Source of the DNA: Cryobacterium sinapicolor
GTDB taxonomy: Bacteria > Actinomycetota > Actinomycetes > Actinomycetales > Microbacteriaceae
Assembly (NCBI RefSeq): GCF_004403465.1
Contig: NZ_SOGQ01000019.1
Span: forward strand, 62,001 to 126,000
Direction of reading: 5' to 3'
Length of the DNA stretch: 64,000 nucleotides
Under the pieces are notes generated by a model. It saw only the letters and a program-made list of their open reading frames with translations, was not told where the DNA came from and did not search any database. The translations under genes and the position numbers were made by a program. Of the stretch, positions 1-64,000 are shown piece after piece (positions within the stretch are counted from its first letter, which is position 1; the number at the start of each line of letters is the position of its first letter).

Positions 1-90
1 GGCCCCCGGGGCGACGAAGGCGGTCTCGGCGACGACCGGTCCGGGTCGGTCGGGCAAGATGATGATGCGGGCGGCGCTGTCGGCAGTCAT
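1..90 (-). CDS. N-terminus of a gamma-carbonic-anhydrase-like hexapeptide protein (partial)
   Basis: The first 30 codons of a leftward gene are present; the rest lies outside the window. Translation from the ATG at 88-90 ends in a segment (VVAETAFVAPGA) typical of the opening of gamma-class carbonic anhydrase or hexapeptide acyltransferase-like proteins, where the left-handed beta-helix begins. The gene is divergent from the YbaK-type gene, with only 48 bp between the two starts, so they share a promoter region. Family assignment rests on one short motif and could be any LbetaH protein. Confidence 0.55.
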   Translation of the reverse strand, partial: MTADSAARIIILPDRPGPVVAETAFVAPGA

Positions 91-138
91 ACGCGTCAGC
101 CTATCGGGCGCGCCTCGCACAGGCCCTAGGCTTCCGGC

Positions 139-615
139 ATGGTGAATACCGCGCATCCGTCCGTCGATCGGGTTCGGCAGGCTCTTCGCGCCCACGGAAC
201 AGACCCGGAGATCCGCTGGTTCGACGCTGCTGCCCCAACGGCCGCCGCCGCCGCGGAGGCGCTCGGAATCGAGATCGGCGCCATCGCGAATTCGCTCGTC
301 TTCACCCTCGACGGCGAGCCGCTGCTCGTGCTCACCTCCGGGGCGCACCGAGTCGACGCGGCCTGGCTGGGGGACAGGCTGGGCGGCACGATCGGACGCG
401 CCTCGAAAGATGTCGTCGAGCAGGCCACCGGTCAGGTCATCGGCGGGGTCGCGCCGCTGGGGCATCCGTCGTCGCTCCGTACCCTGGTGGACGTCGCGCT
501 CGCCGAATTCCCCGTCGTCTGGGCCGCGGCGGGACACGCGCACACCGTGTTCCCCACCACGTTCGACGAACTCGTGCGGATCACCGGCGGCGAGCCCACC
601 GCGGTCGCGCCGTGA
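139..615 (+). CDS. YbaK/EbsC-type aminoacyl-tRNA deacylase
   Basis: The 158-residue protein is the usual size of a stand-alone YbaK/ProX-like domain. This family hydrolyses mischarged aminoacyl-tRNA in trans, typically Cys-tRNA(Pro) or Ala-tRNA(Pro). The recognisable pattern is an N-terminal helix of the HPSVDRVRQAL type, a beta-rich middle (IANSLVF, LVLTSGAHRVD) and the C-terminal block GQVIGGVAPLGHP followed by VWAAAGHAHTVFPTTFDEL. Substrate cannot be read from sequence. The ATG at 139 is the start of the homologous region. The gene converges on galK across a repeat-rich gap. Confidence 0.85.
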   Translation: MVNTAHPSVDRVRQALRAHGTDPEIRWFDAAAPTAAAAAEALGIEIGAIANSLVFTLDGEPLLVLTSGAHRVDAAWLGDRLGGTIGRASKDVVEQATGQVIGGVAPLGHPSSLRTLVDVALAEFPVVWAAAGHAHTVFPTTFDELVRITGGEPTAVAP

Positions 616-638
616 ACGCACGCGGTGTGGGTTTTTTT

Positions 639-735
639 GTGGCTAACTCAGGAGATACGGATGTCCCGAGTCACGTCGGCCCCGTAATCCGCGGGTACTG
701 CCGACGGTCCGGTCAGTTTCTCCTGAGTTAGCCAC
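639..735. repeat. 97-bp inverted-repeat hairpin between convergent genes
   Basis: Perfect 17-bp arms, GTGGCTAACTCAGGAGA at 639-655 and its reverse complement at 719-735, enclose a second 7-bp stem (674-680 with 700-706, CGTCGGC/GCCGACG) and a third short one (681-684 with 692-695). A run of seven T lies just before the left arm. It sits between the ends of the YbaK gene and galK and abuts a tandem array. It may work as a bidirectional terminator or be a non-autonomous palindromic element. Confidence 0.8.
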
Positions 736-915
736 TAAGCCAAGCGGAGCCAAGCCGAGCGGAGCCAAGCCGAGCGGAGCCAAGCCGAGCGGAGCCAAGC
801 CGAGCGGAGCCAAGCCGAGCGGAGCCAAGCCGAGCGGAGCCAAGCCGAGCGGAGCCAAGCCGAGCGGAGCTAAGCCGAGCGGAGCTAAGCCGAGCGGAGC
901 TAAGCCGAGCGGAGC
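736..915. repeat. Array of twelve 15-bp tandem repeats
   Basis: Twelve back-to-back copies of a 15-bp unit close to CAAGCCGAGCGGAGC fill 736-915 without a break. The first copy has one internal change, copies 2-9 are identical and the last three begin with T instead of C, so the array looks young and homogenised. Because 15 is divisible by three the array is open in several frames; the resulting GLAPL-repeat reading frame on the minus strand has no gene-like features. With the adjoining hairpin it accounts for the 313-bp gap between genes. Confidence 0.95.
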
Positions 916-928
916 GCGTAGCCCGGCG

Positions 929-2089
929 CTACTGCTGCCGGGCGGCCCCATCGGCGGCGCGCACCACGAACAGGTCCGGCACCGCGAAGCCCCGGGCCGC
1001 GAACGCGGCGGTGACCGCGGCCGTGACCGCGGGGATCAGGTCGCTCGGAGTCAGGGCGATGGCCGCGCCGCCGAAGCCGCCGCCGGTCATCCGGGCGCCG
1101 ATGGACCCGGCGCCGCGCGCGGTCTCCACCGCGAGGTCGAGCTCCGGCACCGAGATCTCGAAGTCGTCCCTCATAGACAGGTGCGACGCGTCCAGGAGGG
1201 CGCCGATCGCGGTCGGTCCCTGCTCGCGCAGGGTGCGCACGGTGTCCTGCACGCGCTGATTCTCGGTGACCACGTGCCGCACCCGGCGGAACGTCTCGTC
1301 GTCGAGCACGTCGGAGGCGGGGCCGAGGTCGTCCACGGTGAGGTCGCGCAGGGAGGTGACCCCCAGCATCCGTGCACCCAGCTCACAGGAGGCCCGGCGC
1401 GAGGCGTACCCTCCGGTCGAGTGGGCATGGCTCACCCGGGTGTCGATGATCAGCAGCTCGAGTCCGGCGGCGTCGAAGCCGAGCGGGATCACCTCGGCCT
1501 CGAGGGTGCGGCAGTCCAGGAACACGGCCGAGTCGGCCTCGCCGAGCAGCGACGCTGACTGGTCCATGATGCCGGTGGGAGCCCCGACGGCCCGGTTCTC
1601 GGCCAGCTGGCCCACCCGGGCGAGCACGCGCCGGTCGAGCCCCAGATCCCAGAGGTCGTTCAGGGCAACGGCGACCGCGCTCTCGATCGCGGCGGACGAC
1701 GACAGCCCGGCCCCGATCGGCACGTCCGAGTCGATGAACACGTCGAAGCCGGGGACGACGGCCAGGTCGGCGCCGAACTCGCCGAGGGCCCAGGCCACGC
1801 CGAGCGGGTAGGCCGACCAGCCCGCCAGGTTCTCCGGGGTCAGCTCGTCGAGGGACAGCTCCACGGTCTCCGTGGCGAACGAGCTCGCGACCCTCAGCAG
1901 GCGGTCGCCGCGCAGGCGGAGCCCGACGAGCGTGCGCCGGTTGATCGCGAAGGGGAACACGAAGCCGTCGTTGTAGTCGGTGTGCTCGCCGATCAGGTTG
2001 ACGCGGCCGGGGGCCGACCAGAGTCCGGCCGGGGACGCGTCGAAACGGCTCGTGAAGCCATCCGTCACGGTCTGGATGAGATCGGTCAT
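929..2089 (-). CDS. galK: Galactokinase
   Basis: Phosphorylates galactose to galactose 1-phosphate, the first committed step of the Leloir pathway, in the cytosol. The 386-residue protein has all GHMP-kinase signatures: the galactokinase motif GRVNLIGEHTDYNDGFVFP near residues 28-46, the ATP-binding motif PIGAGLSSSAA near 124-134, a catalytic-Asp region GIMDQSAS and the C-terminal MTGGGFGGAAI. Its ATG overlaps the galT stop (ATGA), so the two genes are translationally coupled. Length is normal for bacterial GalK. Confidence 0.97.
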   Translation of the reverse strand: MTDLIQTVTDGFTSRFDASPAGLWSAPGRVNLIGEHTDYNDGFVFPFAINRRTLVGLRLRGDRLLRVASSFATETVELSLDELTPENLAGWSAYPLGVAWALGEFGADLAVVPGFDVFIDSDVPIGAGLSSSAAIESAVAVALNDLWDLGLDRRVLARVGQLAENRAVGAPTGIMDQSASLLGEADSAVFLDCRTLEAEVIPLGFDAAGLELLIIDTRVSHAHSTGGYASRRASCELGARMLGVTSLRDLTVDDLGPASDVLDDETFRRVRHVVTENQRVQDTVRTLREQGPTAIGALLDASHLSMRDDFEISVPELDLAVETARGAGSIGARMTGGGFGGAAIALTPSDLIPAVTAAVTAAFAARGFAVPDLFVVRAADGAARQQ

Positions 2090-3300
2090 GCGCGGGCCTG
2101 CCCTTCGAGCGTGGTGCTGGGAGTGGGAACGGATGCCGCGGCGCCGGCCTGCTCGACGGCCGCGTCCGCCACGGCGGAGCGTTCGACTGCACGGCGAATG
2201 TTGTCGGCCGCCTGCTCCGGTGTGACATCGCCGATCCAGGCGCCCATGGCGGCCTCCGACCCGGCCAGGAACTTGAGCTTGTCCTCGGCCCGGCGGGGGC
2301 TGGTCACCTGCAGCATCAGCCGGATCTCGTCGCGGCGCACCGAGACCGGGGCCTGGTGCCAGGCCGCGATGTACGGAGTCGGGGTGTCGTAGAGGGCGTC
2401 GATTCCGCGCAGCAGCCGCCGGTAGAGCACGGCGAGCTCATCGCGCTCGGCCAGGCTGGTCGCGGCGAAGTCGGGAACGTGGCGGTGCGGCAGCATGTGC
2501 ACTTCGATCGGCCAGCGGGCGGCGAACGGCACGAAGGCGGTCCAGTGCTCACCGGTGAGGATGACCCGGCCCCCGGCCTGTTCGCTGGCGAGGATGTCGG
2601 CGAACAGGTTCGGCCCGTACTGGTCGAGGGAGGCGATCACGCGCTGCGTGCGCGGCGTGACGTAGGGGTAGGAGTAGATCTGACCGTGCGGATGGTGCAA
2701 CGTGACGCCGATGGCTTCGCCGCGGTTCTCGAACGGGAAGACCTGTTCCACGCCGGGCAGCTGGGACAGGGCATGCGTGCGCTCGGCCCAGGCCTCGATC
2801 ACGGTGCGGGCGCGCACGACCGACAGGCTGGCAAAAGAGCCCTCGTTCTCCGGGCTGAAGCAGACGACCTCGCAGCGGCCGACCGAGGTGCGGATGCGGT
2901 TCAGGCCGATGGTGTTCAGGTCGTCGAGTCCTGCCGGGGCATCGGCGTCGGTGAGGAGCGGACCGAACGAGGGCGACTTGTTCTCGAACACGGCCACGTC
3001 GTAGTTGCTGGGCACCTCGGACGGGTTGCCCGGCGTCGACGGTGCGAGCGGGTCCAGGTGCGCGGGCGGCAGGAACACGCGGTTCTGGCGGGCGGCGGCG
3101 ATCGAGACCCACTCGCCGCTGAGCGGGTCCTGGCGCATCCGGGCGGTGGCGGGGCGTGGGTCGAGTTCGCGCAGGTCTGCCGCGCGTTCCGGCGGCAGGG
3201 TGGTCTGCGGGTCATCGAAGTAGATGAGATCCCGACCGTCGGCGAGGGTGTGGCGGTGACGGATGATGCCGGTATCGGCTACGAAGTCTGGTGTGTTCAT
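2086..3300 (-). CDS. galT: Galactose-1-phosphate uridylyltransferase
   Basis: Exchanges UMP between UDP-glucose and galactose 1-phosphate. The active-site motif HPHGQIYSYPY is intact, with the nucleophilic His in HPH, and the family signature FENRGEAIGVTLHHPHGQ surrounds it. The ATG at 3300 gives MNTPDFVADTG; a GTG four codons upstream is also possible, but neither has a clear ribosome-binding site. First gene of galT-galK, transcribed away from the DeoR regulator across about 84 bp with candidate operators. Confidence 0.96.
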   Translation of the reverse strand: MNTPDFVADTGIIRHRHTLADGRDLIYFDDPQTTLPPERAADLRELDPRPATARMRQDPLSGEWVSIAAARQNRVFLPPAHLDPLAPSTPGNPSEVPSNYDVAVFENKSPSFGPLLTDADAPAGLDDLNTIGLNRIRTSVGRCEVVCFSPENEGSFASLSVVRARTVIEAWAERTHALSQLPGVEQVFPFENRGEAIGVTLHHPHGQIYSYPYVTPRTQRVIASLDQYGPNLFADILASEQAGGRVILTGEHWTAFVPFAARWPIEVHMLPHRHVPDFAATSLAERDELAVLYRRLLRGIDALYDTPTPYIAAWHQAPVSVRRDEIRLMLQVTSPRRAEDKLKFLAGSEAAMGAWIGDVTPEQAADNIRRAVERSAVADAAVEQAGAAASVPTPSTTLEGQARA

Positions 3301-3322
3301 GGCAAAAACCACGCTATCTGAT

Positions 3323-3356
3323 TTTCGCAGATGAAACCAGAACTTTCAGATTGAAA
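3323..3356. promoter_or_regulatory. Candidate operators for the galactose DeoR regulator
   Basis: The divergent galT/DeoR gap is AT-rich and carries two related inverted repeats: TTTC-N6-GAAA at 3323-3336 and TTTCA-GAT-TGAAA at 3344-3356, 21 bp apart from left edge to left edge. That spacing puts them on one face of the helix. Position between regulator and target genes suggests they bind the adjacent DeoR-family protein; this is inference. Confidence 0.5.
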
Positions 3357-3384
3357 ACTAAAGCAAACTAAGTGAAGATTATGT

Positions 3385-4206
3385 ATGGCCACTCCTGAAC
3401 GGACAGATCCGGACATCCTCCCCGCCCACCAGCGCCGGGAGCAGATCCAGCGCCTGATCGGGGAGCGCGGCTTCGTGCGGGTGAGCGAGCTGCGCGACGC
3501 GTTCGGGGTGTCCGGCGTCACGGCTCGGGCCGACCTCGATCTGCTCGAGTCCGCCGGAACGCTGCAGCGCGTGCACGGCGGGGCGGTTCCGGCGGCGCCT
3601 GCCAGTGGCCGTCCGCTGCGGGAGTCCTCCTTCGAGGAGGCGCTCGCGTCATCCGTGCTCCCTAAGCAGCAGATCGGCGCGCTCGCCGCGTCCCTCGTGA
3701 CGAGCGGGCAGAGCATCATCCTCGACGTCGGCACGACCACCCTCTCCATCGCCCACGCCCTGCTGGCCCGCGCCGAGCTGACCGACGTGGTCATCATCAC
3801 GAACGGGCTCAGCATCGCCCTCGCCCTCGAGCCGGCCATCCCGCGGTTCACCGTGATCGTCACGGGCGGCTCACTCCGCCCGCTGCAGCACTCGCTGGTC
3901 GAGCCGCTCGCGGCGACCGTGCTCAGCCAGGTGCACGCCGACCTCGCCTTCATCGGCTGCAACGGCGTCGAGGCCGGCCGCGGTGTCACGAACATCAACC
4001 TGCCCGAGGCCGGGATCAAGGCGCTCATGCTCGCCGCCGCGACCCGGGCGGTCGTCGTGGCCGACGCCTCCAAGCTCGGCCAGGTGCACCTCGGGCAGGT
4101 CGGTCCGCTGCGCGCGTTCCACACACTGGTGACGGATGCCGCGGCCGGCGAGGCCGTGCTGTTGCCCCTCCGCGAGGCCGGCCTGACCGTTCTGCGGCCG
4201 GAGTAG
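3385..4206 (+). CDS. DeoR/GlpR-family transcriptional repressor of the galactose locus
   Basis: The 273-residue protein has the N-terminal DeoR helix-turn-helix (RREQIQRLIGERGFVRVSEL, then FGVSGVTARADLDLLESAG) around residues 18-65, followed by the DeoR effector domain with its sugar-phosphate-binding region (LDVGTTTLSIAHAL, FIGCNGVEAGRGVT, VVVADASKLGQV). Members usually repress sugar genes and release DNA on binding a phosphorylated sugar. It is divergent from galT and 9 bp upstream of the epimerase gene, so it likely controls both sides; a galactose metabolite would be the natural effector. Confidence 0.9.
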   Translation: MATPERTDPDILPAHQRREQIQRLIGERGFVRVSELRDAFGVSGVTARADLDLLESAGTLQRVHGGAVPAAPASGRPLRESSFEEALASSVLPKQQIGALAASLVTSGQSIILDVGTTTLSIAHALLARAELTDVVIITNGLSIALALEPAIPRFTVIVTGGSLRPLQHSLVEPLAATVLSQVHADLAFIGCNGVEAGRGVTNINLPEAGIKALMLAAATRAVVVADASKLGQVHLGQVGPLRAFHTLVTDAAAGEAVLLPLREAGLTVLRPE

Positions 4207-4215
4207 GTTGATATC

Positions 4216-5220
4216 ATGCGCGCTGCAACGGGTTTTCAATATGAGCTGAGGTCGGTCACGCCGAGTGGGGCCGCCTTGGCGGTCATCACCGAGGTGGCCG
4301 CCGGGCTCCGACTGTATTCCGTGGACGGCATCGACCTGGTCGAGCCGTTCGCGGCCGAGTCCACCCCGCCGTGGGGGGCCGGGATCGTGCTCATGCCGTG
4401 GCCCAACCGCATCCGGGATGGTCTTTGGCAGCACGAGGGCATCGTGCAGCGGCTGGCGCTCACCGAGCCGGAACTGTCCAACGCCATCCACGGTCTCCTG
4501 CGGTATTCGTCCTATCGCCTGCTCGAGCGCAGCCCGAGCTCGGTCACCCTGGCCGCCACCGTCTTCCCTCAGGCCGGCTACCCGTTTCTGCTCGACACGA
4601 CCGTGCGGTACACGCTCACGGACGACGGTCTCGAGGTCACCCACACGGTGCGGAACGTGGGCAGGGACGCGGCCCCGGTCGCGCTTGGCGCGCATCCGTA
4701 CCCGAAGATCGGCGGCGTCGCGACCGAGGATCTCGTGCTCACGATCGCGGCGCACACCCACATCGATGTCGACGACCGTCAGAACCCCATCGGGGAGTCC
4801 TCCGTCGCCGGCACCCGGTTCGACCTGCGGGCGGGGCTCCGGGTGGGCGACATCGATCTCGACGACGGTTTCGGCGGGGTGGGCTCCAAGTCGGTCGAGG
4901 ACCGGTCCGACGTGGCCGGCGAGCATGCCGGCGTGGCCGGCGAGCATGCCGGCGTGGCCGGAGTGGCCGCGTTGACCGCACCCGACGGCCGCAGCGTCAC
5001 GATCTGGGGTGACCGGAACATCCGCAACGTGCAGGTCTTCACACCGCGCAACTTCCCCTTCGACGGGCCGGACGGTCCGTCCCTGGGGCTGGCGGTGGCG
5101 ATCGAGCCCATGACAGCCCCCGCGAACGCCTTCAACTCGGGCGCGGGCCTGAGCTGGGTCGAGCCGGGGGAGTCCTGGTCTGTGCGCTGGGGCATCCGTC
5201 ACTCCGGGTTCGGACTCTGA
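4216..5220 (+). CDS. Aldose 1-epimerase family protein (galactose mutarotase-like)
   Basis: Interconverts alpha and beta anomers of an aldose, feeding alpha-galactose to GalK. The 334-residue sequence follows the family: MPWPNRIRDG (substrate-binding region), NAIHGLLRYSSYRL with a conserved His, the LGAHPYPK motif with the second His, and a C-terminal AIEPMTAPANAFNSG with the likely catalytic Glu. It follows the DeoR gene by 9 bp and is probably cotranscribed. Odd: residues about 233-249 are two and a part copies of VAGEHAG, encoded by a 21-bp tandem duplication in a surface-loop region. Sugar specificity is inferred from context. Confidence 0.88.
   Translation: MRAATGFQYELRSVTPSGAALAVITEVAAGLRLYSVDGIDLVEPFAAESTPPWGAGIVLMPWPNRIRDGLWQHEGIVQRLALTEPELSNAIHGLLRYSSYRLLERSPSSVTLAATVFPQAGYPFLLDTTVRYTLTDDGLEVTHTVRNVGRDAAPVALGAHPYPKIGGVATEDLVLTIAAHTHIDVDDRQNPIGESSVAGTRFDLRAGLRVGDIDLDDGFGGVGSKSVEDRSDVAGEHAGVAGEHAGVAGVAALTAPDGRSVTIWGDRNIRNVQVFTPRNFPFDGPDGPSLGLAVAIEPMTAPANAFNSGAGLSWVEPGESWSVRWGIRHSGFGL
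4912..4961 (+). repeat. 21-bp in-frame tandem duplication inside the epimerase gene
   Basis: Two perfect 21-bp copies (4912-4932 and 4933-4953) plus 8 bases of a third encode VAGEHAG-VAGEHAG-VAG. The frame is kept, so the protein gains seven residues per copy. Confidence 0.9.
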
Positions 5221-5262
5221 CCCGGCATCACGTACCCATCACGGTCCGCTGGGCAGAGAGAA

Positions 5263-5290
5263 GGGGCGCCTGCCTCGCGGCCGACGCCCC
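5263..5290. terminator. Hairpin between convergent epimerase and permease genes
   Basis: GGGGCG at 5263-5268 pairs with CGCCCC at 5285-5290, followed by GTTT on the plus strand. It lies in the 87-bp gap between two gene ends and would serve both directions. Confidence 0.5.
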
Positions 5291-5307
5291 GTTTCACGGC
5301 TCGCCGG

Positions 5308-6810
5308 CTACGAGAGGACGTCCTTGACCAGAGCCTCGTTCTCGGTGTGCGACCACAGCGAGTGCAGGTAGCCGACGAGCAGCAGCACGAAGGGCAGGGC
5401 GACCAGCACCCAGCCGATCGGGCTCAGCCCCCACGACGACACCGTGGGGTCCACGCCCTCGGCGACCGTGCCGGCCAGCAGCCCGAAGCGGCTCATCAGC
5501 AAGTACTCGCCGAGAACCAGCCCGATGGTCGCCAGCACGGGCGCGACGATGGTCTGGAACACGTTCTCGTTGCCTGCATTCCGGCGGAAGAACACGATGA
5601 CCGCGATGCAGACGAGGATCTCGATCAGCACGATCGCCACCACGGCGAGGCCGCTGAACCAGTAGAACATGTTGAGCACCGGGTCGAGCCGGAAGACGGC
5701 GAAGGTCACGATGACGAGACCCGTGAGCACCGACGTGGCGAGGGAGGCGGTGCTCGGGGCGCCGCGACCGTTGACGTGGCTGAGTGGGGTGGGCAGCGCA
5801 CCGCCGCGGCCGAGGGCGAACAGGTAGCGGCTGGCCGCGTTCTGGAAGGCCAGCAGCCCGGCGAACAGGCTCGAGACCACCAGGATGCCCATCACGGTGG
5901 CCATCCACGGCGCCACGTACTGGGTCGCGAGGGAGAAGAGCACCGCGGCCGGGTCGGCCAGGGGCACACCGTCGAGCGTCGACAGCTCCACGGTCTTCTC
6001 GACGACCGAGGATGCGCCCATTCCCGTGACCATGGCGAATGCCGTCAGGGCGAACAGTACCGTGATCACTCCGACCGCCAGGTAGGTGGCCCGGGGGACC
6101 ACCGTCTTCGGGTCCTTGGATTCCTCGCCGTAGATCGCGGTGGCCTCGAAGCCGATGAAGGACGCGAACGCGAAGGCGAAGGCGATGCCCGCCGAGCCGG
6201 CCAGCCCGCCGGCGAGGATCGCCGCCGGGTTGAACGAGGCCCAGACGTTGAGGCCCTCCGGGCCGCCGTCGGCAAGGATGGCGACCGAGGTGACGACCAG
6301 GGCCAGGAGCTCGAGCAGCATCAGCACGCCGAGCACCTTGGCGCCGACGTCCACGCTGAGCAGCGAGAGCAGGGTGACGGTTGCCCAGGCCAGCAGTGAC
6401 CAGGCCCACCAGGGCAGCAGCCCGACCTGGGAGCCGAGCAGTCCGCCGAAGAAGCCGTAGATGGCCAGCTGGATGGCCAAGTAGGCGAGGATCGAGACGA
6501 AGGCGGACGCGCTGCCGAGATGGCGGCCGAGGCCCCGGCCGATGTAGGCGAAGAAGGCTCCGGCATTGGTGACGCGCTGGCTCATCGCCGCGTAGCCGAC
6601 GCTGAACAGGAGCAGGGTGATGCCCACCACGAGGTAGGCGCCCGGGGCGGCCGCGCCGTTGCCGAGAACGATTGCGACCGGAACGGCGCCGGTCATTCCG
6701 ACCAGCGGTGCCGCGGCCGCGACCACGAAGAAGACGATGCCGATGACGCCCAGACGGCCCTTGTGCAGGGTGGCTGAGTCGGTCTCGGGGGTGCTGCTGG
6801 TAGTCGTCAT
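5308..6810 (-). CDS. APC-superfamily amino acid/amine permease
   Basis: A 500-residue inner-membrane protein with about twelve predicted hydrophobic segments, of the amino acid-polyamine-organocation family. The opening LGVIGIVFFVVAAAAPLVGMTG and the following VGYAAMSQRVTNAGAFFAYIGRGLG are typical of the substrate-binding first helices and loop. The start ATG at 6810 has GAGGAG 6-8 bp upstream. Placed beside an AraC regulator, a TetR regulator and a copper amine oxidase, it most likely imports the amine or a related amino acid; the exact substrate is inference. Confidence 0.88.
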   Translation of the reverse strand: MTTTSSTPETDSATLHKGRLGVIGIVFFVVAAAAPLVGMTGAVPVAIVLGNGAAAPGAYLVVGITLLLFSVGYAAMSQRVTNAGAFFAYIGRGLGRHLGSASAFVSILAYLAIQLAIYGFFGGLLGSQVGLLPWWAWSLLAWATVTLLSLLSVDVGAKVLGVLMLLELLALVVTSVAILADGGPEGLNVWASFNPAAILAGGLAGSAGIAFAFAFASFIGFEATAIYGEESKDPKTVVPRATYLAVGVITVLFALTAFAMVTGMGASSVVEKTVELSTLDGVPLADPAAVLFSLATQYVAPWMATVMGILVVSSLFAGLLAFQNAASRYLFALGRGGALPTPLSHVNGRGAPSTASLATSVLTGLVIVTFAVFRLDPVLNMFYWFSGLAVVAIVLIEILVCIAVIVFFRRNAGNENVFQTIVAPVLATIGLVLGEYLLMSRFGLLAGTVAEGVDPTVSSWGLSPIGWVLVALPFVLLLVGYLHSLWSHTENEALVKDVLS

Positions 6811-6881
6811 GGGTTTACTCCTCGTTGAGTTGACGATCGGGCGGGGGAGCCGGTGAGATGACTCTCGCCGAATGCCGGGTC

Positions 6882-6911
6882 CGGAACTTGTCTTTCAACG
6901 AACGGAACTTG
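6882..6911. promoter_or_regulatory. 21-bp-spaced direct repeat, candidate AraC-type operator
   Basis: CGGAACTTG occurs at 6882-6890 and again at 6903-6911. The 21-bp period is two helical turns, the usual arrangement of direct half-sites for AraC-family proteins. The pair lies in the 98-bp gap between the AraC gene end and the permease start, where it could control the permease. Confidence 0.5.
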
Positions 6912-6945
6912 CCGGAGCGGGACGGCTCGTCGCCGCTGACGACGC

Positions 6946-7911
6946 TCAGCCCCGCCGGTAGGTGCTGGGCGGCTCACCGAATGCGGTGCGGAAGATGCGG
7001 CTGAAGTGCGCGGCATCCAGGAATCCCCAGCGTGCGGCCACGGTGCCCACGGAGCGGTCCCCGAGGATCGGGTCGCGAAGGTCACGCCGGCAGCGTTCGA
7101 GCCGGCGCATCCGGATCCAGCTGGAGACCGTCGTGTCGGCCTCGTGGAAGACCTTGTGCAACTGCCGGGTCGAGATGAAGTGCGCGGCGGCGATGCCGGC
7201 CGGGGAGAGATCGGGGTCGCCGAGTTCGGCTTCGATGTATTGACGGATGCTGGTGAGCAGATCCGCGTGCGTGCCGGGGGTGGTCGGATCGCGCCGGATG
7301 CTCAGTTCGTTCTCGAACATCGTGGCGATGAGGTCGACGGCGTTGTAGGCCAGGCGGTGTCCGGTGGTGCCTGACAGTGCGTCGAGATTCTCGGCCAGCT
7401 GGGCCATGAAGGGGCTGATCAGGCGGCCCAGCCCCTCGTCGCCGGCCATCCGGCGGGCGGTGAGCTGGGCGACGGAGTCCGCCGGCAGGTCGAGGGCGTC
7501 GTGCGGGAACATCAGCACCAGGGTCCGGAAGTCCTGCTCGAAGGCCAGGGTGTACGGCCGGTGCGTGTCATAGACGGCGAGGTCGCCCGGCCGCAGGGTG
7601 GCCTCCCGGTTGTCCTGGATCAGGATGCCGTGACCGGAGAGCTGGAGATTGAGCTTGAAGTAGTGCCGCTCGGAGCGCGCGATCAGCGCGGGGGTGCGCA
7701 GTACCTGGTGCCCGTTGGCGGTGACCTCGACGATGGACAGTTCGTCGAGCACCCGCGAGCGCAGGACCCCCCGGAACTCCGACGCATCGGAGCGCACCTC
7801 GAGCGGCACGAAGGAGTCCGAGACCAGGGTGCGCCATTCGACGAAACTGTTCGCCTGGGCGCGCTGCACGGGGTCGAAGGACGTGTTGGAAGGGAGGCGG
7901 ACGGTTGTCAT
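6946..7911 (-). CDS. AraC-family regulator with AraC_binding_2-type sensor domain
   Basis: The 321-residue protein has an N-terminal cupin-like sensor (residues about 15-190, with RSERHYFKLNLQLSGHG and the GDLAVYDTHRPYTL segment typical of the AraC_binding_2 group) and a C-terminal double helix-turn-helix (AAHFISTRQLHKVFHEA, VAARWGFLDAAHFSRIFRTAF). Start: AAAGGAG lies upstream; ATG at 7911 or the in-frame GTG at 7917 are both plausible, the GTG having better spacing. It precedes the permease in the same direction and probably activates amine transport and oxidation, as similar regulators do for feaB/tynA-type loci. Confidence 0.88.
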   Translation of the reverse strand: MTTVRLPSNTSFDPVQRAQANSFVEWRTLVSDSFVPLEVRSDASEFRGVLRSRVLDELSIVEVTANGHQVLRTPALIARSERHYFKLNLQLSGHGILIQDNREATLRPGDLAVYDTHRPYTLAFEQDFRTLVLMFPHDALDLPADSVAQLTARRMAGDEGLGRLISPFMAQLAENLDALSGTTGHRLAYNAVDLIATMFENELSIRRDPTTPGTHADLLTSIRQYIEAELGDPDLSPAGIAAAHFISTRQLHKVFHEADTTVSSWIRMRRLERCRRDLRDPILGDRSVGTVAARWGFLDAAHFSRIFRTAFGEPPSTYRRG

Positions 7912-8045
7912 GGTCACGGGTGGCTCCTTTGCCGACGTGATCGGACACACATATTCCCAGTAACCTAGCCGAGGATCGGAGTACCTGTCACTATTTTTCC
8001 ACGGTTGTCGAAAAAAGATTTTGAGGCCGTGCGGGTGCCGGAGTG

Positions 8046-8642
8046 TCAGACTCCCGTGCTGATCAGTCGAAGTGCCGCGTCCAGTTGGGCAACGAGCTGG
8101 TTCGGTGAATTCTCGGCCGGGGAGAGCACTGCCGTGATCTGAGCGCCCAAGACCAGGTTCATCAGCAGCCCCGCGATGTCCTCGTCCGGAGCGCTGGTGC
8201 GGAGTTCGCCTGCGGCCCGGCCTTCGCGCAACTGCGCGCAGATGGTGTCGCGCCACTCCAGCATGGCCGCGGCATGCAGCTCGGCCTTGGCGGCATCCGT
8301 CAGCGCCTTCTGCCAGAACGGGATGACGATGCGCGCCTCGCTGATCCGGATGTCGTCCAGCGGCAGGATCTCGAGGCAGAAGGCCCGGAGGGCGCCCAGT
8401 CCCGACCTGCCCACCGTGGCGTCGATCATGCGCCGACTGGTCTGGCTGAACACGTGGCTGAACGCAAAGGTCAGGAGGTCGTCCTTGGTTGGGAAGTAGG
8501 GCTTGAGGGCTCCGTTGGCGAAGCCGGCCTCGGCGGCGATGTCTCGCATGGTGGCGCCCTCGATGCCGTGCCGGGCGATGATCCGCCAGGTCGCCTCGAC
8601 CAATTCGACTCGGCGCTGGTCGTGGTCGACAACTTTCGGCAT
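8046..8642 (-). CDS. TetR-family (BetI-like) transcriptional regulator
   Basis: A 198-residue regulator with the N-terminal TetR helix-turn-helix (RRVELVEATWRIIARHG, ATMRDIAAEAGFANGALKPYF) and a C-terminal ligand domain resembling the BetI_C group (EARIVIPFWQKAL). ATG at 8642 is chosen because AGGAGG sits 5 bp before it. Divergent from the amine oxidase with a palindrome between them, so it probably represses that gene and itself until an amine or aldehyde is present. Confidence 0.88.
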   Translation of the reverse strand: MPKVVDHDQRRVELVEATWRIIARHGIEGATMRDIAAEAGFANGALKPYFPTKDDLLTFAFSHVFSQTSRRMIDATVGRSGLGALRAFCLEILPLDDIRISEARIVIPFWQKALTDAAKAELHAAAMLEWRDTICAQLREGRAAGELRTSAPDEDIAGLLMNLVLGAQITAVLSPAENSPNQLVAQLDAALRLISTGV

Positions 8643-8700
8643 GCTGCCCTCCTGCTGCATCGGGCCAAAAAAGCCCTTGCCAGCGAGCTTAGTGACCGCT

Positions 8701-8718
8701 TATGGTTCTACAACCATA
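8701..8718. promoter_or_regulatory. Palindromic operator between tetR and amine oxidase genes
   Basis: TATGGTT-CTAC-AACCATA is a perfect 7+4+7 palindrome in the 137-bp divergent gap, 59 bp from the tetR start and 62 bp from the oxidase start. Size and place fit a TetR-family operator. Confidence 0.65.
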
Positions 8719-8779
8719 GAAAAAAGAATCCGGATGGATGCTTTCGTCTCGCCGCCCAATAGCCCTGGAAAGGGGAACC

Positions 8780-10696
8780 ATGACTTCCGTTTCACTCGCA
8801 GTCACCGCCGCGTACGCCCTGGCGTCGGCGGAGGAGATCCTCTCGGTGCGCGGCCTCCTGGCCGACGCCGGGCTGCTCGATGAGAGCATCCGGGTGGCCT
8901 ACCTCGGTCTGCTCGACCCACCGCGCGGCGCCACGGGGGAGCCCGACCGGCGTTTCCGGGTGTTCCTGCACGACGTGTCGGGCTGCGCCGCGCCCCGGGA
9001 CGTCACCGTGTCCGCCACCCGGCAGACGGTCGAGTCCGTGATCGTGCTCGACACCGCGGTGACCGGAGAGCTTCCCGTGCTCGAGGAGGAATTCGCGGCG
9101 GTCGAGGAGCTCCTCACCCACGACGAACGCTGGCTGAAGGCCCTCGCCGACCGCGGCCTCGACGTGGCCAGCGTGCGGGTGGCGCCGCTGTCCGCGGGCG
9201 TCTTCGAATACCCGGAGGAAAAGGGACGGCGCATCCTGCGCGGCCTTGCCTTCGTGCAGAATTTCCCCGAAGACAGCGCCTGGGCGCATCCCATCGACGG
9301 CCTCGTCGCGTATGTCGACATCGTCAGCAAGAGCGTCGACCAGGTGATCGACTACGGCGTCGTGCCGATCCCGGCCGAGCACGGAAACTACACCGATCCG
9401 ACACTGACCGGGCCACTGCGGGAGACCCTCAAACCGATCGAGATCACCCAGCCGGAGGGCCCGAGCTTCACCGTGACCGGCGGCAACCACGTCGAATGGG
9501 AGAAGTGGAGCCTGGATGTGGGCTTCGACGTGCGCGAGGGCGTCGTGCTGCACAACATCGGCTTCGACGACAACGGAGCCCGTCGATCCATCATCAACCG
9601 GGCGTCGATCGCGGAGATGGTCGTTCCCTACGGCGACCCCGCTCCCGTGCGGTCCTGGCAGAACTACTTCGACACCGGCGAGTACCTGGTCGGACAGTAC
9701 GCCAACTCGCTCGAGCTCGGCTGCGACTGCCTCGGCGAGATCACCTACCTGAGCCCGGTCATCACGGACGGGTTCGGCAACCCGCGCACGATCAAGAACG
9801 GCATCTGCATGCACGAGGAGGACTGGAGCATCCTCGCCAAGCACAGCGACCTCTGGTCGGGCATCGAATACACCCGCCGCAACCGCCGTCTCGTGATCTC
9901 CTTCTTCACGACCGTTGGCAACTACGACTACGGCTTCTACTGGTACCTCTACCTCGACGGCACGATCGAGTTCGAGGCCAAGGCGACCGGCGTCGTGTTC
10001 ACCAGCGCCTTCCCCGGCAAGGGCTACCCGTATGCCTCGGAACTGGCCCCGGGCCTGGGCGCGCCGTTCCACCAGCACCTGTTCAGCGCCCGCTTGGACA
10101 TGGCGCTCGACGGCAACACCAACCGGGTCCAGGAGGAGGAAGCCGTACGCGTCCCGATGGGGCCCGGCAACGAGCGTGGGAACGCCTTCACGCGCCGGCG
10201 CACGCTCCTCGCCCGGGAATCCGAGGGGGTGCGCGAGGCCGACATGCGCAGCGGGCGCACCTGGCTCGTCTCCAACCCGAACGTGCTCAACCGGCTCGGT
10301 GAACCGGTCGGGTACAAGCTGTACCCCGAGGGGCAGCCGACCCTGTTGGCCGACGAGAACTCGTCCGTGGCCAGGCGGGCGACCTTCGCGACCAAGGACC
10401 TGTGGGTGACCCGCTACGCCGAGGACGAGCGCTACCCGACCGGTGACTTCGTCAACCAGCACGCGGGCGGTGCCGGCCTGCCGGCGTACATCGAAGCCGA
10501 CCGCGACATCGACGGCCAGGACATCGTGCTCTGGCACACGTTCGGCCTCACCCACTATCCGCGCATTGAGGACTGGCCGATCATGCCCGTGGACACCGCC
10601 GGTTTCAAGCTGAAGCCCGATGGCTTCTTCGATCGCAGCCCGGTACTCGATGTGCCGGCGTCGACGCCCGCCCCGGAGGGCCACTGCCACTGCTGA
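8780..10696 (+). CDS. Copper-containing primary-amine oxidase (phenylethylamine/histamine oxidase type)
   Basis: Oxidises primary amines to aldehyde, ammonia and hydrogen peroxide using copper and the self-made cofactor topaquinone. From the ATG at 8780 (purine-rich RBS AAAGGGG) the protein is 638 residues. The cofactor tyrosine is Tyr382 in GNYDY, the base is Asp298 in YFDTGEY, and copper ligands are His431 and His433 in HQH and His592 in [10 protein letters not shown]. These positions coincide with the well-studied Arthrobacter globiformis enzyme, so the start and the class are secure. No signal peptide, so cytosolic. Regulated probably by the neighbouring TetR and AraC proteins. Confidence 0.97.
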
Positions 10697-10732
10697 GAGA
10701 GCGCTGACGGCCCCCAACCGTGCATCTGTTCC

Positions 10733-10780
10733 CCAGACGGACAACTGTTGCCGCACCGCCGGCAACAGTTGTCCGCCTGG
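10733..10780. repeat. Long hairpin (20-bp arms) between amine oxidase and DUF445 genes
   Basis: Arms 10733-10752 and 10761-10780 are reverse complements except for one position and enclose an 8-base loop; the inner 15 bp (CGGACAACTGTTGCC) are perfect. There is no T-run, so it is not a classic terminator. Arm sequence differs from the other palindromic elements in the window. Confidence 0.75.
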
Positions 10781-10832
10781 GCGACACCTGTCGCAGTTTC
10801 CCTCCCCGGCCCCGATCGGGCAGTCTGGGAGG

Positions 10833-12176
10833 ATGGCCGAGAAGCTGAGGCAGAACCTGACCGAGACCGTTCCCCGCGGAGCACGGGCCCGAGCACGGGC
10901 CGCAGCCGGCGCCCGGCCGCCGCTGAGCCCGCAGGACGCCGTGCGCCTGACGGCCCTGATTCGCATGAAACGGCTCGCGATCGGACTGCTGCTCCTGATG
11001 GCGGTGGTGTTCGCGACCTCGTTCGCCCTGCAGGAGACCTACCCGTGGCTGCAATATGTACGCGCAGCGGCCGAGGGCGGCATGGTCGGCGCCATCGCCG
11101 ACTGGTTCGCCGTGACGGCCCTGTTCCGCTACCCGCTCGGCCTGCGCATCCCGCACACGAACATCATCGCCGGCCGCAAGGACGAGATCGGTGCCAGCCT
11201 GGGCGAGTTCGTCGAAACGAACTTCCTCTCCGAGACGGTCATCCGCGGCAAGCTGGAGTCGCTGGGGGCGTCCCGGAGGCTCGGCGCCTGGCTCTCCGAG
11301 GAGGAGAAAGCGCGCCGGCTCACCGACGAGGTCGCGGTGGCGGGCGCCGGGCTGCTCAATCTGCTCAGCGACGACGCGATCAAGGACCTGATCGAGACCG
11401 TGGCGCGCGAGAACCTGTTGACGCCGGAGTGGGGCCCGCCGATCGGGCGCGTCGGGGCGCGGCTGGTCGAGTCCGGGCAGCAGCACGCTGCCGTCGATCT
11501 GCTGATCGAACGGGCCGAGGGCTGGCTGCTGGTGCATCCGGAGGCCTTCGGGCGGGCCGTGTCCCAGCGGCTGCCGGGCTGGCTGCCCGGCTTCGTCGAC
11601 AAGCTGGTCGACGACAAGGCGCACCGGGAGGTGCTCGCCTTCGTGGCGAACGTGAGGGCCGATGCCGCACACCCGCTCCGCCTGGCGATCGACCGCTACC
11701 TGATCGAGCTGACCGAAGACCTGCAGCACGAGCCGGCGATGATCGAGCGGGTGGAGGCGCTCAAGCTGGAACTGCTCGACAGCGCCCGGCTGCGCGAATT
11801 CGCGAGCGAGACCTGGGAGGCGGTCAAGGTGTCCCTGGCGGCGGCGCTGAGCGATCCGTCGAGCGGGCTGCGCACGGGCATCCGCTCGTCCGTCATGGAG
11901 GTCGGCGGGCGGCTTTCCACCGACCCGGCCCTCGGCGCCCGCATCGACCGGTGGCTGGCGGACAGCGCGAGCTACGTCGTGCGCCGGTACCGGCACGAGA
12001 TCGCCGGGGTGATCACCGAAACCGTCGGGCGGTGGGATGCGGCCGAGACGGCCGAGAAGATCGAGCTGCAGATCGGCAAGGACCTCCAGTTCATCCGCAT
12101 CAACGGCACCGTGGTGGGTGCGCTGGCCGGCCTGGTCATCTTCGCGCTCGCCCAGGCGGTCGTGGCCCTGCTGTAG
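10833..12176 (+). CDS. DUF445 family membrane-anchored protein
   Basis: The 447-residue protein matches DUF445 (YjiN-like): an N-terminal membrane helix (IGLLLLMAVVFATSFALQ), the signature GGMVGAIADWFAVTALFRYP, then a long helical soluble region, and a C-terminal helix (GALAGLVIFALAQAVVALL) with the RINGTVVG motif just before it. Function in the family is unknown. ATG at 10833 has TGGGAGG immediately upstream. It stands alone between the amine oxidase and the pseudogene. Confidence 0.88.
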   Translation: MAEKLRQNLTETVPRGARARARAAAGARPPLSPQDAVRLTALIRMKRLAIGLLLLMAVVFATSFALQETYPWLQYVRAAAEGGMVGAIADWFAVTALFRYPLGLRIPHTNIIAGRKDEIGASLGEFVETNFLSETVIRGKLESLGASRRLGAWLSEEEKARRLTDEVAVAGAGLLNLLSDDAIKDLIETVARENLLTPEWGPPIGRVGARLVESGQQHAAVDLLIERAEGWLLVHPEAFGRAVSQRLPGWLPGFVDKLVDDKAHREVLAFVANVRADAAHPLRLAIDRYLIELTEDLQHEPAMIERVEALKLELLDSARLREFASETWEAVKVSLAAALSDPSSGLRTGIRSSVMEVGGRLSTDPALGARIDRWLADSASYVVRRYRHEIAGVITETVGRWDAAETAEKIELQIGKDLQFIRINGTVVGALAGLVIFALAQAVVALL

Positions 12177-12287
12177 ACCGCCGCCCGACGTCCCGCACCC
12201 TGCCCTACCGGTCCGCGCCCCGGAAGGGGGATACTGGGCATCTGGTCCTGGGATACACCCTGGTGTCTGAGCAACACAGGGGCGTCA

Positions 12288-13398
12288 GTGCGGGAACTCA
12301 TACGGTGGGCGCTGGCTCCGGGCACGCGCACCTGGGCCGCCGCGTCCGAGCGCGGTTTCGGTGACGTCTTCATGCCCACGGATGCCCCGCAAGCGCACTC
12401 CGCCGGCGTCGAATCCGACCGCATCCTCATCCTCGGTTCGGGGCTGGCTGTCGGCCGCGGCGTGGTAAGCCACAACCTGGCCCTTCCCGGTTCGACGCGA
12501 TCGTGCTGGTCCTGGGGGTGAACGAGGCCGTGAACCTGGTCTCCACCCGTGCCTGGCGGCGAGATCTGGCGAACCTGCTCACTTTCCTTTCGGCCGCAGC
12601 ATCCTGCAGCACCTGCATCATCGTGGCGGGCATCCAACCCATCCGGTCCATCCCGGTGTTCGACTCCCGGGTCGGAAACCTGGCAGACAAGCACGGCCGG
12701 CTCTTGAATCGGGTGACGATGCGGCTCGTCGCCGACGGCGGCGACCGGGTCGCCTTCGTGCCGTCCAGCGCGGCGCCGACGCCGCCACCGGGCCGGTACC
12801 GGTCCACGGAATCGTACGCGTACTGGGCCGACGTCCTGGCGTCCCGGATGGGGCCCCTCCTGGGCGCCGACCGAATCGCGACCTCTGACGCCGAACCGGC
12901 GCCCTCCGCCGACCGGGCGACGGTGGCGGAGGCGCGGCGCCAGCTCGCGGTCGACGAGCTCGGGATCGTGGACCCCCGCCCGAGGAGCGTTTCGACCGCA
13001 TCACGGCACTGGCGCGAACCCTGTTCGGCACCCAATCGGCGGCACGCACCGTGATCGACCACGATCGTCAGTGGCACAAGGCTCGCATCTGCGTGGCCGA
13101 TGCCGAGTTGCCGCGGTCAAGTTCGTTCTGTGCGGTCACCATCCCGCACACGTCGGCGACGGTGATCCCGGACACCCTCCTCGACGAACGATTTCGCAGC
13201 AACCCGCTCGTGGTGGGCGAGCCGAAGATCAGGTTCTACGCCGGATTCCCGCTCGAATCGCGGTCGGGGGAGTTCATCGGCGCTCCCTGCGTGTTCGATA
13301 CTGAGCCGAGGTCGGCGGAGACAGTCGACTTGGTGCTGCTGCGCGAGCTGGCGCTGATGGCGCAGCGAGAGCTCGCGATCCCCTTCGCCGTCGAGTAG
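12288..13398 (+). pseudogene. Decayed SGNH-hydrolase/GAF-domain protein gene
   Basis: Three successive frames hold pieces of one protein. 12288-12488 gives the N-terminus up to the first SGNH block (ILILGSGLAVGRGV). From about 12492, in another frame, come the later hydrolase blocks (FDAIVLVLGVNEAV, VAGIQPIRSI, SYAYWADVLASRM). From about 12979, in the third frame, comes a GAF domain ([37 protein letters not shown]) ending at 13398. The first junction also lacks the region normally joining blocks I and II, so it is a deletion with frameshift; the second lies at a C-rich run and is probably a one-base change. Intact homologues in related actinobacteria are single-frame signalling proteins of unknown role. 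Confidence 0.8.
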
Positions 13399-13408
13399 CG
13401 TTCGCCGC

Positions 13409-13472
13409 CGCGCAACGGTCGCGCCGCGCGACGGCGGCGCCGCGCAACGGCGGCGCCGCGCGGCACGGCGGC
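13409..13472. repeat. Four 16-bp GC-rich tandem repeats
   Basis: Units at 13409, 13425, 13441 and 13457 are variants of CGCGCAACGGCGGCGC. They fill the gap between the pseudogene end and the convergent hexapeptide gene. Confidence 0.8.
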
Positions 13473-13494
13473 CACGCCGCTAGGCGGCGTGGCC
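13470..13494. terminator. GC-rich hairpin overlapping the hexapeptide gene stop
   Basis: GGCCACGCCG (13470-13479) and CGGCGTGGCC (13485-13494) form a perfect 10-bp stem around CTAGG, which contains the stop codon of the leftward gene. No T-run follows. Confidence 0.45.
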
Positions 13495-13917
13495 GAGCCC
13501 GGCGGGTGCCGATCCGGGCGACAGGCGCGTGCGCGGTGCCGCGTCGATCACCGCGTCGTCCGGAACCCGCAGGTCGCGTTCAACGACCGCTCCGGGGCTG
13601 ATCTGTGCGTGTCGGCCGACCCGCACATAGCTGCCGAGCCGGGCGGCGCTGCCGACGACCGCGTCCGGACCGACGTGCACGCTCTGGCCGATGAAAACGT
13701 GCGATCCGACGACCGCGCCCTGGTCGATCCAGCTGCCTGGACCGATCCACGCCTCCGCGCCGACCCGGGCGCCACTCTCCACGTAGGCGGTGCGGGACAC
13801 GAATGCCCCGGGGTGCACGCGCGCTCCGGGGGATACCAGTCCGCGCCCGTTCGGGTGACGCCGGTACCGGGTGACGATCCCGGTCTCGATTTCGACTTCC
13901 TCATTCACTCTGCCCAT
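13480..13917 (-). CDS. Left-handed beta-helix hexapeptide-repeat protein
   Basis: From the ATG at 13917 (AGGAGG 5 bp upstream) a 145-residue protein results. Residues about 25-125 are a run of imperfect hexapeptides (GARVHPGAFVSRTAYVESGA and onward) of the LbetaH fold seen in acyltransferases and gamma-carbonic anhydrases. It is short, with no extra catalytic domain, so activity cannot be assigned; similar proteins are often annotated as transferases. The upstream in-frame region is low-complexity and lies over the tRNA flank, so I exclude it. Confidence 0.7.
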   Translation of the reverse strand: MGRVNEEVEIETGIVTRYRRHPNGRGLVSPGARVHPGAFVSRTAYVESGARVGAEAWIGPGSWIDQGAVVGSHVFIGQSVHVGPDAVVGSAARLGSYVRVGRHAQISPGAVVERDLRVPDDAVIDAAPRTRLSPGSAPAGLGHAA

Positions 13918-14101
13918 GGGTCCTCCTTCTGCTGCCGCCGACACCGGGCATGCCGACGACCGGTCACAGCAGTATGGAGGAGCTACCCGAACGCGGCCCG
14001 AATCATCGCTGGGTGCGCGCCGGGAGTCTGGAACCGAGCCGGGCCCCGGGGATTGACGCGTGCGCCACGCCCCGGGCATACACCGACCCTGGTTCTCTGG
14101 G

Positions 14102-14174
14102 TGGGCCCCGTCGGGCTCGAACCGACGACCCAAGGATTAAAAGTCCTTTGCTCTACCAACTGAGCTAGAGGCCC
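14102..14174 (-). tRNA. tRNA-Lys (anticodon TTT)
   Basis: The minus strand folds as a cloverleaf: acceptor GGGCCTC with GGGGCCC, D arm GCTC-AGTTGGTA-GAGC, anticodon stem AAGGA/TCCTT with loop CTTTTAA, and T arm GTCGG-TTCGAGC-CCGAC. Anticodon TTT reads lysine. Discriminator is A; CCA is not encoded. Confidence 0.97.
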
Positions 14175-14294
14175 GCGGTTAATAATCTACAGGGGATTCC
14201 GGATCGGTATTTCTAGGTACCGTGGGAGAGGGGCATCCGCAGACGAGACGGATGTGCCCACAGCGAACACAAGCGACGAACCCAGGAGGATGCG

Positions 14295-14924
14295 ATGGCC
14301 GAGAATTTTCACAAGCCGACCCAGTTCTCCGGCAGTAAATTCGAGTCGTTCCAGGGCGGCGAAGATCCGGCGATGATCAGCAGAGTGGCGCACGAGACCG
14401 CGCACGCGCTCCTGGCCCGGGTGCGCAGCGACCCGGACCCCGACATCGTGGAGCGGCTCGTGGCCTACACCGATGAAAACGGCGTCGATGCGGTGGCCGA
14501 ACTCTGGTCGAGGGCGTCGCCGCGCAGCCTGCCCGGGGCACTCTGGCGGATCTACCTGGTGCGGCTTCTTATCCGCCAGGATCCCGAGGGCACGGCATTC
14601 CTCTACCAGCGTGGAACCGAGGTCACCGTGGCGATCGACCCGGTCATCGCCGGTGCGGCGGTTCCCACGGGCACGGCCGAGATCATCGTGCTGGCCGACC
14701 AGATCCTGCGCGGAATCTTCACCGGCGACTTCGCCGTGGCGCTCGACCGCGCGGCGGCGTTCTGCCGTGTCATCTCCGTCGGCTGCACCAGCGCCGCGGA
14801 CGACCTGGAGACGACCGAACCGCTCCGATCCACCGAACTGACCACCCGCGCCCTCCGGTTCTCCACCACGGCCCAGGAGTTCGGCTCCTGCGCGCGGCTC
14901 TGGCGCAGCGACTCCCTGGACTGA
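14295..14924 (+). CDS. Conserved actinobacterial protein of unknown function
   Basis: A soluble, mostly helical 209-residue protein starting FHKPTQFSGSKFESFQGG, with conserved-looking blocks VERLVAYTDENGVDAVAELW, SLPGALWRIYLVRLLIR and TTRALRFSTTAQEFGSCARL. Close homologues in Microbacteriaceae are known to me under the label DNA-directed RNA polymerase subunit beta, which the sequence does not support: it has no resemblance to RpoB and is far too short. AGGAGG precedes the ATG. It sits upstream of sigK but with a 238-bp gap. Confidence 0.75.
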   Translation: MAENFHKPTQFSGSKFESFQGGEDPAMISRVAHETAHALLARVRSDPDPDIVERLVAYTDENGVDAVAELWSRASPRSLPGALWRIYLVRLLIRQDPEGTAFLYQRGTEVTVAIDPVIAGAAVPTGTAEIIVLADQILRGIFTGDFAVALDRAAAFCRVISVGCTSAADDLETTEPLRSTELTTRALRFSTTAQEFGSCARLWRSDSLD

Positions 14925-14995
14925 CAGACCTTCGACCGGTGACGAGCCGCTCCACTCGGTGCGCAAACGTATCCGCGTCGTTTACACTGGTTTCT

Positions 14996-15075
14996 GGTCG
15001 GGCCGCAGTAACCCCGGGCTCCAATATTCGCCGCTATGAGCGGCCTCGCGCCGAGAGGCGTTCTGCGGTCCGGCC
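14996..15075 (+). ncRNA. Structured RNA element in the sigK leader (candidate)
   Basis: A 13-bp closing stem, 14996-15008 with 15063-15075, has only two G-U pairs. Inside are a hairpin GCCGCT-ATG-AGCGGC (15030-15044) and a second small hairpin around CTCG-CGC-CGAG (15045-15055). A -10-like TACACT at 14983-14988 would start a transcript almost exactly at the base of the stem. The element ends 87 bases before the chosen sigK start. I do not recognise a known riboswitch class; it may be a regulatory leader or a small RNA. Confidence 0.45.
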
Positions 15076-15162
15076 TTCACTCTTCCCCGGTCTGTCGTGA
15101 CGTACCAATCCGATCCGTGCTCCGTGACGAACTATGAGTCATGGACACAGACAAGACCTGAG

Positions 15163-15759
15163 ATGCTTGTTCCCATGAGCGCTGAATTCGACATCGACCG
15201 GGAGTCGACTGTTCCTGCCTCCCAGGAGGAACTGCTGGGCCGGGTGGCGCAGGGAAACGAAGGGGCATTCGGAGAGCTGTACGACCGAATGGCTCCGCGC
15301 GTCCTTGGTCTCGTCCGGCGCCTGCTGGTCGACCCCTCCCAGTCGGAGGAAGTGACCCAGGAGATTTTTCTGGAGATCTGGCAGACGGCGACGAGGTACG
15401 AAGCCCAGCGCGGCGGGGCCGCAACCTGGATCCTGACCATGGCGCACCGCCGTGCGGTCGACCGGATTCGGTCGTCGCAGGCAAGCCGCGACCGGGACAT
15501 CAAAATCGGCATCCGTGATCTCGCGGTGGCCTACGACGAGGTGTCCGAAACAGTCGGAGTACGAATCGAGCACGAAAGGGTGGAGAGGGCGATGGCCAGA
15601 TTGACGGAACTGCAACGCCAGGCGATCAGCCTCGCCTACTACGGCGGTCTCAGTCAGAGTGAAGTCGCTGAGCGGTTGCAGATCCCTCTCGGAACGGTGA
15701 AGACAAGGCTGCGCGACGGCATGATCCGCCTGCGTGATGAATTGGGAGTGGCGTCATGA
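15163..15759 (+). CDS. sigK: ECF sigma factor SigK
   Basis: An extracytoplasmic-function sigma factor of about 198 residues with region 2 (ELYDRMAPRVLGLVRRLL, then SEEVTQEIFLEIWQTA, and TWILTMAHRRAVDRIRS) and region 4 (LTELQRQAISLAYYGGLS, then EVAERLQIPLGTVKTRLRDG). The fit is to the SigK group, confirmed by the overlapping anti-SigK gene. Start is uncertain: ATG at 15163 and 15175 and a GTG at 15097 are in frame, none with a strong RBS; the long leader argues against the most upstream one. In mycobacteria SigK drives secreted-protein genes and responds to redox; its role here is unknown. Confidence 0.93.
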   Translation: MLVPMSAEFDIDRESTVPASQEELLGRVAQGNEGAFGELYDRMAPRVLGLVRRLLVDPSQSEEVTQEIFLEIWQTATRYEAQRGGAATWILTMAHRRAVDRIRSSQASRDRDIKIGIRDLAVAYDEVSETVGVRIEHERVERAMARLTELQRQAISLAYYGGLSQSEVAERLQIPLGTVKTRLRDGMIRLRDELGVAS

Positions 15760-16688
15760 GCGACAACGAACGGAATGACGATGGGCGCAAAGCCGTTGGG
15801 ATGAACCCGGGCGAGCTCTCCGGCGCCTACGCCCTCCACGCCCTGGGCGCGGAGGACGCCGCCGACTATGAGGAGCACCTCGCGGCATCCGAGCAGGCCC
15901 GCATCGAGGCGGCCGAGTTGAGCGATACCGCGGTGACTCTGGGCCTTGCCGCGGCCCCCGTGCAGCCCTCGGCTGGGCTCAAGGCCGCCCTGATGGCCCA
16001 ACTCGCCTCCACACCACAGCTCGCGCCCCGTCCGGCAAGCCAGGCCGCGCCGGCTGCCACTCACCGCACCGCTCCCGAGGAGGCCGCGGTCCCCAGGCTC
16101 GGAGCGGCCTCGCAGCCTGAGCCGACCCAGGCCCAAGCGACGGATGCGCCCGCGCCGTCCGCCGAGCCCGCGCCGACCCGCGCGGGCGCCCCGGCGCACA
16201 CCGCCGCCGAGCGCGCCCGACTGCGCTGGTTCCAGCGGCCCGTCGGCGTTCTCGCGGCGGCCGCGGCGGCCGTCGCCCTGTTCGCGGGTGGCACCTTCGT
16301 CGGCCAGTCCTCGGAAACCGGCCAGTTCGAACAGGATCAGGCGGCCCGTCTCGTGCAGATCACGGCGGCCGCCGACACGCAGCGCGCGTCGGCGACCACC
16401 GCCGACGGCCAGGAAGCCACCCTGGTCTGGTCCGAAGACAGCGGCCTCTCCGCACTCCTCGTCGATGATCTGCCGGCCTTGCCGTCCGATCAGGACTACC
16501 AGCTCTGGTACATCGGCGGCTCCGGCGCGGTTCCGGCCGGAACCTTCGATTCGTCCGGCACCGGCACCGCCTGGCGTGTGCTCGACGGCAGCCTCACCGC
16601 GGGCGACACGATCGGAGTCACGGTCGAACCGAAGGGCGGCTCCGAGCAGCCCACCAGCGACCCGATCCTCGCCATCCAGAGTTCCTGA
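15756..16688 (+). CDS. rskA: Anti-sigma-K factor RskA
   Basis: A 310-residue single-pass membrane protein. The N-terminal cytosolic part (ELSGAYALHALGAEDAADYE) is the sigma-binding region, a Pro/Ala-rich linker (residues about 85-150) follows, then one transmembrane helix (VGVLAAAAAAVALFAGGTFV) and the extracytoplasmic RskA domain (LVWSEDSGLSALLVDDLPAL, DYQLWYIGG, TIGVTVEPKGGSEQPT). Its ATG overlaps the sigK stop by 4 bp, so the two are coupled. It holds SigK inactive until degraded by regulated proteolysis, as known for the family. Confidence 0.94.
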   Translation: MSDNERNDDGRKAVGMNPGELSGAYALHALGAEDAADYEEHLAASEQARIEAAELSDTAVTLGLAAAPVQPSAGLKAALMAQLASTPQLAPRPASQAAPAATHRTAPEEAAVPRLGAASQPEPTQAQATDAPAPSAEPAPTRAGAPAHTAAERARLRWFQRPVGVLAAAAAAVALFAGGTFVGQSSETGQFEQDQAARLVQITAAADTQRASATTADGQEATLVWSEDSGLSALLVDDLPALPSDQDYQLWYIGGSGAVPAGTFDSSGTGTAWRVLDGSLTAGDTIGVTVEPKGGSEQPTSDPILAIQSS

Positions 16689-16710
16689 CCCGATCCTCTA
16701 TGATCGGGAA

Positions 16711-17628
16711 ATGACTGCTCGGAAGATAACTGATCGGCGAATGACACTGCCTTTCACCCTGCTCCTCGACCCCGTCTCCGCCGATGCGCCGCAGACGGAT
16801 TTCGGAGACACGTTCCACGAGGTCGACTCGAGTGCCCCGGCGCTGCGCGTGGGGGAGCTGAGCGCCCAGCGGGGCGACGGCGTCTTCGAGACGATCGGCG
16901 TCGTCAACGGCCACCCGCAGGCGGTCGGCCCGCACCTGGCCCGGTTGGCCAACTCGGCTTCGATCTGTGAGCTTCCCGAGCCGAACACTGCCCAGTGGCA
17001 GGCCGCGATCGCGCACGTGGTCGACCGTGTCCCGCACGAGGGGGAAATCGTGCTCAAGCTCGTCTACAGCCGCGGCGTCGACTCCGGCCCGGCGCCCACG
17101 GCCTGGCTGCACGCGACCGCCGCACCCGACTTCGCCGCCGTCCGCGCGGGCGGCATCCGGGCGGTCACCCTGGACCGGGGCTACCCGCACGGCGTGGCCG
17201 AGCAGGCGCCTTGGCTTCTGATGGGTGCGAAGACGCTCAGCTACGCGGTCAACATGGCAGCCCTCCGGGAAGCTCGCCGACGGGGCGCCGACGACGCGAT
17301 CTTCCTCACCCACGACGGCTTCGTGCTGGAGGGTCCCACCTCCACGGTGGTGCTCCGCACGGGCGGGGTCTACGTCTCTCCCGTGCCGAGCGGGGCCATC
17401 CTGCACGGCACCACCCAGCAGAGTGCGTTCGAGCACCTGCGGGCGGCAGGGGAGCGCACGGAGTACCGCGACGTCAGTGTCGCCGAGTTGCGGGCGGCGG
17501 ATGCCGTCTGGCTGCTGTCCAGCCTGCGCCTGGCCGCGCAGATCACCGAACTCGACGGCAGGCCGCTGCCCGTCGAACGAGAGCGCACCCGCGCCCTCAA
17601 CGCCGCCCTGCTCGCCCGCACCGTCTGA
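16711..17628 (+). CDS. Aminotransferase class IV, 4-amino-4-deoxychorismate lyase-like
   Basis: A PLP enzyme of fold type IV (about 305 residues). Visible are the conserved RGDGVFETIGV block, the PLP-lysine region LLMGAKTLSYAVNM and the cofactor-phosphate motif EGPTSTVVLR followed by GAILHGTTQQ. In actinobacteria this arrangement is usually PabC, which releases p-aminobenzoate for folate, though D-amino-acid or branched-chain transaminase function cannot be excluded. ATG at 16711 or 16741 are both possible. It follows rskA by 22 bp, with no obvious functional link. Confidence 0.8.
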   Translation: MTARKITDRRMTLPFTLLLDPVSADAPQTDFGDTFHEVDSSAPALRVGELSAQRGDGVFETIGVVNGHPQAVGPHLARLANSASICELPEPNTAQWQAAIAHVVDRVPHEGEIVLKLVYSRGVDSGPAPTAWLHATAAPDFAAVRAGGIRAVTLDRGYPHGVAEQAPWLLMGAKTLSYAVNMAALREARRRGADDAIFLTHDGFVLEGPTSTVVLRTGGVYVSPVPSGAILHGTTQQSAFEHLRAAGERTEYRDVSVAELRAADAVWLLSSLRLAAQITELDGRPLPVERERTRALNAALLARTV

Positions 17629-17639
17629 CACCCGCCGCT

Positions 17640-17724
17640 AACCAATTCGACGGAGTTTCTGCACGAATGTTGCCGTTTCAGTCGAAAACGGCACGTTCAG
17701 AGCAAAATCTCCGTCGAATTCGTT
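17640..17724. repeat. Palindromic dispersed element, copy 1
   Basis: Arms 17640-17662 and 17702-17724 (23 bp, three mismatches) enclose an inner 8-bp stem TGCCGTTT/AAACGGCA. The right arm, read on the minus strand, shares a 24-bp identical stretch beginning GAACGAATTCGACGGAGA with the left arm of the copy at 32872-32960, so the two copies are in opposite orientation. It lies between the convergent PabC-like and pstB genes. Confidence 0.85.
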
Positions 17725-17735
17725 CAGGGTACGGA

Positions 17736-17793
17736 GCACGAGCACGAGCACAAGCACGAGCACAAGCACGAAGTACGAGCACGAAGCACGAAC
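17736..17793. repeat. Degenerate hexamer tandem repeat (GCACGA/GCACAA)
   Basis: About nine imperfect copies of a 6-bp unit follow the palindromic element and fill most of the gap to pstB. Confidence 0.8.
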
Positions 17794-17855
17794 CACAGGC
17801 ACGGAGCTGGGGCCTGCGGAACCCGTGAAGTCGGCGCAGGGAGCCGAGCTGAGGC

Positions 17856-18635
17856 CTAACCGAAGCGGCCGGAGACGTAGTCCTCGGTGGCCTGCACGCC
17901 CGGGTTGGAGAAGATTGTGGTCGTGTCGTCGTACTCGATCAGCCTGCCGGGCTTGCCGGTTCCGGCGATGTTGAAGAATCCGGTGCGGTCGGAGACCCGG
18001 GATGCCTGCTGCATGTTGTGAGTGACGATCACAATTGTGTAGTCGGCCTTCATCTCCTCGATCAGGTCCTCGATCGCCAGCGTCGAGATAGGGTCGAGGG
18101 CCGAGCAGGGCTCATCCATCAGGATGACGTCGGGCTCCACCGCGATCGCGCGGGCAATGCAGAGACGCTGCTGCTGCCCGCCGGAGAGGCTCGAGCCGGG
18201 CTTGTCGAGGCGGTCCTTGACCTCTTTCCAAAGGTTCGCCCCCATCAGCGACTTTTCGATCAGGGCGTCGGCGTCGGACTTCGCCATTCGGCGGTTGTTG
18301 AGCTTCACACCGGCCAGCACGTTGTCGCCGATCGACATGGTCGGGAACGGGTTCGGGCGCTGGAACACCATGCCCACTTGGCGGCGCACGAGCACGGGGT
18401 CGACGCCCGGGCCGTAGAGGTTGTTGCCATCGATGAGCACCTCGCCCGTGACGTACGCCCCGGGGATGACCTCATGCATGCGGTTCAGCGTGCGCAGGAA
18501 CGTGGACTTGCCGCATCCGCTGGGCCCGATCAGGGCCGTCACAGTGCGAGGCTCGATCACCAACGACACCTCTTCGACAGCGAGAAACTTGCTGTAGTAG
18601 ACGTTGAGGTCGTTGACTTCAATGCGCTTGGACAT
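17856..18635 (-). CDS. pstB: Phosphate ABC transporter ATP-binding protein
   Basis: The 259-residue ATPase powers high-affinity phosphate import. It has Walker [10 protein letters not shown], the Q-loop [13 protein letters not shown] typical of PstB, signature [14 protein letters not shown], Walker [14 protein letters not shown] and the switch His in VTHNM. The C-terminus EDYVSGRFG is the standard PstB ending. Last gene of pstSCAB, 42 bp after pstA. Confidence 0.98.
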
Positions 18636-18677
18636 GCATTCCTTTGGTTCAGACGGCCGTAGGCCGGGAGGTGGAGC

Positions 18678-19778
18678 CTAGCGGCCGAGCTTGGGGGAGA
18701 AGATTCTGGCGATGACGCGCGCGCCGAGGTTCAGCAGCATCACGATCAGGATGAGCGTCAGGGCACCGGCCCAGGCACGGTCGAGGTACGACTGGGTGTC
18801 CGCCCCCTGATTGGCGTACTGGGTGTAGACGAACACGGGCAGGGTCATCATGCGCTCGTTGAACAGATCGTAGTTCATGCTCGCCGTGAACCCGGAGATG
18901 ATCAGCAGCGGGGCCGTCTCCCCGATCACTCGGGAGATCGAGATCATGATCCCGGTCACGATCCCGGCGAGGGATGTCGGCAGCACCACCTTGAGAATGG
19001 TCAGCCATTTCGGCACACCCAGGGCGTACGCCGCCTCGCGCAGCTCGTTGGGAACGAGCTTGAGCATTTCCTCGCTGGAGCGGACGACGACCGGGATCAT
19101 CAAAACCGTGAGCGCGATTGCGCCACCGAACCCGAAGCGGATGCCGGGGTCGTTGAACAGGAGTGAGAACAGGGCGAAGGCGAAGAGACCCGCCACGATC
19201 GACGGGATCCCGGTCATGACGTCGACGAAGAAGGTGATCGCCCTTGCGAGCCGGCCACGGCCGTACTCGGTGAGGTAGATCGCACTCAGCAGGCCGATCG
19301 GAACCGAGATGAGTGTGGCCACACCGGTGATCAGGAGCGTTCCGATGACCGCGTGCAGGGCACCGCCGCCCTCGCCGACGACGTTGCGCTGGGACTGAGT
19401 GAAGAAGCTCGGCGTGAGGAACGCCGGAAGACCGTTGACCAGGGTCGTGAACACGAGGGAGAAGAGCGGCAGCAGGGCCACCACGAAGGCCACGGTGACG
19501 AGGGCGGTGACCAGGCGGTCCTTGGCTTTGCGCACACCCTCGACATAATACGAGAGGAGGAAGATGGCGACGCAGTAGACGACGGTGCCGAAGAAGAGCG
19601 TTCCGACGATGGTGAATCCCTCGGCGGCCCCGGAGAGCATGAGCACGAAGAAGAACGCTCCGGTGACCAGCCAGCTGGCCAGCAGCACGATGAGTGGGGA
19701 ATGCCGGGGGAGCTTGCCCGCGGTGAGGGAGTTCGTCAGCGGCGCGGCCGTGGCTGCGGTCGTTCTCGTCAGGCTCAT
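18678..19778 (-). CDS. pstA: Phosphate ABC transporter permease PstA
   Basis: From the ATG at 19778 the protein is 366 residues, longer than E. coli PstA because of an N-terminal extension with three further hydrophobic segments (residues about 27-105). The six-helix permease core has the binding-protein-dependent loop EAAYALGVPKWLTILKVVLP and the ISRVIGETAPLLIISGF block characteristic of PstA. Its ATG overlaps the pstC stop (TGATG). Confidence 0.96.
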   Translation of the reverse strand: MSLTRTTAATAAPLTNSLTAGKLPRHSPLIVLLASWLVTGAFFFVLMLSGAAEGFTIVGTLFFGTVVYCVAIFLLSYYVEGVRKAKDRLVTALVTVAFVVALLPLFSLVFTTLVNGLPAFLTPSFFTQSQRNVVGEGGGALHAVIGTLLITGVATLISVPIGLLSAIYLTEYGRGRLARAITFFVDVMTGIPSIVAGLFAFALFSLLFNDPGIRFGFGGAIALTVLMIPVVVRSSEEMLKLVPNELREAAYALGVPKWLTILKVVLPTSLAGIVTGIMISISRVIGETAPLLIISGFTASMNYDLFNERMMTLPVFVYTQYANQGADTQSYLDRAWAGALTLILIVMLLNLGARVIARIFSPKLGR

Positions 19779-20722
19779 CAGTTCGCTCCGGAGAATGCCT
19801 TGCGGCGGTTGATGATGACGCGGGCGATCATGTTCACCACGAGAGTGATGACGAAGAGGATCAGGCCTGTCGCGAGCAGGATGTTGACGCCGACGCCGTT
19901 CGCCTCCGGAAAGTTGAGGGCGATGTTGGCGGCGATCGTGGTGGGGTTCTGCGAGGTCAACAACTGGAAGATGACGTCCCGGCTCGGTGAGAGCACCATG
20001 GCGACGGCCATGGTCTCGCCCAGGGCCCGGCCGAGGCCGAGCATCGATGCGGAGATGATGCCGGCGCGGCCGAAGGGCAGCACGGCCATGGTGATCATTT
20101 CCCAGCGGGTTGCGCCGAGCGCCAGCGACGCCTCCTCGTAGAGCACGGGGGTCTGCAGGAAGATCTCCCGCGACAGCGCGGTGATGATCGGTAGCACCAT
20201 CACGGCGAGCACGATGGCGACGGTGAGCGTCGTGCGCCCGGTGCCGGAGACCGGGCCGGCGAAGAGAGGGAACCAGCCGAACCACTCGACCAGGTTCGTG
20301 TAGAACGGCTGCACGAGCGGGGCGAGCACGCCGATGCCCCACAGCCCGAACACCACGGACGGCACTGCGGCGAGCAGGTCGATCAGGTAGCCCAGGCCCT
20401 GCGCGAGCTTGCGGGGGGCGTAGTGCGAAATGAAGAGCGCGATGCCGATGGCGATGGGGACGGCCATGAGGAGGGCGAGGAAGGCCGACCAGAGCGTGCC
20501 GAAGGCGAGCGGTCCGACGTACTGCCAGAAGTTGGTGGCGTCGCCCTTGAACTTCTCCGGATCGGCCACGAAGGCCGGCAGACTCTGCACGAGCAGGAAC
20601 ACGGCGACGGCGGCGAGGATGGCCAGGATAAGGCTGCCGGACACGATCGTGCTGGTGGAGAAGATGCGGTCGCCGGGGCGTTCCTTGGCCTTGAGCGTGG
20701 GGCGCTCGACTGCGGTCGTCAT
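19778..20722 (-). CDS. pstC: Phosphate ABC transporter permease PstC
   Basis: A 314-residue permease with six predicted membrane segments, the loop EEASLALGATRWEMITMAVLP and GLGRALGETMAVAMVLS, which is the PstC counterpart of the PstA signature. It pairs with PstA as the channel. The gene is separated from pstS by 144 bp containing a stable hairpin. Confidence 0.97.
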   Translation of the reverse strand: MTTAVERPTLKAKERPGDRIFSTSTIVSGSLILAILAAVAVFLLVQSLPAFVADPEKFKGDATNFWQYVGPLAFGTLWSAFLALLMAVPIAIGIALFISHYAPRKLAQGLGYLIDLLAAVPSVVFGLWGIGVLAPLVQPFYTNLVEWFGWFPLFAGPVSGTGRTTLTVAIVLAVMVLPIITALSREIFLQTPVLYEEASLALGATRWEMITMAVLPFGRAGIISASMLGLGRALGETMAVAMVLSPSRDVIFQLLTSQNPTTIAANIALNFPEANGVGVNILLATGLILFVITLVVNMIARVIINRRKAFSGAN

Positions 20723-20797
20723 GCCGTGTAACTCCCTGGGAGGGTGGGGGCGAAAACTGGGTGGGAGAGGTTCATGTAACGGGGCACAAACCCCAGT

Positions 20798-20844
20798 CTG
20801 CCCGACCCGGTGTTCGCAAGCGATGCGAGCACAGGGTCGGGCAG
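20798..20844 (-). terminator. Intercistronic hairpin between pstS and pstC
   Basis: CTGCCCGACCC (20798-20808) and GGGTCGGGCAG (20834-20844) form a perfect 11-bp stem extended inward by TGTTCGC/GCGAGCA. It starts 23 bp after the pstS stop. Without a strong U-run it would act as a partial terminator or as a 3-prime-end stabiliser, giving more PstS than PstCAB. Confidence 0.6.
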
Positions 20845-20866
20845 CTGTAAAGCGGTGGAGCGGGTG

Positions 20867-21955
20867 CTACTTGATGGTCTCGAGAACCGCTGCGACCTTG
20901 TCCTGCAGTTCGGTCGTCATCGGTGCGGCGCCGGCGGATGCCTCAGCCTCGGCCTGTCCTTCGGCGCTGGCCATGTAGCCGACGTAGGCCTTGACGAGCT
21001 CGGCCTGGGCGGCGTCGGCGTACTCGGTGCAGACAACCGCGTAGCTGACCAGAACGAGCGGGTACTCTTCCGGGTTGGTGGTCGTGCGGTTGAGGTCGAA
21101 CGCGAGGTCGTTGGCTTCGCGGCCCTCGACCATGGGCGAACCGTCGACGACGGCGGCGGCGGCTTCGGCGGTGTACGCGACGAACTCGTCACCGACCTTG
21201 AGCTTGGCGACCCCGAGGTCGCCGGCACGCGAGGCGTCGGCGTAGCCGATGGTGCCCACGCCGTTGGTGACGGCGTCGACGACACCCGAGGTGCCCTGGG
21301 CGCCCTCACCGGTCTGGAACGGGAACGTGTCGGAGGCCTTCTCGGTCCACACGTCCGGCGCGTTCTGGCCGAGGTAGTCCGCGAAGTTCTTCGTGGTGCC
21401 CGAGTCGTCCGAGCGGTGCACGGCGGTGATCGCGGTCGACGGGAGCGAGACGCCCTCGTTCAATGCGACCAGGGCCGGGTCGTTCCAGGTGGTGATGGTG
21501 CCGGCGAAGATCTTGGCCAGCGTGTCGGCGTCGACATTGAGGTCGTCGACCCCTTCGACGTTGAAGATCACGGCGATCGGGGAAATGTACGTGGGCAGGT
21601 CGACCGCGGTGGTGTCCGCTGCGCAGGAAGCAAAGGTGCCGGCGAGTTCTTCATCGCTCAGGTAGGAGTCGGAGCCTGCGAAGTCCAGGCCACCGGCGAT
21701 GAACGCCTCGCGACCCGCGCCGGAACCGGACGGGTCGTAGTTGATGGTGACGTCGGGGTTCGAAGTCTGGAAGGCGGCGATCCAGGCTTCCTGGGCTGAG
21801 CCCTGGGAGGAGGCGCCGCCGGCGTTGATCGTGCCGGTGAGGGCGCTGGCGGAGTCGGACTCCGGTGCGGCGCCTTCATTCGCGGCGCAGGAAGACAGAG
21901 CAAGAGCGGCGACGACGGCGATGACCGCGGGTCGGCCAAAACGCGTGAAATTCAC
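20867..21955 (-). CDS. pstS: Phosphate-binding lipoprotein PstS
   Basis: The 362-residue precursor has a lipoprotein signal (basic start, hydrophobic AVIAVVAALAL, lipobox LSSC with Cys at about residue 23). Phosphate-binding loops are visible: GGASSQGSAQEAWI, DPSGSGAGREAF, DFAGSDSYL and HRSDDSGTTKNFADYL. It captures phosphate outside the membrane for PstCAB. A multi-repeat PHO box lies upstream and a hairpin follows the gene. Confidence 0.97.
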   Translation of the reverse strand: MNFTRFGRPAVIAVVAALALSSCAANEGAAPESDSASALTGTINAGGASSQGSAQEAWIAAFQTSNPDVTINYDPSGSGAGREAFIAGGLDFAGSDSYLSDEELAGTFASCAADTTAVDLPTYISPIAVIFNVEGVDDLNVDADTLAKIFAGTITTWNDPALVALNEGVSLPSTAITAVHRSDDSGTTKNFADYLGQNAPDVWTEKASDTFPFQTGEGAQGTSGVVDAVTNGVGTIGYADASRAGDLGVAKLKVGDEFVAYTAEAAAAVVDGSPMVEGREANDLAFDLNRTTTNPEEYPLVLVSYAVVCTEYADAAQAELVKAYVGYMASAEGQAEAEASAGAAPMTTELQDKVAAVLETIK

Positions 21956-22034
21956 AGAGATCCCTTTCGAGGGTTTTTTCAGAAAAGTGACTGCAAGTTC
22001 GAGGCCGGTGCTGGCCTCGGGATGACCATATTCC

Positions 22035-22079
22035 GCCGGGTTAACGACACCCCTGCGAAAAGGTTAACGGCGGGTGAAC
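22035..22079 (-). promoter_or_regulatory. PHO box upstream of pstS
   Basis: On the minus strand three 11-base direct-repeat units occur: GTTCACCCGCC (22069-22079), GTTAACCTTTT (22058-22068, directly adjacent) and, after 12 bp, GTTAACCCGGC (22035-22045). This is the layout of actinobacterial PhoP/RegX3 sites. It lies 80-124 bp before the pstS start. Confidence 0.8.
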
Positions 22080-22129
22080 GCGGCGGGGCAGGGCAGGACA
22101 AGCAGCCGGTGATTCAGTGAAATGCCTGG

Positions 22130-23068
22130 TCAGTAGACAGGCGAATGAGTCTCAATCGCGACAATCCCCGCGCTCGGATTGTCGGCGGACAGGTGCACCA
22201 CCGAGAAAGACCCCGTTTCGAGGGCCGCCGCGTCGGAGATGTACGCGCCGTGGGTGGTCCCGGTGGCCAGCGCGATCTCGTGCAGGATCTCGGGGAGAAC
22301 CGGCCCGTGGCTGCAGATGACGGCCGTCTTGCGCGACCGCACCCGCTTGCCGATGCCCGAACGGACATCCGCCAGGCCCTGCTGGAACGCGTCCTGGCTG
22401 TAGCGGTCGGTGCGCTTGATCTCGATGCCGGTGGCCGCCGCGAGCGGGGCGACGGTGGTCACGCAGCGGGTCGCCGTGCTCGACACGATCCGCAGGGGCT
22501 GCCAGGCGGTGATCGTGGGCACGATCGCGGCGGCCTGCTTGACGCCACGCTCGGTCAGCGGGCGGCTGCAGTCGGGGCCGTCCCAGTTGCCGGGCTGCAC
22601 GGCCCTGCCGTGGCGCAGCGCGATCAGGGCGAAGGTGCGCGTGACACCGGTGTCCACGAGCTTGGCGAACGCGTCGATGATCTCCACGTCGGGCGTGTAG
22701 CTGAGATAGGTGCGGGCCTTCTTGATGGTGACCCACTCGATCGCTGCGACCTCGCCGTTGGGCACGAAGGTCGAGTGCTGGATGGCCTCGGTCGAGATCT
22801 CCGCGGCCCAGTAATGCACGATCTTCTCGCGACCATTGAGCAGCGAATAGGTGGAGACGCCCAGTGGCACTCCGAGGGCCACGGCCAGGCCGGTCTCCTC
22901 CTCGATCTCGCGCACGGCCGTCTGCGGCAGGGTCTCGCCCGGGTCGACCTTCCCCTTGGGGATGGTCACGTCGCCGTACACGGTGCGGTGGATCAGGAGA
23001 ACGTGGATCTTGCCGTCGATCAGGCGCCAGCAGACGGCGCCCGCGGCGTAGACCGCGGGGTCGCTCAT
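22130..23068 (-). CDS. Nudix hydrolase with C-terminal histidine phosphatase domain (MutT1-like)
   Basis: The 312-residue protein joins two domains. The N-terminal Nudix domain has the box [22 protein letters not shown] (around residues 40-61); the C-terminal phosphoglycerate-mutase-like domain starts [11 protein letters not shown] (RHG motif, about residue 163) and has the second His in [10 protein letters not shown]. This matches mycobacterial MutT1, which acts on 8-oxo-GTP and dinucleoside polyphosphates. Its ATG at 23068 overlaps the ppk stop (ATGA), coupling it to polyphosphate kinase. Confidence 0.92.
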
Positions 23069-25239
23069 CGGCGGCCCGTCGGGCGCTTGCGGTGGGAGAT
23101 CTGCTGCATGAGCCGGTCCTGCATGTCGTCGAGCGGGTGGCCGGAGTCGTCCAGGTGGTGGCGCGTCCATTCGCCCGAACTGTCCAGCCACCACGATGAG
23201 GTGCGGTCGTCCATCGCCCGGGTGAAGAGGGCGTCGATTTCGGCGAGGTGGTCAGGGTCGACGAGGCGCACCAGGGCCTCGACCCGGCGGTCGAGGTTGC
23301 GGTGCATCATGTCGGCGCTGCCGATGTAGACCTGCGTGTCGCCATTGGTGTGGAACGAGAAGATCCGGGAGTGCTCCAGGTACCGTCCGAGAATCGAACG
23401 CACCTTGATGGTCTCGCTCATCCCGGGGACCCCGGGCTTCAGGCTGCAGATGCCGCGCACCCAGATCTCGATCGGGACACGCGCCTGGCTGGCCCGGTAG
23501 AGCGCGTCGATGATGGCCTCGTCGACCATGGAATTCACCTTGATCCGGATGCCCGACGGTTTGCCGGCCTGGGCGGCCGCGGTTTCCGCAGCGATGCTCT
23601 TCAGCAGGCCACGGCGCAGGTGCAGGGGAGCGACCAGCAGGCGCTTGAACTTCTTCTCGATCGCGTAGCCGGAGAGTTCGTTGAACAGACGTGTGAGGTC
23701 CTTGCCGACCTGCGGGTCCGTTGTGAGCAGCCCGAGGTCTTCGTAGAGCCGGCTGGTCTTGGGGTTGTAGTTGCCGGTGCCGATGTGGCTGTAGTGGCGG
23801 AGCACGCCGTTTTCGTTCCGCACCACGAGGGCGAGCTTGCAGTGCGTCTTCAGGCCCACGAGTCCGTAGACCACGTGCACGCCGGCCTTCTCCAGCTTGC
23901 GGGCCCAGGTGATGTTGGCCTGCTCGTCGAAGCGGGCCTTGATCTCCACCAGGGCGAGCACCTGCTTGCCCGATTCGGCGGCCGCGATGAGTGCCTCCAC
24001 GATGGGGCTGTCGCCGGAGGTGCGGTACAGGGTCTGCTTGATGGCGAGCACGTCCGGGTCGGCCGCCGCCTGCTCGAGGAACGCCTGCACGCTGGTCGCG
24101 AACGATTCGTACGGGTGGTGCAGCAGGATGTCCCGCCGCGAGATGGCACTGAAGATGTCCGGTTCCGCGTTCGGCTCCGGGGCCAGCAGCTGCACGGCCG
24201 TCGTCGGCACATGTTTCACGTAGCGCAGGTCCGGCCGGTCGATCCGCAGGTCGAACAGGCCGCCCAGGTCGAGCGGGGCCGGCAGGCGATACACCTCCTG
24301 CTCGGTGACGTCCAGCTCGCGCACGAGCAGGCCGAGGGTCACCTCGTCCATGTCCTCGGTGATCTCGAGCCGAATGGGCGGGCCGAACCGGCGGCGCAGC
24401 AGCTCCTTCTCGAGAGCCTTGATCAGGTTCTCGGTCTCGTCCTCTTCGATCTCGACGTCTTCGTTGCGGGTGACCCGGAAGATGTGGTGCTCGAGGATGT
24501 CCATGCCAGGGAACAGGTCCCCGAGGTGGTTCGCGATCAGGTCCTCCAGCGTGATGAAGCGCACACTGTCGGCCTTCTCGCGGCGGTCCACGCGCACGAA
24601 GCGGGGGAGCATGGTGGGCACCTTGAGCCGGGCGAACTCCTGCTTGCCGGTCTTGGAATTGCGCACCCGGACCGCGAGGTTGAGCGAGAGCCCGGAGATG
24701 TAGGGGAACGGATGCACCGGGTCGACCGCCAGCGGCATCAGCACCGGGAAAATCTGGTTCGAGAAGTAATCGCGCAGCGAACGGCGGTCGGCGTCGTCGA
24801 GGGTGTCCCAGTTGACGATATCGATCCCGGCCCCGGCGAGGGCCGGGCTGACGAGGTCCTGGAAGGCGTGGGCGTGCCGGTCCTGCAGCACATGGGCCAT
24901 GGCAGAGATATCGGAGAGGGCGTCCTGCGGGGCGCGCCCGATGTTGGTCGGCACGGCCAGCCCGGTGAGGATGCGTCGTTTCAGGCCGGCAACCCGCACC
25001 ATGAAGAACTCGTCGAGGTTGCTGGCGAAGATCGCCAGGAAGTTCGCCCGTTCGAGAACAGGGAGATCGGGATCCTCCGCGAGCTCGAGTACCCGCTGGT
25101 TGAAGGCCAGCCAGCTCAGTTCCCGGTCGAGGTAGCGCTCGGTGGGGAGCGCCGGATCGTTCTCGCCGATCAGGGGATCGAAATCATCGTCAAAGTCGCT
25201 GCCCAGGCCCGAGTCGGTCTGGATGTTGTCGCCGTCCAT
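23065..25239 (-). CDS. ppk: Polyphosphate kinase 1
   Basis: Makes polyphosphate from ATP reversibly. The 724-residue protein shows the PPK1 layout: N domain ([19 protein letters not shown]), head domain, and two C-terminal phospholipase-D-like domains with the catalytic histidine region [30 protein letters not shown] and [11 protein letters not shown]. Length is in the family range. It is the first gene of the ppk-mutT1 operon; near the pst genes it probably belongs to the phosphate response. Confidence 0.97.
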
Positions 25240-25295
25240 TCGTCCATCTTGACACTGCCGACCGCGCGAATGCGACGATCTTGGATGAACACTCG

Positions 25296-26219
25296 TTAAC
25301 GCGGGCGCCGGCGGTACTGGACATCAACGGTTCGCTCCGTGAAACCGATCGAACGGTACAGAGCGACCGCGGCGGCGCTATCGGCCTCCACGTAGAGGTC
25401 GGCAGTGCGGCAGCCGCGTTCGCGGAGGCGGTCGAGTCCGGCCAGCATCAGTCGGCGGCCGACGCCGCGACCGGCGGCATCCGGGTGCACGCCGACGACG
25501 TAGATCTCGCCCACCGGGGAGTCCGGCTCGATTTTGACCCAGTTGTAGCCGATCATCCGTTCAGTGCCGGCCTCGCGGGCCACCAGGAAGTCGACGGCCG
25601 AGAACCACGGTTCGGCCTGGCGGGCGGCCAGATCGCTCACGGTCAGCGCCCCCTGCTCCGGGTGCGCGGCGAACACCAGAGCGTTCAGCGCCACCCACTC
25701 GCCGTCGTCCTGGCCGGGCCGGAATGCGTCGATCCGAAGATCGGCACGGATGCCGGCGCGGGCTGGGTCTCCGGGCTCGGCCGCGGCACCGGCCGGCGCC
25801 GCCGTCGACAGGTCCATTCGCAACTGCAACAGGGTGCGCTCGGCTGTGAACCCGAAACGGTCGGCGAGCACCCGGGCGGCGGGGTGGTCGCCGTGCGACC
25901 AGATTTGAAGGTCCCCGGTGGCGTCGGCCAGGAGAGCGGCCAGGGCGGCCGCGCCGTGCCCGAGCCGACGCCGGGACGGTTCGACCACGAGGTCGAGTTC
26001 GCCGGCGCCGAGGATGCCCGCGCCGACGACGGCGTCCTCGCCCGCGTCCTCGCTGTCCATGACCAGGAACGGGGTGCGGTGTCCGGCTGCCACGTCGAAG
26101 AGGGACTGCTCGTTGAACGGCGCGTAGCCGTCGGCCCGGGTGGCGGCGGCGCCGACCCGGTGGAACTCGGCCGCGAAGGCGGCATCCGTCAGATCAGGCG
26201 CGAACCGGATGAATGCCAC
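25296..26219 (-). CDS. mshD: Mycothiol synthase
   Basis: Transfers acetyl from acetyl-CoA to Cys-GlcN-inositol in the last step of mycothiol synthesis. The 307-residue protein consists of two GNAT domains; the C-terminal one is complete ([20 protein letters not shown], then [21 protein letters not shown]). The N-terminal one is degenerate as usual in MshD. GTG at 26219 is preferred (VAFIRFAPD); it overlaps the upstream regulator gene by 26 bp. The glnR-mshD order matches mycobacteria. Confidence 0.93.
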
Positions 26220-26886
26220 GGGTACCGTCCTGTTCCTGCACATTGAACCGGTAGCCGACGTTGCGCACCGTGCCGATCAGGGATTCCTGGACGCCCAGTT
26301 TCGCCCGCAGCCGCCGCACGTGCACGTCCACGGTGCGGGTGCCGCCGAAGTAGTCGTAACCCCAGACCTCGCTGAGCAGCTGCTCGCGGGTGAAGACCCG
26401 CGACGGGTGGGCGGTCAGAAAGCGCAGGAGTTCGAATTCCTTGTAGGTGAGGTCCAGCGGCCGGCCGTGCACCTTGGCGGAGTAGCTGGCTTCGTCGATG
26501 ACCACCCCGGCGACGCGGATGGTGGCGGACTCCTCCGCGCGGGGCACGCGCCCGGCGGCGAGACGGATGCGCGCGTCCACCTCGGCCGGCCCGGCCGTCT
26601 CGAGGATGACGTCGTCGACGCCCCAGTCCGGGCTCACCGCGGCCAGGCCGCCCTCCGTGATCACGAGGAGCAGCGGGACCGTGCTTCCCGTGGTGCGCAG
26701 AATCTGGCAGAGCGACTTGGCCGCCATGAGATTGGAACGGGCGTCTACGAGCATCAGGTCGGCGTCGGGCGCGGTCACGAGCTGTTCCGGCTGTGCGGGG
26801 ATGACGCGCGTACCGTGTGACAGCAAGGCGAGAGCAGGAAGGACATCACTGTTGACCGCCGAGGTCAGGATCAACAATTGGGCCAC
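26194..26886 (-). CDS. GlnR-like orphan OmpR-family response regulator
   Basis: The 230-residue protein has a receiver-like domain with the conserved [20 protein letters not shown] and [14 protein letters not shown] segments of actinobacterial GlnR, and a C-terminal winged helix ([40 protein letters not shown]). GlnR controls nitrogen genes and is not paired with a kinase. GTG at 26886 is chosen since GGAGG is 6 bp upstream; the GTG at 26892 has no spacing. Paired with mshD as in mycobacteria. Confidence 0.82.
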
Positions 26887-26960
26887 GCGCACCCTCCAAG
26901 GATTGTGCGGCTAATCCTAGCGTGCCACGGAAAGGGTCCCAGGCAAGGCAGAATGGGAGG

Positions 26961-27224
26961 GTGAGCTGGCAGTGGAAGAGCGTCGTCGTGGTGTGGTCGT
27001 TCGCGCTCGCCTGCGCCGTGTTGACCGGCTGGCTGTCCCTTTCCGGCCAACACTTGGTCTGGATCAGCCTCGCCTTCGCCGGCTGCACGATCGGAACGCT
27101 GAGCGTGCAGCTCGCGACCGGACGCAAGGAAGGCTATGTGGATCGGGTGACCACCAGCCTCGTCGGAGCCGTGGCCGTGCTTGCCGCCGCCACCGGAATC
27201 TTCGCTCTGACCGGGCTTCTCTGA
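26961..27224 (+). CDS. Small integral membrane protein of unknown function
   Basis: About 87 residues with three hydrophobic segments (VVVVWSFALACAVLTGWLSL, WISLAFAGCTIGTLSVQL, TSLVGAVAVLAAATGIFAL) and a charged loop GRKEGYVDRV. Start is uncertain: GTG at 26961 directly follows GGGAGG, and a GTG at 26922 would add 13 polar residues. Divergent from glnR. I do not recognise a named family. Confidence 0.65.
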   Translation: MSWQWKSVVVVWSFALACAVLTGWLSLSGQHLVWISLAFAGCTIGTLSVQLATGRKEGYVDRVTTSLVGAVAVLAAATGIFALTGLL

Positions 27225-27311
27225 CACTGAATCGACTCTGCTCCGCCTCTGCGAGGTACGGCCTGGTTCCGTACGGCCTGCCGCGGGGTTATCGGTCGCC
27301 GGCGGACTAGA

Positions 27312-27434
27312 ATGGATCGCATGTCAATCCTCGCTATCGAAATCTTCTTCCTGGGGCTGCTCGCGCTGGCGAGCCTGTCGATCGCCTGGGTGTCCGGACT
27401 GGTCCTGTTCAAGCTGTACCGGGGGCAGCGGTAG
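27312..27434 (+). CDS. 40-residue single-pass membrane protein
   Basis: A short frame from ATG 27312 (or 27321, three codons later) to TAG 27434. It encodes MSILAIEIFFLGLLALASLS, then IAWVSGLVLFKLYRGQR, that is one or two hydrophobic stretches ending in a positive tail. It ends 6 bp before the nitrobindin gene and reads like a real microprotein: strongly hydrophobic, no rare codons, tight spacing. Function unknown. Confidence 0.55.
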   Translation: MDRMSILAIEIFFLGLLALASLSIAWVSGLVLFKLYRGQR

Positions 27435-27440
27435 CCTTCG

Positions 27441-28055
27441 ATGTTTGAGCTCCCCACTCAACTCCCCTCCGAACTCGTGCCGCTGTCGTGGCTGCTCGGG
27501 GTGTGGGAGGGGTCGGGAGTCATCGACTACCAGGTCGGCGAGGAATCGGTCAGCCAAGAGTTCGGCCACCGGTTGAGCTTCAGCCACGACGGCTTGCCGC
27601 ATCTGAACTACAGCTCTTATACCTGGCTCGAACCCGCGCCCGGCTCCGTCGGCGACGAGAAGACTCCGCTGATGACGGAAACCGGGTATTGGCGGCTGAG
27701 CCGTACCCAGGGGCTCGGCGATCCCGGTCCGGGACTGCTGCCGGCCGTGGGCGAGCATCCGTTCGTCACCGCCGCCGCGGTCGAAACCCTCCGCAACGCG
27801 GACAACGCCTTCGACATCGACGTGACCATCGTGCACCCCGGCGGAGTCGCGGAAATCTATCTCGGCCAGGTCAAGGGCCCGCGCATCGACCTGGCGACGG
27901 ATGCCGTGATGCGCACCCAGGGTGCCAAACCCTACTCCGCCGCGACGAGGCTCTACGGTCTGGTCGACGGCCACCTGCTCTGGGCCTGGGACATCGCAGC
28001 CCTCGGCCAAAGCCTGCGCACGCACGCGTCCGGCCGCCTCAAGCGGGTCGAATAG
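27441..28055 (+). CDS. Nitrobindin-like FABP/THAP4-type heme-binding protein
   Basis: A 204-residue ten-stranded beta-barrel protein (DUF1794/nitrobindin family). The signature GVWEGSGV (GxWxGxG) is at about residue 20-27, and the C-terminal part has GLVDGHLLWAWDIAALG with conserved His. Such proteins bind ferric heme at the barrel and can isomerise peroxynitrite. It lies between the microprotein and ygfZ, an order shared with other actinobacteria. Confidence 0.88.
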   Translation: MFELPTQLPSELVPLSWLLGVWEGSGVIDYQVGEESVSQEFGHRLSFSHDGLPHLNYSSYTWLEPAPGSVGDEKTPLMTETGYWRLSRTQGLGDPGPGLLPAVGEHPFVTAAAVETLRNADNAFDIDVTIVHPGGVAEIYLGQVKGPRIDLATDAVMRTQGAKPYSAATRLYGLVDGHLLWAWDIAALGQSLRTHASGRLKRVE

Positions 28056-28120
28056 CCCGCGCGCTCCGGCGCCCCACACCCCGGCGCCCGGCGCCGAACC
28101 GTCCGTTGGAAAGAGTTCCC

Positions 28121-29308
28121 ATGACCGATGCACCTCTGTCGCCCGGCCCCTCCCCTCAGCTCACGTCCCCGCTGCTCGAACTCGACGGCGCCGTGCAGGC
28201 CGAGAGCCTCGATGCCGGCGTGGCCGCGCACTATGGCGGACCTCTCACGGAGCAGCGCCGTCTCCTCGCCGGGGGAGCGGTCGTCGACCTGTCCCACCAC
28301 GGCGTGCTGAGCGTCGCCGGCCCGGACCGGCTGACCTGGCTCAACTCCATCTCCAGCCAGGAGTTGCGCCGCCTAGCGCCGGGGGAGTGCACCGAGACGC
28401 TTCTGCTCGATCCGAACGGCCACGTCGAATACGCCATGGGGGTTGTCGACGACGGGGTCGAGACCTGGCTACTGGTCGAGGCGGCGCAATTGCCCGGGCT
28501 GCACGCGTGGCTGGACAAGATGCGTTTCACCCTGCGCGTGCAGGTCGTCGACCACACTCTCGCCTACGCCGTGATCGGGGCGATGGGTGACCCGTCGACG
28601 CTGCCGCTGACCCCGGCGGCGCCGAACGGAGTGCCGCTGGTGTGGCGCGACCCCTGGACCCAGGTCGCCACGGGCGGATACCAGTACGCGCCGGGACCCG
28701 TGCACCCGGCCGCCGCGTGGCACTGGACCGAGACCCTGGTTGCGCGCGCGTCCCTGCCTACCCTGCGCGACGCCGTGCGGAACGGCGAGGTCGGCGCCGC
28801 CGGGCTTCTCGCCCTCGAGGCCCTGCGGATCGCAGCCTGGCGCCCGCGCCGCGCCACGGAGGTCGACGAGAAGAGCCTGCCGCACGAACTCGACTGGCTT
28901 CGCAGCGCCGTGCACCTGAACAAGGGCTGCTACCGCGGCCAGGAGACCGTGGCCAAGGTGCACAACCTCGGGCATCCGCCGCGCCGGCTGGTGCTGCTGC
29001 ACCTCGACGGCTCCGATGCGGTGCTCCCCGTGCACGGCGACGAGGTGCAGGCGGTGAAGCAGCTGGCCGATGGAACGACCGAGCACCGCGGAATCGGCAA
29101 GATCACCTCCAGCGCCATCCACTACGAGCTCGGCCCGATCGCGCTCGCCACGGTCAAGCGCACCGTGCCGGCCACGGTCACCCTGTACGTGGCATCCCAG
29201 GGCATCCTCGTCGCGGCCGCCCAGGAGGTCATCGTGCCGCAGTCGGCCGGCTCGGTCGCCGACATCCCGCGCCTGCCCCGGCTCGGCATCCGCACGCCCG
29301 GACGCTGA
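28121..29308 (+). CDS. ygfZ: YgfZ/GcvT-domain folate-binding protein for Fe-S cluster repair
   Basis: The 395-residue protein has the GcvT fold and the diagnostic YgfZ motif [10 protein letters not shown] (K-G-C-Y-x-G-Q-E) near residue 267-276. YgfZ works with tetrahydrofolate to keep some iron-sulfur enzymes, such as MiaB, active. ATG at 28121 follows GGAAAGAG. The N-terminal block [20 protein letters not shown] is typical. Confidence 0.92.
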
Positions 29309-29349
29309 CTCCGCCCCGGCGCGCCCGCCACGTCGGTAGAGTTGGACGC

Positions 29350-30102
29350 ATGTCAGATGCATACAATCTCATCCTTCTCCGTCACGGCCAAAGCCTATGG
29401 AACCAAGAAAACCTCTTCACCGGCTGGGTGGATGTCAGGCTGAGCGAGCAGGGCGCGGGCGAAGCCAAGCGTGCCGGCGAGCTTCTCGCCGAGTCAGGCC
29501 TGCTGCCCGACATCCTGCACACCTCATTACTTACCCGCGCCATCCAGACCGCGAACATCGCGCTCGAGGAAGCCGACCGGCTGTGGATCGACGTCAAGCG
29601 TTCCTGGCGTCTTAACGAGCGCCACTACGGCGCCCTGCAGGGCCTCGACAAGGCGGAGACCCTCGCCAAGTTCGGTCCCGAGCAGTTCCAGCTGTGGCGT
29701 CGCTCGTTCGATGTGCCGCCGCCCGTGCTGGCCGACGACTCACAGTGGTCTCAGGCTCACGACGCACGGTACGCGGCCCTGGGTGACGACCTGCCCCGCA
29801 CCGAATGCCTTAGCGACGTCGTCGACCGGATGCTGCCCTACTGGGAATCCGACATCACTCCCGACCTGCGTGCGGGCAAGACGGTTCTCGTCACCGCCCA
29901 CGGCAACTCGCTGCGTGCGCTGGTCAAGCACCTCGACGGCATCAGCGACGCGGACATCGCCGAGCTGAACATCCCCACCGGGATCCCTCTGGTCTACCGT
30001 CTCGGTGCCGACATGATGCCGCTCGGCCCCGGCCGTTACCTTGACCCCGAGGCTGCTGCAGCCGGTGCCGCAGCGGTCGCGGCCCAGGGCAACAAGAAGT
30101 AG
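29350..30102 (+). CDS. gpmA: 2,3-bisphosphoglycerate-dependent phosphoglycerate mutase
   Basis: Glycolytic enzyme interconverting 3- and 2-phosphoglycerate. The 250-residue protein has the catalytic [18 protein letters not shown] (RHG His at residue 12), [24 protein letters not shown] and [15 protein letters not shown]. The Ala/Gly-rich tail is longer than in E. coli. Adjacent to phoU and senX3-regX3 as in mycobacteria (gpm1-senX3-regX3). Confidence 0.97.
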
Positions 30103-30116
30103 TCCCTCTCACCCAC

Positions 30117-30168
30117 CACGAACGAGAAAGCCCCGGAAGCGATCGCTTCCGGGGCTTTCTCGTTCGTG
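30117..30168. terminator. 52-bp perfect palindrome, bidirectional terminator
   Basis: Positions 30117-30168 read the same on both strands over all 52 bases; the centre is GATC and the stem contains GAAAGCCCCGGAAGC. It lies between the convergent gpmA and phoU stops. The A-rich and T-rich flanks within the stem (AGAAAG, CTTTCT) supply U-runs in each direction. Confidence 0.85.
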
Positions 30169-30189
30169 CGCTGCGGGACCGCCGGGACC

Positions 30190-30846
30190 CTAGGCGCTCG
30201 TGTTCTGCTGCCAGGCGCCGGTGCCGAGGTACTGCACCTTCTTCGCGATCGAGACCGCGTGGTCGGCGAAGCGCTCGTGGTAGCGGCTGGCGAGGGTGGA
30301 GTCGACCGTGTCGGCCGCCTGGCCCTTCCACGTCGCCCCGAGCACGGCGTCGAACACGCTGAGGTGCAACGCATCGACCTTGTCGTCTTCGTTGCGGATG
30401 GTCTCGGCCAGAACCATGTCCTCATTGGTCAGGAGCTCGGTCAGCATGAGCGCGATCGCCGTGACGAGCGTGCCCATCTCCGCGAACGTGCCGCGCAGGC
30501 TCTTCGGCACGACCTTGTCGGGGAACCGGTAGCGGGCCAACTGCGCGATGTGGGTGGACAGATCGCCCATCCGTTCGAGCGAGGCACTGATACGCAGGGC
30601 GCTGACGACGATCCGCAGGTCGCGTGCGACCGGCTGCTGGCGGGCGAGGATCGTGATTGCCAGTTCATCGAGTTCGATGGTCAGCTCGTCGATCTTCTCG
30701 TCTTCGGTGATCGCTTCCTCGGCCAGGCCGACGTCGGATTCGTTGAAGGCGCGCGTCGCCTTGTCGATGGAGATCGCCACGAGACGGGAGATCTCGACGA
30801 GGCGATCCTGCACTTCGGCGAGTTCCTGCTGGAATACTTCACGCAT
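30190..30846 (-). CDS. phoU: Phosphate signalling complex protein PhoU
   Basis: The 218-residue all-helical protein contains the two PhoU repeats with metal-binding motifs (DEKIDELTIELDELA and ASLERMGDLSTHIAQLA in the first, NEDDKVDALHLSVF and YHERFADHAVSIAKKV in the second). PhoU links PstB activity to the SenX3 kinase to damp the response when phosphate is plentiful. Divergent from senX3 over a gap with a PHO-box-like site. Confidence 0.96.
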   Translation of the reverse strand: MREVFQQELAEVQDRLVEISRLVAISIDKATRAFNESDVGLAEEAITEDEKIDELTIELDELAITILARQQPVARDLRIVVSALRISASLERMGDLSTHIAQLARYRFPDKVVPKSLRGTFAEMGTLVTAIALMLTELLTNEDMVLAETIRNEDDKVDALHLSVFDAVLGATWKGQAADTVDSTLASRYHERFADHAVSIAKKVQYLGTGAWQQNTSA

Positions 30847-30922
30847 GGTGTGTGGTCCTTCCTGGGCGCGCGTAACGCGCAGACACGTGAGACCTGCCCG
30901 GCCTCCACCGAATCATGGGGGA

Positions 30923-30944
30923 GCGAGGTTAACGGCAGGTGCCG
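30923..30944 (-). promoter_or_regulatory. PHO-box-like repeat between phoU and senX3
   Basis: On the minus strand two adjacent 11-base units, CGGCACCTGCC (30934-30944) and GTTAACCTCGC (30923-30933), resemble the pstS box; the second is close to GTTAACCTTTT. The site lies 77-98 bp before phoU and 84 bp before senX3, fitting autoregulation by RegX3. Confidence 0.55.
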
Positions 30945-31027
30945 TGGTCTTGAACACTACCCAAAGTAGCCTGCGCGTTGCGACGGCCATGTCACCCGCC
31001 CGGAATAAGTGTCAGTAATCTGGATAA

Positions 31028-32182
31028 ATGGAATCCACAGGGCTTGTGCTGCTGGCGCTGGCTCTCGGCCTCACTGTCGGTGCCGGATTCATGACGCTGT
31101 TGCACGTGGCAGAACGCCACGGCCGGCGCGCCGCCGAGGTGGTGAACCCGGCCGTCCCCGACGGGATCGACCAGGTGCTCGACGCTCTCGAGACGGCCGG
31201 GGCCGTGGTCGACCCGTCCAACAACGTGATCAAGGCATCCCAGGCCGCGGTGTCCATGGGGCTGGTCTGGAACCGGCAGCTGGTGCACACCGAGCTCCTG
31301 GACCTGATCAGCCAGGTGCGCCGTTCCGGTGAGCCGATCTCGGAGAACCTGGTTCTCTCCCGCGGACCGTTCGGCGATGCCAGCATGCGCGTGCGGGTGC
31401 GCCTGGCCCGGTTGGGAACACGCTATGTCCTGGTGCTGGCGGAGGACCGCACCGAGGCCTTCCGACTCGACGAGGTTCGCCGCGACTTCGTCGCCAACAT
31501 CAGCCATGAGCTGAAGACGCCCATCGCCGCCGTAGGACTGCTGGCCGAGGCGCTCAACCAGGCGGCCGACGAACCGGTGCAGGTGCGCCGCTTCGCGAAC
31601 CGCCTCACCACCGAGTCCGGGCGGCTCACCCGCCTGACCCAGGAGATCATCGAACTGTCCCGCCTGCAGGCGCAGGACTCCCTCACCGAGCCCGAGATCG
31701 TCAACGTCGACGCCATCGTGGCCGCGGCGGTGGACCAGAGCCGGGTCACGGCGGAGGCGGACCAGATCACGATCGCCGTGGGCAAGAAATCGGGTGCCGA
31801 GGTCAGCGGCGACGATCGGCTCCTCGTGATGGCCGTGCACAATCTCGTGGCCAACGCCGTGAACTACTCGGCGGAGGGTTCCCGGGTCGGGGTCGGCGTG
31901 CGCAAGAACGCCGGAGTCGTCGAAATCAGCGTGACCGACCAGGGCGTGGGCATCGAGGAAGCCGATCTCGATCGGATCTTCGAACGATTCTTCCGCGTCG
32001 ACCAGGCCCGGTCGCGGCACACCGGCGGCACGGGGCTCGGCCTTGCGATCGTCAAACACATCGTTCAGATCCACGGCGGCGACATTCGCGTCTGGTCGCA
32101 GCCGGGTAGCGGTTCGACCTTCACCATCCGCCTCCCGGAGGCGCCGCACCCCGCTCCGGCGGCGATAGGAGACACCCCATGA
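31028..32182 (+). CDS. senX3: Phosphate sensor histidine kinase SenX3
   Basis: The 384-residue kinase has one N-terminal membrane helix (LVLLALALGLTVGAGFMTLL), a PAS-like domain (residues about 48-140), the dimerisation box VANISHELKTPI with phospho-acceptor His160, and an ATPase domain (LVANAVNYSAEG N-box, VTDQGVGIEEAD, GGTGLGLAIVKHI). Its stop overlaps the regX3 start by 4 bp. Phosphate limitation leads to RegX3 phosphorylation in related bacteria. Confidence 0.94.
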   Translation: MESTGLVLLALALGLTVGAGFMTLLHVAERHGRRAAEVVNPAVPDGIDQVLDALETAGAVVDPSNNVIKASQAAVSMGLVWNRQLVHTELLDLISQVRRSGEPISENLVLSRGPFGDASMRVRVRLARLGTRYVLVLAEDRTEAFRLDEVRRDFVANISHELKTPIAAVGLLAEALNQAADEPVQVRRFANRLTTESGRLTRLTQEIIELSRLQAQDSLTEPEIVNVDAIVAAAVDQSRVTAEADQITIAVGKKSGAEVSGDDRLLVMAVHNLVANAVNYSAEGSRVGVGVRKNAGVVEISVTDQGVGIEEADLDRIFERFFRVDQARSRHTGGTGLGLAIVKHIVQIHGGDIRVWSQPGSGSTFTIRLPEAPHPAPAAIGDTP

Positions 32183-32859
32183 CCCACATCCTTCTGGTCG
32201 AAGACGAGAGCGCGCTCAGTGAGCCGCTCAGCTTCCTGCTCGAGCGGGAGGGATACGAGGTCACCGTCGCCGAAGACGGGCCGAGCGCCATCACGGAGTT
32301 CGACCGCACCGGCGCGGACCTGATTCTGCTCGACCTCATGCTTCCCGGCATCCCGGGCACGGAGGTGTGCCGGGAGATCCGCACGCGGTCGTCGGTGCCG
32401 ATCATCATGCTGACCGCCAAGGACTCCGAGGTCGATATCGTCGTCGGGCTCGAGCTCGGCGCCGACGACTACGTCACCAAGCCGTATTCGACCCGGGAAC
32501 TGCTCGCCCGCATCCGTGCCGTCTCCAGACGCCGCACCGACGAGGTCGGCGAGGACCTGAGCCTGCTGTCGGCGGGCACCGTGCGGATGGACACCGAGCG
32601 GCACACCGTGACGGTGTCCGGCGAGATCGTGAACCTGCCGTTGAAGGAATTCGAGTTGCTGGAGTTCCTGCTCCGCAACGCCGGCCGGGTGCTCACCCGA
32701 GGCCAGCTGATCGACCGGGTCTGGGGCAGCGACTACTTCGGCGATACCAAGACCCTGGACGTGCACATCAAGCGAATCAGGTCACGGATTGAGGCCACGC
32801 CGTCCGATCCGGCCATGCTGGTCACCGTGCGCGGCCTCGGCTACCGCTTCGACGCCTGA
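32179..32859 (+). CDS. regX3: Phosphate response regulator RegX3
   Basis: A 226-residue OmpR-family regulator: receiver with Asp52 in LILLDLMLPG, acidic pocket VEDES, Lys in TKPYS, and a winged-helix domain (NLPLKEFELLEFLLRNAGRV, LIDRVWGSDYFGDTKTLDVH). It probably binds the GTTAACC-type repeats noted before pstS and phoU. Confidence 0.95.
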   Translation: MTHILLVEDESALSEPLSFLLEREGYEVTVAEDGPSAITEFDRTGADLILLDLMLPGIPGTEVCREIRTRSSVPIIMLTAKDSEVDIVVGLELGADDYVTKPYSTRELLARIRAVSRRRTDEVGEDLSLLSAGTVRMDTERHTVTVSGEIVNLPLKEFELLEFLLRNAGRVLTRGQLIDRVWGSDYFGDTKTLDVHIKRIRSRIEATPSDPAMLVTVRGLGYRFDA

Positions 32860-32871
32860 GCGGCATTCCTC

Positions 32872-32960
32872 CGAACGAATTCGACGGAGATTTTGCCGAA
32901 ATTGGACCTAAACGGCCCGATAAGGCTGTTCCGCGGGAGAATCTCCGTCGAATTGGTTCG
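32872..32960. repeat. Palindromic dispersed element, copy 2
   Basis: Arms 32872-32893 and 32939-32960 (22 bp, two mismatches) share the core AATTCGACGGAGA with the copy at 17640-17724. Here the GAACGAATT arm is on the left and the AACCAATT arm on the right, the reverse of copy 1. The element starts 13 bp after the regX3 stop and lies between convergent genes. Confidence 0.85.
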
Positions 32961-33046
32961 ACGTTTAAGCAGGGACGCGGGCGGCGCACCCCGTGGGCCT
33001 GACCCTCAGCGTGTTGGGCGACCGTGAACCGGCGGTCGGCCTCGCC

Positions 33047-33523
33047 CTACGGGGCGGGGGTCGGCAGCAGCGTCGAGTACTCCTCGAGCGAGCCGTCGAG
33101 AACCGGGACGAGAACCTCGACGCCGGTCTCGTTGCCGTACTGGAAGAAGACCGGGAACAGCGACCCCGGTGCGACGTCGGCACTGACGGTGACCGACGGA
33201 GCATCCGTCGTGCCAATCGTGACGCTGGAGTTCGCATCCACGTTGACGTCCTGAGTGACCTTCTCGGTGCCGTCGTCATACTGCACGCTCAGGCTGTGCG
33301 CTGAGTCCCCCTTGTTGACGACGGTGACCACGAGGTTTGCGACGGCGCCGTCGTTGGAGAGGAGCATGGCGTTGCGGATGGCAAGGTCGCCGACGTTGCC
33401 GCTGACTCCGTCGCTCGCGTCGTACATTGTGGTCGTCGACTGCGGTGCCCACAGGTTGCAGCCGCTGGTACCCAATAGGATGCCGGCCGCCACGACGACG
33501 GACACGATGATTCGAGCTTTCAC
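33047..33523 (-). CDS. Secreted lipoprotein of unknown function
   Basis: A 158-residue precursor with a clear lipoprotein signal (basic MKAR, hydrophobic IIVSVVVAAGILLG, lipobox TSGC with Cys22). The mature part is beta-rich and polar (IRNAMLLSNDGAVANLVVTV, VTIGTTDAPSVTVSADV), suggesting an immunoglobulin-like or cupredoxin-like sandwich. Proteins like this lie next to carD in other Microbacteriaceae. No catalytic motif is visible. Confidence 0.75.
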   Translation of the reverse strand: MKARIIVSVVVAAGILLGTSGCNLWAPQSTTTMYDASDGVSGNVGDLAIRNAMLLSNDGAVANLVVTVVNKGDSAHSLSVQYDDGTEKVTQDVNVDANSSVTIGTTDAPSVTVSADVAPGSLFPVFFQYGNETGVEVLVPVLDGSLEEYSTLLPTPAP

Positions 33524-33686
33524 AACGCCTCCAACAGTTCACCGTTCCGCCTGACGGCCAAACGCTGCAAATTTAGCTTTCGCTTCAGCCTACTGGCTCC
33601 AGCCGGTCCGGACGGTGCGCGCCGAGCGCGGCGAACCCTACCATCGATGGCTGTGGTATTGTAGACGCTGCTGAAGGGATATACAC

Positions 33687-34169
33687 ATGCTGTTTGAGGT
33701 TGGCGAAACCGTCGTTTATCCCCACCATGGTGCCGCGACGATCACCGAGGTGAAGACGCGCATGGTCAAGGGTGAAGAGAAACTGTACCTGAAGCTCAAC
33801 GTCACCCAAGGCGATCTGACCATCGAGGTGCCAGCCGAGAACGTCGACCTGGTCGGCGTTCGCGATGTGATCGGCCAGGAGGGTCTCGACAAGGTGTTCG
33901 AGGTGCTGCGCGCACCGTTCACCGAAGAACCCACCAACTGGTCCCGCCGGTACAAGGCCAACTTGGAAAAGCTGGCGTCCGGTGACGTCATCAAGGTGTC
34001 CGAGGTTGTTCGCGACCTGTGGCGCCGCGATCAGGACCGCGGCCTGTCCGCTGGGGAGAAGCGGATGCTGGCCAAGGCCCGCCAGATTCTGATCTCCGAG
34101 CTGGCCCTCGCCGAGAAGACAGACGAAGAGAAGGCCTCCACGGTCCTCGACGAGGTCCTGGCGTCCTAA
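33687..34169 (+). CDS. carD: CarD-type RNA-polymerase-binding transcription factor
   Basis: The 160-residue protein has an N-terminal Tudor-like RNA-polymerase-interaction domain ([20 protein letters not shown]) and a C-terminal helical DNA-binding domain ([20 protein letters not shown], then [20 protein letters not shown], containing the conserved Trp). CarD stabilises open complexes at rRNA and housekeeping promoters. It heads the carD-ispDF-cysS-rlmB block found across actinobacteria. Confidence 0.97.
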
Positions 34170-34210
34170 CCCACGCAACCCGAACCCACGTAGTCAGAAA
34201 TGCTTTCGTT

Positions 34211-34240
34211 GGAAGGCGGCGCCGCGAGGTGCCGCCTTTC
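34211..34240 (+). terminator. Hairpin terminator after carD
   Basis: GGAAGGCGGC (34211-34220) pairs with GCCGCCTTTC (34231-34240), one mismatch, followed by GCGTTTC. It lies 42 bp after the carD stop. Confidence 0.6.
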
Positions 34241-34327
34241 GCGTTTCGGGCTCCCACCGCCCGCACCACATCTTCACCCATCGTCCCGCGTCCACTCGTC
34301 GCCGACCTCACCAGATAGCCTCCAGAC

Positions 34328-35566
34328 ATGACTGAAACCCCTGCGCCAGCGGTCGCGGTCATCGTCGTCGCCGCCGGGAGCGGCAGTCGCCTCGGCCACG
34401 CCGAGCCGAAGGCGTTCGTCTCGCTGGCCGGACGCACCCTGCTCGAGCGCGCGCTGCTCTCCGTGTTCGGGATGAGGGACCCGGTGCAGGTCATCGTCGT
34501 CGCGCCCGACACCCATCTGGCCGACGCCCGCCGGATCGCCTCGGCAGTCGGCGGGGCGGCATCCGTCGCCGTGGTGGCAGGCGGAGTGACCCGGCAGGAG
34601 TCGGTGAACCGCGGACTGGCCATGCTGCACCCGGCAGTGCGCACGGTCCTGGTGCACGACGCCGCGCGCGCCCTCACCCCGGCCGCGCTCTGCGACGCAG
34701 TCGTCGACGCGGTGCGGGCCACCGGCCACGGCATCGTGCCTGGCTTGGCCGTGGTCGACACCATCAAGAGCGTTTCCGCGGCCGGCGAGATCCTGGGCAC
34801 GGTGGACCGCGCCGGACTCTCCGCCGTGCAGACCCCGCAGGGTTTCCCGAGGCAGATGCTCGTCATTGCGGCTGCCGCGGCATCCGCCGGTTCGTCGCTC
34901 GAGACGAGCGACGACGCGGGAGTGGTGGCCGCGGCCGGCCACCCGGTCAGCGTCATCGCCGGTGACCCGCTCGCGTTCAAGATCACAACCCCGTGGGACC
35001 TCGCCCGGGCCGCGGCCCTGCTCGGTGCACGGCGACCGGCTGACTCCGCTCCCGGCACCGACGCCGTGCCCCGCGTGGGCACCGGGCTCGATGTGCACGC
35101 CTTCGACGACGGCTCCGAACTGTGGTTGGCCGGCCTGCACTGGCCGGGGGAGCGCGGACTGTCAGGGCACAGTGATGGCGACGCCGCCGTGCACGCAATC
35201 TGCGACGCCCTGCTCTCCGCAGCCGGGCTGGGCGATATCGGCGGCGTCTTCGGCACGTCCGATCCGCGCCTCGACGGCGCCCACGGCGATGTGTTCCTGC
35301 GCGAGACCTTGCGCCTGCTGGCGGACGCCGGGTTCCGGGTCGGCAACGTCTCGGTGCAGATCATCGGCAACCGACCCAAACTCAGTCCCCGCCGGGCCGA
35401 GGCCGAGGCTCTTCTCGGTGCGCTGCTGAACGCGCCGGTCGCCGTCTCGGCGACGACGACGGATGCCCTGGGGTTCACCGGTCGAGGAGAGGGCCTCGCC
35501 GCCATCGCCACGGCTCTCATTCTCCCGAGACGTCCGGCAGACCCTGACCTAAGCTGGGAGGTGTGA
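34328..35566 (+). CDS. ispDF: Bifunctional IspD/IspF isoprenoid enzyme
   Basis: One 412-residue protein carries two non-consecutive steps of the MEP pathway. Residues about 8-235 are IspD ([18 protein letters not shown] nucleotide loop, [23 protein letters not shown]). Residues about 252-405 are IspF ([12 protein letters not shown] with the metal Asp and His, [44 protein letters not shown]). In mycobacteria these are separate adjacent genes, so this is a fusion. The cysS start follows at once. Confidence 0.96.
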
Positions 35567-35568
35567 CC

Positions 35569-36978
35569 ATGCGACTCTACGATTCCAGGGCCCAGGCCCT
35601 CCGCGACTTCATACCCGTCACGCCCGGCGCGGTGGGTATCTACGTCTGCGGACCCACCGTGCAGTCCTCTCCCCACATCGGCCACCTGCGCAGCGCTCTC
35701 GTGTATGACCAGTTGCGCCGTTGGCTCACCTACCGCGGCTTCGACGTCACCTTCGTGCGAAATGTCACCGACATCGACGACAAGATCCTGGACCACGCGG
35801 CCGGCGGCACCGAGCAGTGGTGGGCACTCGCCTATCGCTACGAGCTGGAGTTCACGGCCGGATACCAGCGGCTCGGAATCCTCGCCCCCAGCTACGAACC
35901 GCGGGCGACCGCCAGCATCCAGCAGATGCAGGACCTGATCACCCGTCTGATCGAGCGCGGGCACGCGTATCCTGCCGATGACGGGTCCAGCGACGTCTAC
36001 TTCGACACGGCGAACTGGGCCGACTACGGCGACCTCACCCGTCAGCGCCGCGGCGACATGGAGCCGGCAGCGGATGCCGATCCACGCGGCAAGAAAGACC
36101 CGCGGGACTTCGCCCTCTGGAAGGGCCGCAAGGCCGCCGAGCCGGAGTCCGCCTCCTGGCCGTCCCCGTGGGGAGCCGGCCGGCCCGGCTGGCATATCGA
36201 GTGCTCAGCCATGGCGTCCCGCTACCTCGGCGCCCACTTCGACATCCACGGCGGCGGGCTCGACCTGCGTTTCCCGCACCACGAGAACGAGCTGGCCCAG
36301 TCCGCCGCCGCCGGCGACGGCTTCGCGAACTACTGGGTGCACAACGGGCTGGTCAACGTGAACGGGCAGAAAATGTCCAAGTCGCTGGGCAACTCGGTCT
36401 TCGCGGCGGAGCTTCTCGATCAGGCGCGCGCCATCGTCGTGCGTTACTACCTGGGGGCGGCCCACTACCGGTCCACCATTGACTACCACGAGGGTTCCCT
36501 GGTGGAGGCCGAAGCGGCCCTCGAACGGATCGAGAGCTTCCTCGACCGCGCCGACCGCCGCTTGGCAGACACCCGTTTCGCCGGATCCGGCGTCGAAATC
36601 GTCCCCGACGAGTTCGCGTCGGCCATGGACGACGACCTGGCCGTGCCTCAGGCTCTGGCCGTTCTGCACGACACTGTGCGCACCGGCAACGCGGCCCTGG
36701 ATGCCGAAGACCTGCATGCGGCGGCCGCCGCGCGGGGTCACGTGCTGGCCATGAGCGAGGTACTCGGGATCAACCCGCTCTCGTCGGGCTGGTCAGTGGC
36801 AACGGATGAACCGGCCATGATCGCACTCACGGCCCTGGTCGAGCGCCTGCTCGACGACCGCGAGATCGCAAGGCAGGGCCGCGACTACGCGGCCGCAGAC
36901 CGTATCCGGGACGAGCTCGTCGCCGCCGGAATTACCATCGAAGACACCCCCTCGGGTGCCCATTGGAGTTTTGACTGA
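35569..36978 (+). CDS. cysS: Cysteinyl-tRNA synthetase
   Basis: Class I synthetase of 469 residues: [19 protein letters not shown] contains the zinc Cys and the HIGH motif, [10 protein letters not shown] and HHENELAQS the zinc ligands, and KMSKSLGN the ATP loop; the DALR-like C-terminal region follows. ATG at 35569 has GGGAGG 8 bp upstream; a GTG at 35563 overlaps the ispDF stop but is too near the RBS. Confidence 0.97.
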
Positions 36979-38084
36979 TGAAGAACACAGACCGCAAGTC
37001 ACGCACCGGGGCCGTGCGTAAGGGCAGCCGGGGACCGCAGGTCGGTTCCGGCGGCCAGGGACGCCAGGCGCTCGAGGGCAAGAAGCCCACACCCAAGGCG
37101 GAGGACCGCCCGTACCACCCCGCAGGCAAGCGCAAGCTCGCTCAGGACCGCTTCGTCGCGGCCGGCGGCGGCCGCAGCCGGGGCTCCGCGGGACCCAAGA
37201 GCGCGCCTCGCGCCGCCACCACCGGCAACACCGGCGGCGGCGGAGCGTCGACGCGGCGAGCCAAGCAGATCGACGAGCATGAGGTCGTGACCGGGCGCAA
37301 CTCGGTGCTGGAAGCGTTGCGGGCGAAGATCCCCGCCACAGCCCTGTACATGGCCACGCGGATTGAAATGGACGTACGGGTGAAGGAAGTCCTCACCCTG
37401 GCGACGACCCGCGGCATCCCCGTGCTCGAGGTCATGCGCCCGGAGCTCGACCGTCTGGCCGGGCGAGACTCCGTGCACCAGGGCCTCGCGCTGAAGGTGC
37501 CGGCCTACGAGTACGCCGAGCCCCTCGAGCTGCTGGAACTGACGATCAGCCGCGGCCACAAGCCGCTCTTCGTCGCCCTCGACGGCATCACCGACCCCCG
37601 CAACCTCGGTGCCATCATCCGCTCGACGGCCGCGTTCGGCGGACACGGCGTGATTGTGCCGCAGCGTCGGTCCGTCGGCGTGACTGCGTCGGCGTGGAAG
37701 ACCTCGGCCGGCGCCGCGGCCCGCCTGCCCGTCGCCATGGCCACCAACCTGACCCAGTCGCTCAAGGCGCTCAAGGAGCGCGGTGTGCTCGTGATCGGCC
37801 TCGCCGGAGACGGCGACACCCAGTTGCCCGAGCTCGGCATCGGGTTCGCCGAGCGCCCGATCGTGATCGTCGTCGGCAGCGAGGGCAAGGGGCTGTCCCG
37901 CCTCGTCACCGAGACCTGCGACGCGATCGTGTCGATCCCGATCAGCGCCTCGACCGAATCCCTCAATGCGGGAATCGCAGCCGGAGTGACGCTGTACGAG
38001 GTCTCCCGCCTGCGCGCGGCCGCGAAGGCCGCCAAGGCTGCGAAGCAGGCCGCCTCAGCCGCGGCGGCAGCCCCCGCCTCCTGA
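36978..38084 (+). CDS. rlmB: 23S rRNA 2'-O-ribose methyltransferase (RlmB-type SpoU)
   Basis: The 368-residue protein has a basic Gly/Lys/Arg-rich N-terminal extension (about 95 residues), a substrate-binding domain ([15 protein letters not shown]) and the SpoU trefoil-knot domain with its three motifs: [35 protein letters not shown] and [20 protein letters not shown]. It is expected to methylate G2251 of 23S rRNA. The start overlaps the cysS stop by one base (TGATG). Confidence 0.93.
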
Positions 38085-38112
38085 CCCTCGTCCCGGCAGG
38101 AGGGCCCGTTGG

Positions 38113-39441
38113 CTAAACCTTGAGGCGCCAGTCGGCCTCGTCGTCGGCAGCGGACTCGGCCGCGTCCGCGAGGGCGGCGCTCTCATCGTCGGTCACGTCG
38201 ATCGGGATGGTGATCTCGCCGGTAGCCGGCTCGATCACGGTGGCCTCGTCGCGGCGGTGTCGCAGCACGTTCTGGACGTAGGAGGTGACGGCCTCGGCCA
38301 GCGGGATGTCCCGGGATTGGTTCTGGGCCATGAACCAGCGGTGGTCGAGCATTTGGTGGAAAATCTCGGCGGGCTCCAGCTTGCCCTTGAGGTCGCGGGG
38401 GATGGCCCGGATGACGGGTTCGAAGACGCGCACCAGCCACTCGTGTGCCAGCATTTCCTCGTCGGCCTCCGGATCGCCGTAGGAGACCCGGTAGGAGTCG
38501 AGGTCATTGAGCAGGCGCCGGGCCTGGTTCTCCTCGGCGTCGAGCCCGGTCAGCCGCAGCAGGCGCCGTTGGTGGTGACCGGCGTCGACGACCTTGGGCT
38601 GGATGCGCACGGTCGTGCCCGTGTTGTCGGTCTTGATGGCCAGTTCCTCGATGTCGAACCCGAGGTCGTTGAGGCGTTCGACGCGTTCCGTGATGCGCCA
38701 GCGCTCGGAGCTGGCGAAGGATTCGGATCCGGTCAGTTCCTTCCAGAGCAGCCGATAGGCGGCGACGATGCCGTTGCTCACCCGGATGGGGTCGAGCTCG
38801 TCAGCCGCGCGGCCGCCGGCCTCGAGGTCCATGAGCTCACCGGCGATGTTGACGCGCGCGATCTCCAGGTCGTTCTCACGCTGGCCATTGGACAGCCCGC
38901 CCGGGTACAACTGCCCGGTCTCGGCGTCGACGAGGTACGCCGCGAACGCGCCGGCGTCACGACGGAAGAGGGTGTTAGAGAGTGACACGTCACCCCAGAA
39001 AAGGCCGGCCATGTGCACGCGCACCAGGAGCAGGGCGAGGGCGTCGACCAGCCGGGTGGCGGTGTCGGGCCGCAGCGTCTGCGAGTAGAGGGCTCGGTAG
39101 GGGAGCGAGAACTTCAGGTGCCGGGTGACGAGCACCGAGTTCAGCGGCTCGGCGTCGTCATCGGTGCGGTTCGTGATCACGGCGAGCGGCTCGACGCAGG
39201 GGATCTCCAGGCCCTGCAGGGTGCGGAGCATGTCGTACTCTCGCTTGGCCATCTCGCTGGTGGTCTCCTTGATGGCGACGACGCGGCCGCTCAGGTGCGC
39301 GAAACGAACGAGGTGGCGGGAGATGCCCTTGGGCAGGGCCGCGATGTTCTCGTTGGGCCAGGCGTCCAGCGGGAGGTGCCAGGGAAGATCAAGCAGGGCT
39401 GGATCGGCAGTGGCCGACGTGATGTTGAGTGAACCGCTCAT
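38113..39441 (-). CDS. DUF4032 domain protein with kinase-like fold
   Basis: The 442-residue soluble protein has the DUF4032 architecture. The N-terminal half looks like a lipopolysaccharide/aminoglycoside-kinase fold (SGRVVAIKETTSEMAKREYD with the Lys, LLLVRVHMAGLFWGDVSLSN, a HxD-like GDVSLSNTL, and LVDAETGQLYP). The C-terminal half (MLAHEWLVRVFEPVIRAIP, IFHQMLDHRWFMAQ) is the DUF4032 core. Activity is not known. Convergent with rlmB and downstream of the MsmK-type ATPase gene in the same direction. Confidence 0.82.
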   Translation of the reverse strand: MSGSLNITSATADPALLDLPWHLPLDAWPNENIAALPKGISRHLVRFAHLSGRVVAIKETTSEMAKREYDMLRTLQGLEIPCVEPLAVITNRTDDDAEPLNSVLVTRHLKFSLPYRALYSQTLRPDTATRLVDALALLLVRVHMAGLFWGDVSLSNTLFRRDAGAFAAYLVDAETGQLYPGGLSNGQRENDLEIARVNIAGELMDLEAGGRAADELDPIRVSNGIVAAYRLLWKELTGSESFASSERWRITERVERLNDLGFDIEELAIKTDNTGTTVRIQPKVVDAGHHQRRLLRLTGLDAEENQARRLLNDLDSYRVSYGDPEADEEMLAHEWLVRVFEPVIRAIPRDLKGKLEPAEIFHQMLDHRWFMAQNQSRDIPLAEAVTSYVQNVLRHRRDEATVIEPATGEITIPIDVTDDESAALADAAESAADDEADWRLKV

Positions 39442-39483
39442 CCGACGAGTTTACCGGTGTGCTCCGCGGTCGGAGAACGAGAA

Positions 39484-39517
39484 AACGGCCGGGTGGAGCA
39501 AGCTCCATCCGGCCGTT
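39484..39517. terminator. Terminator hairpin downstream of the MsmK-type gene
   Basis: Arms of 16 bp (39484-39499 and 39502-39517) around AA, with one mismatch: AACGGCCGGGTGGAGC with GCTCCATCCGGCCGTT. It lies 17 bp after the ATPase stop on the minus strand, with AAAACG in front as a U-run in that direction. Confidence 0.75.
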
Positions 39518-39534
39518 CATTGACGAGCGAGTGC

Positions 39535-40632
39535 CTAGTCGGCGACTGCTCCACCGAGGCGGAGGCCGGTCTCGGCGTCGAACACGTGCATGTGGTGCGG
39601 CGTCGGGGTGAGGTAGACGGTGTCCCCGGCGGACGGGTGCGAACGGCCATCGACGCGAGCGACGATGTCGGTGCGCTTGCCCTCGACCGTGGAGTGCCCG
39701 TAGAGGTAACCGTCGGCGCCGAGCTCCTCGACCAGGTCGACGGCGACCTCGAGGCCCTCGCCGTGCGTGGTGGAGAGGTGGATGTCCTCGGGCCGAACTC
39801 CGATGGTGACCTTCTTGCCGGTGGAGCCGGCCAGGGTCTCGCGGGGCACGGGGATCGTCGCCGTGCCGAACTTGATGCCGCCGTCGATGGTGTCAGCCAG
39901 GAACAGGTTCATGGCAGGGCTGCCGATGAAGCCGGCGACGAAGACGTTGTTCGGCTTCGAGTACAGGTCGCGGGGGGTACCGACCTGCTGGAGCACGCCA
40001 TCCTTCAGGACCGCGATGCGGTCGCCCATGGTGAGGGCTTCGGTCTGGTCGTGGGTCACGTAGACGGTCGTGACGCCGAGACGACGCTGGAGCGAGGCGA
40101 TCTGGGTGCGGGTCTGCACGCGCAGTTTGGCGTCGAGGTTCGACAGGGGCTCGTCCATGAGGAACACCTGGGGCTGACGCACGATGGCGCGGCCCATGGC
40201 AACGCGCTGACGCTGGCCACCGGAGAGCGCCTTCGGCTTGCGGCTCAGGTACGGCTCGAGGTCGAGCAGCTTGGCAGCTTCGAGGACGCGGGTGGCGCGC
40301 TCATCCTTGTTGACGCCGGCGATCTTGAGCGCGAAGCCCATGTTCTCGGCGACCGTCATGTGGGGGTAGAGGGCGTAGTTCTGGAAGACCATGGCGATGT
40401 CGCGGTCTTTCGGCGGGACATCCGTCACGTTGCGCTCACCGATGAAGATGTTGCCGTCGTTGACCTCTTCGAGGCCGGCGAGCATGCGCAGAGACGTGGA
40501 CTTGCCGCAGCCGGACGGACCGACCAGCACGAGGAACTCGCCGTCGGCAACCGACAGGTCGAGCTTGTCGACGGCAGGGATCGCGGAACCCGGGTAGAGG
40601 CGGGTCGCCTTGTCGAACGTGACTGAAGCCAT
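39535..40632 (-). CDS. MsmK/UgpC-type sugar ABC transporter ATPase
   Basis: A 365-residue ATPase of the CUT1 family with Walker [10 protein letters not shown], signature LSGGQRQRVAMGRA, Walker B VFLMDEPLSNLD, switch His in VTHDQTEA, and the C-terminal TOBE/OB region (IGVRPEDIHL). No permease or binding-protein genes are near, so it is probably the shared ATPase serving several sugar transporters, as MsiK/MsmK does. ATG at 40632 has AAGGAG 9 bp upstream. Confidence 0.92.
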   Translation of the reverse strand: MASVTFDKATRLYPGSAIPAVDKLDLSVADGEFLVLVGPSGCGKSTSLRMLAGLEEVNDGNIFIGERNVTDVPPKDRDIAMVFQNYALYPHMTVAENMGFALKIAGVNKDERATRVLEAAKLLDLEPYLSRKPKALSGGQRQRVAMGRAIVRQPQVFLMDEPLSNLDAKLRVQTRTQIASLQRRLGVTTVYVTHDQTEALTMGDRIAVLKDGVLQQVGTPRDLYSKPNNVFVAGFIGSPAMNLFLADTIDGGIKFGTATIPVPRETLAGSTGKKVTIGVRPEDIHLSTTHGEGLEVAVDLVEELGADGYLYGHSTVEGKRTDIVARVDGRSHPSAGDTVYLTPTPHHMHVFDAETGLRLGGAVAD

Positions 40633-40878
40633 GGTTGTTTTCTCCTTCACCGGCAGGTACGTGCCGGACGATCCGTTGTGATGGGTTGCTACGCCTGCCG
40701 CGAGCGACAGGTCAACGTTTTCAGTATGTCATGTCGGGGGAACGCAGCGTCGGCGGCAATGGTGCCGCGGAGGGCGGCAACAGGTGCCGTCTGGTCGTTT
40801 CCCAGAAAGGGGACCTACTATTTGGGAGGCATTCGCAAATGGCTTGCCTCTGCACTTACCTATTCGGAGCGAGCATTC

Positions 40879-41793
40879 ATGACTATTGGCGGATCGGGCG
40901 ATAGCCGTCCCTCTAAGAATCAGCGACGTGACGCGGTTCGCACCAAGGCCAAGCGGATCCGCGAGGAGCAGAAGAAGAAGGACCGCCGCAACCGGGTCGC
41001 CCTGCGCGGCGGGACAGCCGCCGCGGCCGTCGCCATTGCCGCGGTCGTCGTCGTGGTCATCATCAATTCGATTCCGCCGGTCGGCCCCGGCCCGGCGAAC
41101 ATGGCCAGCGACGGCGTGCTGATCACCGAAGGAATGACTCCGGTCACGACCTCCGCGCTCCAGCCCGAGGCCAAGCCGATTCCGTCCAAGCCGGATGGGA
41201 CCGGCACCGTCGCCGACATTCGCGTCTACGCCGATTACCTCTGCCCGTTCTGCAGCGAGTTCGAGGCAGCCAACAGCGAGCAGATCAGTCAGTGGGTCAC
41301 GTCGGGTGCCGCAACCGTCGAAATCCACCCGGTCTCGATCCTGACCCACAAATCTTCCGGCACGAAGTATTCACTACGGGCCGCGAACGCCGCCGCCTGC
41401 GTGGCGAATTTCGCTCCCGAGAACTTCTACGATTTCAACGCCATCCTGTTTCGGGAGCAGCCCAAGGAAGGCACGGCCGGTCACGACGACGCGGCCATCA
41501 AGGGACTCGTGAAGGACGCCGGCGTGAGTGACGCGGTATCGCAGATCAACGAGTGCATCGACGACACGACCTTCAAGTCCTGGGTCATCGCCTCGACGGA
41601 CCGAGCTCTATCCGGTCCACTGCCGAACACCGAGGTGGAGGCCATCACGGGCACACCGACCGTGCTCGTGAATGGAAAGCAGTACGTCGGCGCCCTCGAC
41701 GACCCGAAGGAGTTCGCAGCCTTCGTGCTCCAGGCCGCCGGTGCGACCTACTCCACATCGACGCCGACCCCGGAGCCGGTGCCCGCCGGGTGA
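40879..41793 (+). CDS. Membrane-anchored DsbA-family thiol-disulfide oxidoreductase
   Basis: The 304-residue protein has a strongly basic N-terminus (residues about 12-42), one membrane helix (AAAAVAIAAVVVVVIINSI) and an extracytoplasmic thioredoxin fold with the active-site CPFC in YADYLCPFCSEF and the cis-Pro loop GTPTVLVNG. A further Cys pair (AACVANF, INECIDD) is present. It likely forms or isomerises disulfides in exported proteins. ATG at 40879 begins the polar N-terminus. Confidence 0.9.
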   Translation: MTIGGSGDSRPSKNQRRDAVRTKAKRIREEQKKKDRRNRVALRGGTAAAAVAIAAVVVVVIINSIPPVGPGPANMASDGVLITEGMTPVTTSALQPEAKPIPSKPDGTGTVADIRVYADYLCPFCSEFEAANSEQISQWVTSGAATVEIHPVSILTHKSSGTKYSLRAANAAACVANFAPENFYDFNAILFREQPKEGTAGHDDAAIKGLVKDAGVSDAVSQINECIDDTTFKSWVIASTDRALSGPLPNTEVEAITGTPTVLVNGKQYVGALDDPKEFAAFVLQAAGATYSTSTPTPEPVPAG

Positions 41794-41865
41794 GCTCCCG
41801 ACGATCTGGCCCCACAGCTCAGGTTCGTCATTTAGGATGGTGTGTCGAGGCGACAATCACCTCAT

Positions 41866-41938
41866 GCCGGCCTGGCGCAATTGGTAGCGCACCACTCTTG
41901 TAAAGTGGGGGTTACGGGTTCAAGTCCCGTGGCCGGCC
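41866..41938 (+). tRNA. tRNA-Thr (anticodon TGT)
   Basis: Cloverleaf: acceptor GCCGGCC/GGCCGGC, D arm GCGC-AATTGGTA-GCGC, anticodon stem CCACT/AGTGG with loop CTTGTAA, T arm ACGGG-TTCAAGT-CCCGT. Anticodon TGT reads threonine. CCA is not encoded. Confidence 0.96.
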
Positions 41939-42021
41939 CTCTTTTCGTCGGATTGAGGTCCGTCCGATCGTGCAGCGCCGGTTCGCACGTTCCCACAATT
42001 ACGCGTCTTCAGAACGACTCG

Positions 42022-42579
42022 TCACTGGAACGAACTGAGGAAATCGCCCGGATCGATCGACTGGCGGACGCCCGGTTTCGCATCGTTCGGCACGCCGCCG
42101 ACATACAGCCAGCCGAGCAGTGCTTCCGAAGCGGCGAGCCCATGGGCGTCGTGTACGGGCCGGGTGCGGGTCAATGAGCCGGAGCGCCACATGACGCCCC
42201 AGCCCTGCTCGGACAAGAGCAGGCTGAGCATGTGGGCGACGCCGGCCGCGACGGCGTCCTGTTCCCAGACCGCCACGCTTTCGCTCTCGCGACGGCTCGC
42301 GACCACGGCGATCAGAAGCTCGGCGCGTAGGGGCTTCGCGGCGAGCCTGGCAGCCTCGGGGTCTGCGCCGGTCAGCCCGGCGGCCCGCACCATGGCCTCG
42401 CCCAGGCGGCGGCGCGCCTCGCCGCGCAGCTCGATCAACCGCCACGGTCGCAGCGCGCCATGGTCGGCCACGCGCGCCGCGACAGCCACCAGCGGCAGCA
42501 GTTCAGCGTGGGTCGGCACCTGGCCGGTGACTTTGGAGTGGGACCGCCGCCGACCGACCGCCTCGAGGAGGTCGGACAA
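42022..42579 (-). CDS. Nitroreductase family protein
   Basis: A 185-residue short nitroreductase-fold flavoprotein: N-terminal RRSHSKVTGQVP for FMN phosphate, AARVADHGALRPWRLIELRG, the helix ESVAVWEQDAVAAGVAHMLS, and GWGVMWRSGS. The match to the family is good but the substrate is unknown. Its start is 3 bp downstream of the msrB stop, so the two likely form an operon. Confidence 0.82.
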   Translation of the reverse strand: MSDLLEAVGRRRSHSKVTGQVPTHAELLPLVAVAARVADHGALRPWRLIELRGEARRRLGEAMVRAAGLTGADPEAARLAAKPLRAELLIAVVASRRESESVAVWEQDAVAAGVAHMLSLLLSEQGWGVMWRSGSLTRTRPVHDAHGLAASEALLGWLYVGGVPNDAKPGVRQSIDPGDFLSSFQ

Positions 42580-42582
42580 CGC

Positions 42583-42984
42583 TTACTCGACCGGCTTGAA
42601 GTTGAGCGAGATGGAGTTCATGCAGTACCGGTCACCGGTGGGTGTCCCGAATCCGTCGTCGAAGACATGGCCCAAGTGTGAGCCGCAATTGGCGCAGCGT
42701 ACCTCGGTGCGCACGACGCCGAGGGTGCGGTCTTCGAGGAGTTCAACCGCCTCGGGGCGCACCGACTCGTAGAAGCTGGGCCAGCCGCAACCGGAGTCGA
42801 ACTTCGTGCCGCTCTTGAACAGTTCGGCGTTGCAGGCCCCGCAGGTGTAAATCCCGGACCGGCCCTCGTCGAGGAGCTCGCCGGTCCACGCCCGCTCGGT
42901 GGCGGCGCCGCGGAGGACGGCGTACTTCTCGGGGCTCAGTTCCGCTCGCCACTGGGCATCCGACTTCTCGACCTCGTAGTCCAT
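42583..42984 (-). CDS. msrB: Peptide-methionine (R)-S-oxide reductase
   Basis: Repairs methionine-R-sulfoxide in proteins. The 133-residue enzyme has both zinc CxxC pairs (YTCGACNAELF, RCANCGSHLGHVF), the substrate block FDSGCGWPSFY and the catalytic Cys in DRYCMNSISL. Length is standard for a stand-alone MsrB. AAGGAA precedes the ATG. Confidence 0.96.
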   Translation of the reverse strand: MDYEVEKSDAQWRAELSPEKYAVLRGAATERAWTGELLDEGRSGIYTCGACNAELFKSGTKFDSGCGWPSFYESVRPEAVELLEDRTLGVVRTEVRCANCGSHLGHVFDDGFGTPTGDRYCMNSISLNFKPVE

Positions 42985-43174
42985 GTTCCGTTCCTTCCTG
43001 CTCGGCCCCGAAAGGCCGAAGTCTGCTGTACCAACACTAAACTCGCCGGACCGCGGCGGTATTCCTCGATCAGGAGTCAGGCCGTGTTATGCGCCGAGGC
43101 GGAACGCTGCCGAACGGTCCAGCCTGTACGCAGGCGCCGACAAATATGATTGCAGAGAACGAGGGAGGTGGCAC

Positions 43175-43480
43175 GTGGACGGAATGCCCGTTTCGCCGAC
43201 TCCATCGGCTTCGGAATCGGAGTCCCCGGCCGGCCTGTCCGCCCGTGACCGGTCGATCCTCGCCTTCGAGCGTCAGTGGTGGAAGCACGCCGGCGCCAAG
43301 GAGCAGGCGATCCGGGCCGAGTTCGGCCTGTCGGCCGCCCGGTACTATCAACTACTGGGTGTCCTGATCGACTCTCCGCTGGCCGTGGCCCACGATCCGA
43401 TGCTGGTGAAACGCCTGCAACGGATGCGTGATGCCCGGTCGCAGGCGCGGGAGCACCGATCGCTTCATTCCACCGATTGA
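43175..43480 (+). CDS. DUF3263 family protein
   Basis: A small 101-residue protein with the DUF3263 helix-rich core (LSARDRSILAFERQWWKHAG, FGLSAARYYQLLGVLID), which resembles a helix-turn-helix. GTG at 43175 is chosen: GGAGG lies 6 bp before it. In mycobacteria the same family precedes a LytR_C-domain gene, as here. Confidence 0.87.
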   Translation: MDGMPVSPTPSASESESPAGLSARDRSILAFERQWWKHAGAKEQAIRAEFGLSAARYYQLLGVLIDSPLAVAHDPMLVKRLQRMRDARSQAREHRSLHSTD

Positions 43481-43539
43481 CACCCTGACCTTCACCCCCA
43501 CCGTCATCACCGCACATTGAGGATCGAACCAGCCCGACG

Positions 43540-44118
43540 ATGCCGAACTCCTACGCGAAAGACCGCTTCGACCACCTCCCGCACTCTCTGGAGCGGGTGG
43601 GGGCGCACCGCGCTCCCGGCAAGAAGGGCCGTGGCTGGGTCGCGTTGTGGTGGGCTCTTGGAGCAACCGTCGTGCTGGTCGGCACGGGAGTCGTCGGCCT
43701 GGCCGTGCTGAACAATAATCTGAGTTTTGAATTGCCGGGCACGACGCCGACCGCCGAGAGTACTGCGGAGCCGAGCGTCACCCCGAGTGACGCTGCGGCG
43801 GCAACGCCGACGCCGGCCGCGACAGTGGACCCTGACGTGACCGTGACCGTTCTGAACGGAACGGCCGGCGAGGGCATTGCCCGGTCCGTCGGCGAGATCC
43901 TCGAAGCGGAGGGCTGGACGATCGAAGCGCTGGATAACGCGAGCACGGAGGATGTGGAGACCACGACCGTCTACTACGCCGAGGCTGCTTTGGAGGGGGC
44001 GGCGCGCGGAGTCTCGGAGTCCCTGCCCGGCGCGGAGGTGCTGCTTTCAAGCGATTTCGCCGATTCCGCTGCGGACCTGACCGTGGTCGTCGGCACCGAC
44101 TACGAGCCGGCCGAGTAG
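43540..44118 (+). CDS. LytR C-terminal domain membrane protein
   Basis: The 192-residue protein has a cytosolic N-terminus, one membrane helix ([20 protein letters not shown]), a Thr/Ala/Pro-rich linker and an extracytoplasmic LytR_C domain ([44 protein letters not shown]). The domain is found at the end of cell-wall LCP ligases, but no LCP domain is present here. Follows DUF3263 by 59 bp. Confidence 0.88.
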
Positions 44119-44329
44119 CCGCCGCTTATACGCCGCGCGCTTGCGCGTCAACCCCCTTTCGTTCTTCCTCAGCTTCCGTAAATTGGTCGTTGGTCGCTCA
44201 TTTGTTCGTTCGGACGTTCTCCCACGAGGCGTATTCCACCGGTTGAATGCAATGGACGCAGTCACTGCGCCAGGCCCGGTACGGCCAACGGGCGCGTGTC
44301 GACGAATTCAAAGCAACAGGGAGTTACAC

Positions 44330-44533
44330 ATGGCGAACGGAACCGTCAAATGGTTCAACGCTGAAAAGGGTTTCGGCTTCATCACGGTCGACGGAGGTGG
44401 CCAGGACGTCTTTGTCCACTACTCGGCCATCGACATGCACGGCTACAAGGTTCTGGAAGAGGGACAGCACGTCATCTTCGAACTGGGTACAGGGGCGAAG
44501 GGGCCCCAGGCAGAATCGGTTCGTCCGGTCTGA
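44330..44533 (+). CDS. CspA-family cold shock protein
   Basis: A 67-residue single cold-shock domain binding single-stranded RNA/DNA, with RNP1 KGFGFITV and RNP2 [15 protein letters not shown] precedes the ATG at 44330. The 211-bp upstream gap is AT-richer and could hold a long leader, as usual for cold-shock mRNAs; the upstream in-frame codons look non-coding. Confidence 0.95.
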
Positions 44534-44656
44534 TCCAGCGGGGGGTGTTCCAGCGGTCGACCGAAAGGTCATCGGCAACGGCGGTTCACGACGTATTTAC
44601 GGGTTCTGCCCCGAGCGGCACGGGCGCGGCATTGATGCCGCGTTAGTGTGTGGGGC

Positions 44657-45736
44657 GTGACAGTGAAAACAGTGGTTCCAGCACGGCGACGAAGCACGAC
44701 GCCGGGAATCCGGTCCATCCGGATGCTCGGGGTCGTGCTTCTGCCGTCTCTCCTTCTGGTGTCGGCCTGCGCCGGCACCGGTGACGCATCGAAGCCGTCG
44801 GCGAGTTCCACGCCGTGGGACTCCACCTACGATTCTGCAGCGGACCCGGCGGTTGCCCCGCTGCGCGGTACGAGTGTGCCGGCCGAGAGCCTCCAAAATC
44901 CGGCGCTCTCGGTGAAAATCGACAACCACGAAGCGGCCAGGCCGCAGCTCGCACTCGAGCGGGCGGACATCATCTTCGAAGAACTGGTCGAGGGAGGGCT
45001 GACCCGGTATGTCGCGGTTTGGCAGTCCGATGTGCCGGAACACGTCGGGCCGGTGCGCTCGATCCGGCCCATGGACCCGGACATTATCGCGCCGTTCGGG
45101 GGAATCGTGGCCTACTCCGGCGGCCAGCAGAAATTCATCGACCTGATGGACGCCACCGACGTCGTCAGTGCCGTCTTCGATGCCGACGACACCGGTCTCT
45201 TTGCGCGTTCGGATGACCGGGAAGCCCCGCACGACGTCATCCTCGAGGCCGCCGCTCTCGTCGAACGGAACGACACCCTGCCGCCGCCCGTGCAGCAGTT
45301 CGCCTACACCGCGACCGTGCAGGGATCGTCGGCGGCCGTCGACGGAACGCCTGTATCGGCGATCAACTCCACCTTCTCCGCCGCACGCTGGCCCGGCTGG
45401 ACGTGGGACGCGGCCGGTGCCGCGTATCTGCGTTCCCAGGAGGGAGCCCCTGACCTCGACGCCACCGGGGCACAGCTCCGAGCGATCAATGTCGTGGTGC
45501 TGCGGGTCATGATCGACGCTACCTATGGAGACGTTCCCAAGACGACCATGATCGGGTCGGGTGAGGCCTGGGTCTCGGCGGGCGGCAAGTCAGTGCATGC
45601 CGTCTGGTCCAAGGCCGACCAGGACGCGCCCATCCGACTCGTCGATGACTTCGGCGTGACGATTCGCCTTGCCGCCGGCAACACCTGGATCGAGCTGGTG
45701 CCGTCGGACCGAGGCACGGTCGTGCTGGTGCCGTAG
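44657..45736 (+). CDS. DUF3048 (YerB-like) lipoprotein
   Basis: About 359 residues, with a lipoprotein signal (LGVVLLPSLLLVSAC) and the two DUF3048 parts: KIDNHEAARPQLALERADII, VGPVRSIRPMDPDI, ending in HAVWSKADQDAPIRLVDDFG and TWIELVPSD. The family is exported and of unknown function, possibly cell-wall linked. Start is uncertain: GTG at 44657 or 44648, neither with a clear RBS. Confidence 0.87.
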   Translation: MTVKTVVPARRRSTTPGIRSIRMLGVVLLPSLLLVSACAGTGDASKPSASSTPWDSTYDSAADPAVAPLRGTSVPAESLQNPALSVKIDNHEAARPQLALERADIIFEELVEGGLTRYVAVWQSDVPEHVGPVRSIRPMDPDIIAPFGGIVAYSGGQQKFIDLMDATDVVSAVFDADDTGLFARSDDREAPHDVILEAAALVERNDTLPPPVQQFAYTATVQGSSAAVDGTPVSAINSTFSAARWPGWTWDAAGAAYLRSQEGAPDLDATGAQLRAINVVVLRVMIDATYGDVPKTTMIGSGEAWVSAGGKSVHAVWSKADQDAPIRLVDDFGVTIRLAAGNTWIELVPSDRGTVVLVP

Positions 45737-45762
45737 CCGAGGCCGCAGCCCCCTGCCGTTCA

Positions 45763-47487
<1,725 letters not shown>

Positions 47488-47515
47488 GTCCACACCGCTT
47501 CACCGCTTCACAGCA

Positions 47516-47543
47516 CAGGGCGTCTCCTCCGGGAGGCGCCCTG
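47516..47543 (+). terminator. Terminator after groEL
   Basis: CAGGGCGTCTCC (47516-47527) pairs with GGAGGCGCCCTG (47532-47543), with one G-U pair, 29 bp after the groEL stop. A tandem array follows. Confidence 0.7.
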
Positions 47544-47547
47544 TGGT

Positions 47548-47635
47548 GTTTAAGCCTGTGTTGTTTAAGCCCGTGTTGTGAAGGCCCGTGTTGTATGGCC
47601 CGTGTTGTAAGGCCCGTGTCGCTGAGGCCCGTGTA
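47548..47635. repeat. Six 14-15-bp tandem repeats after groEL
   Basis: Units beginning at 47548, 47563, 47578, 47593, 47607 and 47621 vary around GTGAAGGCCCGTGTT. They lie between convergent groEL and the WXG100 gene. Confidence 0.85.
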
Positions 47636-47649
47636 GTGAACCGGTGGCG

Positions 47650-47940
47650 CTAGCGCAGGAAGAGACGCGCGTTGGCCTGCTCGATCTCGGCGTACTGGTG
47701 GCCGGCCTGGTTCAGAGCCAGGTTCAGCCCCTCCGCGCTCTGCGCGACCTGCTGTTGGGTGGCGCGCCAGTCCGAGACCGCGGCCTGGAACGCGGTCGCC
47801 GCCTGGCCCGACCACGACCCCTCCAGCGCGGTCAGCTGGGCGATGAGCCCGGCAACCTCGCTCTGGATGCGCCCGATCGTGGCTCGTGCCACGGAGGTGG
47901 TGTGGAGCACTGCTTCGCTGTCGACCTGGTAACGGGTCAT
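47650..47940 (-). CDS. WXG100 family protein
   Basis: A 96-residue helical hairpin protein of the ESAT-6/WXG100 type, with the turn ALEGSWSGQAATAF (W-S-G) near residues 39-52. Such proteins are usually exported by type VII secretion as dimers; no secretion genes are nearby. The ATG at 47940 is preceded by AAAGGA. Confidence 0.9.
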   Translation of the reverse strand: MTRYQVDSEAVLHTTSVARATIGRIQSEVAGLIAQLTALEGSWSGQAATAFQAAVSDWRATQQQVAQSAEGLNLALNQAGHQYAEIEQANARLFLR

Positions 47941-48084
47941 GGGGATCCTTTCGGCAGGGGGAGATGCCGATCAGACTACGGAACGACTGACGGCCCCTGC
48001 CGCCGACTGCCGCTCAGGCGGGGTAAGTCGCCCGTCCGAGCCTCGGGGGAGGAGCCACCGAGGCGCGCCGAGAGGTGAGGCGCG

Positions 48085-49800
48085 CTAGGAAGTGATGACG
48101 GGGGCGACGCGCTGGGGGGCGCTCGGGGAGCACGCCAACGGGAACCAGACCCGGAAGGTCGCACCGCCGCCGGGGGTTTCCACGACCTGCACGGAGCCAT
48201 TGTGGCTGGCGACGATCGAGGCGACGATCGCCAGACCGAGACCGCTGCCGCCGGTCTCCCGAGCACGGGAGGTGTCGGCCCGCCAGAACCTCTGGAAGAT
48301 CTTGTCCCTGATCTGCGGAGGGATGCCCTCGCCATGGTCGATGACGGCGATGGAGGCGCGCTGGTTGTGGCGGTCGACCGCGACCTCGAGTTCGACCGGG
48401 CTGTCCGCGGGGCTGAAGCGCAGGGCGTTACCCATCAGATTCGTGATGACCTGGCGGATCTTGTTCTCCTCGGCCATCACCACGGCCTGCACGGTGCACG
48501 GCTCGGTGAGGGGAGGGTGTTCCGGCGCCGGCGGCGGGACATCCGTCTTCTTGGGTTTGCGGGTGCGCAGACGCGCCAGGGTGGCCCCGGCGAAGGAGAC
48601 CGAGCCGCCCACCGCTGGGTTCGGCTCTTCGGTCTTCGGTCCTGGTCCGGGGTCAGAGGGCACCTCGCCCGTGGAGTGGGCGAGATCGATGGCGGGGCGT
48701 TCGGTGGTGTCCTCGATCTCGGCGGGGATCGGCGTGATGACGGTGATGGTGCGACCGGGGGAGGAGGCCATGGCGTCGAGCGCCGCGTCTCGGGCGAGTG
48801 GCATCAGGTCGACCGGTGCGAGGGTCAGCGGCTTCGTCTCGTCGAGCCGGGCCAGTTCCAGCAGGTCCTCCACAAGACCGCCCATGCGGATCGCTTCCTT
48901 TTCGATCCGCTCCATGGCCTGTGCGATTTCTTCCGGCGTCTGCAGGGCACCCATCCGGTAGAGCTCGGCGTAACCGCGCACCGAGACGAGGGGAGTGCGC
49001 AGCTCGTGGCTGGCATCACCGACGAAACGGCGCATCTGGTCGATGGTGCGCGCCCGGTCCTTGAAGAGGCGGTCAATGCGGCTCAGCATGGTGTTGAGCG
49101 ATCGGTTGAGGCGCCCGACCTCGGTGTTCGGGGTGGCACCGCCGAGCCGCTGGCTGAAGTCACCGTCGGCGATGGCCGCGGCAGTGCGTTCCACCTCGCG
49201 CAGCGGTGCGAAGGTGGTTGTCACGAGAAGCCGGGTGAGCAGGGCTCCCACCAGCACGACGCCGAGCCCGAAGCCCAGGAATATGGTCAGGTAGGTGGCC
49301 ATCGTGTTCTCGGTCGGCTTCAATGAGACAGCCATGACCAGCGTACCCAGGGTGCCCTGCGGCGAGATCACGAGCGGAACGGCGACCGCCAGAAACTCGG
49401 TGTCGTGCGCCGAGTCTTCCAGCGTCATCGTCCGGCCGTCGAGCTCCATCACCGTTTGCAGGTCGAGCGGTCCGGTCACGGTCGGAATCTCACTGCGCGG
49501 GACATCCCGCCAGGTGTGGTCCTTGAGGCTGCCGTGTTCGTCGTACAGGGCGACGTAGTAGTCCGAGGAGACCACGGCCGTCGTTCCCTGGCCGAGAGCG
49601 GCGGCCGAGTAGCTGTTCGAGGCCGACTGCGCATCGATCTGCAGCTGGGAATCGACCTGCTGGATCACGTACTGGCGCAGCATGGCCATCGTGCCGATGC
49701 CGGAGACAAGCAGTCCGAGCGTGAGCATCAGGACCGTGACGCCCGTGATCTTGGAGCGGAGGGAGACGCGGCTCCATCGCTCCGTTAGTGACTGATGCAT
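48085..49800 (-). CDS. HAMP-domain sensor histidine kinase
   Basis: A 571-residue kinase with two membrane helices (residues about 17-40 and 167-192) around an extracellular sensor, a HAMP domain (about 193-245), a HisKA domain with His265 in DASHELRTPL and a HATPase domain (N-box ITNLMGNALRF, GGSGLGLAIV). The layout resembles TcrY/MprB kinases. Odd: residues about 363-435 form a Pro/Glu/Lys-rich, low-complexity stretch (STGEVPSDPGPGPKTEEP) inserted between HisKA and the N-box. Coupled to the response regulator 30 bp upstream. Confidence 0.92.
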   Translation of the reverse strand: MHQSLTERWSRVSLRSKITGVTVLMLTLGLLVSGIGTMAMLRQYVIQQVDSQLQIDAQSASNSYSAAALGQGTTAVVSSDYYVALYDEHGSLKDHTWRDVPRSEIPTVTGPLDLQTVMELDGRTMTLEDSAHDTEFLAVAVPLVISPQGTLGTLVMAVSLKPTENTMATYLTIFLGFGLGVVLVGALLTRLLVTTTFAPLREVERTAAAIADGDFSQRLGGATPNTEVGRLNRSLNTMLSRIDRLFKDRARTIDQMRRFVGDASHELRTPLVSVRGYAELYRMGALQTPEEIAQAMERIEKEAIRMGGLVEDLLELARLDETKPLTLAPVDLMPLARDAALDAMASSPGRTITVITPIPAEIEDTTERPAIDLAHSTGEVPSDPGPGPKTEEPNPAVGGSVSFAGATLARLRTRKPKKTDVPPPAPEHPPLTEPCTVQAVVMAEENKIRQVITNLMGNALRFSPADSPVELEVAVDRHNQRASIAVIDHGEGIPPQIRDKIFQRFWRADTSRARETGGSGLGLAIVASIVASHNGSVQVVETPGGGATFRVWFPLACSPSAPQRVAPVITS

Positions 49801-49830
49801 AGAACGCCAGTGTATGGGCGCAGCCTGTGA

Positions 49831-50523
49831 CTACGCCTTGGCGGCCTTGAGCATGTAGCCGAAGCCGCGCTTGGTCTGGATGAGAGGTTCGGTCGAATGC
49901 GCATCCACCTTGCGGCGAAGGTACGAGATGTAGGACTCGACGATGCCGGCGTCGCCGTTGAAGTCGTACTCCCAGACGTGGTCCAGGATCTGAGCCTTCG
50001 ACAAGACCCGGTTCGGGTTGAGCATCAGGTAGCGCAGGAGCTTGAACTCGGTGGGGCTGAGTTCAATGGGGGCCTCGCCGACCAGGACCTCGTGGGTGTC
50101 CTGGTCCATGGTGAGTTCGCCGGCGCGGATGACCGCGTCCTCGTCGGCGTGCATCGTGCGGCGCAAGATCGCCTTGATCCGGGCGACGATCTCGTCGAGG
50201 CTGAACGGCTTGGTGACATAGTCGTCGCCGCCGACCGTCAGGCCGGTGATCTTGTCCTCGGTGTCGTCCTTCGCCGTGAGGAAGAGGATCGGGGCCGTGT
50301 AGCCGGCGGAGCGCAGGCGCTTCGTCACGCCGAAGCCGTTCATGTCCGGCAACATGACGTCCAGGATGATGAGGTCGGGTTCTTCCTCGAGCACGGCCGA
50401 GATCGCCTGGGCGCCGTTTCCGACGGCTCGCACGGCGAAGCCCGCGAAGCGCAGGCTGGTGGTGAGGAGATCCCGGATGTTGGGTTCGTCGTCGACAATA
50501 AGAATGCGAGGGCCGTCAGTCAT
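49831..50523 (-). CDS. OmpR-family response regulator of the kinase pair
   Basis: A 230-residue regulator with receiver Asp55 in LIILDVMLPD, TKPFS lysine and a winged helix (IELSPTEFKLLRYLMLNPNR, ILDHVWEYDFNGDAGIVESY). The sequence is of the TcrX/MprA-like group. First gene of the two-gene operon with the kinase; signal unknown. Confidence 0.94.
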   Translation of the reverse strand: MTDGPRILIVDDEPNIRDLLTTSLRFAGFAVRAVGNGAQAISAVLEEEPDLIILDVMLPDMNGFGVTKRLRSAGYTAPILFLTAKDDTEDKITGLTVGGDDYVTKPFSLDEIVARIKAILRRTMHADEDAVIRAGELTMDQDTHEVLVGEAPIELSPTEFKLLRYLMLNPNRVLSKAQILDHVWEYDFNGDAGIVESYISYLRRKVDAHSTEPLIQTKRGFGYMLKAAKA

Positions 50524-50681
50524 GACCTTAGTATCTGCGCGTTAGCTGGATGTTCGCTGAAAAAGCCCGGCATGCGCACCGGCGGGTACGTTGGCGGGCA
50601 GATCACGCACCGCTCGCCTCCCGGATGAGAGCATGGCACTGGACGAACTGCTCGCCGGCGCACCCGACTGAAGGAACTGAC

Positions 50682-51590
50682 ATGGACAACGCGACCACTG
50701 AACCTGGCCCGACGCTGCCCGACCTGATCCATCCGCTGCGGCTGATAGGCGGGCGACTGTTCGACTTTTCCCGTGAGGTGGCCGTGATGGCCATTGTCAA
50801 CCGCACGCCGGATTCCTTCTACGACAGGGGGGCGACCTTCGCCCTCGATGAGGCCGTGAAGGCAGCCCGCCGCGCCATCGTGGACGGCGCCGACTGGATC
50901 GACATCGGTGGGGCGAAATTCGCGCCCGGCCCGTCGATCCCGATCGAGGAGGAGATCGACCGGGTCGTCCCGGTGATCGAGGCCCTGCGCGGCTCGGGCG
51001 TCATCATCTCCGTCGACACCTTCCATCCCGCCGTGGCGCGCGCCAGCCTGGTTGCCGGCGCCCACGTGATCAACGACACCACCGGGGTGCATGATCCGGC
51101 CATGGCTGACGTCGTCGCGGACAGCGATGCGACGCTTGTGATCACCCACAGCCTCGCGCCGCCGCGCACGCCGTGGCCCGTGCCCACCTACGGAGACGTG
51201 GTGGGTGAGGTCTTGGCCTTCCTGCAGGAACGGGTCGAGCTGGCGCTCGGTCGCGGTGTTCCGGCCTCCCGCATCATCGTCGACCCGGGGCACGACCTGA
51301 ACAAGAACACCTACCACTCGCTCGAGCTGACCCGGAGGCTTGGCGAGATCACGGCGCTCGGCTACCCGACCTTGGTGGCGGTGTCGAACAAAGACTTCAT
51401 CGGGGAAACGCTGAACCGGGAGCGGGGCGACCGGGTCGAGGGATCGCTCGCCGCCGCCGTTTACAGCATCCTGCAGGGCGCGCGGATCGTGCGGATGCAC
51501 GACGTCGTCGCCGCGGTCGACGCCGTGCGGATGACTGAGGCGATCCTGGGCTTCCGCGAACCGGCCTACGCGCGTCACAACCTGGCGTGA
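50682..51590 (+). CDS. Dihydropteroate-synthase-like protein, FolP2 type
   Basis: A 302-residue TIM-barrel protein of the DHPS family. The pterin-loop motifs deviate from true DHPS: VNRTPDSFYDRG instead of NVTPDSFSDGG, and GGAKFAPGPSI instead of GGESTRPG; later blocks are VISVDTFHPAVARA, GAHVINDTTG and RIVDPGHDLNKNT-like. These deviations are those of mycobacterial FolP2, which lacks DHPS activity. Start ATG 50682 follows AAGGAAC. It overlaps or abuts the RibD-like gene, suggesting a joint pterin-related task. Confidence 0.86.
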   Translation: MDNATTEPGPTLPDLIHPLRLIGGRLFDFSREVAVMAIVNRTPDSFYDRGATFALDEAVKAARRAIVDGADWIDIGGAKFAPGPSIPIEEEIDRVVPVIEALRGSGVIISVDTFHPAVARASLVAGAHVINDTTGVHDPAMADVVADSDATLVITHSLAPPRTPWPVPTYGDVVGEVLAFLQERVELALGRGVPASRIIVDPGHDLNKNTYHSLELTRRLGEITALGYPTLVAVSNKDFIGETLNRERGDRVEGSLAAAVYSILQGARIVRMHDVVAAVDAVRMTEAILGFREPAYARHNLA

Positions 51591-51592
51591 CG

Positions 51593-52306
51593 ATGCTGGA
51601 TCGTGACGAGCTGATCATCCGTTACCGGGTGACCGACCGCACCGTGCCGCACCTGCGGGTCAATTTCATCGCGAGCCTCGACGGCGCCGCCACCCGCAAG
51701 GGCGTGAGCGGCGGGCTCGGGAATCCCGACGACAAGCTCGTTTTCGTCACCCTGCGGATGCTCTCCGACGTGATCGTGGTCGGCGCGGGCACGGTGCGCG
51801 CCGAGGGGTACGGTGGCATCCGCCTGGACGCTGCGGATGCCGAGTGGCGGGTGGGGCAGGGACTCCCGGCGCAGCTGCCGGTCGCCGTCGTGTCCTCGCG
51901 GCTGGACCTCGACCTGACCCATCCGCTGTTCGCGGATGCCGCCGTGCGGCCGCTGGTCGTGACTCACGCGGCGTCGCCGCCGCAGCGACGCGCGGAACTC
52001 GCCACGGTGGCGGACGTGCTGGTCTGCGGGGAGGACGCCGTGGACCCGCACCGGATGCGGGCCGAACTGGCCCGGCGGGGCCTCCGGCAGATGCTCTGCG
52101 AGGGCGGGCCGAACCTGTTCGGCGCGATGATCGAGGCTGACGGCGTCGATGAGCTGTGCCTGAGCGTCAGCCCCGTGCTCGAGGGAGGCCCGGCGGGGCG
52201 GATCTCCGCCGGCGCCGCGGCCGTCACCCGGGAGATGTCCCTGCTGCACGTGCTGACCGCCGGCGACATGCTCTTCCTGCGCTACGCCCGCCGGACGGCA
52301 TCCTGA
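51593..52306 (+). CDS. RibD C-terminal-domain reductase
   Basis: The 237-residue protein is a stand-alone RibD_C/dihydrofolate-reductase-like domain without the deaminase part. NADPH-binding and fold motifs are visible: HLRVNFIASLDGAATRKG, DVIVVGAGTVRAEGYGG and RQMLCEGGPNLFG. Some such proteins (Rv2671) can act as dihydrofolate reductase. Start ATG 51593 or GTG 51587 (GTGA overlap with the previous stop). Substrate is not known. Confidence 0.86.
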   Translation: MLDRDELIIRYRVTDRTVPHLRVNFIASLDGAATRKGVSGGLGNPDDKLVFVTLRMLSDVIVVGAGTVRAEGYGGIRLDAADAEWRVGQGLPAQLPVAVVSSRLDLDLTHPLFADAAVRPLVVTHAASPPQRRAELATVADVLVCGEDAVDPHRMRAELARRGLRQMLCEGGPNLFGAMIEADGVDELCLSVSPVLEGGPAGRISAGAAAVTREMSLLHVLTAGDMLFLRYARRTAS

Positions 52307-52313
52307 CGCGTCC

Positions 52314-53969
52314 TCAGACGGCGACGGCCTGCGCGTCCAGGTTCTGCGAGTCGAGGATCGTGTAGGAGTAGCCCTGTTCGGCGAGGAAACGCTGGCGGTT
52401 CTGGGCGAAGTCCTGGTCGACGGTGTCGCGGGCCACGAGTGTGTAGAAGTTCGCGGAGAGACCGGACTCCTTCGGCCGCAACAGCCGGCCGAGGCGCTGG
52501 GCCTCCTCCTGGCGTGAGCCGAAGGAACCAGAGACTTGGATGGCGACGGTGGCCTCTGGCAGGTCGACCGAGAAATTCGCGACCTTCGACACCACGAGCA
52601 GATTCTCCTCGCCGACCCGGAAGGCCTGGTAGAGGCGCTCGCGTTCGTCGACGGGGGTCGCGCCGGTGAGCTTGGGGGCGTTCAGTGCCTCGGCGAGTTC
52701 GTCGATCTGGTCGAGGTACTGGCCGATCACAAGGATGCGTTCTCCGGGGTGCTTGGCCACCAGCCGCTTGACGACGTCGAGCTTCGCGGGTGCGGTCGCC
52801 GCCATCCGGTAGCGCTCGTCGTCGGCGGCGGCCGCATAGCTGAGCCGTTCGGACTGCGGCAGGTCGATGCGCACCTCGTAGCAGGAGGCCGGGGAGATGA
52901 AGCCCTGGGCCTCGATCTCCTTCCAGGGTGCGTCGAACCGCTTGGGCCCGATCAGGCTGAAGACGTCACCCTCGCGGCCGTCCTCGCGCACCAGGGTGGC
53001 GGTCAGGCCGAGGCGGCGCCGGGCCTGCAGCTCCGCGGTCAGCTTGAACACGGGGGCGGGCAGCAGGTGCACCTCGTCGTAGATGACGAGGCCCCAGTCC
53101 ATGGCGTCGAGCAGCTCGAGGTGCGCGTATTCGCCCTTCCGCTTTGCGGTGAGGATCTGGTAGGTCGCGATCGTGACCGGCTTGACCTCCTTGACCTGCC
53201 CGGAGTACTCACCGATCTCGTCGGCGGTGAGGGTAGTGCGCTTGAGCAGCTCGTCGCGCCACTGCCGGGCAGAAACGGTATTGGTGACGAGGATGAGTGT
53301 GTTGGTCTTGGCTGTGGCCATGGCCCCGGCCCCGACCAGTGTCTTGCCGGCCCCGCAGGGCAGCACGACCACGCCGGAACCGCCGTCGAAGAAGCTGGAG
53401 ACGGCCTTGTTCTGGTAATCGCGGAGCGCCCAGCCGTCTTCCTTGAGACCGATCGGATGCGGCGTTCCCGGCGTGTAGCCGGCGAGGTCCTCGGCCGGCC
53501 AGCCCAGTTTCACCAGTTCTTGCTTGAGTTGGCCGCGGGCCCACGGTTCAACCAGGAACGAGTCCGGCGACGGATGCCCGATCAGAAGGGGTGCGATTCG
53601 CCGGGCCCCGGCGATCTCGGTGAGCACGGCCTCGTCGTTGCTCTGCAAAATGAGTTGACCCTCGGCGTCGCGCTCGATGACGAGCCGGCCGTACCGGCCG
53701 ACCGTCTCGGTGATGTCGACGCTGACAGTCTGCGGGATAGCGAACTTCGAGTACTTTTCGAGCGTGGCCAGCATGTTCGATGCGTCGTGCCCCGCGGCGC
53801 GGGCGTTCCACAGACCCAACCGGGTGATGCGGTAGGTGTGGATGTGCTCGGGGGCACGCTCCAGTTCGGCGAAGACGGCCAGGTCGTGGCGCGCATCCTC
53901 GGCAAGAGGGTGGGCGACTTCGAGCAAAACCGTACGGTCACTTTGGACGATCAGAGGGCCATCAGACAT
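52314..53969 (-). CDS. XPB-type DNA repair helicase
   Basis: A 551-residue superfamily-2 helicase. An N-terminal helicase-associated domain is followed by ALRDYQNKAVSSFF, Walker A PCGAGKT (about residues 204-210), DEVH box (about 298-301), motif III LGLTATLVRED, and the second RecA fold with SRQEEAQRLGRLLRPK (motif VI). The family is homologous to eukaryotic XPB/ERCC3 and is present in actinobacteria. ATG at 53969 is preferred to the TTG three codons upstream. Just downstream of its partner gene. Confidence 0.94.
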   Translation of the reverse strand: MSDGPLIVQSDRTVLLEVAHPLAEDARHDLAVFAELERAPEHIHTYRITRLGLWNARAAGHDASNMLATLEKYSKFAIPQTVSVDITETVGRYGRLVIERDAEGQLILQSNDEAVLTEIAGARRIAPLLIGHPSPDSFLVEPWARGQLKQELVKLGWPAEDLAGYTPGTPHPIGLKEDGWALRDYQNKAVSSFFDGGSGVVVLPCGAGKTLVGAGAMATAKTNTLILVTNTVSARQWRDELLKRTTLTADEIGEYSGQVKEVKPVTIATYQILTAKRKGEYAHLELLDAMDWGLVIYDEVHLLPAPVFKLTAELQARRRLGLTATLVREDGREGDVFSLIGPKRFDAPWKEIEAQGFISPASCYEVRIDLPQSERLSYAAAADDERYRMAATAPAKLDVVKRLVAKHPGERILVIGQYLDQIDELAEALNAPKLTGATPVDERERLYQAFRVGEENLLVVSKVANFSVDLPEATVAIQVSGSFGSRQEEAQRLGRLLRPKESGLSANFYTLVARDTVDQDFAQNRQRFLAEQGYSYTILDSQNLDAQAVAV

Positions 53970-54008
53970 AGCCGTCAATCCTACGCCCGGTCAGCGTGAA
54001 CGCACGCA

Positions 54009-55886
54009 CTACGGTGCCGGCGTGATGCTGATGATGCTGGACAGCGGCAGGGTACGCTCGATGTCGGCGCGTCGGTCCCGGGCCCGGAAGCGCCCACCGC
54101 CCACACTGGCCGGCTCGAGCAGATAGTCGACCACCACGCCGCCGGGCATGGCGATGCTGACGACGACGGTCTGTTTCGCCTTGATCGCCGAGTCGAGCTG
54201 GCGGGCGAGCCAGGCATCCGCGGCCTGACCTTCACCGCCATCGGCGGCCCGCAGCTTCTCGACCAGGGCGACGGCGGGATCGGGGGCGTCCACGGGCAGG
54301 GCTCGGGCGCCGCTCTGGTGGCGGCGCAGATGCACGATTTCATGTGTCGCGTCCTCCGCGGCGACGGGGTAGCGCGCATCGCTGAGCGCCCAGAAAACCA
54401 CGTCGGCGGGGAACCGGCTGGTCAGCCGGCTGCCCTCGGCGGGCACGAGACCGAGCGAGGCGAGCGTCTGGTCCACGGCGATGGTGCTCAACAGGGCCGC
54501 ATCGTCGGATTGGACATAGGCCTGTGCCGGGGACTCCATCGGGTCGGTCGGCCCGACGCGCACGCGTCCATAGCGGGCGGCGGACTCCCGGATCAGGTAG
54601 TCGACGGGCTGTGGGATGCCGGTCAGGGATACGGTGCGCAGGAATTCGAGCAGTGACTCCGCGGTTTCGCCGGCCGCCAGGGCGCGGTTCACGGAGTTGG
54701 CGGTGATGCGGTAGCTCAGTGCCAGTTCGCGGCTCTCCACGTCGGCGAGCCCGCGCAGGCGGGTGTCGATCGAGGGGGCGAGCGGGCCGGGAGACACGAT
54801 CGACAGGTCATTCTGCAGGTACACCGCGCCGCCGGTCGGTGGCAGTGATGCCGCCATGGTCGCGACGGCCGCCTCGAGGTCGCCGGCCAGCACCGCGGCA
54901 CCGGCCGGGCTCGTGGTTTGGTGGGCGGTGATGCCGATCAGTTCCGCGTCCTCGGCGAACTCGGTGACCCGGTCGTCCATCCACTGGCCGCCGGCCGGGT
55001 AGAGCCAGGTCACGAAGCTGCGCAGCACGTCGCCCCAGGACACGCCGGGCCGGCGGGCGAGGATACCGCGCACATCCGGCGGCAGGGCCGCATGCCAGGC
55101 GTCGGCGAGGGTCGCCCAGCGGCGGGCGGTGCTCTCCAGCAACCAGGCCTCGCCGGTCTCGGTCTCGTTCCAGTAGCCGTCGGAGTGCACGATGAGCTCG
55201 GCTCGGGCCGCGGTCGCGACGAACGCGGGCACGGATTCGATGTCGACGCCCATCACGGCGGCGAGGCGTTTGGTGTCGGGCAGGCCGAGCCCGCCCCGGC
55301 TGAGTTCCCTGGCCGGTTCGCGGGCGAGCTCCGTGACCAGTTCGGCGATCGAGGACACCGCGGCGAAGGCGCGCTCCGCCGCCAGGCGGTCGGTGAACCG
55401 GGTGTCGGTCTTGTCGACGCTGGCCAGCGCGGCGGGTGCGGGCGTCGAGGCCAGCTCGAGTGCGGTCGGCAGGCCTTGGTCCGGCCAGGTCAGCAGCTGC
55501 GCGGCCACCGCCGGGTAGGGGCTGAAACGTCCGTCCGCCAGGCGTGCGAGCATGAGCGAATCCAGTTCGGCGGCTCGGCCGGCGACCTCGGCCACGTCGA
55601 CGGGCGAACCCGCCAGCTCGGAGAGGCGCTCGGCGAGATTGAACAGCGACGGTGCGGCATCAGTGCCGACCTCCGCTCCCTGGCCGAACTCACCGGCGAC
55701 GGCGAGGACGGCGAGGGTGGCCCGGTCGAGCCGTGCCAGCACCCGCTGGATCGCCTCCGGCTCGAGGAGAGCCTCGGCCAAGTCGAAGAAATCACGGATG
55801 CCGGTGGCCGAGACCGCGCGGATGTCGATCGTGCGACGCAACGTTGCGTCATCAAGCGCCCGAAGGCGCGAAGCGAGTGTGAGCAT
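54009..55886 (-). CDS. Helicase-associated domain protein (Helicase_C_3 type)
   Basis: A 625-residue protein with no Walker motif, so not a helicase itself. Helical N-terminal repeats (SRLRALDDATLRRTIDIRAV, IQRVLARLDRATLAVLAVAG) precede the conserved C-terminal block (AVYLQNDLSIVSPGPLAPSI, LRGLADVESRELALSYRITA, LLEFLRTVSLTGIPQPVDYL) of the Helicase_C_3 domain that XPB proteins carry. It lies directly upstream of xpb, 39 bp away, and probably assists it. Confidence 0.88.
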   Translation of the reverse strand: MLTLASRLRALDDATLRRTIDIRAVSATGIRDFFDLAEALLEPEAIQRVLARLDRATLAVLAVAGEFGQGAEVGTDAAPSLFNLAERLSELAGSPVDVAEVAGRAAELDSLMLARLADGRFSPYPAVAAQLLTWPDQGLPTALELASTPAPAALASVDKTDTRFTDRLAAERAFAAVSSIAELVTELAREPARELSRGGLGLPDTKRLAAVMGVDIESVPAFVATAARAELIVHSDGYWNETETGEAWLLESTARRWATLADAWHAALPPDVRGILARRPGVSWGDVLRSFVTWLYPAGGQWMDDRVTEFAEDAELIGITAHQTTSPAGAAVLAGDLEAAVATMAASLPPTGGAVYLQNDLSIVSPGPLAPSIDTRLRGLADVESRELALSYRITANSVNRALAAGETAESLLEFLRTVSLTGIPQPVDYLIRESAARYGRVRVGPTDPMESPAQAYVQSDDAALLSTIAVDQTLASLGLVPAEGSRLTSRFPADVVFWALSDARYPVAAEDATHEIVHLRRHQSGARALPVDAPDPAVALVEKLRAADGGEGQAADAWLARQLDSAIKAKQTVVVSIAMPGGVVVDYLLEPASVGGGRFRARDRRADIERTLPLSSIISITPAP

Positions 55887-55888
55887 TG

Positions 55889-56164
55889 CTACTCCTTATT
55901 CTGTCGTGCCTCACGAGCGCGACGCATGCCGGACATCACCATGAGGACGATGATCAGCACGAATCCGAGAGGCAATCCAAACAGCGGCAAAGCAAGCACC
56001 GCCGGCCAGACCCCCTGGCCGAAACCGTTGTCCGCCCCGGCCCCGGCCGCCGTGCCGATAATCACGGCAAGAAACGCGAGGATGGACAGACCCACCACAC
56101 CCGCAACCATGTAAGCAAGGATGCGTTCGAGCCGGCTGGCGGCGTGTGGAGTTTGATTGGTCAC
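55889..56164 (-). CDS. Small two-helix membrane protein
   Basis: From GTG 56164, a 91-residue protein with two hydrophobic segments (MVAGVVGLSILAFLAVIIGT and AVLALPLFGLPLGFVLIIVL) and a basic tail (MRRAREARQNKE). It ends 2 bp before the helicase-associated gene and is probably cotranscribed. Divergent from the cold-shock-domain gene. No named function. Confidence 0.75.
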   Translation of the reverse strand: MTNQTPHAASRLERILAYMVAGVVGLSILAFLAVIIGTAAGAGADNGFGQGVWPAVLALPLFGLPLGFVLIIVLMVMSGMRRAREARQNKE

Positions 56165-56257
56165 AGACTCAAGGATACGGGGCGGGAACCGGTCCGACCG
56201 AATAGGCTGGGTGTGGTTGGCGCGCATTCCGCGCGCCCGGAATCCAGCGAGGTCCAG

Positions 56258-56630
56258 ATGCCCACCGGCAAGGTCAAGTTCTACGACGAGGAGAAGGGTT
56301 TCGGCTTCATCACCTCTGATGACGGACACGAGGTCTTTCTCCACGCTTCTGCACTGCCCGCCGGAGTCACGGTCAAGGCGGGGACGAAGCTCGAATTCGG
56401 CATCGCCGATGGCAAGCGGGGCGCCCAGGCGCTGTCCGTTCGCGTTCTCGAGGCTCCGCCGAGCATGGTCAAGCTCAGCCGCAAGCCGGCTGACGACATG
56501 GCAATCATCGTCGAGGACCTCGTGAAACTCCTCGACGGCATCGGATCGAGCCTGCGTCGCGGCCGCTACCCCGACAAGGCCCACAGCCACAAGATCGCGG
56601 CCATGCTGCGCAAGGTCGCAGAGGAACTCG

Positions 56631-56638
<8 letters not shown>
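56258..56638 (+). CDS. Cold-shock-domain protein with C-terminal extension
   Basis: The 126-residue protein has a cold-shock domain (residues 1-66: [27 protein letters not shown]) and a helical extension of about 60 residues (MAIIVEDLVKLLDGIGSSLR) common to this actinobacterial group. GAGG lies upstream of ATG 56258. Its 3-prime end overlaps DUF3027 by 8 bp. Confidence 0.92.
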
Positions 56639-57359
<721 letters not shown>

Positions 57360-57463
57360 CCAGCCGCCGGAGCCCGCAAGAAGAGCCTTGCGGGCATCCG
57401 TTCGGGCTGGCAGCGGATCTGGCCGACGCTCACTGTCTTTCAGCCAGAGCCGCATTTCGAGGC

Positions 57464-58582
57464 CTACTTGCCCAAGTTCTGCACCACGAACTCGATGGAC
57501 CGCACGAGCTGTCGCACGTCAGTGGGTTCAATCGCGGTGAAGGTGGCGACCCGCAACTGGTTGCGGCCGAGCTTGCGGTAGGGCTCGGTGTCGGAGATCC
57601 CGTTGGTGCGCAGGATCGCTGCGATCGCTGCGGCATCGATCGCGTCGTCGAAGTCGATCGTTGCGACCACCTGTGAGCGGTGCTCCGGGTTGGCGACATA
57701 TGGCGTCGCGTAGGACACGCTCTCGGCCCAGTCGTAGAGAACGGATGACGATTCGAGGGTGCGCGTGGACGCCCACGCCAGGCCGCCGTTCCCGTTGATC
57801 CAGTCGAGCTGGTTCTCGATTAGAAGGAGTGTGGCCACGGCCGGCGTGTTCAGGGTCTGATTGAGGCGCGAGTTGTCGATCGCATTCTTCAGGCTGAGGA
57901 ACTCGGGGATGTAGCGGCCGCTCGCGGCGATCTGCTCGACGCGCTCGATCGCGGCGGGGGAGAAGAGGGCCATCCACAGCCCGCCGTCGGAGGCGAGGTT
58001 CTTCTGCGGGGCGAAGTAGTAGACATCCGCCTGGTCGGCCTCGTAGTCGATGCCGGCCGCCGCGCTCGTGGCGTCGATCACGGTCAGGGCTCCGGGGTCG
58101 GCGACCACGCGGGTGACCGGCGCCATGACTCCGGTCGAGGTCTCGTTCTGGGGCCAGGCGTAGACGTCGACACCCTCGGTCGCCACGAACTCGCTGCGCG
58201 AGCCGGCCTGGGCCGCTATCACATCGGGCGCTTCGAGGAAAGGGGCGGCCGCGGCCGCGGCGAACTTGCCGCCGAACTCGCCGAAGACGAGATTCTGACT
58301 GCGGCGGAGGATAAGGGAGAACGCGGCGGCGTCCCAGAACGCGGTGGACCCGCCATTGCCGATAATGACTTCATAACCGTCAGGGGCGCGGAGGAGGTCC
58401 GCGAGACCGGTGCGCACGCGCCCGACCAAATTCTTAACGGGTGCCTGACGATGGGAAGTACCCATCACGCTCACACCGAACTTCATTAGGTGTTCGAGCT
58501 GTTCCGTTCGGACCTTGGACGGGCCGCAGCCGAATCGTCCATCATCGGGCAGAAGTTCCGTGGGAATTATGAGGTTCGACAT
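57464..58582 (-). CDS. serC: Phosphoserine aminotransferase
   Basis: The 372-residue PLP enzyme of serine synthesis has the actinobacterial SerC form: DGRFGCGPSKVRTEQLEHL, GTSHRQAPVKNLVGRVR, GNGGSTAFWDAAAF, and the PLP lysine in YYFAPQKNLASDGGLW. Length is right for this group. It is the first gene of a minus-strand pair with DUF2530. Confidence 0.96.
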   Translation of the reverse strand: MSNLIIPTELLPDDGRFGCGPSKVRTEQLEHLMKFGVSVMGTSHRQAPVKNLVGRVRTGLADLLRAPDGYEVIIGNGGSTAFWDAAAFSLILRRSQNLVFGEFGGKFAAAAAAPFLEAPDVIAAQAGSRSEFVATEGVDVYAWPQNETSTGVMAPVTRVVADPGALTVIDATSAAAGIDYEADQADVYYFAPQKNLASDGGLWMALFSPAAIERVEQIAASGRYIPEFLSLKNAIDNSRLNQTLNTPAVATLLLIENQLDWINGNGGLAWASTRTLESSSVLYDWAESVSYATPYVANPEHRSQVVATIDFDDAIDAAAIAAILRTNGISDTEPYRKLGRNQLRVATFTAIEPTDVRQLVRSIEFVVQNLGK

Positions 58583-58655
58583 AGGGCGATTCTAATGGCC
58601 GCCCTGGCGGCGATAAGGTTGAGCAGAACGTACCGAGTCGAGAGGAAAGCTGGTC

Positions 58656-59363
58656 ATGACGGATCTGATCGACACCACCGAAATGTACCTCCGCACGATT
58701 CTCGACCTCGAAGAGGAGAACATCGTTCCCCTGCGGGCGCGCATCTCCGAGCGCCTCGGGCACTCCGGTCCGACCGTGTCGCAGACCGTGGCCCGGATGG
58801 AACGGGACGGCCTGGTGGTCGTCTCGGGTGACCGTCACCTCGAGCTCACCGTTGACGGGCGCAGCAAGGCCGTGCACGTGATGCGGAAGCATCGCCTGGC
58901 GGAACGACTGCTGAGCGATGTCATCGGTCTCGAGTGGGAATTCGTGCACGACGAAGCATGCCGGTGGGAGCATGTGATGAGCGAGCGGGTCGAGCGCAAA
59001 ATCCTGGAGATGCTCGGCCATCCGACCGAGTCGCCGTATGGCAACCCGATTCCAGGACTCGATGAGCTGGGCGATTCGCCGGCCGTCGCTTTCATGTCCG
59101 GGGTGACGAGCCTCGTCGATCTGGTCGCCGCGTCCGCGGGTCCGGTCACCGCCGTGGTGCGGCGTCTGGGCGAACCCGTGCAGGTCGACCCCGAACTTCT
59201 GGCCCAGCTGAAGAACTCTGGTGTGCTCCCCGGCAACTCGGGGGTTTTCTCCGCCGTGGGTTCCTATGTGCTCGTGCAGGTGCCGGGGTTCGAGGGCGGT
59301 CTCGAACTGCCCAACGAGGTCGCCGGCCACATCTTCGTCGCCACGCCGCTCTCCGCCGCGTAG
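58656..59363 (+). CDS. DtxR/IdeR-type iron-dependent repressor
   Basis: A 235-residue regulator with an N-terminal winged helix (TTEMYLRTILDLEEENIVPL, GPTVSQTVARMERDGLV), the metal-binding and dimerisation domain, and a C-terminal SH3-like domain (from about residue 150). Metal ligands occupy the DtxR positions: Met10, Cys102, Glu105, His106 in one site and His79, Glu83, His98 in the other. It should repress iron uptake when ferrous iron is abundant. No partner gene is nearby. Confidence 0.93.
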   Translation: MTDLIDTTEMYLRTILDLEEENIVPLRARISERLGHSGPTVSQTVARMERDGLVVVSGDRHLELTVDGRSKAVHVMRKHRLAERLLSDVIGLEWEFVHDEACRWEHVMSERVERKILEMLGHPTESPYGNPIPGLDELGDSPAVAFMSGVTSLVDLVAASAGPVTAVVRRLGEPVQVDPELLAQLKNSGVLPGNSGVFSAVGSYVLVQVPGFEGGLELPNEVAGHIFVATPLSAA

Positions 59364-59419
59364 CCGCCCTCCCGGCACGGCTCAGCCGTCGAAATTCGAC
59401 CCTCGACACCGGATATTTT

Positions 59420-59435
59420 GTTACCAATCTGTTAG
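59420..59435 (+). promoter_or_regulatory. MtrA-like box upstream of the NlpC/P60 gene
   Basis: GTTAC-CAATCT-GTTAG is close to the GTNAC-N6-GTNAC motif of the actinobacterial MtrA regulator. A further pair GTCAC-GTAAC lies at 59470-59479. They are about 150-200 bp before the gene. Confidence 0.45.
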
Positions 59436-59627
59436 AAAAGTCGGTCTTCAGCGTGACAAGTAGTTGAACGTCACGTAACTTGGAGGCGTCCACAGGTCAA
59501 ATTCCGGCCGACGGACACGGATCAAGACGCCTTTCTTTCCCGTCTCTTGCTTCGTTCCTCACACACGCGATGAGCGCAGTGGACGGGGCAACTACCTAGT
59601 GTTGTCGAGGCGCCGGAGGTAATTACT

Positions 59628-60491
59628 TTGGCCGAATTAGGTAAGAAACTGTTCCGTCGAGCCCCGAACTCGACATCCATCAGCACCGCTTCCAGAACCA
59701 ACGATCACGAACATACTGAGCTCAGCCACTATCGAGCCGCCCGTGCTCGTCCCACCCCGAGGTCACGCCGCCGCGGCGCCGTGGCGAACATCGTCTTCAT
59801 GACACTCGCCGGCGGCCTCGTCGCGACCATGGCCATTCCGGCCTATGCGTTCGCTCCGACGGAGGATGAGTACGCGTCCACGGCCTCGAACGAGCTGACC
59901 GAGTCGGGTGCGCAGACCGTGGAGGTCGCTGCCGCGGCCGATACCGTCAGCGTCTCGCGCGACGGGTTCACGGCCACCACTCCTGAGGAGCTGGCCGCGG
60001 CAGCGGCGGCCGCCGCTGCCGCGGTTGCCTCGGCCGAGGCGGCCGCCGCCGAGGAGCGCCGCCAGGAGGCCGCGGCGGCGATGACCTCCTACGCCGCGTC
60101 GTATTCCGGTCCGTCGTCGGCCGACTACCTGGCGGCACCAGCCCACTCGAGTTTCGACCTGGCATCCGTCTACGGCGTCGCCTCGGGTTACCAGGGTGTT
60201 CCGTATGTCTACGGCGGGGCCACCCCGGCCGGCTTCGACTGCTCCGGGTTCGTCATGTACGTCTACGCGCAGTTCGGCATCTCGCTGCCGCACTCGTCAA
60301 CCGGGCAGGGCGCGGCCGGCACCCGCATCCCCGAATCGGAGGCTCAGCCGGGCGACCTCGTCATCATGGACGGCCACGACGGGTTCTACGCCGGCAACGG
60401 CAACATCCTGCATGCGCCGTACGAGGGGGCGTCCGTGCGCGTGCAGCCGATTTGGACCAGCTCGTACTACATCGTGCGGATCGGCGGCTGA
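59628..60491 (+). CDS. Exported NlpC/P60 peptidoglycan hydrolase
   Basis: The 287-residue protein begins with TTG at 59628, GGAGG being 8 bp upstream. It has a long basic cytosolic n-region (about 50 residues), a hydrophobic signal helix (VANIVFMTLAGGLVATMAIP) and a PAYAFAP cleavage region. A shared motif VSRDGFTATTPEEL, an Ala/Glu-rich linker and an NlpC/P60 endopeptidase domain follow, with Cys in FDCSGFV, His in GHDGFYAGNG and a third polar residue in ILHAP. It probably cleaves stem-peptide bonds during growth or division. Confidence 0.93.
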   Translation: MAELGKKLFRRAPNSTSISTASRTNDHEHTELSHYRAARARPTPRSRRRGAVANIVFMTLAGGLVATMAIPAYAFAPTEDEYASTASNELTESGAQTVEVAAAADTVSVSRDGFTATTPEELAAAAAAAAAAVASAEAAAAEERRQEAAAAMTSYAASYSGPSSADYLAAPAHSSFDLASVYGVASGYQGVPYVYGGATPAGFDCSGFVMYVYAQFGISLPHSSTGQGAAGTRIPESEAQPGDLVIMDGHDGFYAGNGNILHAPYEGASVRVQPIWTSSYYIVRIGG

Positions 60492-60589
60492 GCCCGACCG
60501 ATCCCCAGATGAATGTTTCGTAACACCTAGCACATTCGGCGTCCCGCTCTTAGCAGGGGCGCCGAATGTGGGTTAACCTATAGCTCTGA

Positions 60590-60757
60590 TGTTCTGTGAG
60601 TCTTCGGGAGAGCCCATGCGCGAGCGGCGCACGATCCACACCATGGATGTGCGCTGCCGCTCCGCGTTGGGGCAGAGCAGTCGAGCAAACCTGAGTTGCG
60701 CGTGTCTGGGACACGGTGTGACCGGTAGGGCGTTGTCATTGTGACGGCGCTCTTTTT
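60590..60757 (+). ncRNA. Candidate structured small RNA or leader before the HNH gene
   Basis: A 346-bp gap separates two genes. It holds a long hairpin (60619-60666: CGC-GAGCGGC-GCAC-ATCCA stem with small bulges and loop CACCA), a perfect 6-bp hairpin CGTGTC-TGG-GACACG (60701-60715), and an intrinsic terminator (60728-60738 with 60742-60752, three G-U pairs, then TTTTT). A -10-like TATAGC is at 60579-60584. This suggests a transcript of about 170 nt, ending 80 bp before the HNH start. I do not recognise it as a known family. Confidence 0.5.
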
Positions 60758-60837
60758 GTTTGCCTGTTCGCTCCTTCTTGCCGATTGTCGTAGTTCGAAT
60801 GGCTGGAAGCCGTCCAGCCCTTTTCGAAAGGGAACGC

Positions 60838-61335
60838 ATGCGCACACTGGTCCTCAATGCGGGATATGAGCCCCTCGCCGTGGTGTCTTTCAAACGAGCA
60901 CTCGTGCTGGTGATGAATCACAAGGCAACGATCGTGCAGTCCGACCAGGGGCATCCGATCTACGCCGCCTCCGGTTCCTGGGAACGGCCGAGCGTCATCC
61001 TGCTCACGCGCTATGTGCGCATCCCGCGGTCCCGGGCCGTGCCGGTCAGCCGGCGGGGCGTGCTGCGTCGGGACGAGCACCGCTGCGGGTACTGCGGCAA
61101 GACGGCCAGCACGATCGACCACGTGCAGCCTCGGTCGCGAGGAGGGCGGGACACCTGGGACAACCTCGTGGCCTGCTGCCTGCGCTGCAACAACCTCAAG
61201 AGCGACCGCACGCCGGCCGAGATGGGCTGGAAACTCCTGTTCCACCCAGGGTTGCCGGTCGGTACGACCTGGGTGGTGCGCGGCGCCGAGCGACCGCTGC
61301 CGCAGTGGGACGAGTTCCTGGCTCCCGCGGCCTGA
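60838..61335 (+). CDS. HNH endonuclease family protein
   Basis: The 165-residue protein has an N-terminal segment (MRTLVLNAGYEPLAVVSFKR, ALVLVMNHKATIV) and a C-terminal HNH/zinc domain: CGYCGK zinc knuckle, the HNH core TIDHVQPRSRGGRDTWDNLV and the second zinc pair CCLRCNNLK. This protein is widespread in actinobacteria and is not a mobile IscB-type nuclease, having no RuvC domain. Target unknown. GAAAGGG precedes ATG 60838. Confidence 0.92.
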   Translation: MRTLVLNAGYEPLAVVSFKRALVLVMNHKATIVQSDQGHPIYAASGSWERPSVILLTRYVRIPRSRAVPVSRRGVLRRDEHRCGYCGKTASTIDHVQPRSRGGRDTWDNLVACCLRCNNLKSDRTPAEMGWKLLFHPGLPVGTTWVVRGAERPLPQWDEFLAPAA

Positions 61336-61344
61336 GTGAGAAAT

Positions 61345-61360
61345 ATAACGGAGATGTAAC
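61345..61360 (+). promoter_or_regulatory. MtrA-like box upstream of the CHAP gene
   Basis: ATAAC-GGAGAT-GTAAC fits the GTNAC-N6-GTNAC pattern with one change, 83 bp before the start of the CHAP-domain gene. Confidence 0.5.
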
Positions 61361-61442
61361 GCCAGAAAGTGACTTACTGGTCGCCGTCGCCTAAGATTGA
61401 AGGGCGCCGAACCCCGATCTTGGTGCGTTAGAGGATCATCTT

Positions 61443-62465
61443 TTGCCCCAATCCGGCCCACCCGGCACTTCTGGTTCGCCAGAGGCCCCGAATTCGGTTC
61501 CCACGCGCCGCGAACTGCGTGCGCAGCGCGAGGCGGCAGAGAACCCAGTCGACGTCACCGTGAACATTCCGGTGGGCGTGAACGCGTCGGCTGCCGTGCC
61601 CGTTCCGGTGGCGATTGTAGAAACTCCGATGTCGGATTCCGACCTGGCCTCCATCGTGACCCGGAGCAACCGGCTCAATCCGGTCGCGCCGCCGCGAGCG
61701 GTTCCGGCAGTCAGCCGCCCGGTGCCTCGGTCGCGCCGCCGGCGCCCGTTGAAGATCGCCGTAACCCTGCTGGCCATCCCCGGACTGTTCCTCACCGCCG
61801 GACTTCCGGCCTATGCGTTCGCCCCCGGCGCGGACGACACCGTCACCGCGACCGCGCGGGAAGTCGATGCGCAGGGTGTCACGGTGGCCAATGGCGCCGC
61901 AGCCATCACCGTGGCCCGCGACGGCTTCTCGGCGACCACCAGCGAGGAACTCGCCGAGCGGGATGCCGAGGCCAAGCGCGTGCTGGCTGCTCAGCAGTCC
62001 GCTGAGGCTGCTCGTTCGGCCGCATCGGACTTCGCCGTCTACAGCGTGCGCGCCAAGGGCGACGACTATCCCTGGTACGACCGCGCCACCGACACCCAGG
62101 GTGGCGGGCTGTCTCCGCTCGGCTACTATTACCGCGAATGTGTCGACTTCGTGGCGTGGCGGCTCAACCGCGACGCCGGCTCCACCGGCTCCCCGTGGAC
62201 CTGGACCTGGAGCAAGCTCACCCCCGGCGGCGGCAACGCGAGCGCTTGGGCCAGCGCCTGGGCCGATCACGGCTGGGCCACCGGCGACACTCCCGTCGTC
62301 GGCGCCGTCGCCTGGTTCAATTACAACCACGTGGCCTATGTGCAGTCGGTCAACAGCGACGGTTCGGTCATCCTCGAGGAATACAACTGGAACAGCAGCC
62401 ACGCCTACCACACGCGCACCGTGTCGGCCAGTGAGGTTCCACTCTTCTTGTACCCGCCGGCGTAG
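61443..62465 (+). CDS. Exported CHAP-domain peptidoglycan amidase/endopeptidase
   Basis: The 340-residue protein starts at TTG 61443 with AGAGGA upstream. It has a cytosolic n-region of about 100 residues, a signal helix (IAVTLLAIPGLFLTAGLPAY) and the AYAFAPG cleavage region. The module VARDGFSATTSEEL resembles the other hydrolase, and a C-terminal CHAP domain carries Cys in RECVDFVAWRLN and His in YNHVAYVQSV. It should cut peptidoglycan stem peptides or the amide bond. Confidence 0.92.
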   Translation: MPQSGPPGTSGSPEAPNSVPTRRELRAQREAAENPVDVTVNIPVGVNASAAVPVPVAIVETPMSDSDLASIVTRSNRLNPVAPPRAVPAVSRPVPRSRRRRPLKIAVTLLAIPGLFLTAGLPAYAFAPGADDTVTATAREVDAQGVTVANGAAAITVARDGFSATTSEELAERDAEAKRVLAAQQSAEAARSAASDFAVYSVRAKGDDYPWYDRATDTQGGGLSPLGYYYRECVDFVAWRLNRDAGSTGSPWTWTWSKLTPGGGNASAWASAWADHGWATGDTPVVGAVAWFNYNHVAYVQSVNSDGSVILEEYNWNSSHAYHTRTVSASEVPLFLYPPA

Positions 62466-62615
62466 TCCCGTTCGGGTTCGCTCGGGGCGGGCGTCGCGGC
62501 GCACCCTGTGACAGGGGCGCACGTGCAAGAACGTGCGCAGCGCTCTGTAGCGTACGCCGGAAGAAGGCGGGATGCGCTGCGGTGTCGACGAGCAACCGCT
62601 AAACTCGTGGGGCCA

Positions 62616-62690
62616 GCCTCTGTAGCTCAACGGAAGAGCAGTTCCGTCCTAAGGAAACGGTTGGGGGTTCGAATCCCTCCAGGGGCACCA
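62616..62690 (+). tRNA. tRNA-Arg (anticodon CCT)
   Basis: Cloverleaf: acceptor GCCTCTG/CAGGGGC, D arm GCTC-...-GAGC, anticodon loop GTCCTAA with anticodon CCT, T arm GGGGG-TTCGAAT-CCCTC. The 3-prime CCA is encoded at 62688-62690. CCT reads the rare AGG arginine codon. Confidence 0.94.
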
Positions 62691-62693
62691 CGA

Positions 62694-62716
62694 GTCAGCT
62701 GCCGATGGCGGCTGAC
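62694..62716 (+). terminator. Hairpin after tRNA-Arg
   Basis: GTCAGCTGCC (62694-62703) pairs with GGCGGCTGAC (62707-62716), one G-U pair, loop GAT. No T-run follows; probably a terminator or processing hairpin. Confidence 0.45.
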
Positions 62717-62950
62717 CACCGCCTCGCCCTATCGTCGACATGTTGTTCGACGTGTTCTCCCGGGGCGACCGGCGTACCTACTTTAAGACGGGAAATTTCG
62801 CTTTTCGTCACGGAATCCGTGGGACTGGCGTGATCTGCTCGGTCGGCTTGAATTCCGTTCCGGAGTGAATGAAACTGATCGGATTCACTCAGCGGCGCCG
62901 CAATAGCTGCGCGCGCGAATTGACCGCTGGCGAAGCCGAGGAGAGCACCC
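62717..62950. other. Gap with no recognised gene
   Basis: The 234 bp between the tRNA hairpin and the YihY gene contain no convincing reading frame. It should hold the promoter of the next gene. Confidence 0.6.
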
Positions 62951-64000
62951 ATGTTCACAAACCGCACGCGCGAAAAGAGCGAGCGGGCACCGGCGCCCGA
63001 CGACGCCCGCAAACCCGATTCGCTGGGCGAGATCGCCAAGCCGTCCTGGAAGTATGTGCTGCGCAAGACCCTGCGGGAGTTCACGGCCGATCAGTGCCCC
63101 GACCTCGCTGCTGCCCTCACCTACTACGCCGTGCTGTCGATCTTCCCCGCACTGATCGCCCTCGTCTCGCTCCTGGGAGTGTTCGGTCAGGGGGAGAACT
63201 CGACGAATGCGATCCTCTCACTCGTCGACGAGATAGCTCCGGGCGGCACGGTCGACACCCTGCGCGGCCCGATCGAGCAGTTCAGCTCGTCGGAGGCCGC
63301 GGGCGTCGCCCTCGTAGCGGGCATCCTGCTGGCACTGTGGTCGGCATCCGGGTATGTGGGCGCGTTCAGCCGGGCCATGAACCGCATTTACGAGATTGAC
63401 GAGGGCCGGCCGTTCTGGAAGCTGCGCCCGATGCAGCTAGGCGTGACCGTGGTGTGCATTCTGCTCATCCTGGTGGCGCTCGTCGTTCTGATCGTGTCGG
63501 GTCCGGTCACCGACGCGCTCGGCAGCGCACTCGGGTTGGGGCCGGTGGTGCAGCTCGTCTGGTCCGTCATCAAGTGGCCCATCCTGGCGGTAGCCGCCGT
63601 ACTGATCATCGCCATCCTGTATTACGCGACCCCCAACGCTCAGCAGCCCAAGTTCCGCTGGGTCAGCCTGGGCGCCCTACTCGCGCTTCTCGCCCTGGTG
63701 ATCTCCTCGGTCCTGTTCGGCCTCTACGTCACCAATTTCTCCAGCTACGACCGCACGTATGGTTCCTTGGCCGGCATCGTGGTGTTCCTGCTGTGGCTGT
63801 GGATAGCCAACCTCGCCCTGCTTCTCGGCGCCGAATTCGATGCCGAGCTGGAACGGGGCCGTCAGCTGCAGGCGGGCATCGTCGCCGAAGAGGAGCTTCA
63901 GCTGCCGCCGCGGGACACCCGCAAGAGCGACAAGGCCGCCGTTAAGGACCGTGAGGACGTCACGCTCGGCCGACGTTTGCGGCTGAGCAGACGAACGCGT
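62951..64000 (+). CDS. YihY/BrkB family membrane protein (3-prime end outside window)
   Basis: At least 350 residues are encoded and the frame is still open at the window end. The family pattern is clear: polar N-terminus, CPDLAAALTYYAVLSIFPAL, then ALVAGILLALWSASGYVGAF, RAMNRIYEIDEGRPFWKLRP and several further helices (about six in all), ending in a charged cytosolic tail. Role in the family is not settled; it was once mis-taken for RNase BN. The ATG at 62951 starts the polar N-terminus. Confidence 0.92.
   Translation, partial: MFTNRTREKSERAPAPDDARKPDSLGEIAKPSWKYVLRKTLREFTADQCPDLAAALTYYAVLSIFPALIALVSLLGVFGQGENSTNAILSLVDEIAPGGTVDTLRGPIEQFSSSEAAGVALVAGILLALWSASGYVGAFSRAMNRIYEIDEGRPFWKLRPMQLGVTVVCILLILVALVVLIVSGPVTDALGSALGLGPVVQLVWSVIKWPILAVAAVLIIAILYYATPNAQQPKFRWVSLGALLALLALVISSVLFGLYVTNFSSYDRTYGSLAGIVVFLLWLWIANLALLLGAEFDAELERGRQLQAGIVAEEELQLPPRDTRKSDKAAVKDREDVTLGRRLRLSRRTR

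Follow-up and report, generated by a model that had tools for sequence, protein, structure and literature searches.

A common N-terminal module on unrelated peptidoglycan hydrolases of the Microbacteriaceae: a possible docking tag

What keeps wall-cutting enzymes to their proper place is, to our knowledge, an open question in most Gram-positive bacteria. Two nearby genes of Cryobacterium sinapicolor, a member of the Microbacteriaceae, a family of soil and plant bacteria, raise related questions: do cell-wall hydrolases with different catalytic domains share a front end, and what might such a front end do? Both lie on the forward strand of the window, the whole 64,000-nucleotide stretch of DNA that was analysed, and both begin with TTG, as originally predicted. 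The first (59628..60491), preceded by GGAGG at 59615-59619, encodes an NlpC/P60 endopeptidase whose domain occupies residues 190-275 (60195..60452; PF00877, E 9.2e-25, 87.1 bits against a gathering cut-off of 23); its top Foldseek matches are NlpC/P60 domains, RipA and RipB among them. The second (61443..62465) encodes a hydrolase with a CHAP domain at residues 226-315 (62118..62387; PF05257, E 2.7e-16, 60.2 bits against a cut-off of 26). Cys205 and His250 of the NlpC/P60 protein (alignment of 57 rows) and Cys233 and His296 of the CHAP protein (22 rows) are invariant, and we take these to be the catalytic residues. Between the two genes lies an HNH endonuclease gene (60760..61335, forward strand), present at 77 of 80 named loci.

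Ahead of these unrelated catalytic domains the two proteins are built alike. Each opens with a long n-region containing basic stretches, of about 46 residues in the NlpC/P60 protein (residues 1-46, 59628..59765, an approximate limit set by inspection) and about 97 in the CHAP protein. A signal/anchor segment ending in PAYA follows (residues 47-74, 59766..59849, and approximately 98-125, 61734..61817), with a helix modeled at low confidence by AlphaFold2 over residues 51-68 and 102-119, respectively; PAYAFAP begins at residue 71 in the former and 122 in the latter. Next comes the shared mature module, FAP...AQTVEV...VSVSRDGFTATTPEEL at residues 75-122 of the NlpC/P60 protein (59850..59993) and FAP...AQGVTV...ITVARDGFSATTSEEL at residues 126-170 of the CHAP protein (61818..61952), with RDGF at residues 111 and 159 and the closing EEL ending at 122 and 170. 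The mature segments alone (48 and 45 amino acids) align with a local score of 92, which none of 2000 shuffles reached (mean 28.6, standard deviation 5.1, maximum 50), and inclusion of the signal region raises the score to 135, again reached by 0 of 2000 shuffles. The n-regions ahead of the signal show a weak likeness (score 45; 4 of 2000 shuffles as high). The long basic n-regions, the common signal end and the VxRDGFxATTxEEL motif, all claimed from the outset, are thus borne out.

The module has no counterpart in the collections searched. Residues 71-122 and 122-170 gave no Pfam match at E <= 1, the overlapping stretches in NCBIfam came only from whole-protein models far below their cut-offs, and the best PDB profile matches had E-values of 0.68 and 0.85. 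No earlier description was found in titles or abstract openings of the open-access papers searched. A profile of the module (A2) did find it in 142 of 199 Microbacteriaceae genomes, with 57 lacking a match at E <= 0.01. A sample of 198 genomes from the order gave no match in any other family, and a 246-genome sample of the phylum yielded two weak matches, both TetR-like, which were dropped. Also dropped were a source-genome match in the reverse frame of another gene (E 0.996), three weak matches unconfirmed on second look, four open reading frames truncated at locus ends, and three duplicates of one gene from overlapping loci. The original prediction had named failure of a profile search as its refutation; recovery was family-wide, and only the proposed scope, actinobacterial proteomes, proved too wide, the module being confined to one family in these samples. 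Because A, V, T, and S abound in both segments, a compositional resemblance among Ala/Val-rich secreted proteins might be considered, but the shuffles and the family-limited profile matches rule out chance or composition as the source of the likeness, and we regard that explanation as having a negligible probability.

Within the family, carriage follows a restricted pattern. The C. sinapicolor genome holds a third copy, outside the window, on an M23 peptidase. In 14 genomes there is exactly one module-bearing NlpC/P60 gene per genome, and 18 of the 20 other NlpC genes of those genomes were examined and none carries the module. At the named loci, 16 of the 80 NlpC genes lack a match to the module, and three sister species have no close CHAP relative, with one weak CHAP match each. 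Given these genes and species, together with the matchless family genomes, the module is not indispensable. A phage or plasmid origin was considered and rejected, as tblastn with the 58-residue module found no match at E <= 1 among phages and plasmids. A Leifsonia plasmid encodes an M15-like protein whose signal end is similar and whose module, missed by the profile, is degenerate.

Conservation within the module is concentrated in a few residues. The mature segment, approximately 45 residues long, has the core consensus Q-x-[VL]-x-V...V-x-R-D-x-[YF]-x-A-T-[ST]-x-x-E-[LI] and runs into a helix. The RDGF motif first noticed is part of this core, which is wider than originally described and also includes a near-invariant Q 15 columns before RD, with V or L two residues and V four residues after it. 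Information content peaks at Q (4.3 bits), D (3.6), A (3.4), and R (3.2), most adjoining columns having 1-2. In the AlphaFold2 models of the two window proteins most of the module lacks a confident fold: pLDDT is 48-55 over residues 71-110 and 76 over 111-120 of the NlpC/P60 protein, and 36-48 over residues 121-160 and 76 over 161-170 of the CHAP protein. Low pLDDT does not prove disorder, and confidence averages 76 at the RDGF...EEL end, where the helix begins. This combination of a low-confidence model and conservation of isolated residues may fit a role in localization or partner binding.

The module is carried by enzymes of many kinds. Among 153 distinct carrier genes the C-terminal domain is NlpC/P60 in 82, M23 in 34, CHAP in 25, lysozyme-like in 8, M15-like in 3, and SLT in 1, two of these six catalytic kinds (lysozyme-like and M15-like) being hydrolases by resemblance only. 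Pfam, PHROGs, NCBIfam, PDB profiles, and phages supplied no name for the latter two domains. A tree of the module (83 columns and 94 rows, including 40 randomly chosen NlpC sequences; its branches are long) requires transfers between catalytic classes, and in seven neighboring gene pairs the signal and module are 38-62% identical while the catalytic domains differ in six of the seven. The M23 tree contains two separate, well supported module-bearing clades, with which a single origin is still compatible (starred branches). The module is therefore common to unrelated hydrolases, has been exchanged between their catalytic classes, and, in the genomes sampled, is limited to one family and to carriers of hydrolase type; six C-terminal kinds and exchange between classes support the original idea of a reusable N-terminal module with swapped catalytic domains.

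Exchange of this kind could also arise if what moves is an expression-and-secretion cassette, the duplicated 5' end of a hydrolase gene comprising a promoter with an MtrA-like box, a ribosome-binding site, a signal peptide, and a linker. Newly acquired catalytic domains would thereby come under the original control, and the mature segment would be passive, without function once exported. Signal and module are indeed shared by adjacent genes, M15-like modules nest inside NlpC modules and are closest to that of the NlpC gene adjoining one M15-like gene, and most boxes in the 80 loci (see below) lie by module-type NlpC, M23, or CHAP genes. A passive linker does not, however, explain why isolated residues are conserved above their neighbors across classes, nor why the core is kept in the lysozyme-like and SLT carriers despite their different signal peptides. 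We consider the cassette unlikely.

The membrane-proximal parts bear on another alternative, in which LPAYA ends an uncleaved type II anchor, or one cleaved late, and the module is a stalk or pro-segment that keeps the enzyme near the membrane or inactive. The h-region of the signal segment is conserved across catalytic classes, a confident helix (residues 119-158, AlphaFold2) stands ahead of the NlpC domain, and in RipA-type enzymes helices are said to hold the enzyme inactive until released. The long cytoplasmic n-region, moreover, has a recurring helical motif, [ST]RRxLR, in 66 of 153 carrier genes; in the CHAP protein it reads TRRELRAQRE (residues 21-30, 61503..61532, forward strand), predicted as a short helix over residues 22-33 with a pLDDT of 84 over residues 21-30. 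Against a stalk, AYA is a standard end for signal peptidase I, and a single inhibitor segment is unlikely to serve six unrelated active sites; this alternative seems to us improbable. The motif itself was rejected as an exclusive marker of module proteins. A VanY-like protein from another family also has it, ahead of the membrane segment, as do two tail-anchored proteins that lack the module, and the DNA pattern of the motif is not enriched in 12 genomes (64 occurrences versus 71 for the reversed control).

Upstream DNA offers a hint of common regulation. GTTA-N7-GTTA occurs twice in the window (0.04 expected), once upstream of each hydrolase gene: an MtrA-box-like direct repeat with an 11-bp period, GTTACCAATCTGTTA, lies at 59420..59434 on the forward strand, 208 bp ahead of the NlpC/P60 start, and a second, GTTACATCTCCGTTA, at 61346..61360 on the reverse strand, 97 bp ahead of the CHAP start. 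Of the 31 boxes in the 80 named loci (803 kb), 23 lie by the NlpC gene; module-bearing M23 genes have 4 upstream and CHAP genes have 2, and the remaining 2 are elsewhere. An MtrA-box-like repeat thus precedes a subset of carriers, the strict box being found in 37 of the 151 with enough upstream DNA, 30 of these regions belonging to NlpC orthologues of common ancestry. MtrA (NF040689) scores above its curated cut-off in all eight of eight genomes, C. sinapicolor included. A looser pattern, CGTTAC-N5-CGTTA with one mismatch, is uninformative, with 13 sites in the source genome versus 15 for the reversed control, and the genes near six such sites gave no clear picture. A scan of 59350-61500 showed no sigma-70-type promoter, and the upstream DNA matched no Rfam RNA, riboswitches included, at E <= 1.

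Taken together, the sharing of this front segment suggests that it serves its carriers as an address label or a tag for docking. Our preferred explanation, which we hold with about even confidence, is that these front ends are one mobile Microbacteriaceae module acting as a lineage-specific docking or targeting tag for different hydrolases of one wall-remodeling program, which is probably under MtrA control. The module, in which a long cytoplasmic segment of basic character precedes a conserved signal/anchor segment ending in LPAYA and a mature segment of about 45 residues, would have been joined to unrelated peptidoglycan hydrolases on more than one occasion. Its conserved mature core, as an extended peptide, would dock each enzyme at the septum or membrane by way of one partner in the envelope. 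Hydrolases of different specificity would thereby be active at one place and time, the most likely setting being MtrA-controlled separation of daughter cells; a common tag would in effect plug different enzymes into one machine. A bolder version, which we think rather doubtful, is a sorting code in which one envelope receptor of the Microbacteriaceae reads Q-x-V-x-V...RD[GN][YF]xATT and gathers enzymes of unrelated fold (endopeptidases, amidases, and glycosidases) at the division site, all of them switched together by MtrA, with the cytoplasmic [ST]RRxLR helix perhaps read before export. A tag common to unrelated hydrolases would provide a direct handle, with one motif, one partner, and a predicted regulon; the module would also serve as a sequence signature for Microbacteriaceae wall hydrolases, and it points to two C-terminal domains without a Pfam name.

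Several known systems resemble parts of this arrangement. The C. glutamicum MtrA box is given as (A/G)TAACAATttn(A/G)TAACAAT in PMC3353115, and the repeats described here, although predicted from sequence alone, share with it a TAAC direct repeat, the 11-bp period, and a position upstream of wall hydrolases. In mycobacteria, wall enzyme genes such as ripA and the rpf genes are under MtrA control, RipA being an MtrA target (PMC6265350). The NlpC/P60 fold is common to mycobacterial RipA, RipB, and RipC, but the front end is different, and the NlpC/P60 protein is neither RipA (69.1 bits against a cut-off of 625, NF033741) nor RipC (84.5 against 425, NF038345). The pattern YSIRK-G-x-x-S was found in 0 of 153 carrier genes by regular expression, and none of 156 rows has an LPxTG end. 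YSIRK/GxxS signal peptides direct septal secretion in staphylococci and streptococci (e.g., PMC5962339). Like them, the module is a conserved signal-peptide feature common to many surface proteins of one lineage; unlike them, it has a main conserved core after the signal end, and its cargo consists of hydrolases.

Both wall hydrolases of the window begin with TTG, as the original prediction had it, in ORFs at 59628-60491 and 61443-62465. Pfam gives them the different catalytic domains claimed, NlpC/P60 in the first protein and CHAP in the second, and recognizes no domain N-terminal to either. The proposed common N-terminal module, a signal end (PAYA) followed by a mature segment with an RDGF...EEL core, is real: the two mature segments, taken after PAYA and through EEL, score 92 vs. 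a shuffle mean of 28.6, a value reached in 0/2000 shuffles. Inclusion of the signal region raises the score to 135, again equaled in 0/2000 shuffles, and the n-regions show weak similarity. A search of the window's own genome with the 58-residue NlpC segment recovered the CHAP copy (E 1.5e-7) and a third copy on an M23 peptidase of a different contig (E 1.3e-4); a fourth match (E 0.996) fell within another gene, in reverse frame, and was discarded.

In the genomes sampled the module is limited to one family, the Microbacteriaceae as judged by named relatives, which also place the window close to Cryobacterium. The single segment matched 79/150 family genomes at E <= 0.1, and a profile (A2) built from 22 segments, the search proposed at the outset, recovered it in 142/199 at E <= 0.01. 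In an order-wide sample 13/198 genomes matched A2, all 13 belonging to this family, while in a phylum sample 4/246 matched, two of them from the family; the proteins behind the other two (E 0.002 and 0.006) are TetR-like by eye and were rejected as false positives. The named loci are the best 80 of 589 found with the NlpC alignment, and include Cryobacterium, Glaciibacter, Agromyces, Leifsonia, Rathayibacter, Curtobacterium, Frigoribacterium and others, with a few MAGs and one Cellulomonas. Among these 80, the NlpC gene carries the module in 64 (E <= 0.01). It was lacking from the other 16, among them the Cellulomonas locus and those of Rhodoluna, Aurantimicrobium and Aquiluna.

The window locus, serC-dtxR-NlpC/P60-HNH-CHAP (57464-62465), has the conserved order serC-dtxR-NlpC-HNH, with serC, dtxR and HNH each detected in 77/80 of the best 80 of 589 loci. 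CHAP rows numbered 21 in the same set, 18 of them with the module, and in two loci from Labedella an M23 gene with the module separates dtxR from NlpC. An HNH endonuclease gene sits between wall hydrolases; nearby, an ORF at 56631-57359 encodes an unbroken run of 38 aspartates mid-sequence. Across 82 NlpC genes the start codon following a Shine-Dalgarno-like site was TTG in 57, GTG in nine and ATG in one, the site being undetected in 15/82. TTG seems to be the favored NlpC start across the family (window site 59610-59630), and a strong ribosome-binding site joined to a weak start may act as a conserved brake.

Carriers were gathered from segment and profile searches plus 120 further places, mostly the next-best among the matches listed for A2, some being weak matches from single-segment and order-wide searches. 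HMM analysis gave 162 distinct ORF sequences, 158 of them extending 90 residues or more beyond the module; four ORFs truncated at the locus end were left out. Clustering of the 158 C-terminal parts, with representatives checked against Pfam, gave NlpC/P60 (83), M23 (34), CHAP (25), an unnamed domain (8), a second unnamed domain (5), SLT (1) and TetR-like (2). Removal of three duplicates from overlapping loci reduced 156 rows to 153 genes, which among the matches listed comprise NlpC/P60 82, M23 34, CHAP 25, lysozyme-like 8, M15-like 3 and SLT 1. Weaker matches added two divergent M23 carriers (E 3.3e-4 and 1.8e-3); the module was unconfirmed in the weak-match loci L182, L183 and L184, the last (E 0.15) encoding a protein unlike a hydrolase. 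The first unnamed secreted domain, with the pattern RWMRQENG...WWNRNNPLNNGxGSGGGSGLGSY (rows L137, L163, L164, L165, L170, L172, L173 and L176), is by eye perhaps a lysozyme-like family. The second, SPHYRxGGGHAVDF...HxHVDF (rows L125, L130 and L162; plasmid loci L403 and L404), has what may be read as M15-like zinc ligands in HYRxGGGHAVDF...HxHVDF. Plasmids from Clavibacter, Curtobacterium, Leifsonia and others encode relatives, one of which, in a Clavibacter plasmid protein, lies C-terminal to a segment read as lysozyme-like. That these two domains are hydrolases is something we infer, because neither had a match of weight in Pfam, NCBIfam, PHROG or PDB among the rows scanned. Overall, the cargo looks restricted to wall enzymes.

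The window's genome has three NlpC/P60, two CHAP and seven M23 matches, with one module match per class. Fourteen genomes yielded 34 NlpC matches, 14 of them genes with the module, one in each genome; it was absent from 18/18 checked of the remaining 20 (19 rows, one gene appearing twice). The division is less clean for M23, with three clear module rows, one more at E 3e-4 and four at E 0.03-2. Three sister species (G078, G141 and G193) each gave a single weak CHAP match and no CHAP gene closely similar to that of the window.

The module has been exchanged between hydrolase-type enzymes. In an M23 tree of 68 rows it occupies two separate, well supported clades (98/95 and 100/100) plus a single isolated row; its gain or loss was never reduced to a single change in any bootstrap tree, and the starred branches alone do not require more than one. 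A signal-plus-module tree of 94 rows, built on few columns and with long branches, needs six changes for NlpC, five for M23 and six for CHAP, of which starred branches force four, three and three, respectively. M15-like modules (five rows, three genes) nest within NlpC modules, their nearest relative being the NlpC gene adjoining one of them (99/87). In seven adjacent carrier pairs the signal and module are 38-62% identical (34/77 positions in the window pair), while the C-terminal parts come from different clusters, the sole exception being an M23-M23 pair. A reusable module with swapped catalytic domains, as first proposed, is therefore upheld by class exchange in the tree and by the C-terminal differences of adjacent pairs.

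Over 156 rows the strong columns of the module are the P, A, Y and A of PAYA, the lone Q (4.3 bits), and V, R, D, A, T/S, E and L, with weaker columns between. Lysozyme-like and SLT carriers retain the core behind different signal peptides. AlphaFold2 models (input alignments of 57 rows for NlpC and 22 for CHAP) show a confident NlpC domain and a CHAP domain with weaker stretches; mean pLDDT in the module is 48-55 for NlpC residues 71-110 and 36-48 for CHAP residues 121-160, rising to 76 in both at the RDGF...EEL end, where a helix starts (NlpC residue 119, CHAP 167). Foldseek with the NlpC model matched NlpC/P60 domains, including those of RipA and RipB. Since conservation is peaked while predicted fold is scant, the core persists with different signal peptides and the cargo looks limited to wall enzymes, the module would serve as a docking or targeting peptide for one common envelope partner. 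Among the main reasons to doubt this is a rival account, duplication of a cassette in which the promoter and signal peptide are the parts that get copied.

The cytoplasmic region contains a further motif, [ST]R[RK]-x-[LIASR]-R (x restricted), in 66/153 carriers vs. 2.4 in shuffles (NlpC 26/82, M23 21/34, CHAP 16/25, M15-like 3/3, lysozyme-like 0/8, SLT 0/1); the NlpC protein of the window gave no match. One form of the motif, searched as a DNA pattern, matches the window's genome four times: in the CHAP carrier, in the M23 carrier and in two frames that look non-coding. The form [ST]RRxLR also occurs in two tail-anchored membrane proteins (L374, L375) and a VanY-like protein of another family (L368). 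Because it is found in non-carriers and the DNA pattern was not enriched over a reversed control in 12 genomes, the motif is wider than the module, and could be a more general signal of envelope proteins across the order.

Regulatory-looking repeats, predicted MtrA boxes, precede a subset of carriers. GTTA-N7-GTTA occurs twice in the 64 kb, before precisely these two carriers (59420, upstream of NlpC/P60, and 61346, reversed, upstream of CHAP), with 0.04 expected and two in 0/100 shuffles. The strict repeat lies upstream of 37/151 carriers (NlpC 30/81, M23 4/33, CHAP 2/25, SLT 1/1, lysozyme-like 0/8, M15-like 0/3); a single-strand count with duplicates included gave 35/154 vs. 0.0 in ten simple Markov shuffles. 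Across 803 kb of the best 80 of 589 loci there are 31 repeats: 23 close to NlpC, spread over 22 loci, four before Labedella module-bearing M23 genes, two before CHAP and two elsewhere. A looser box pattern was not enriched in the window's genome, and MtrA was above cut-off in 8/8 genomes. In C. glutamicum, MtrA boxes follow a TAAC direct-repeat consensus whose period matches that of the window's repeat (PMC3353115); similar repeats are reported for Streptomyces and M. tuberculosis (PMC5650626, PMC6265350), with ripA and rpf genes as MtrA targets in M. tuberculosis (PMC6265350).

Searches of open-access papers gave no description of the module, a candidate lineage-specific export or docking module. 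Although their defining pattern is absent from module carriers (0/153), the YSIRK/GxxS signal peptides are the nearest known system in manner.
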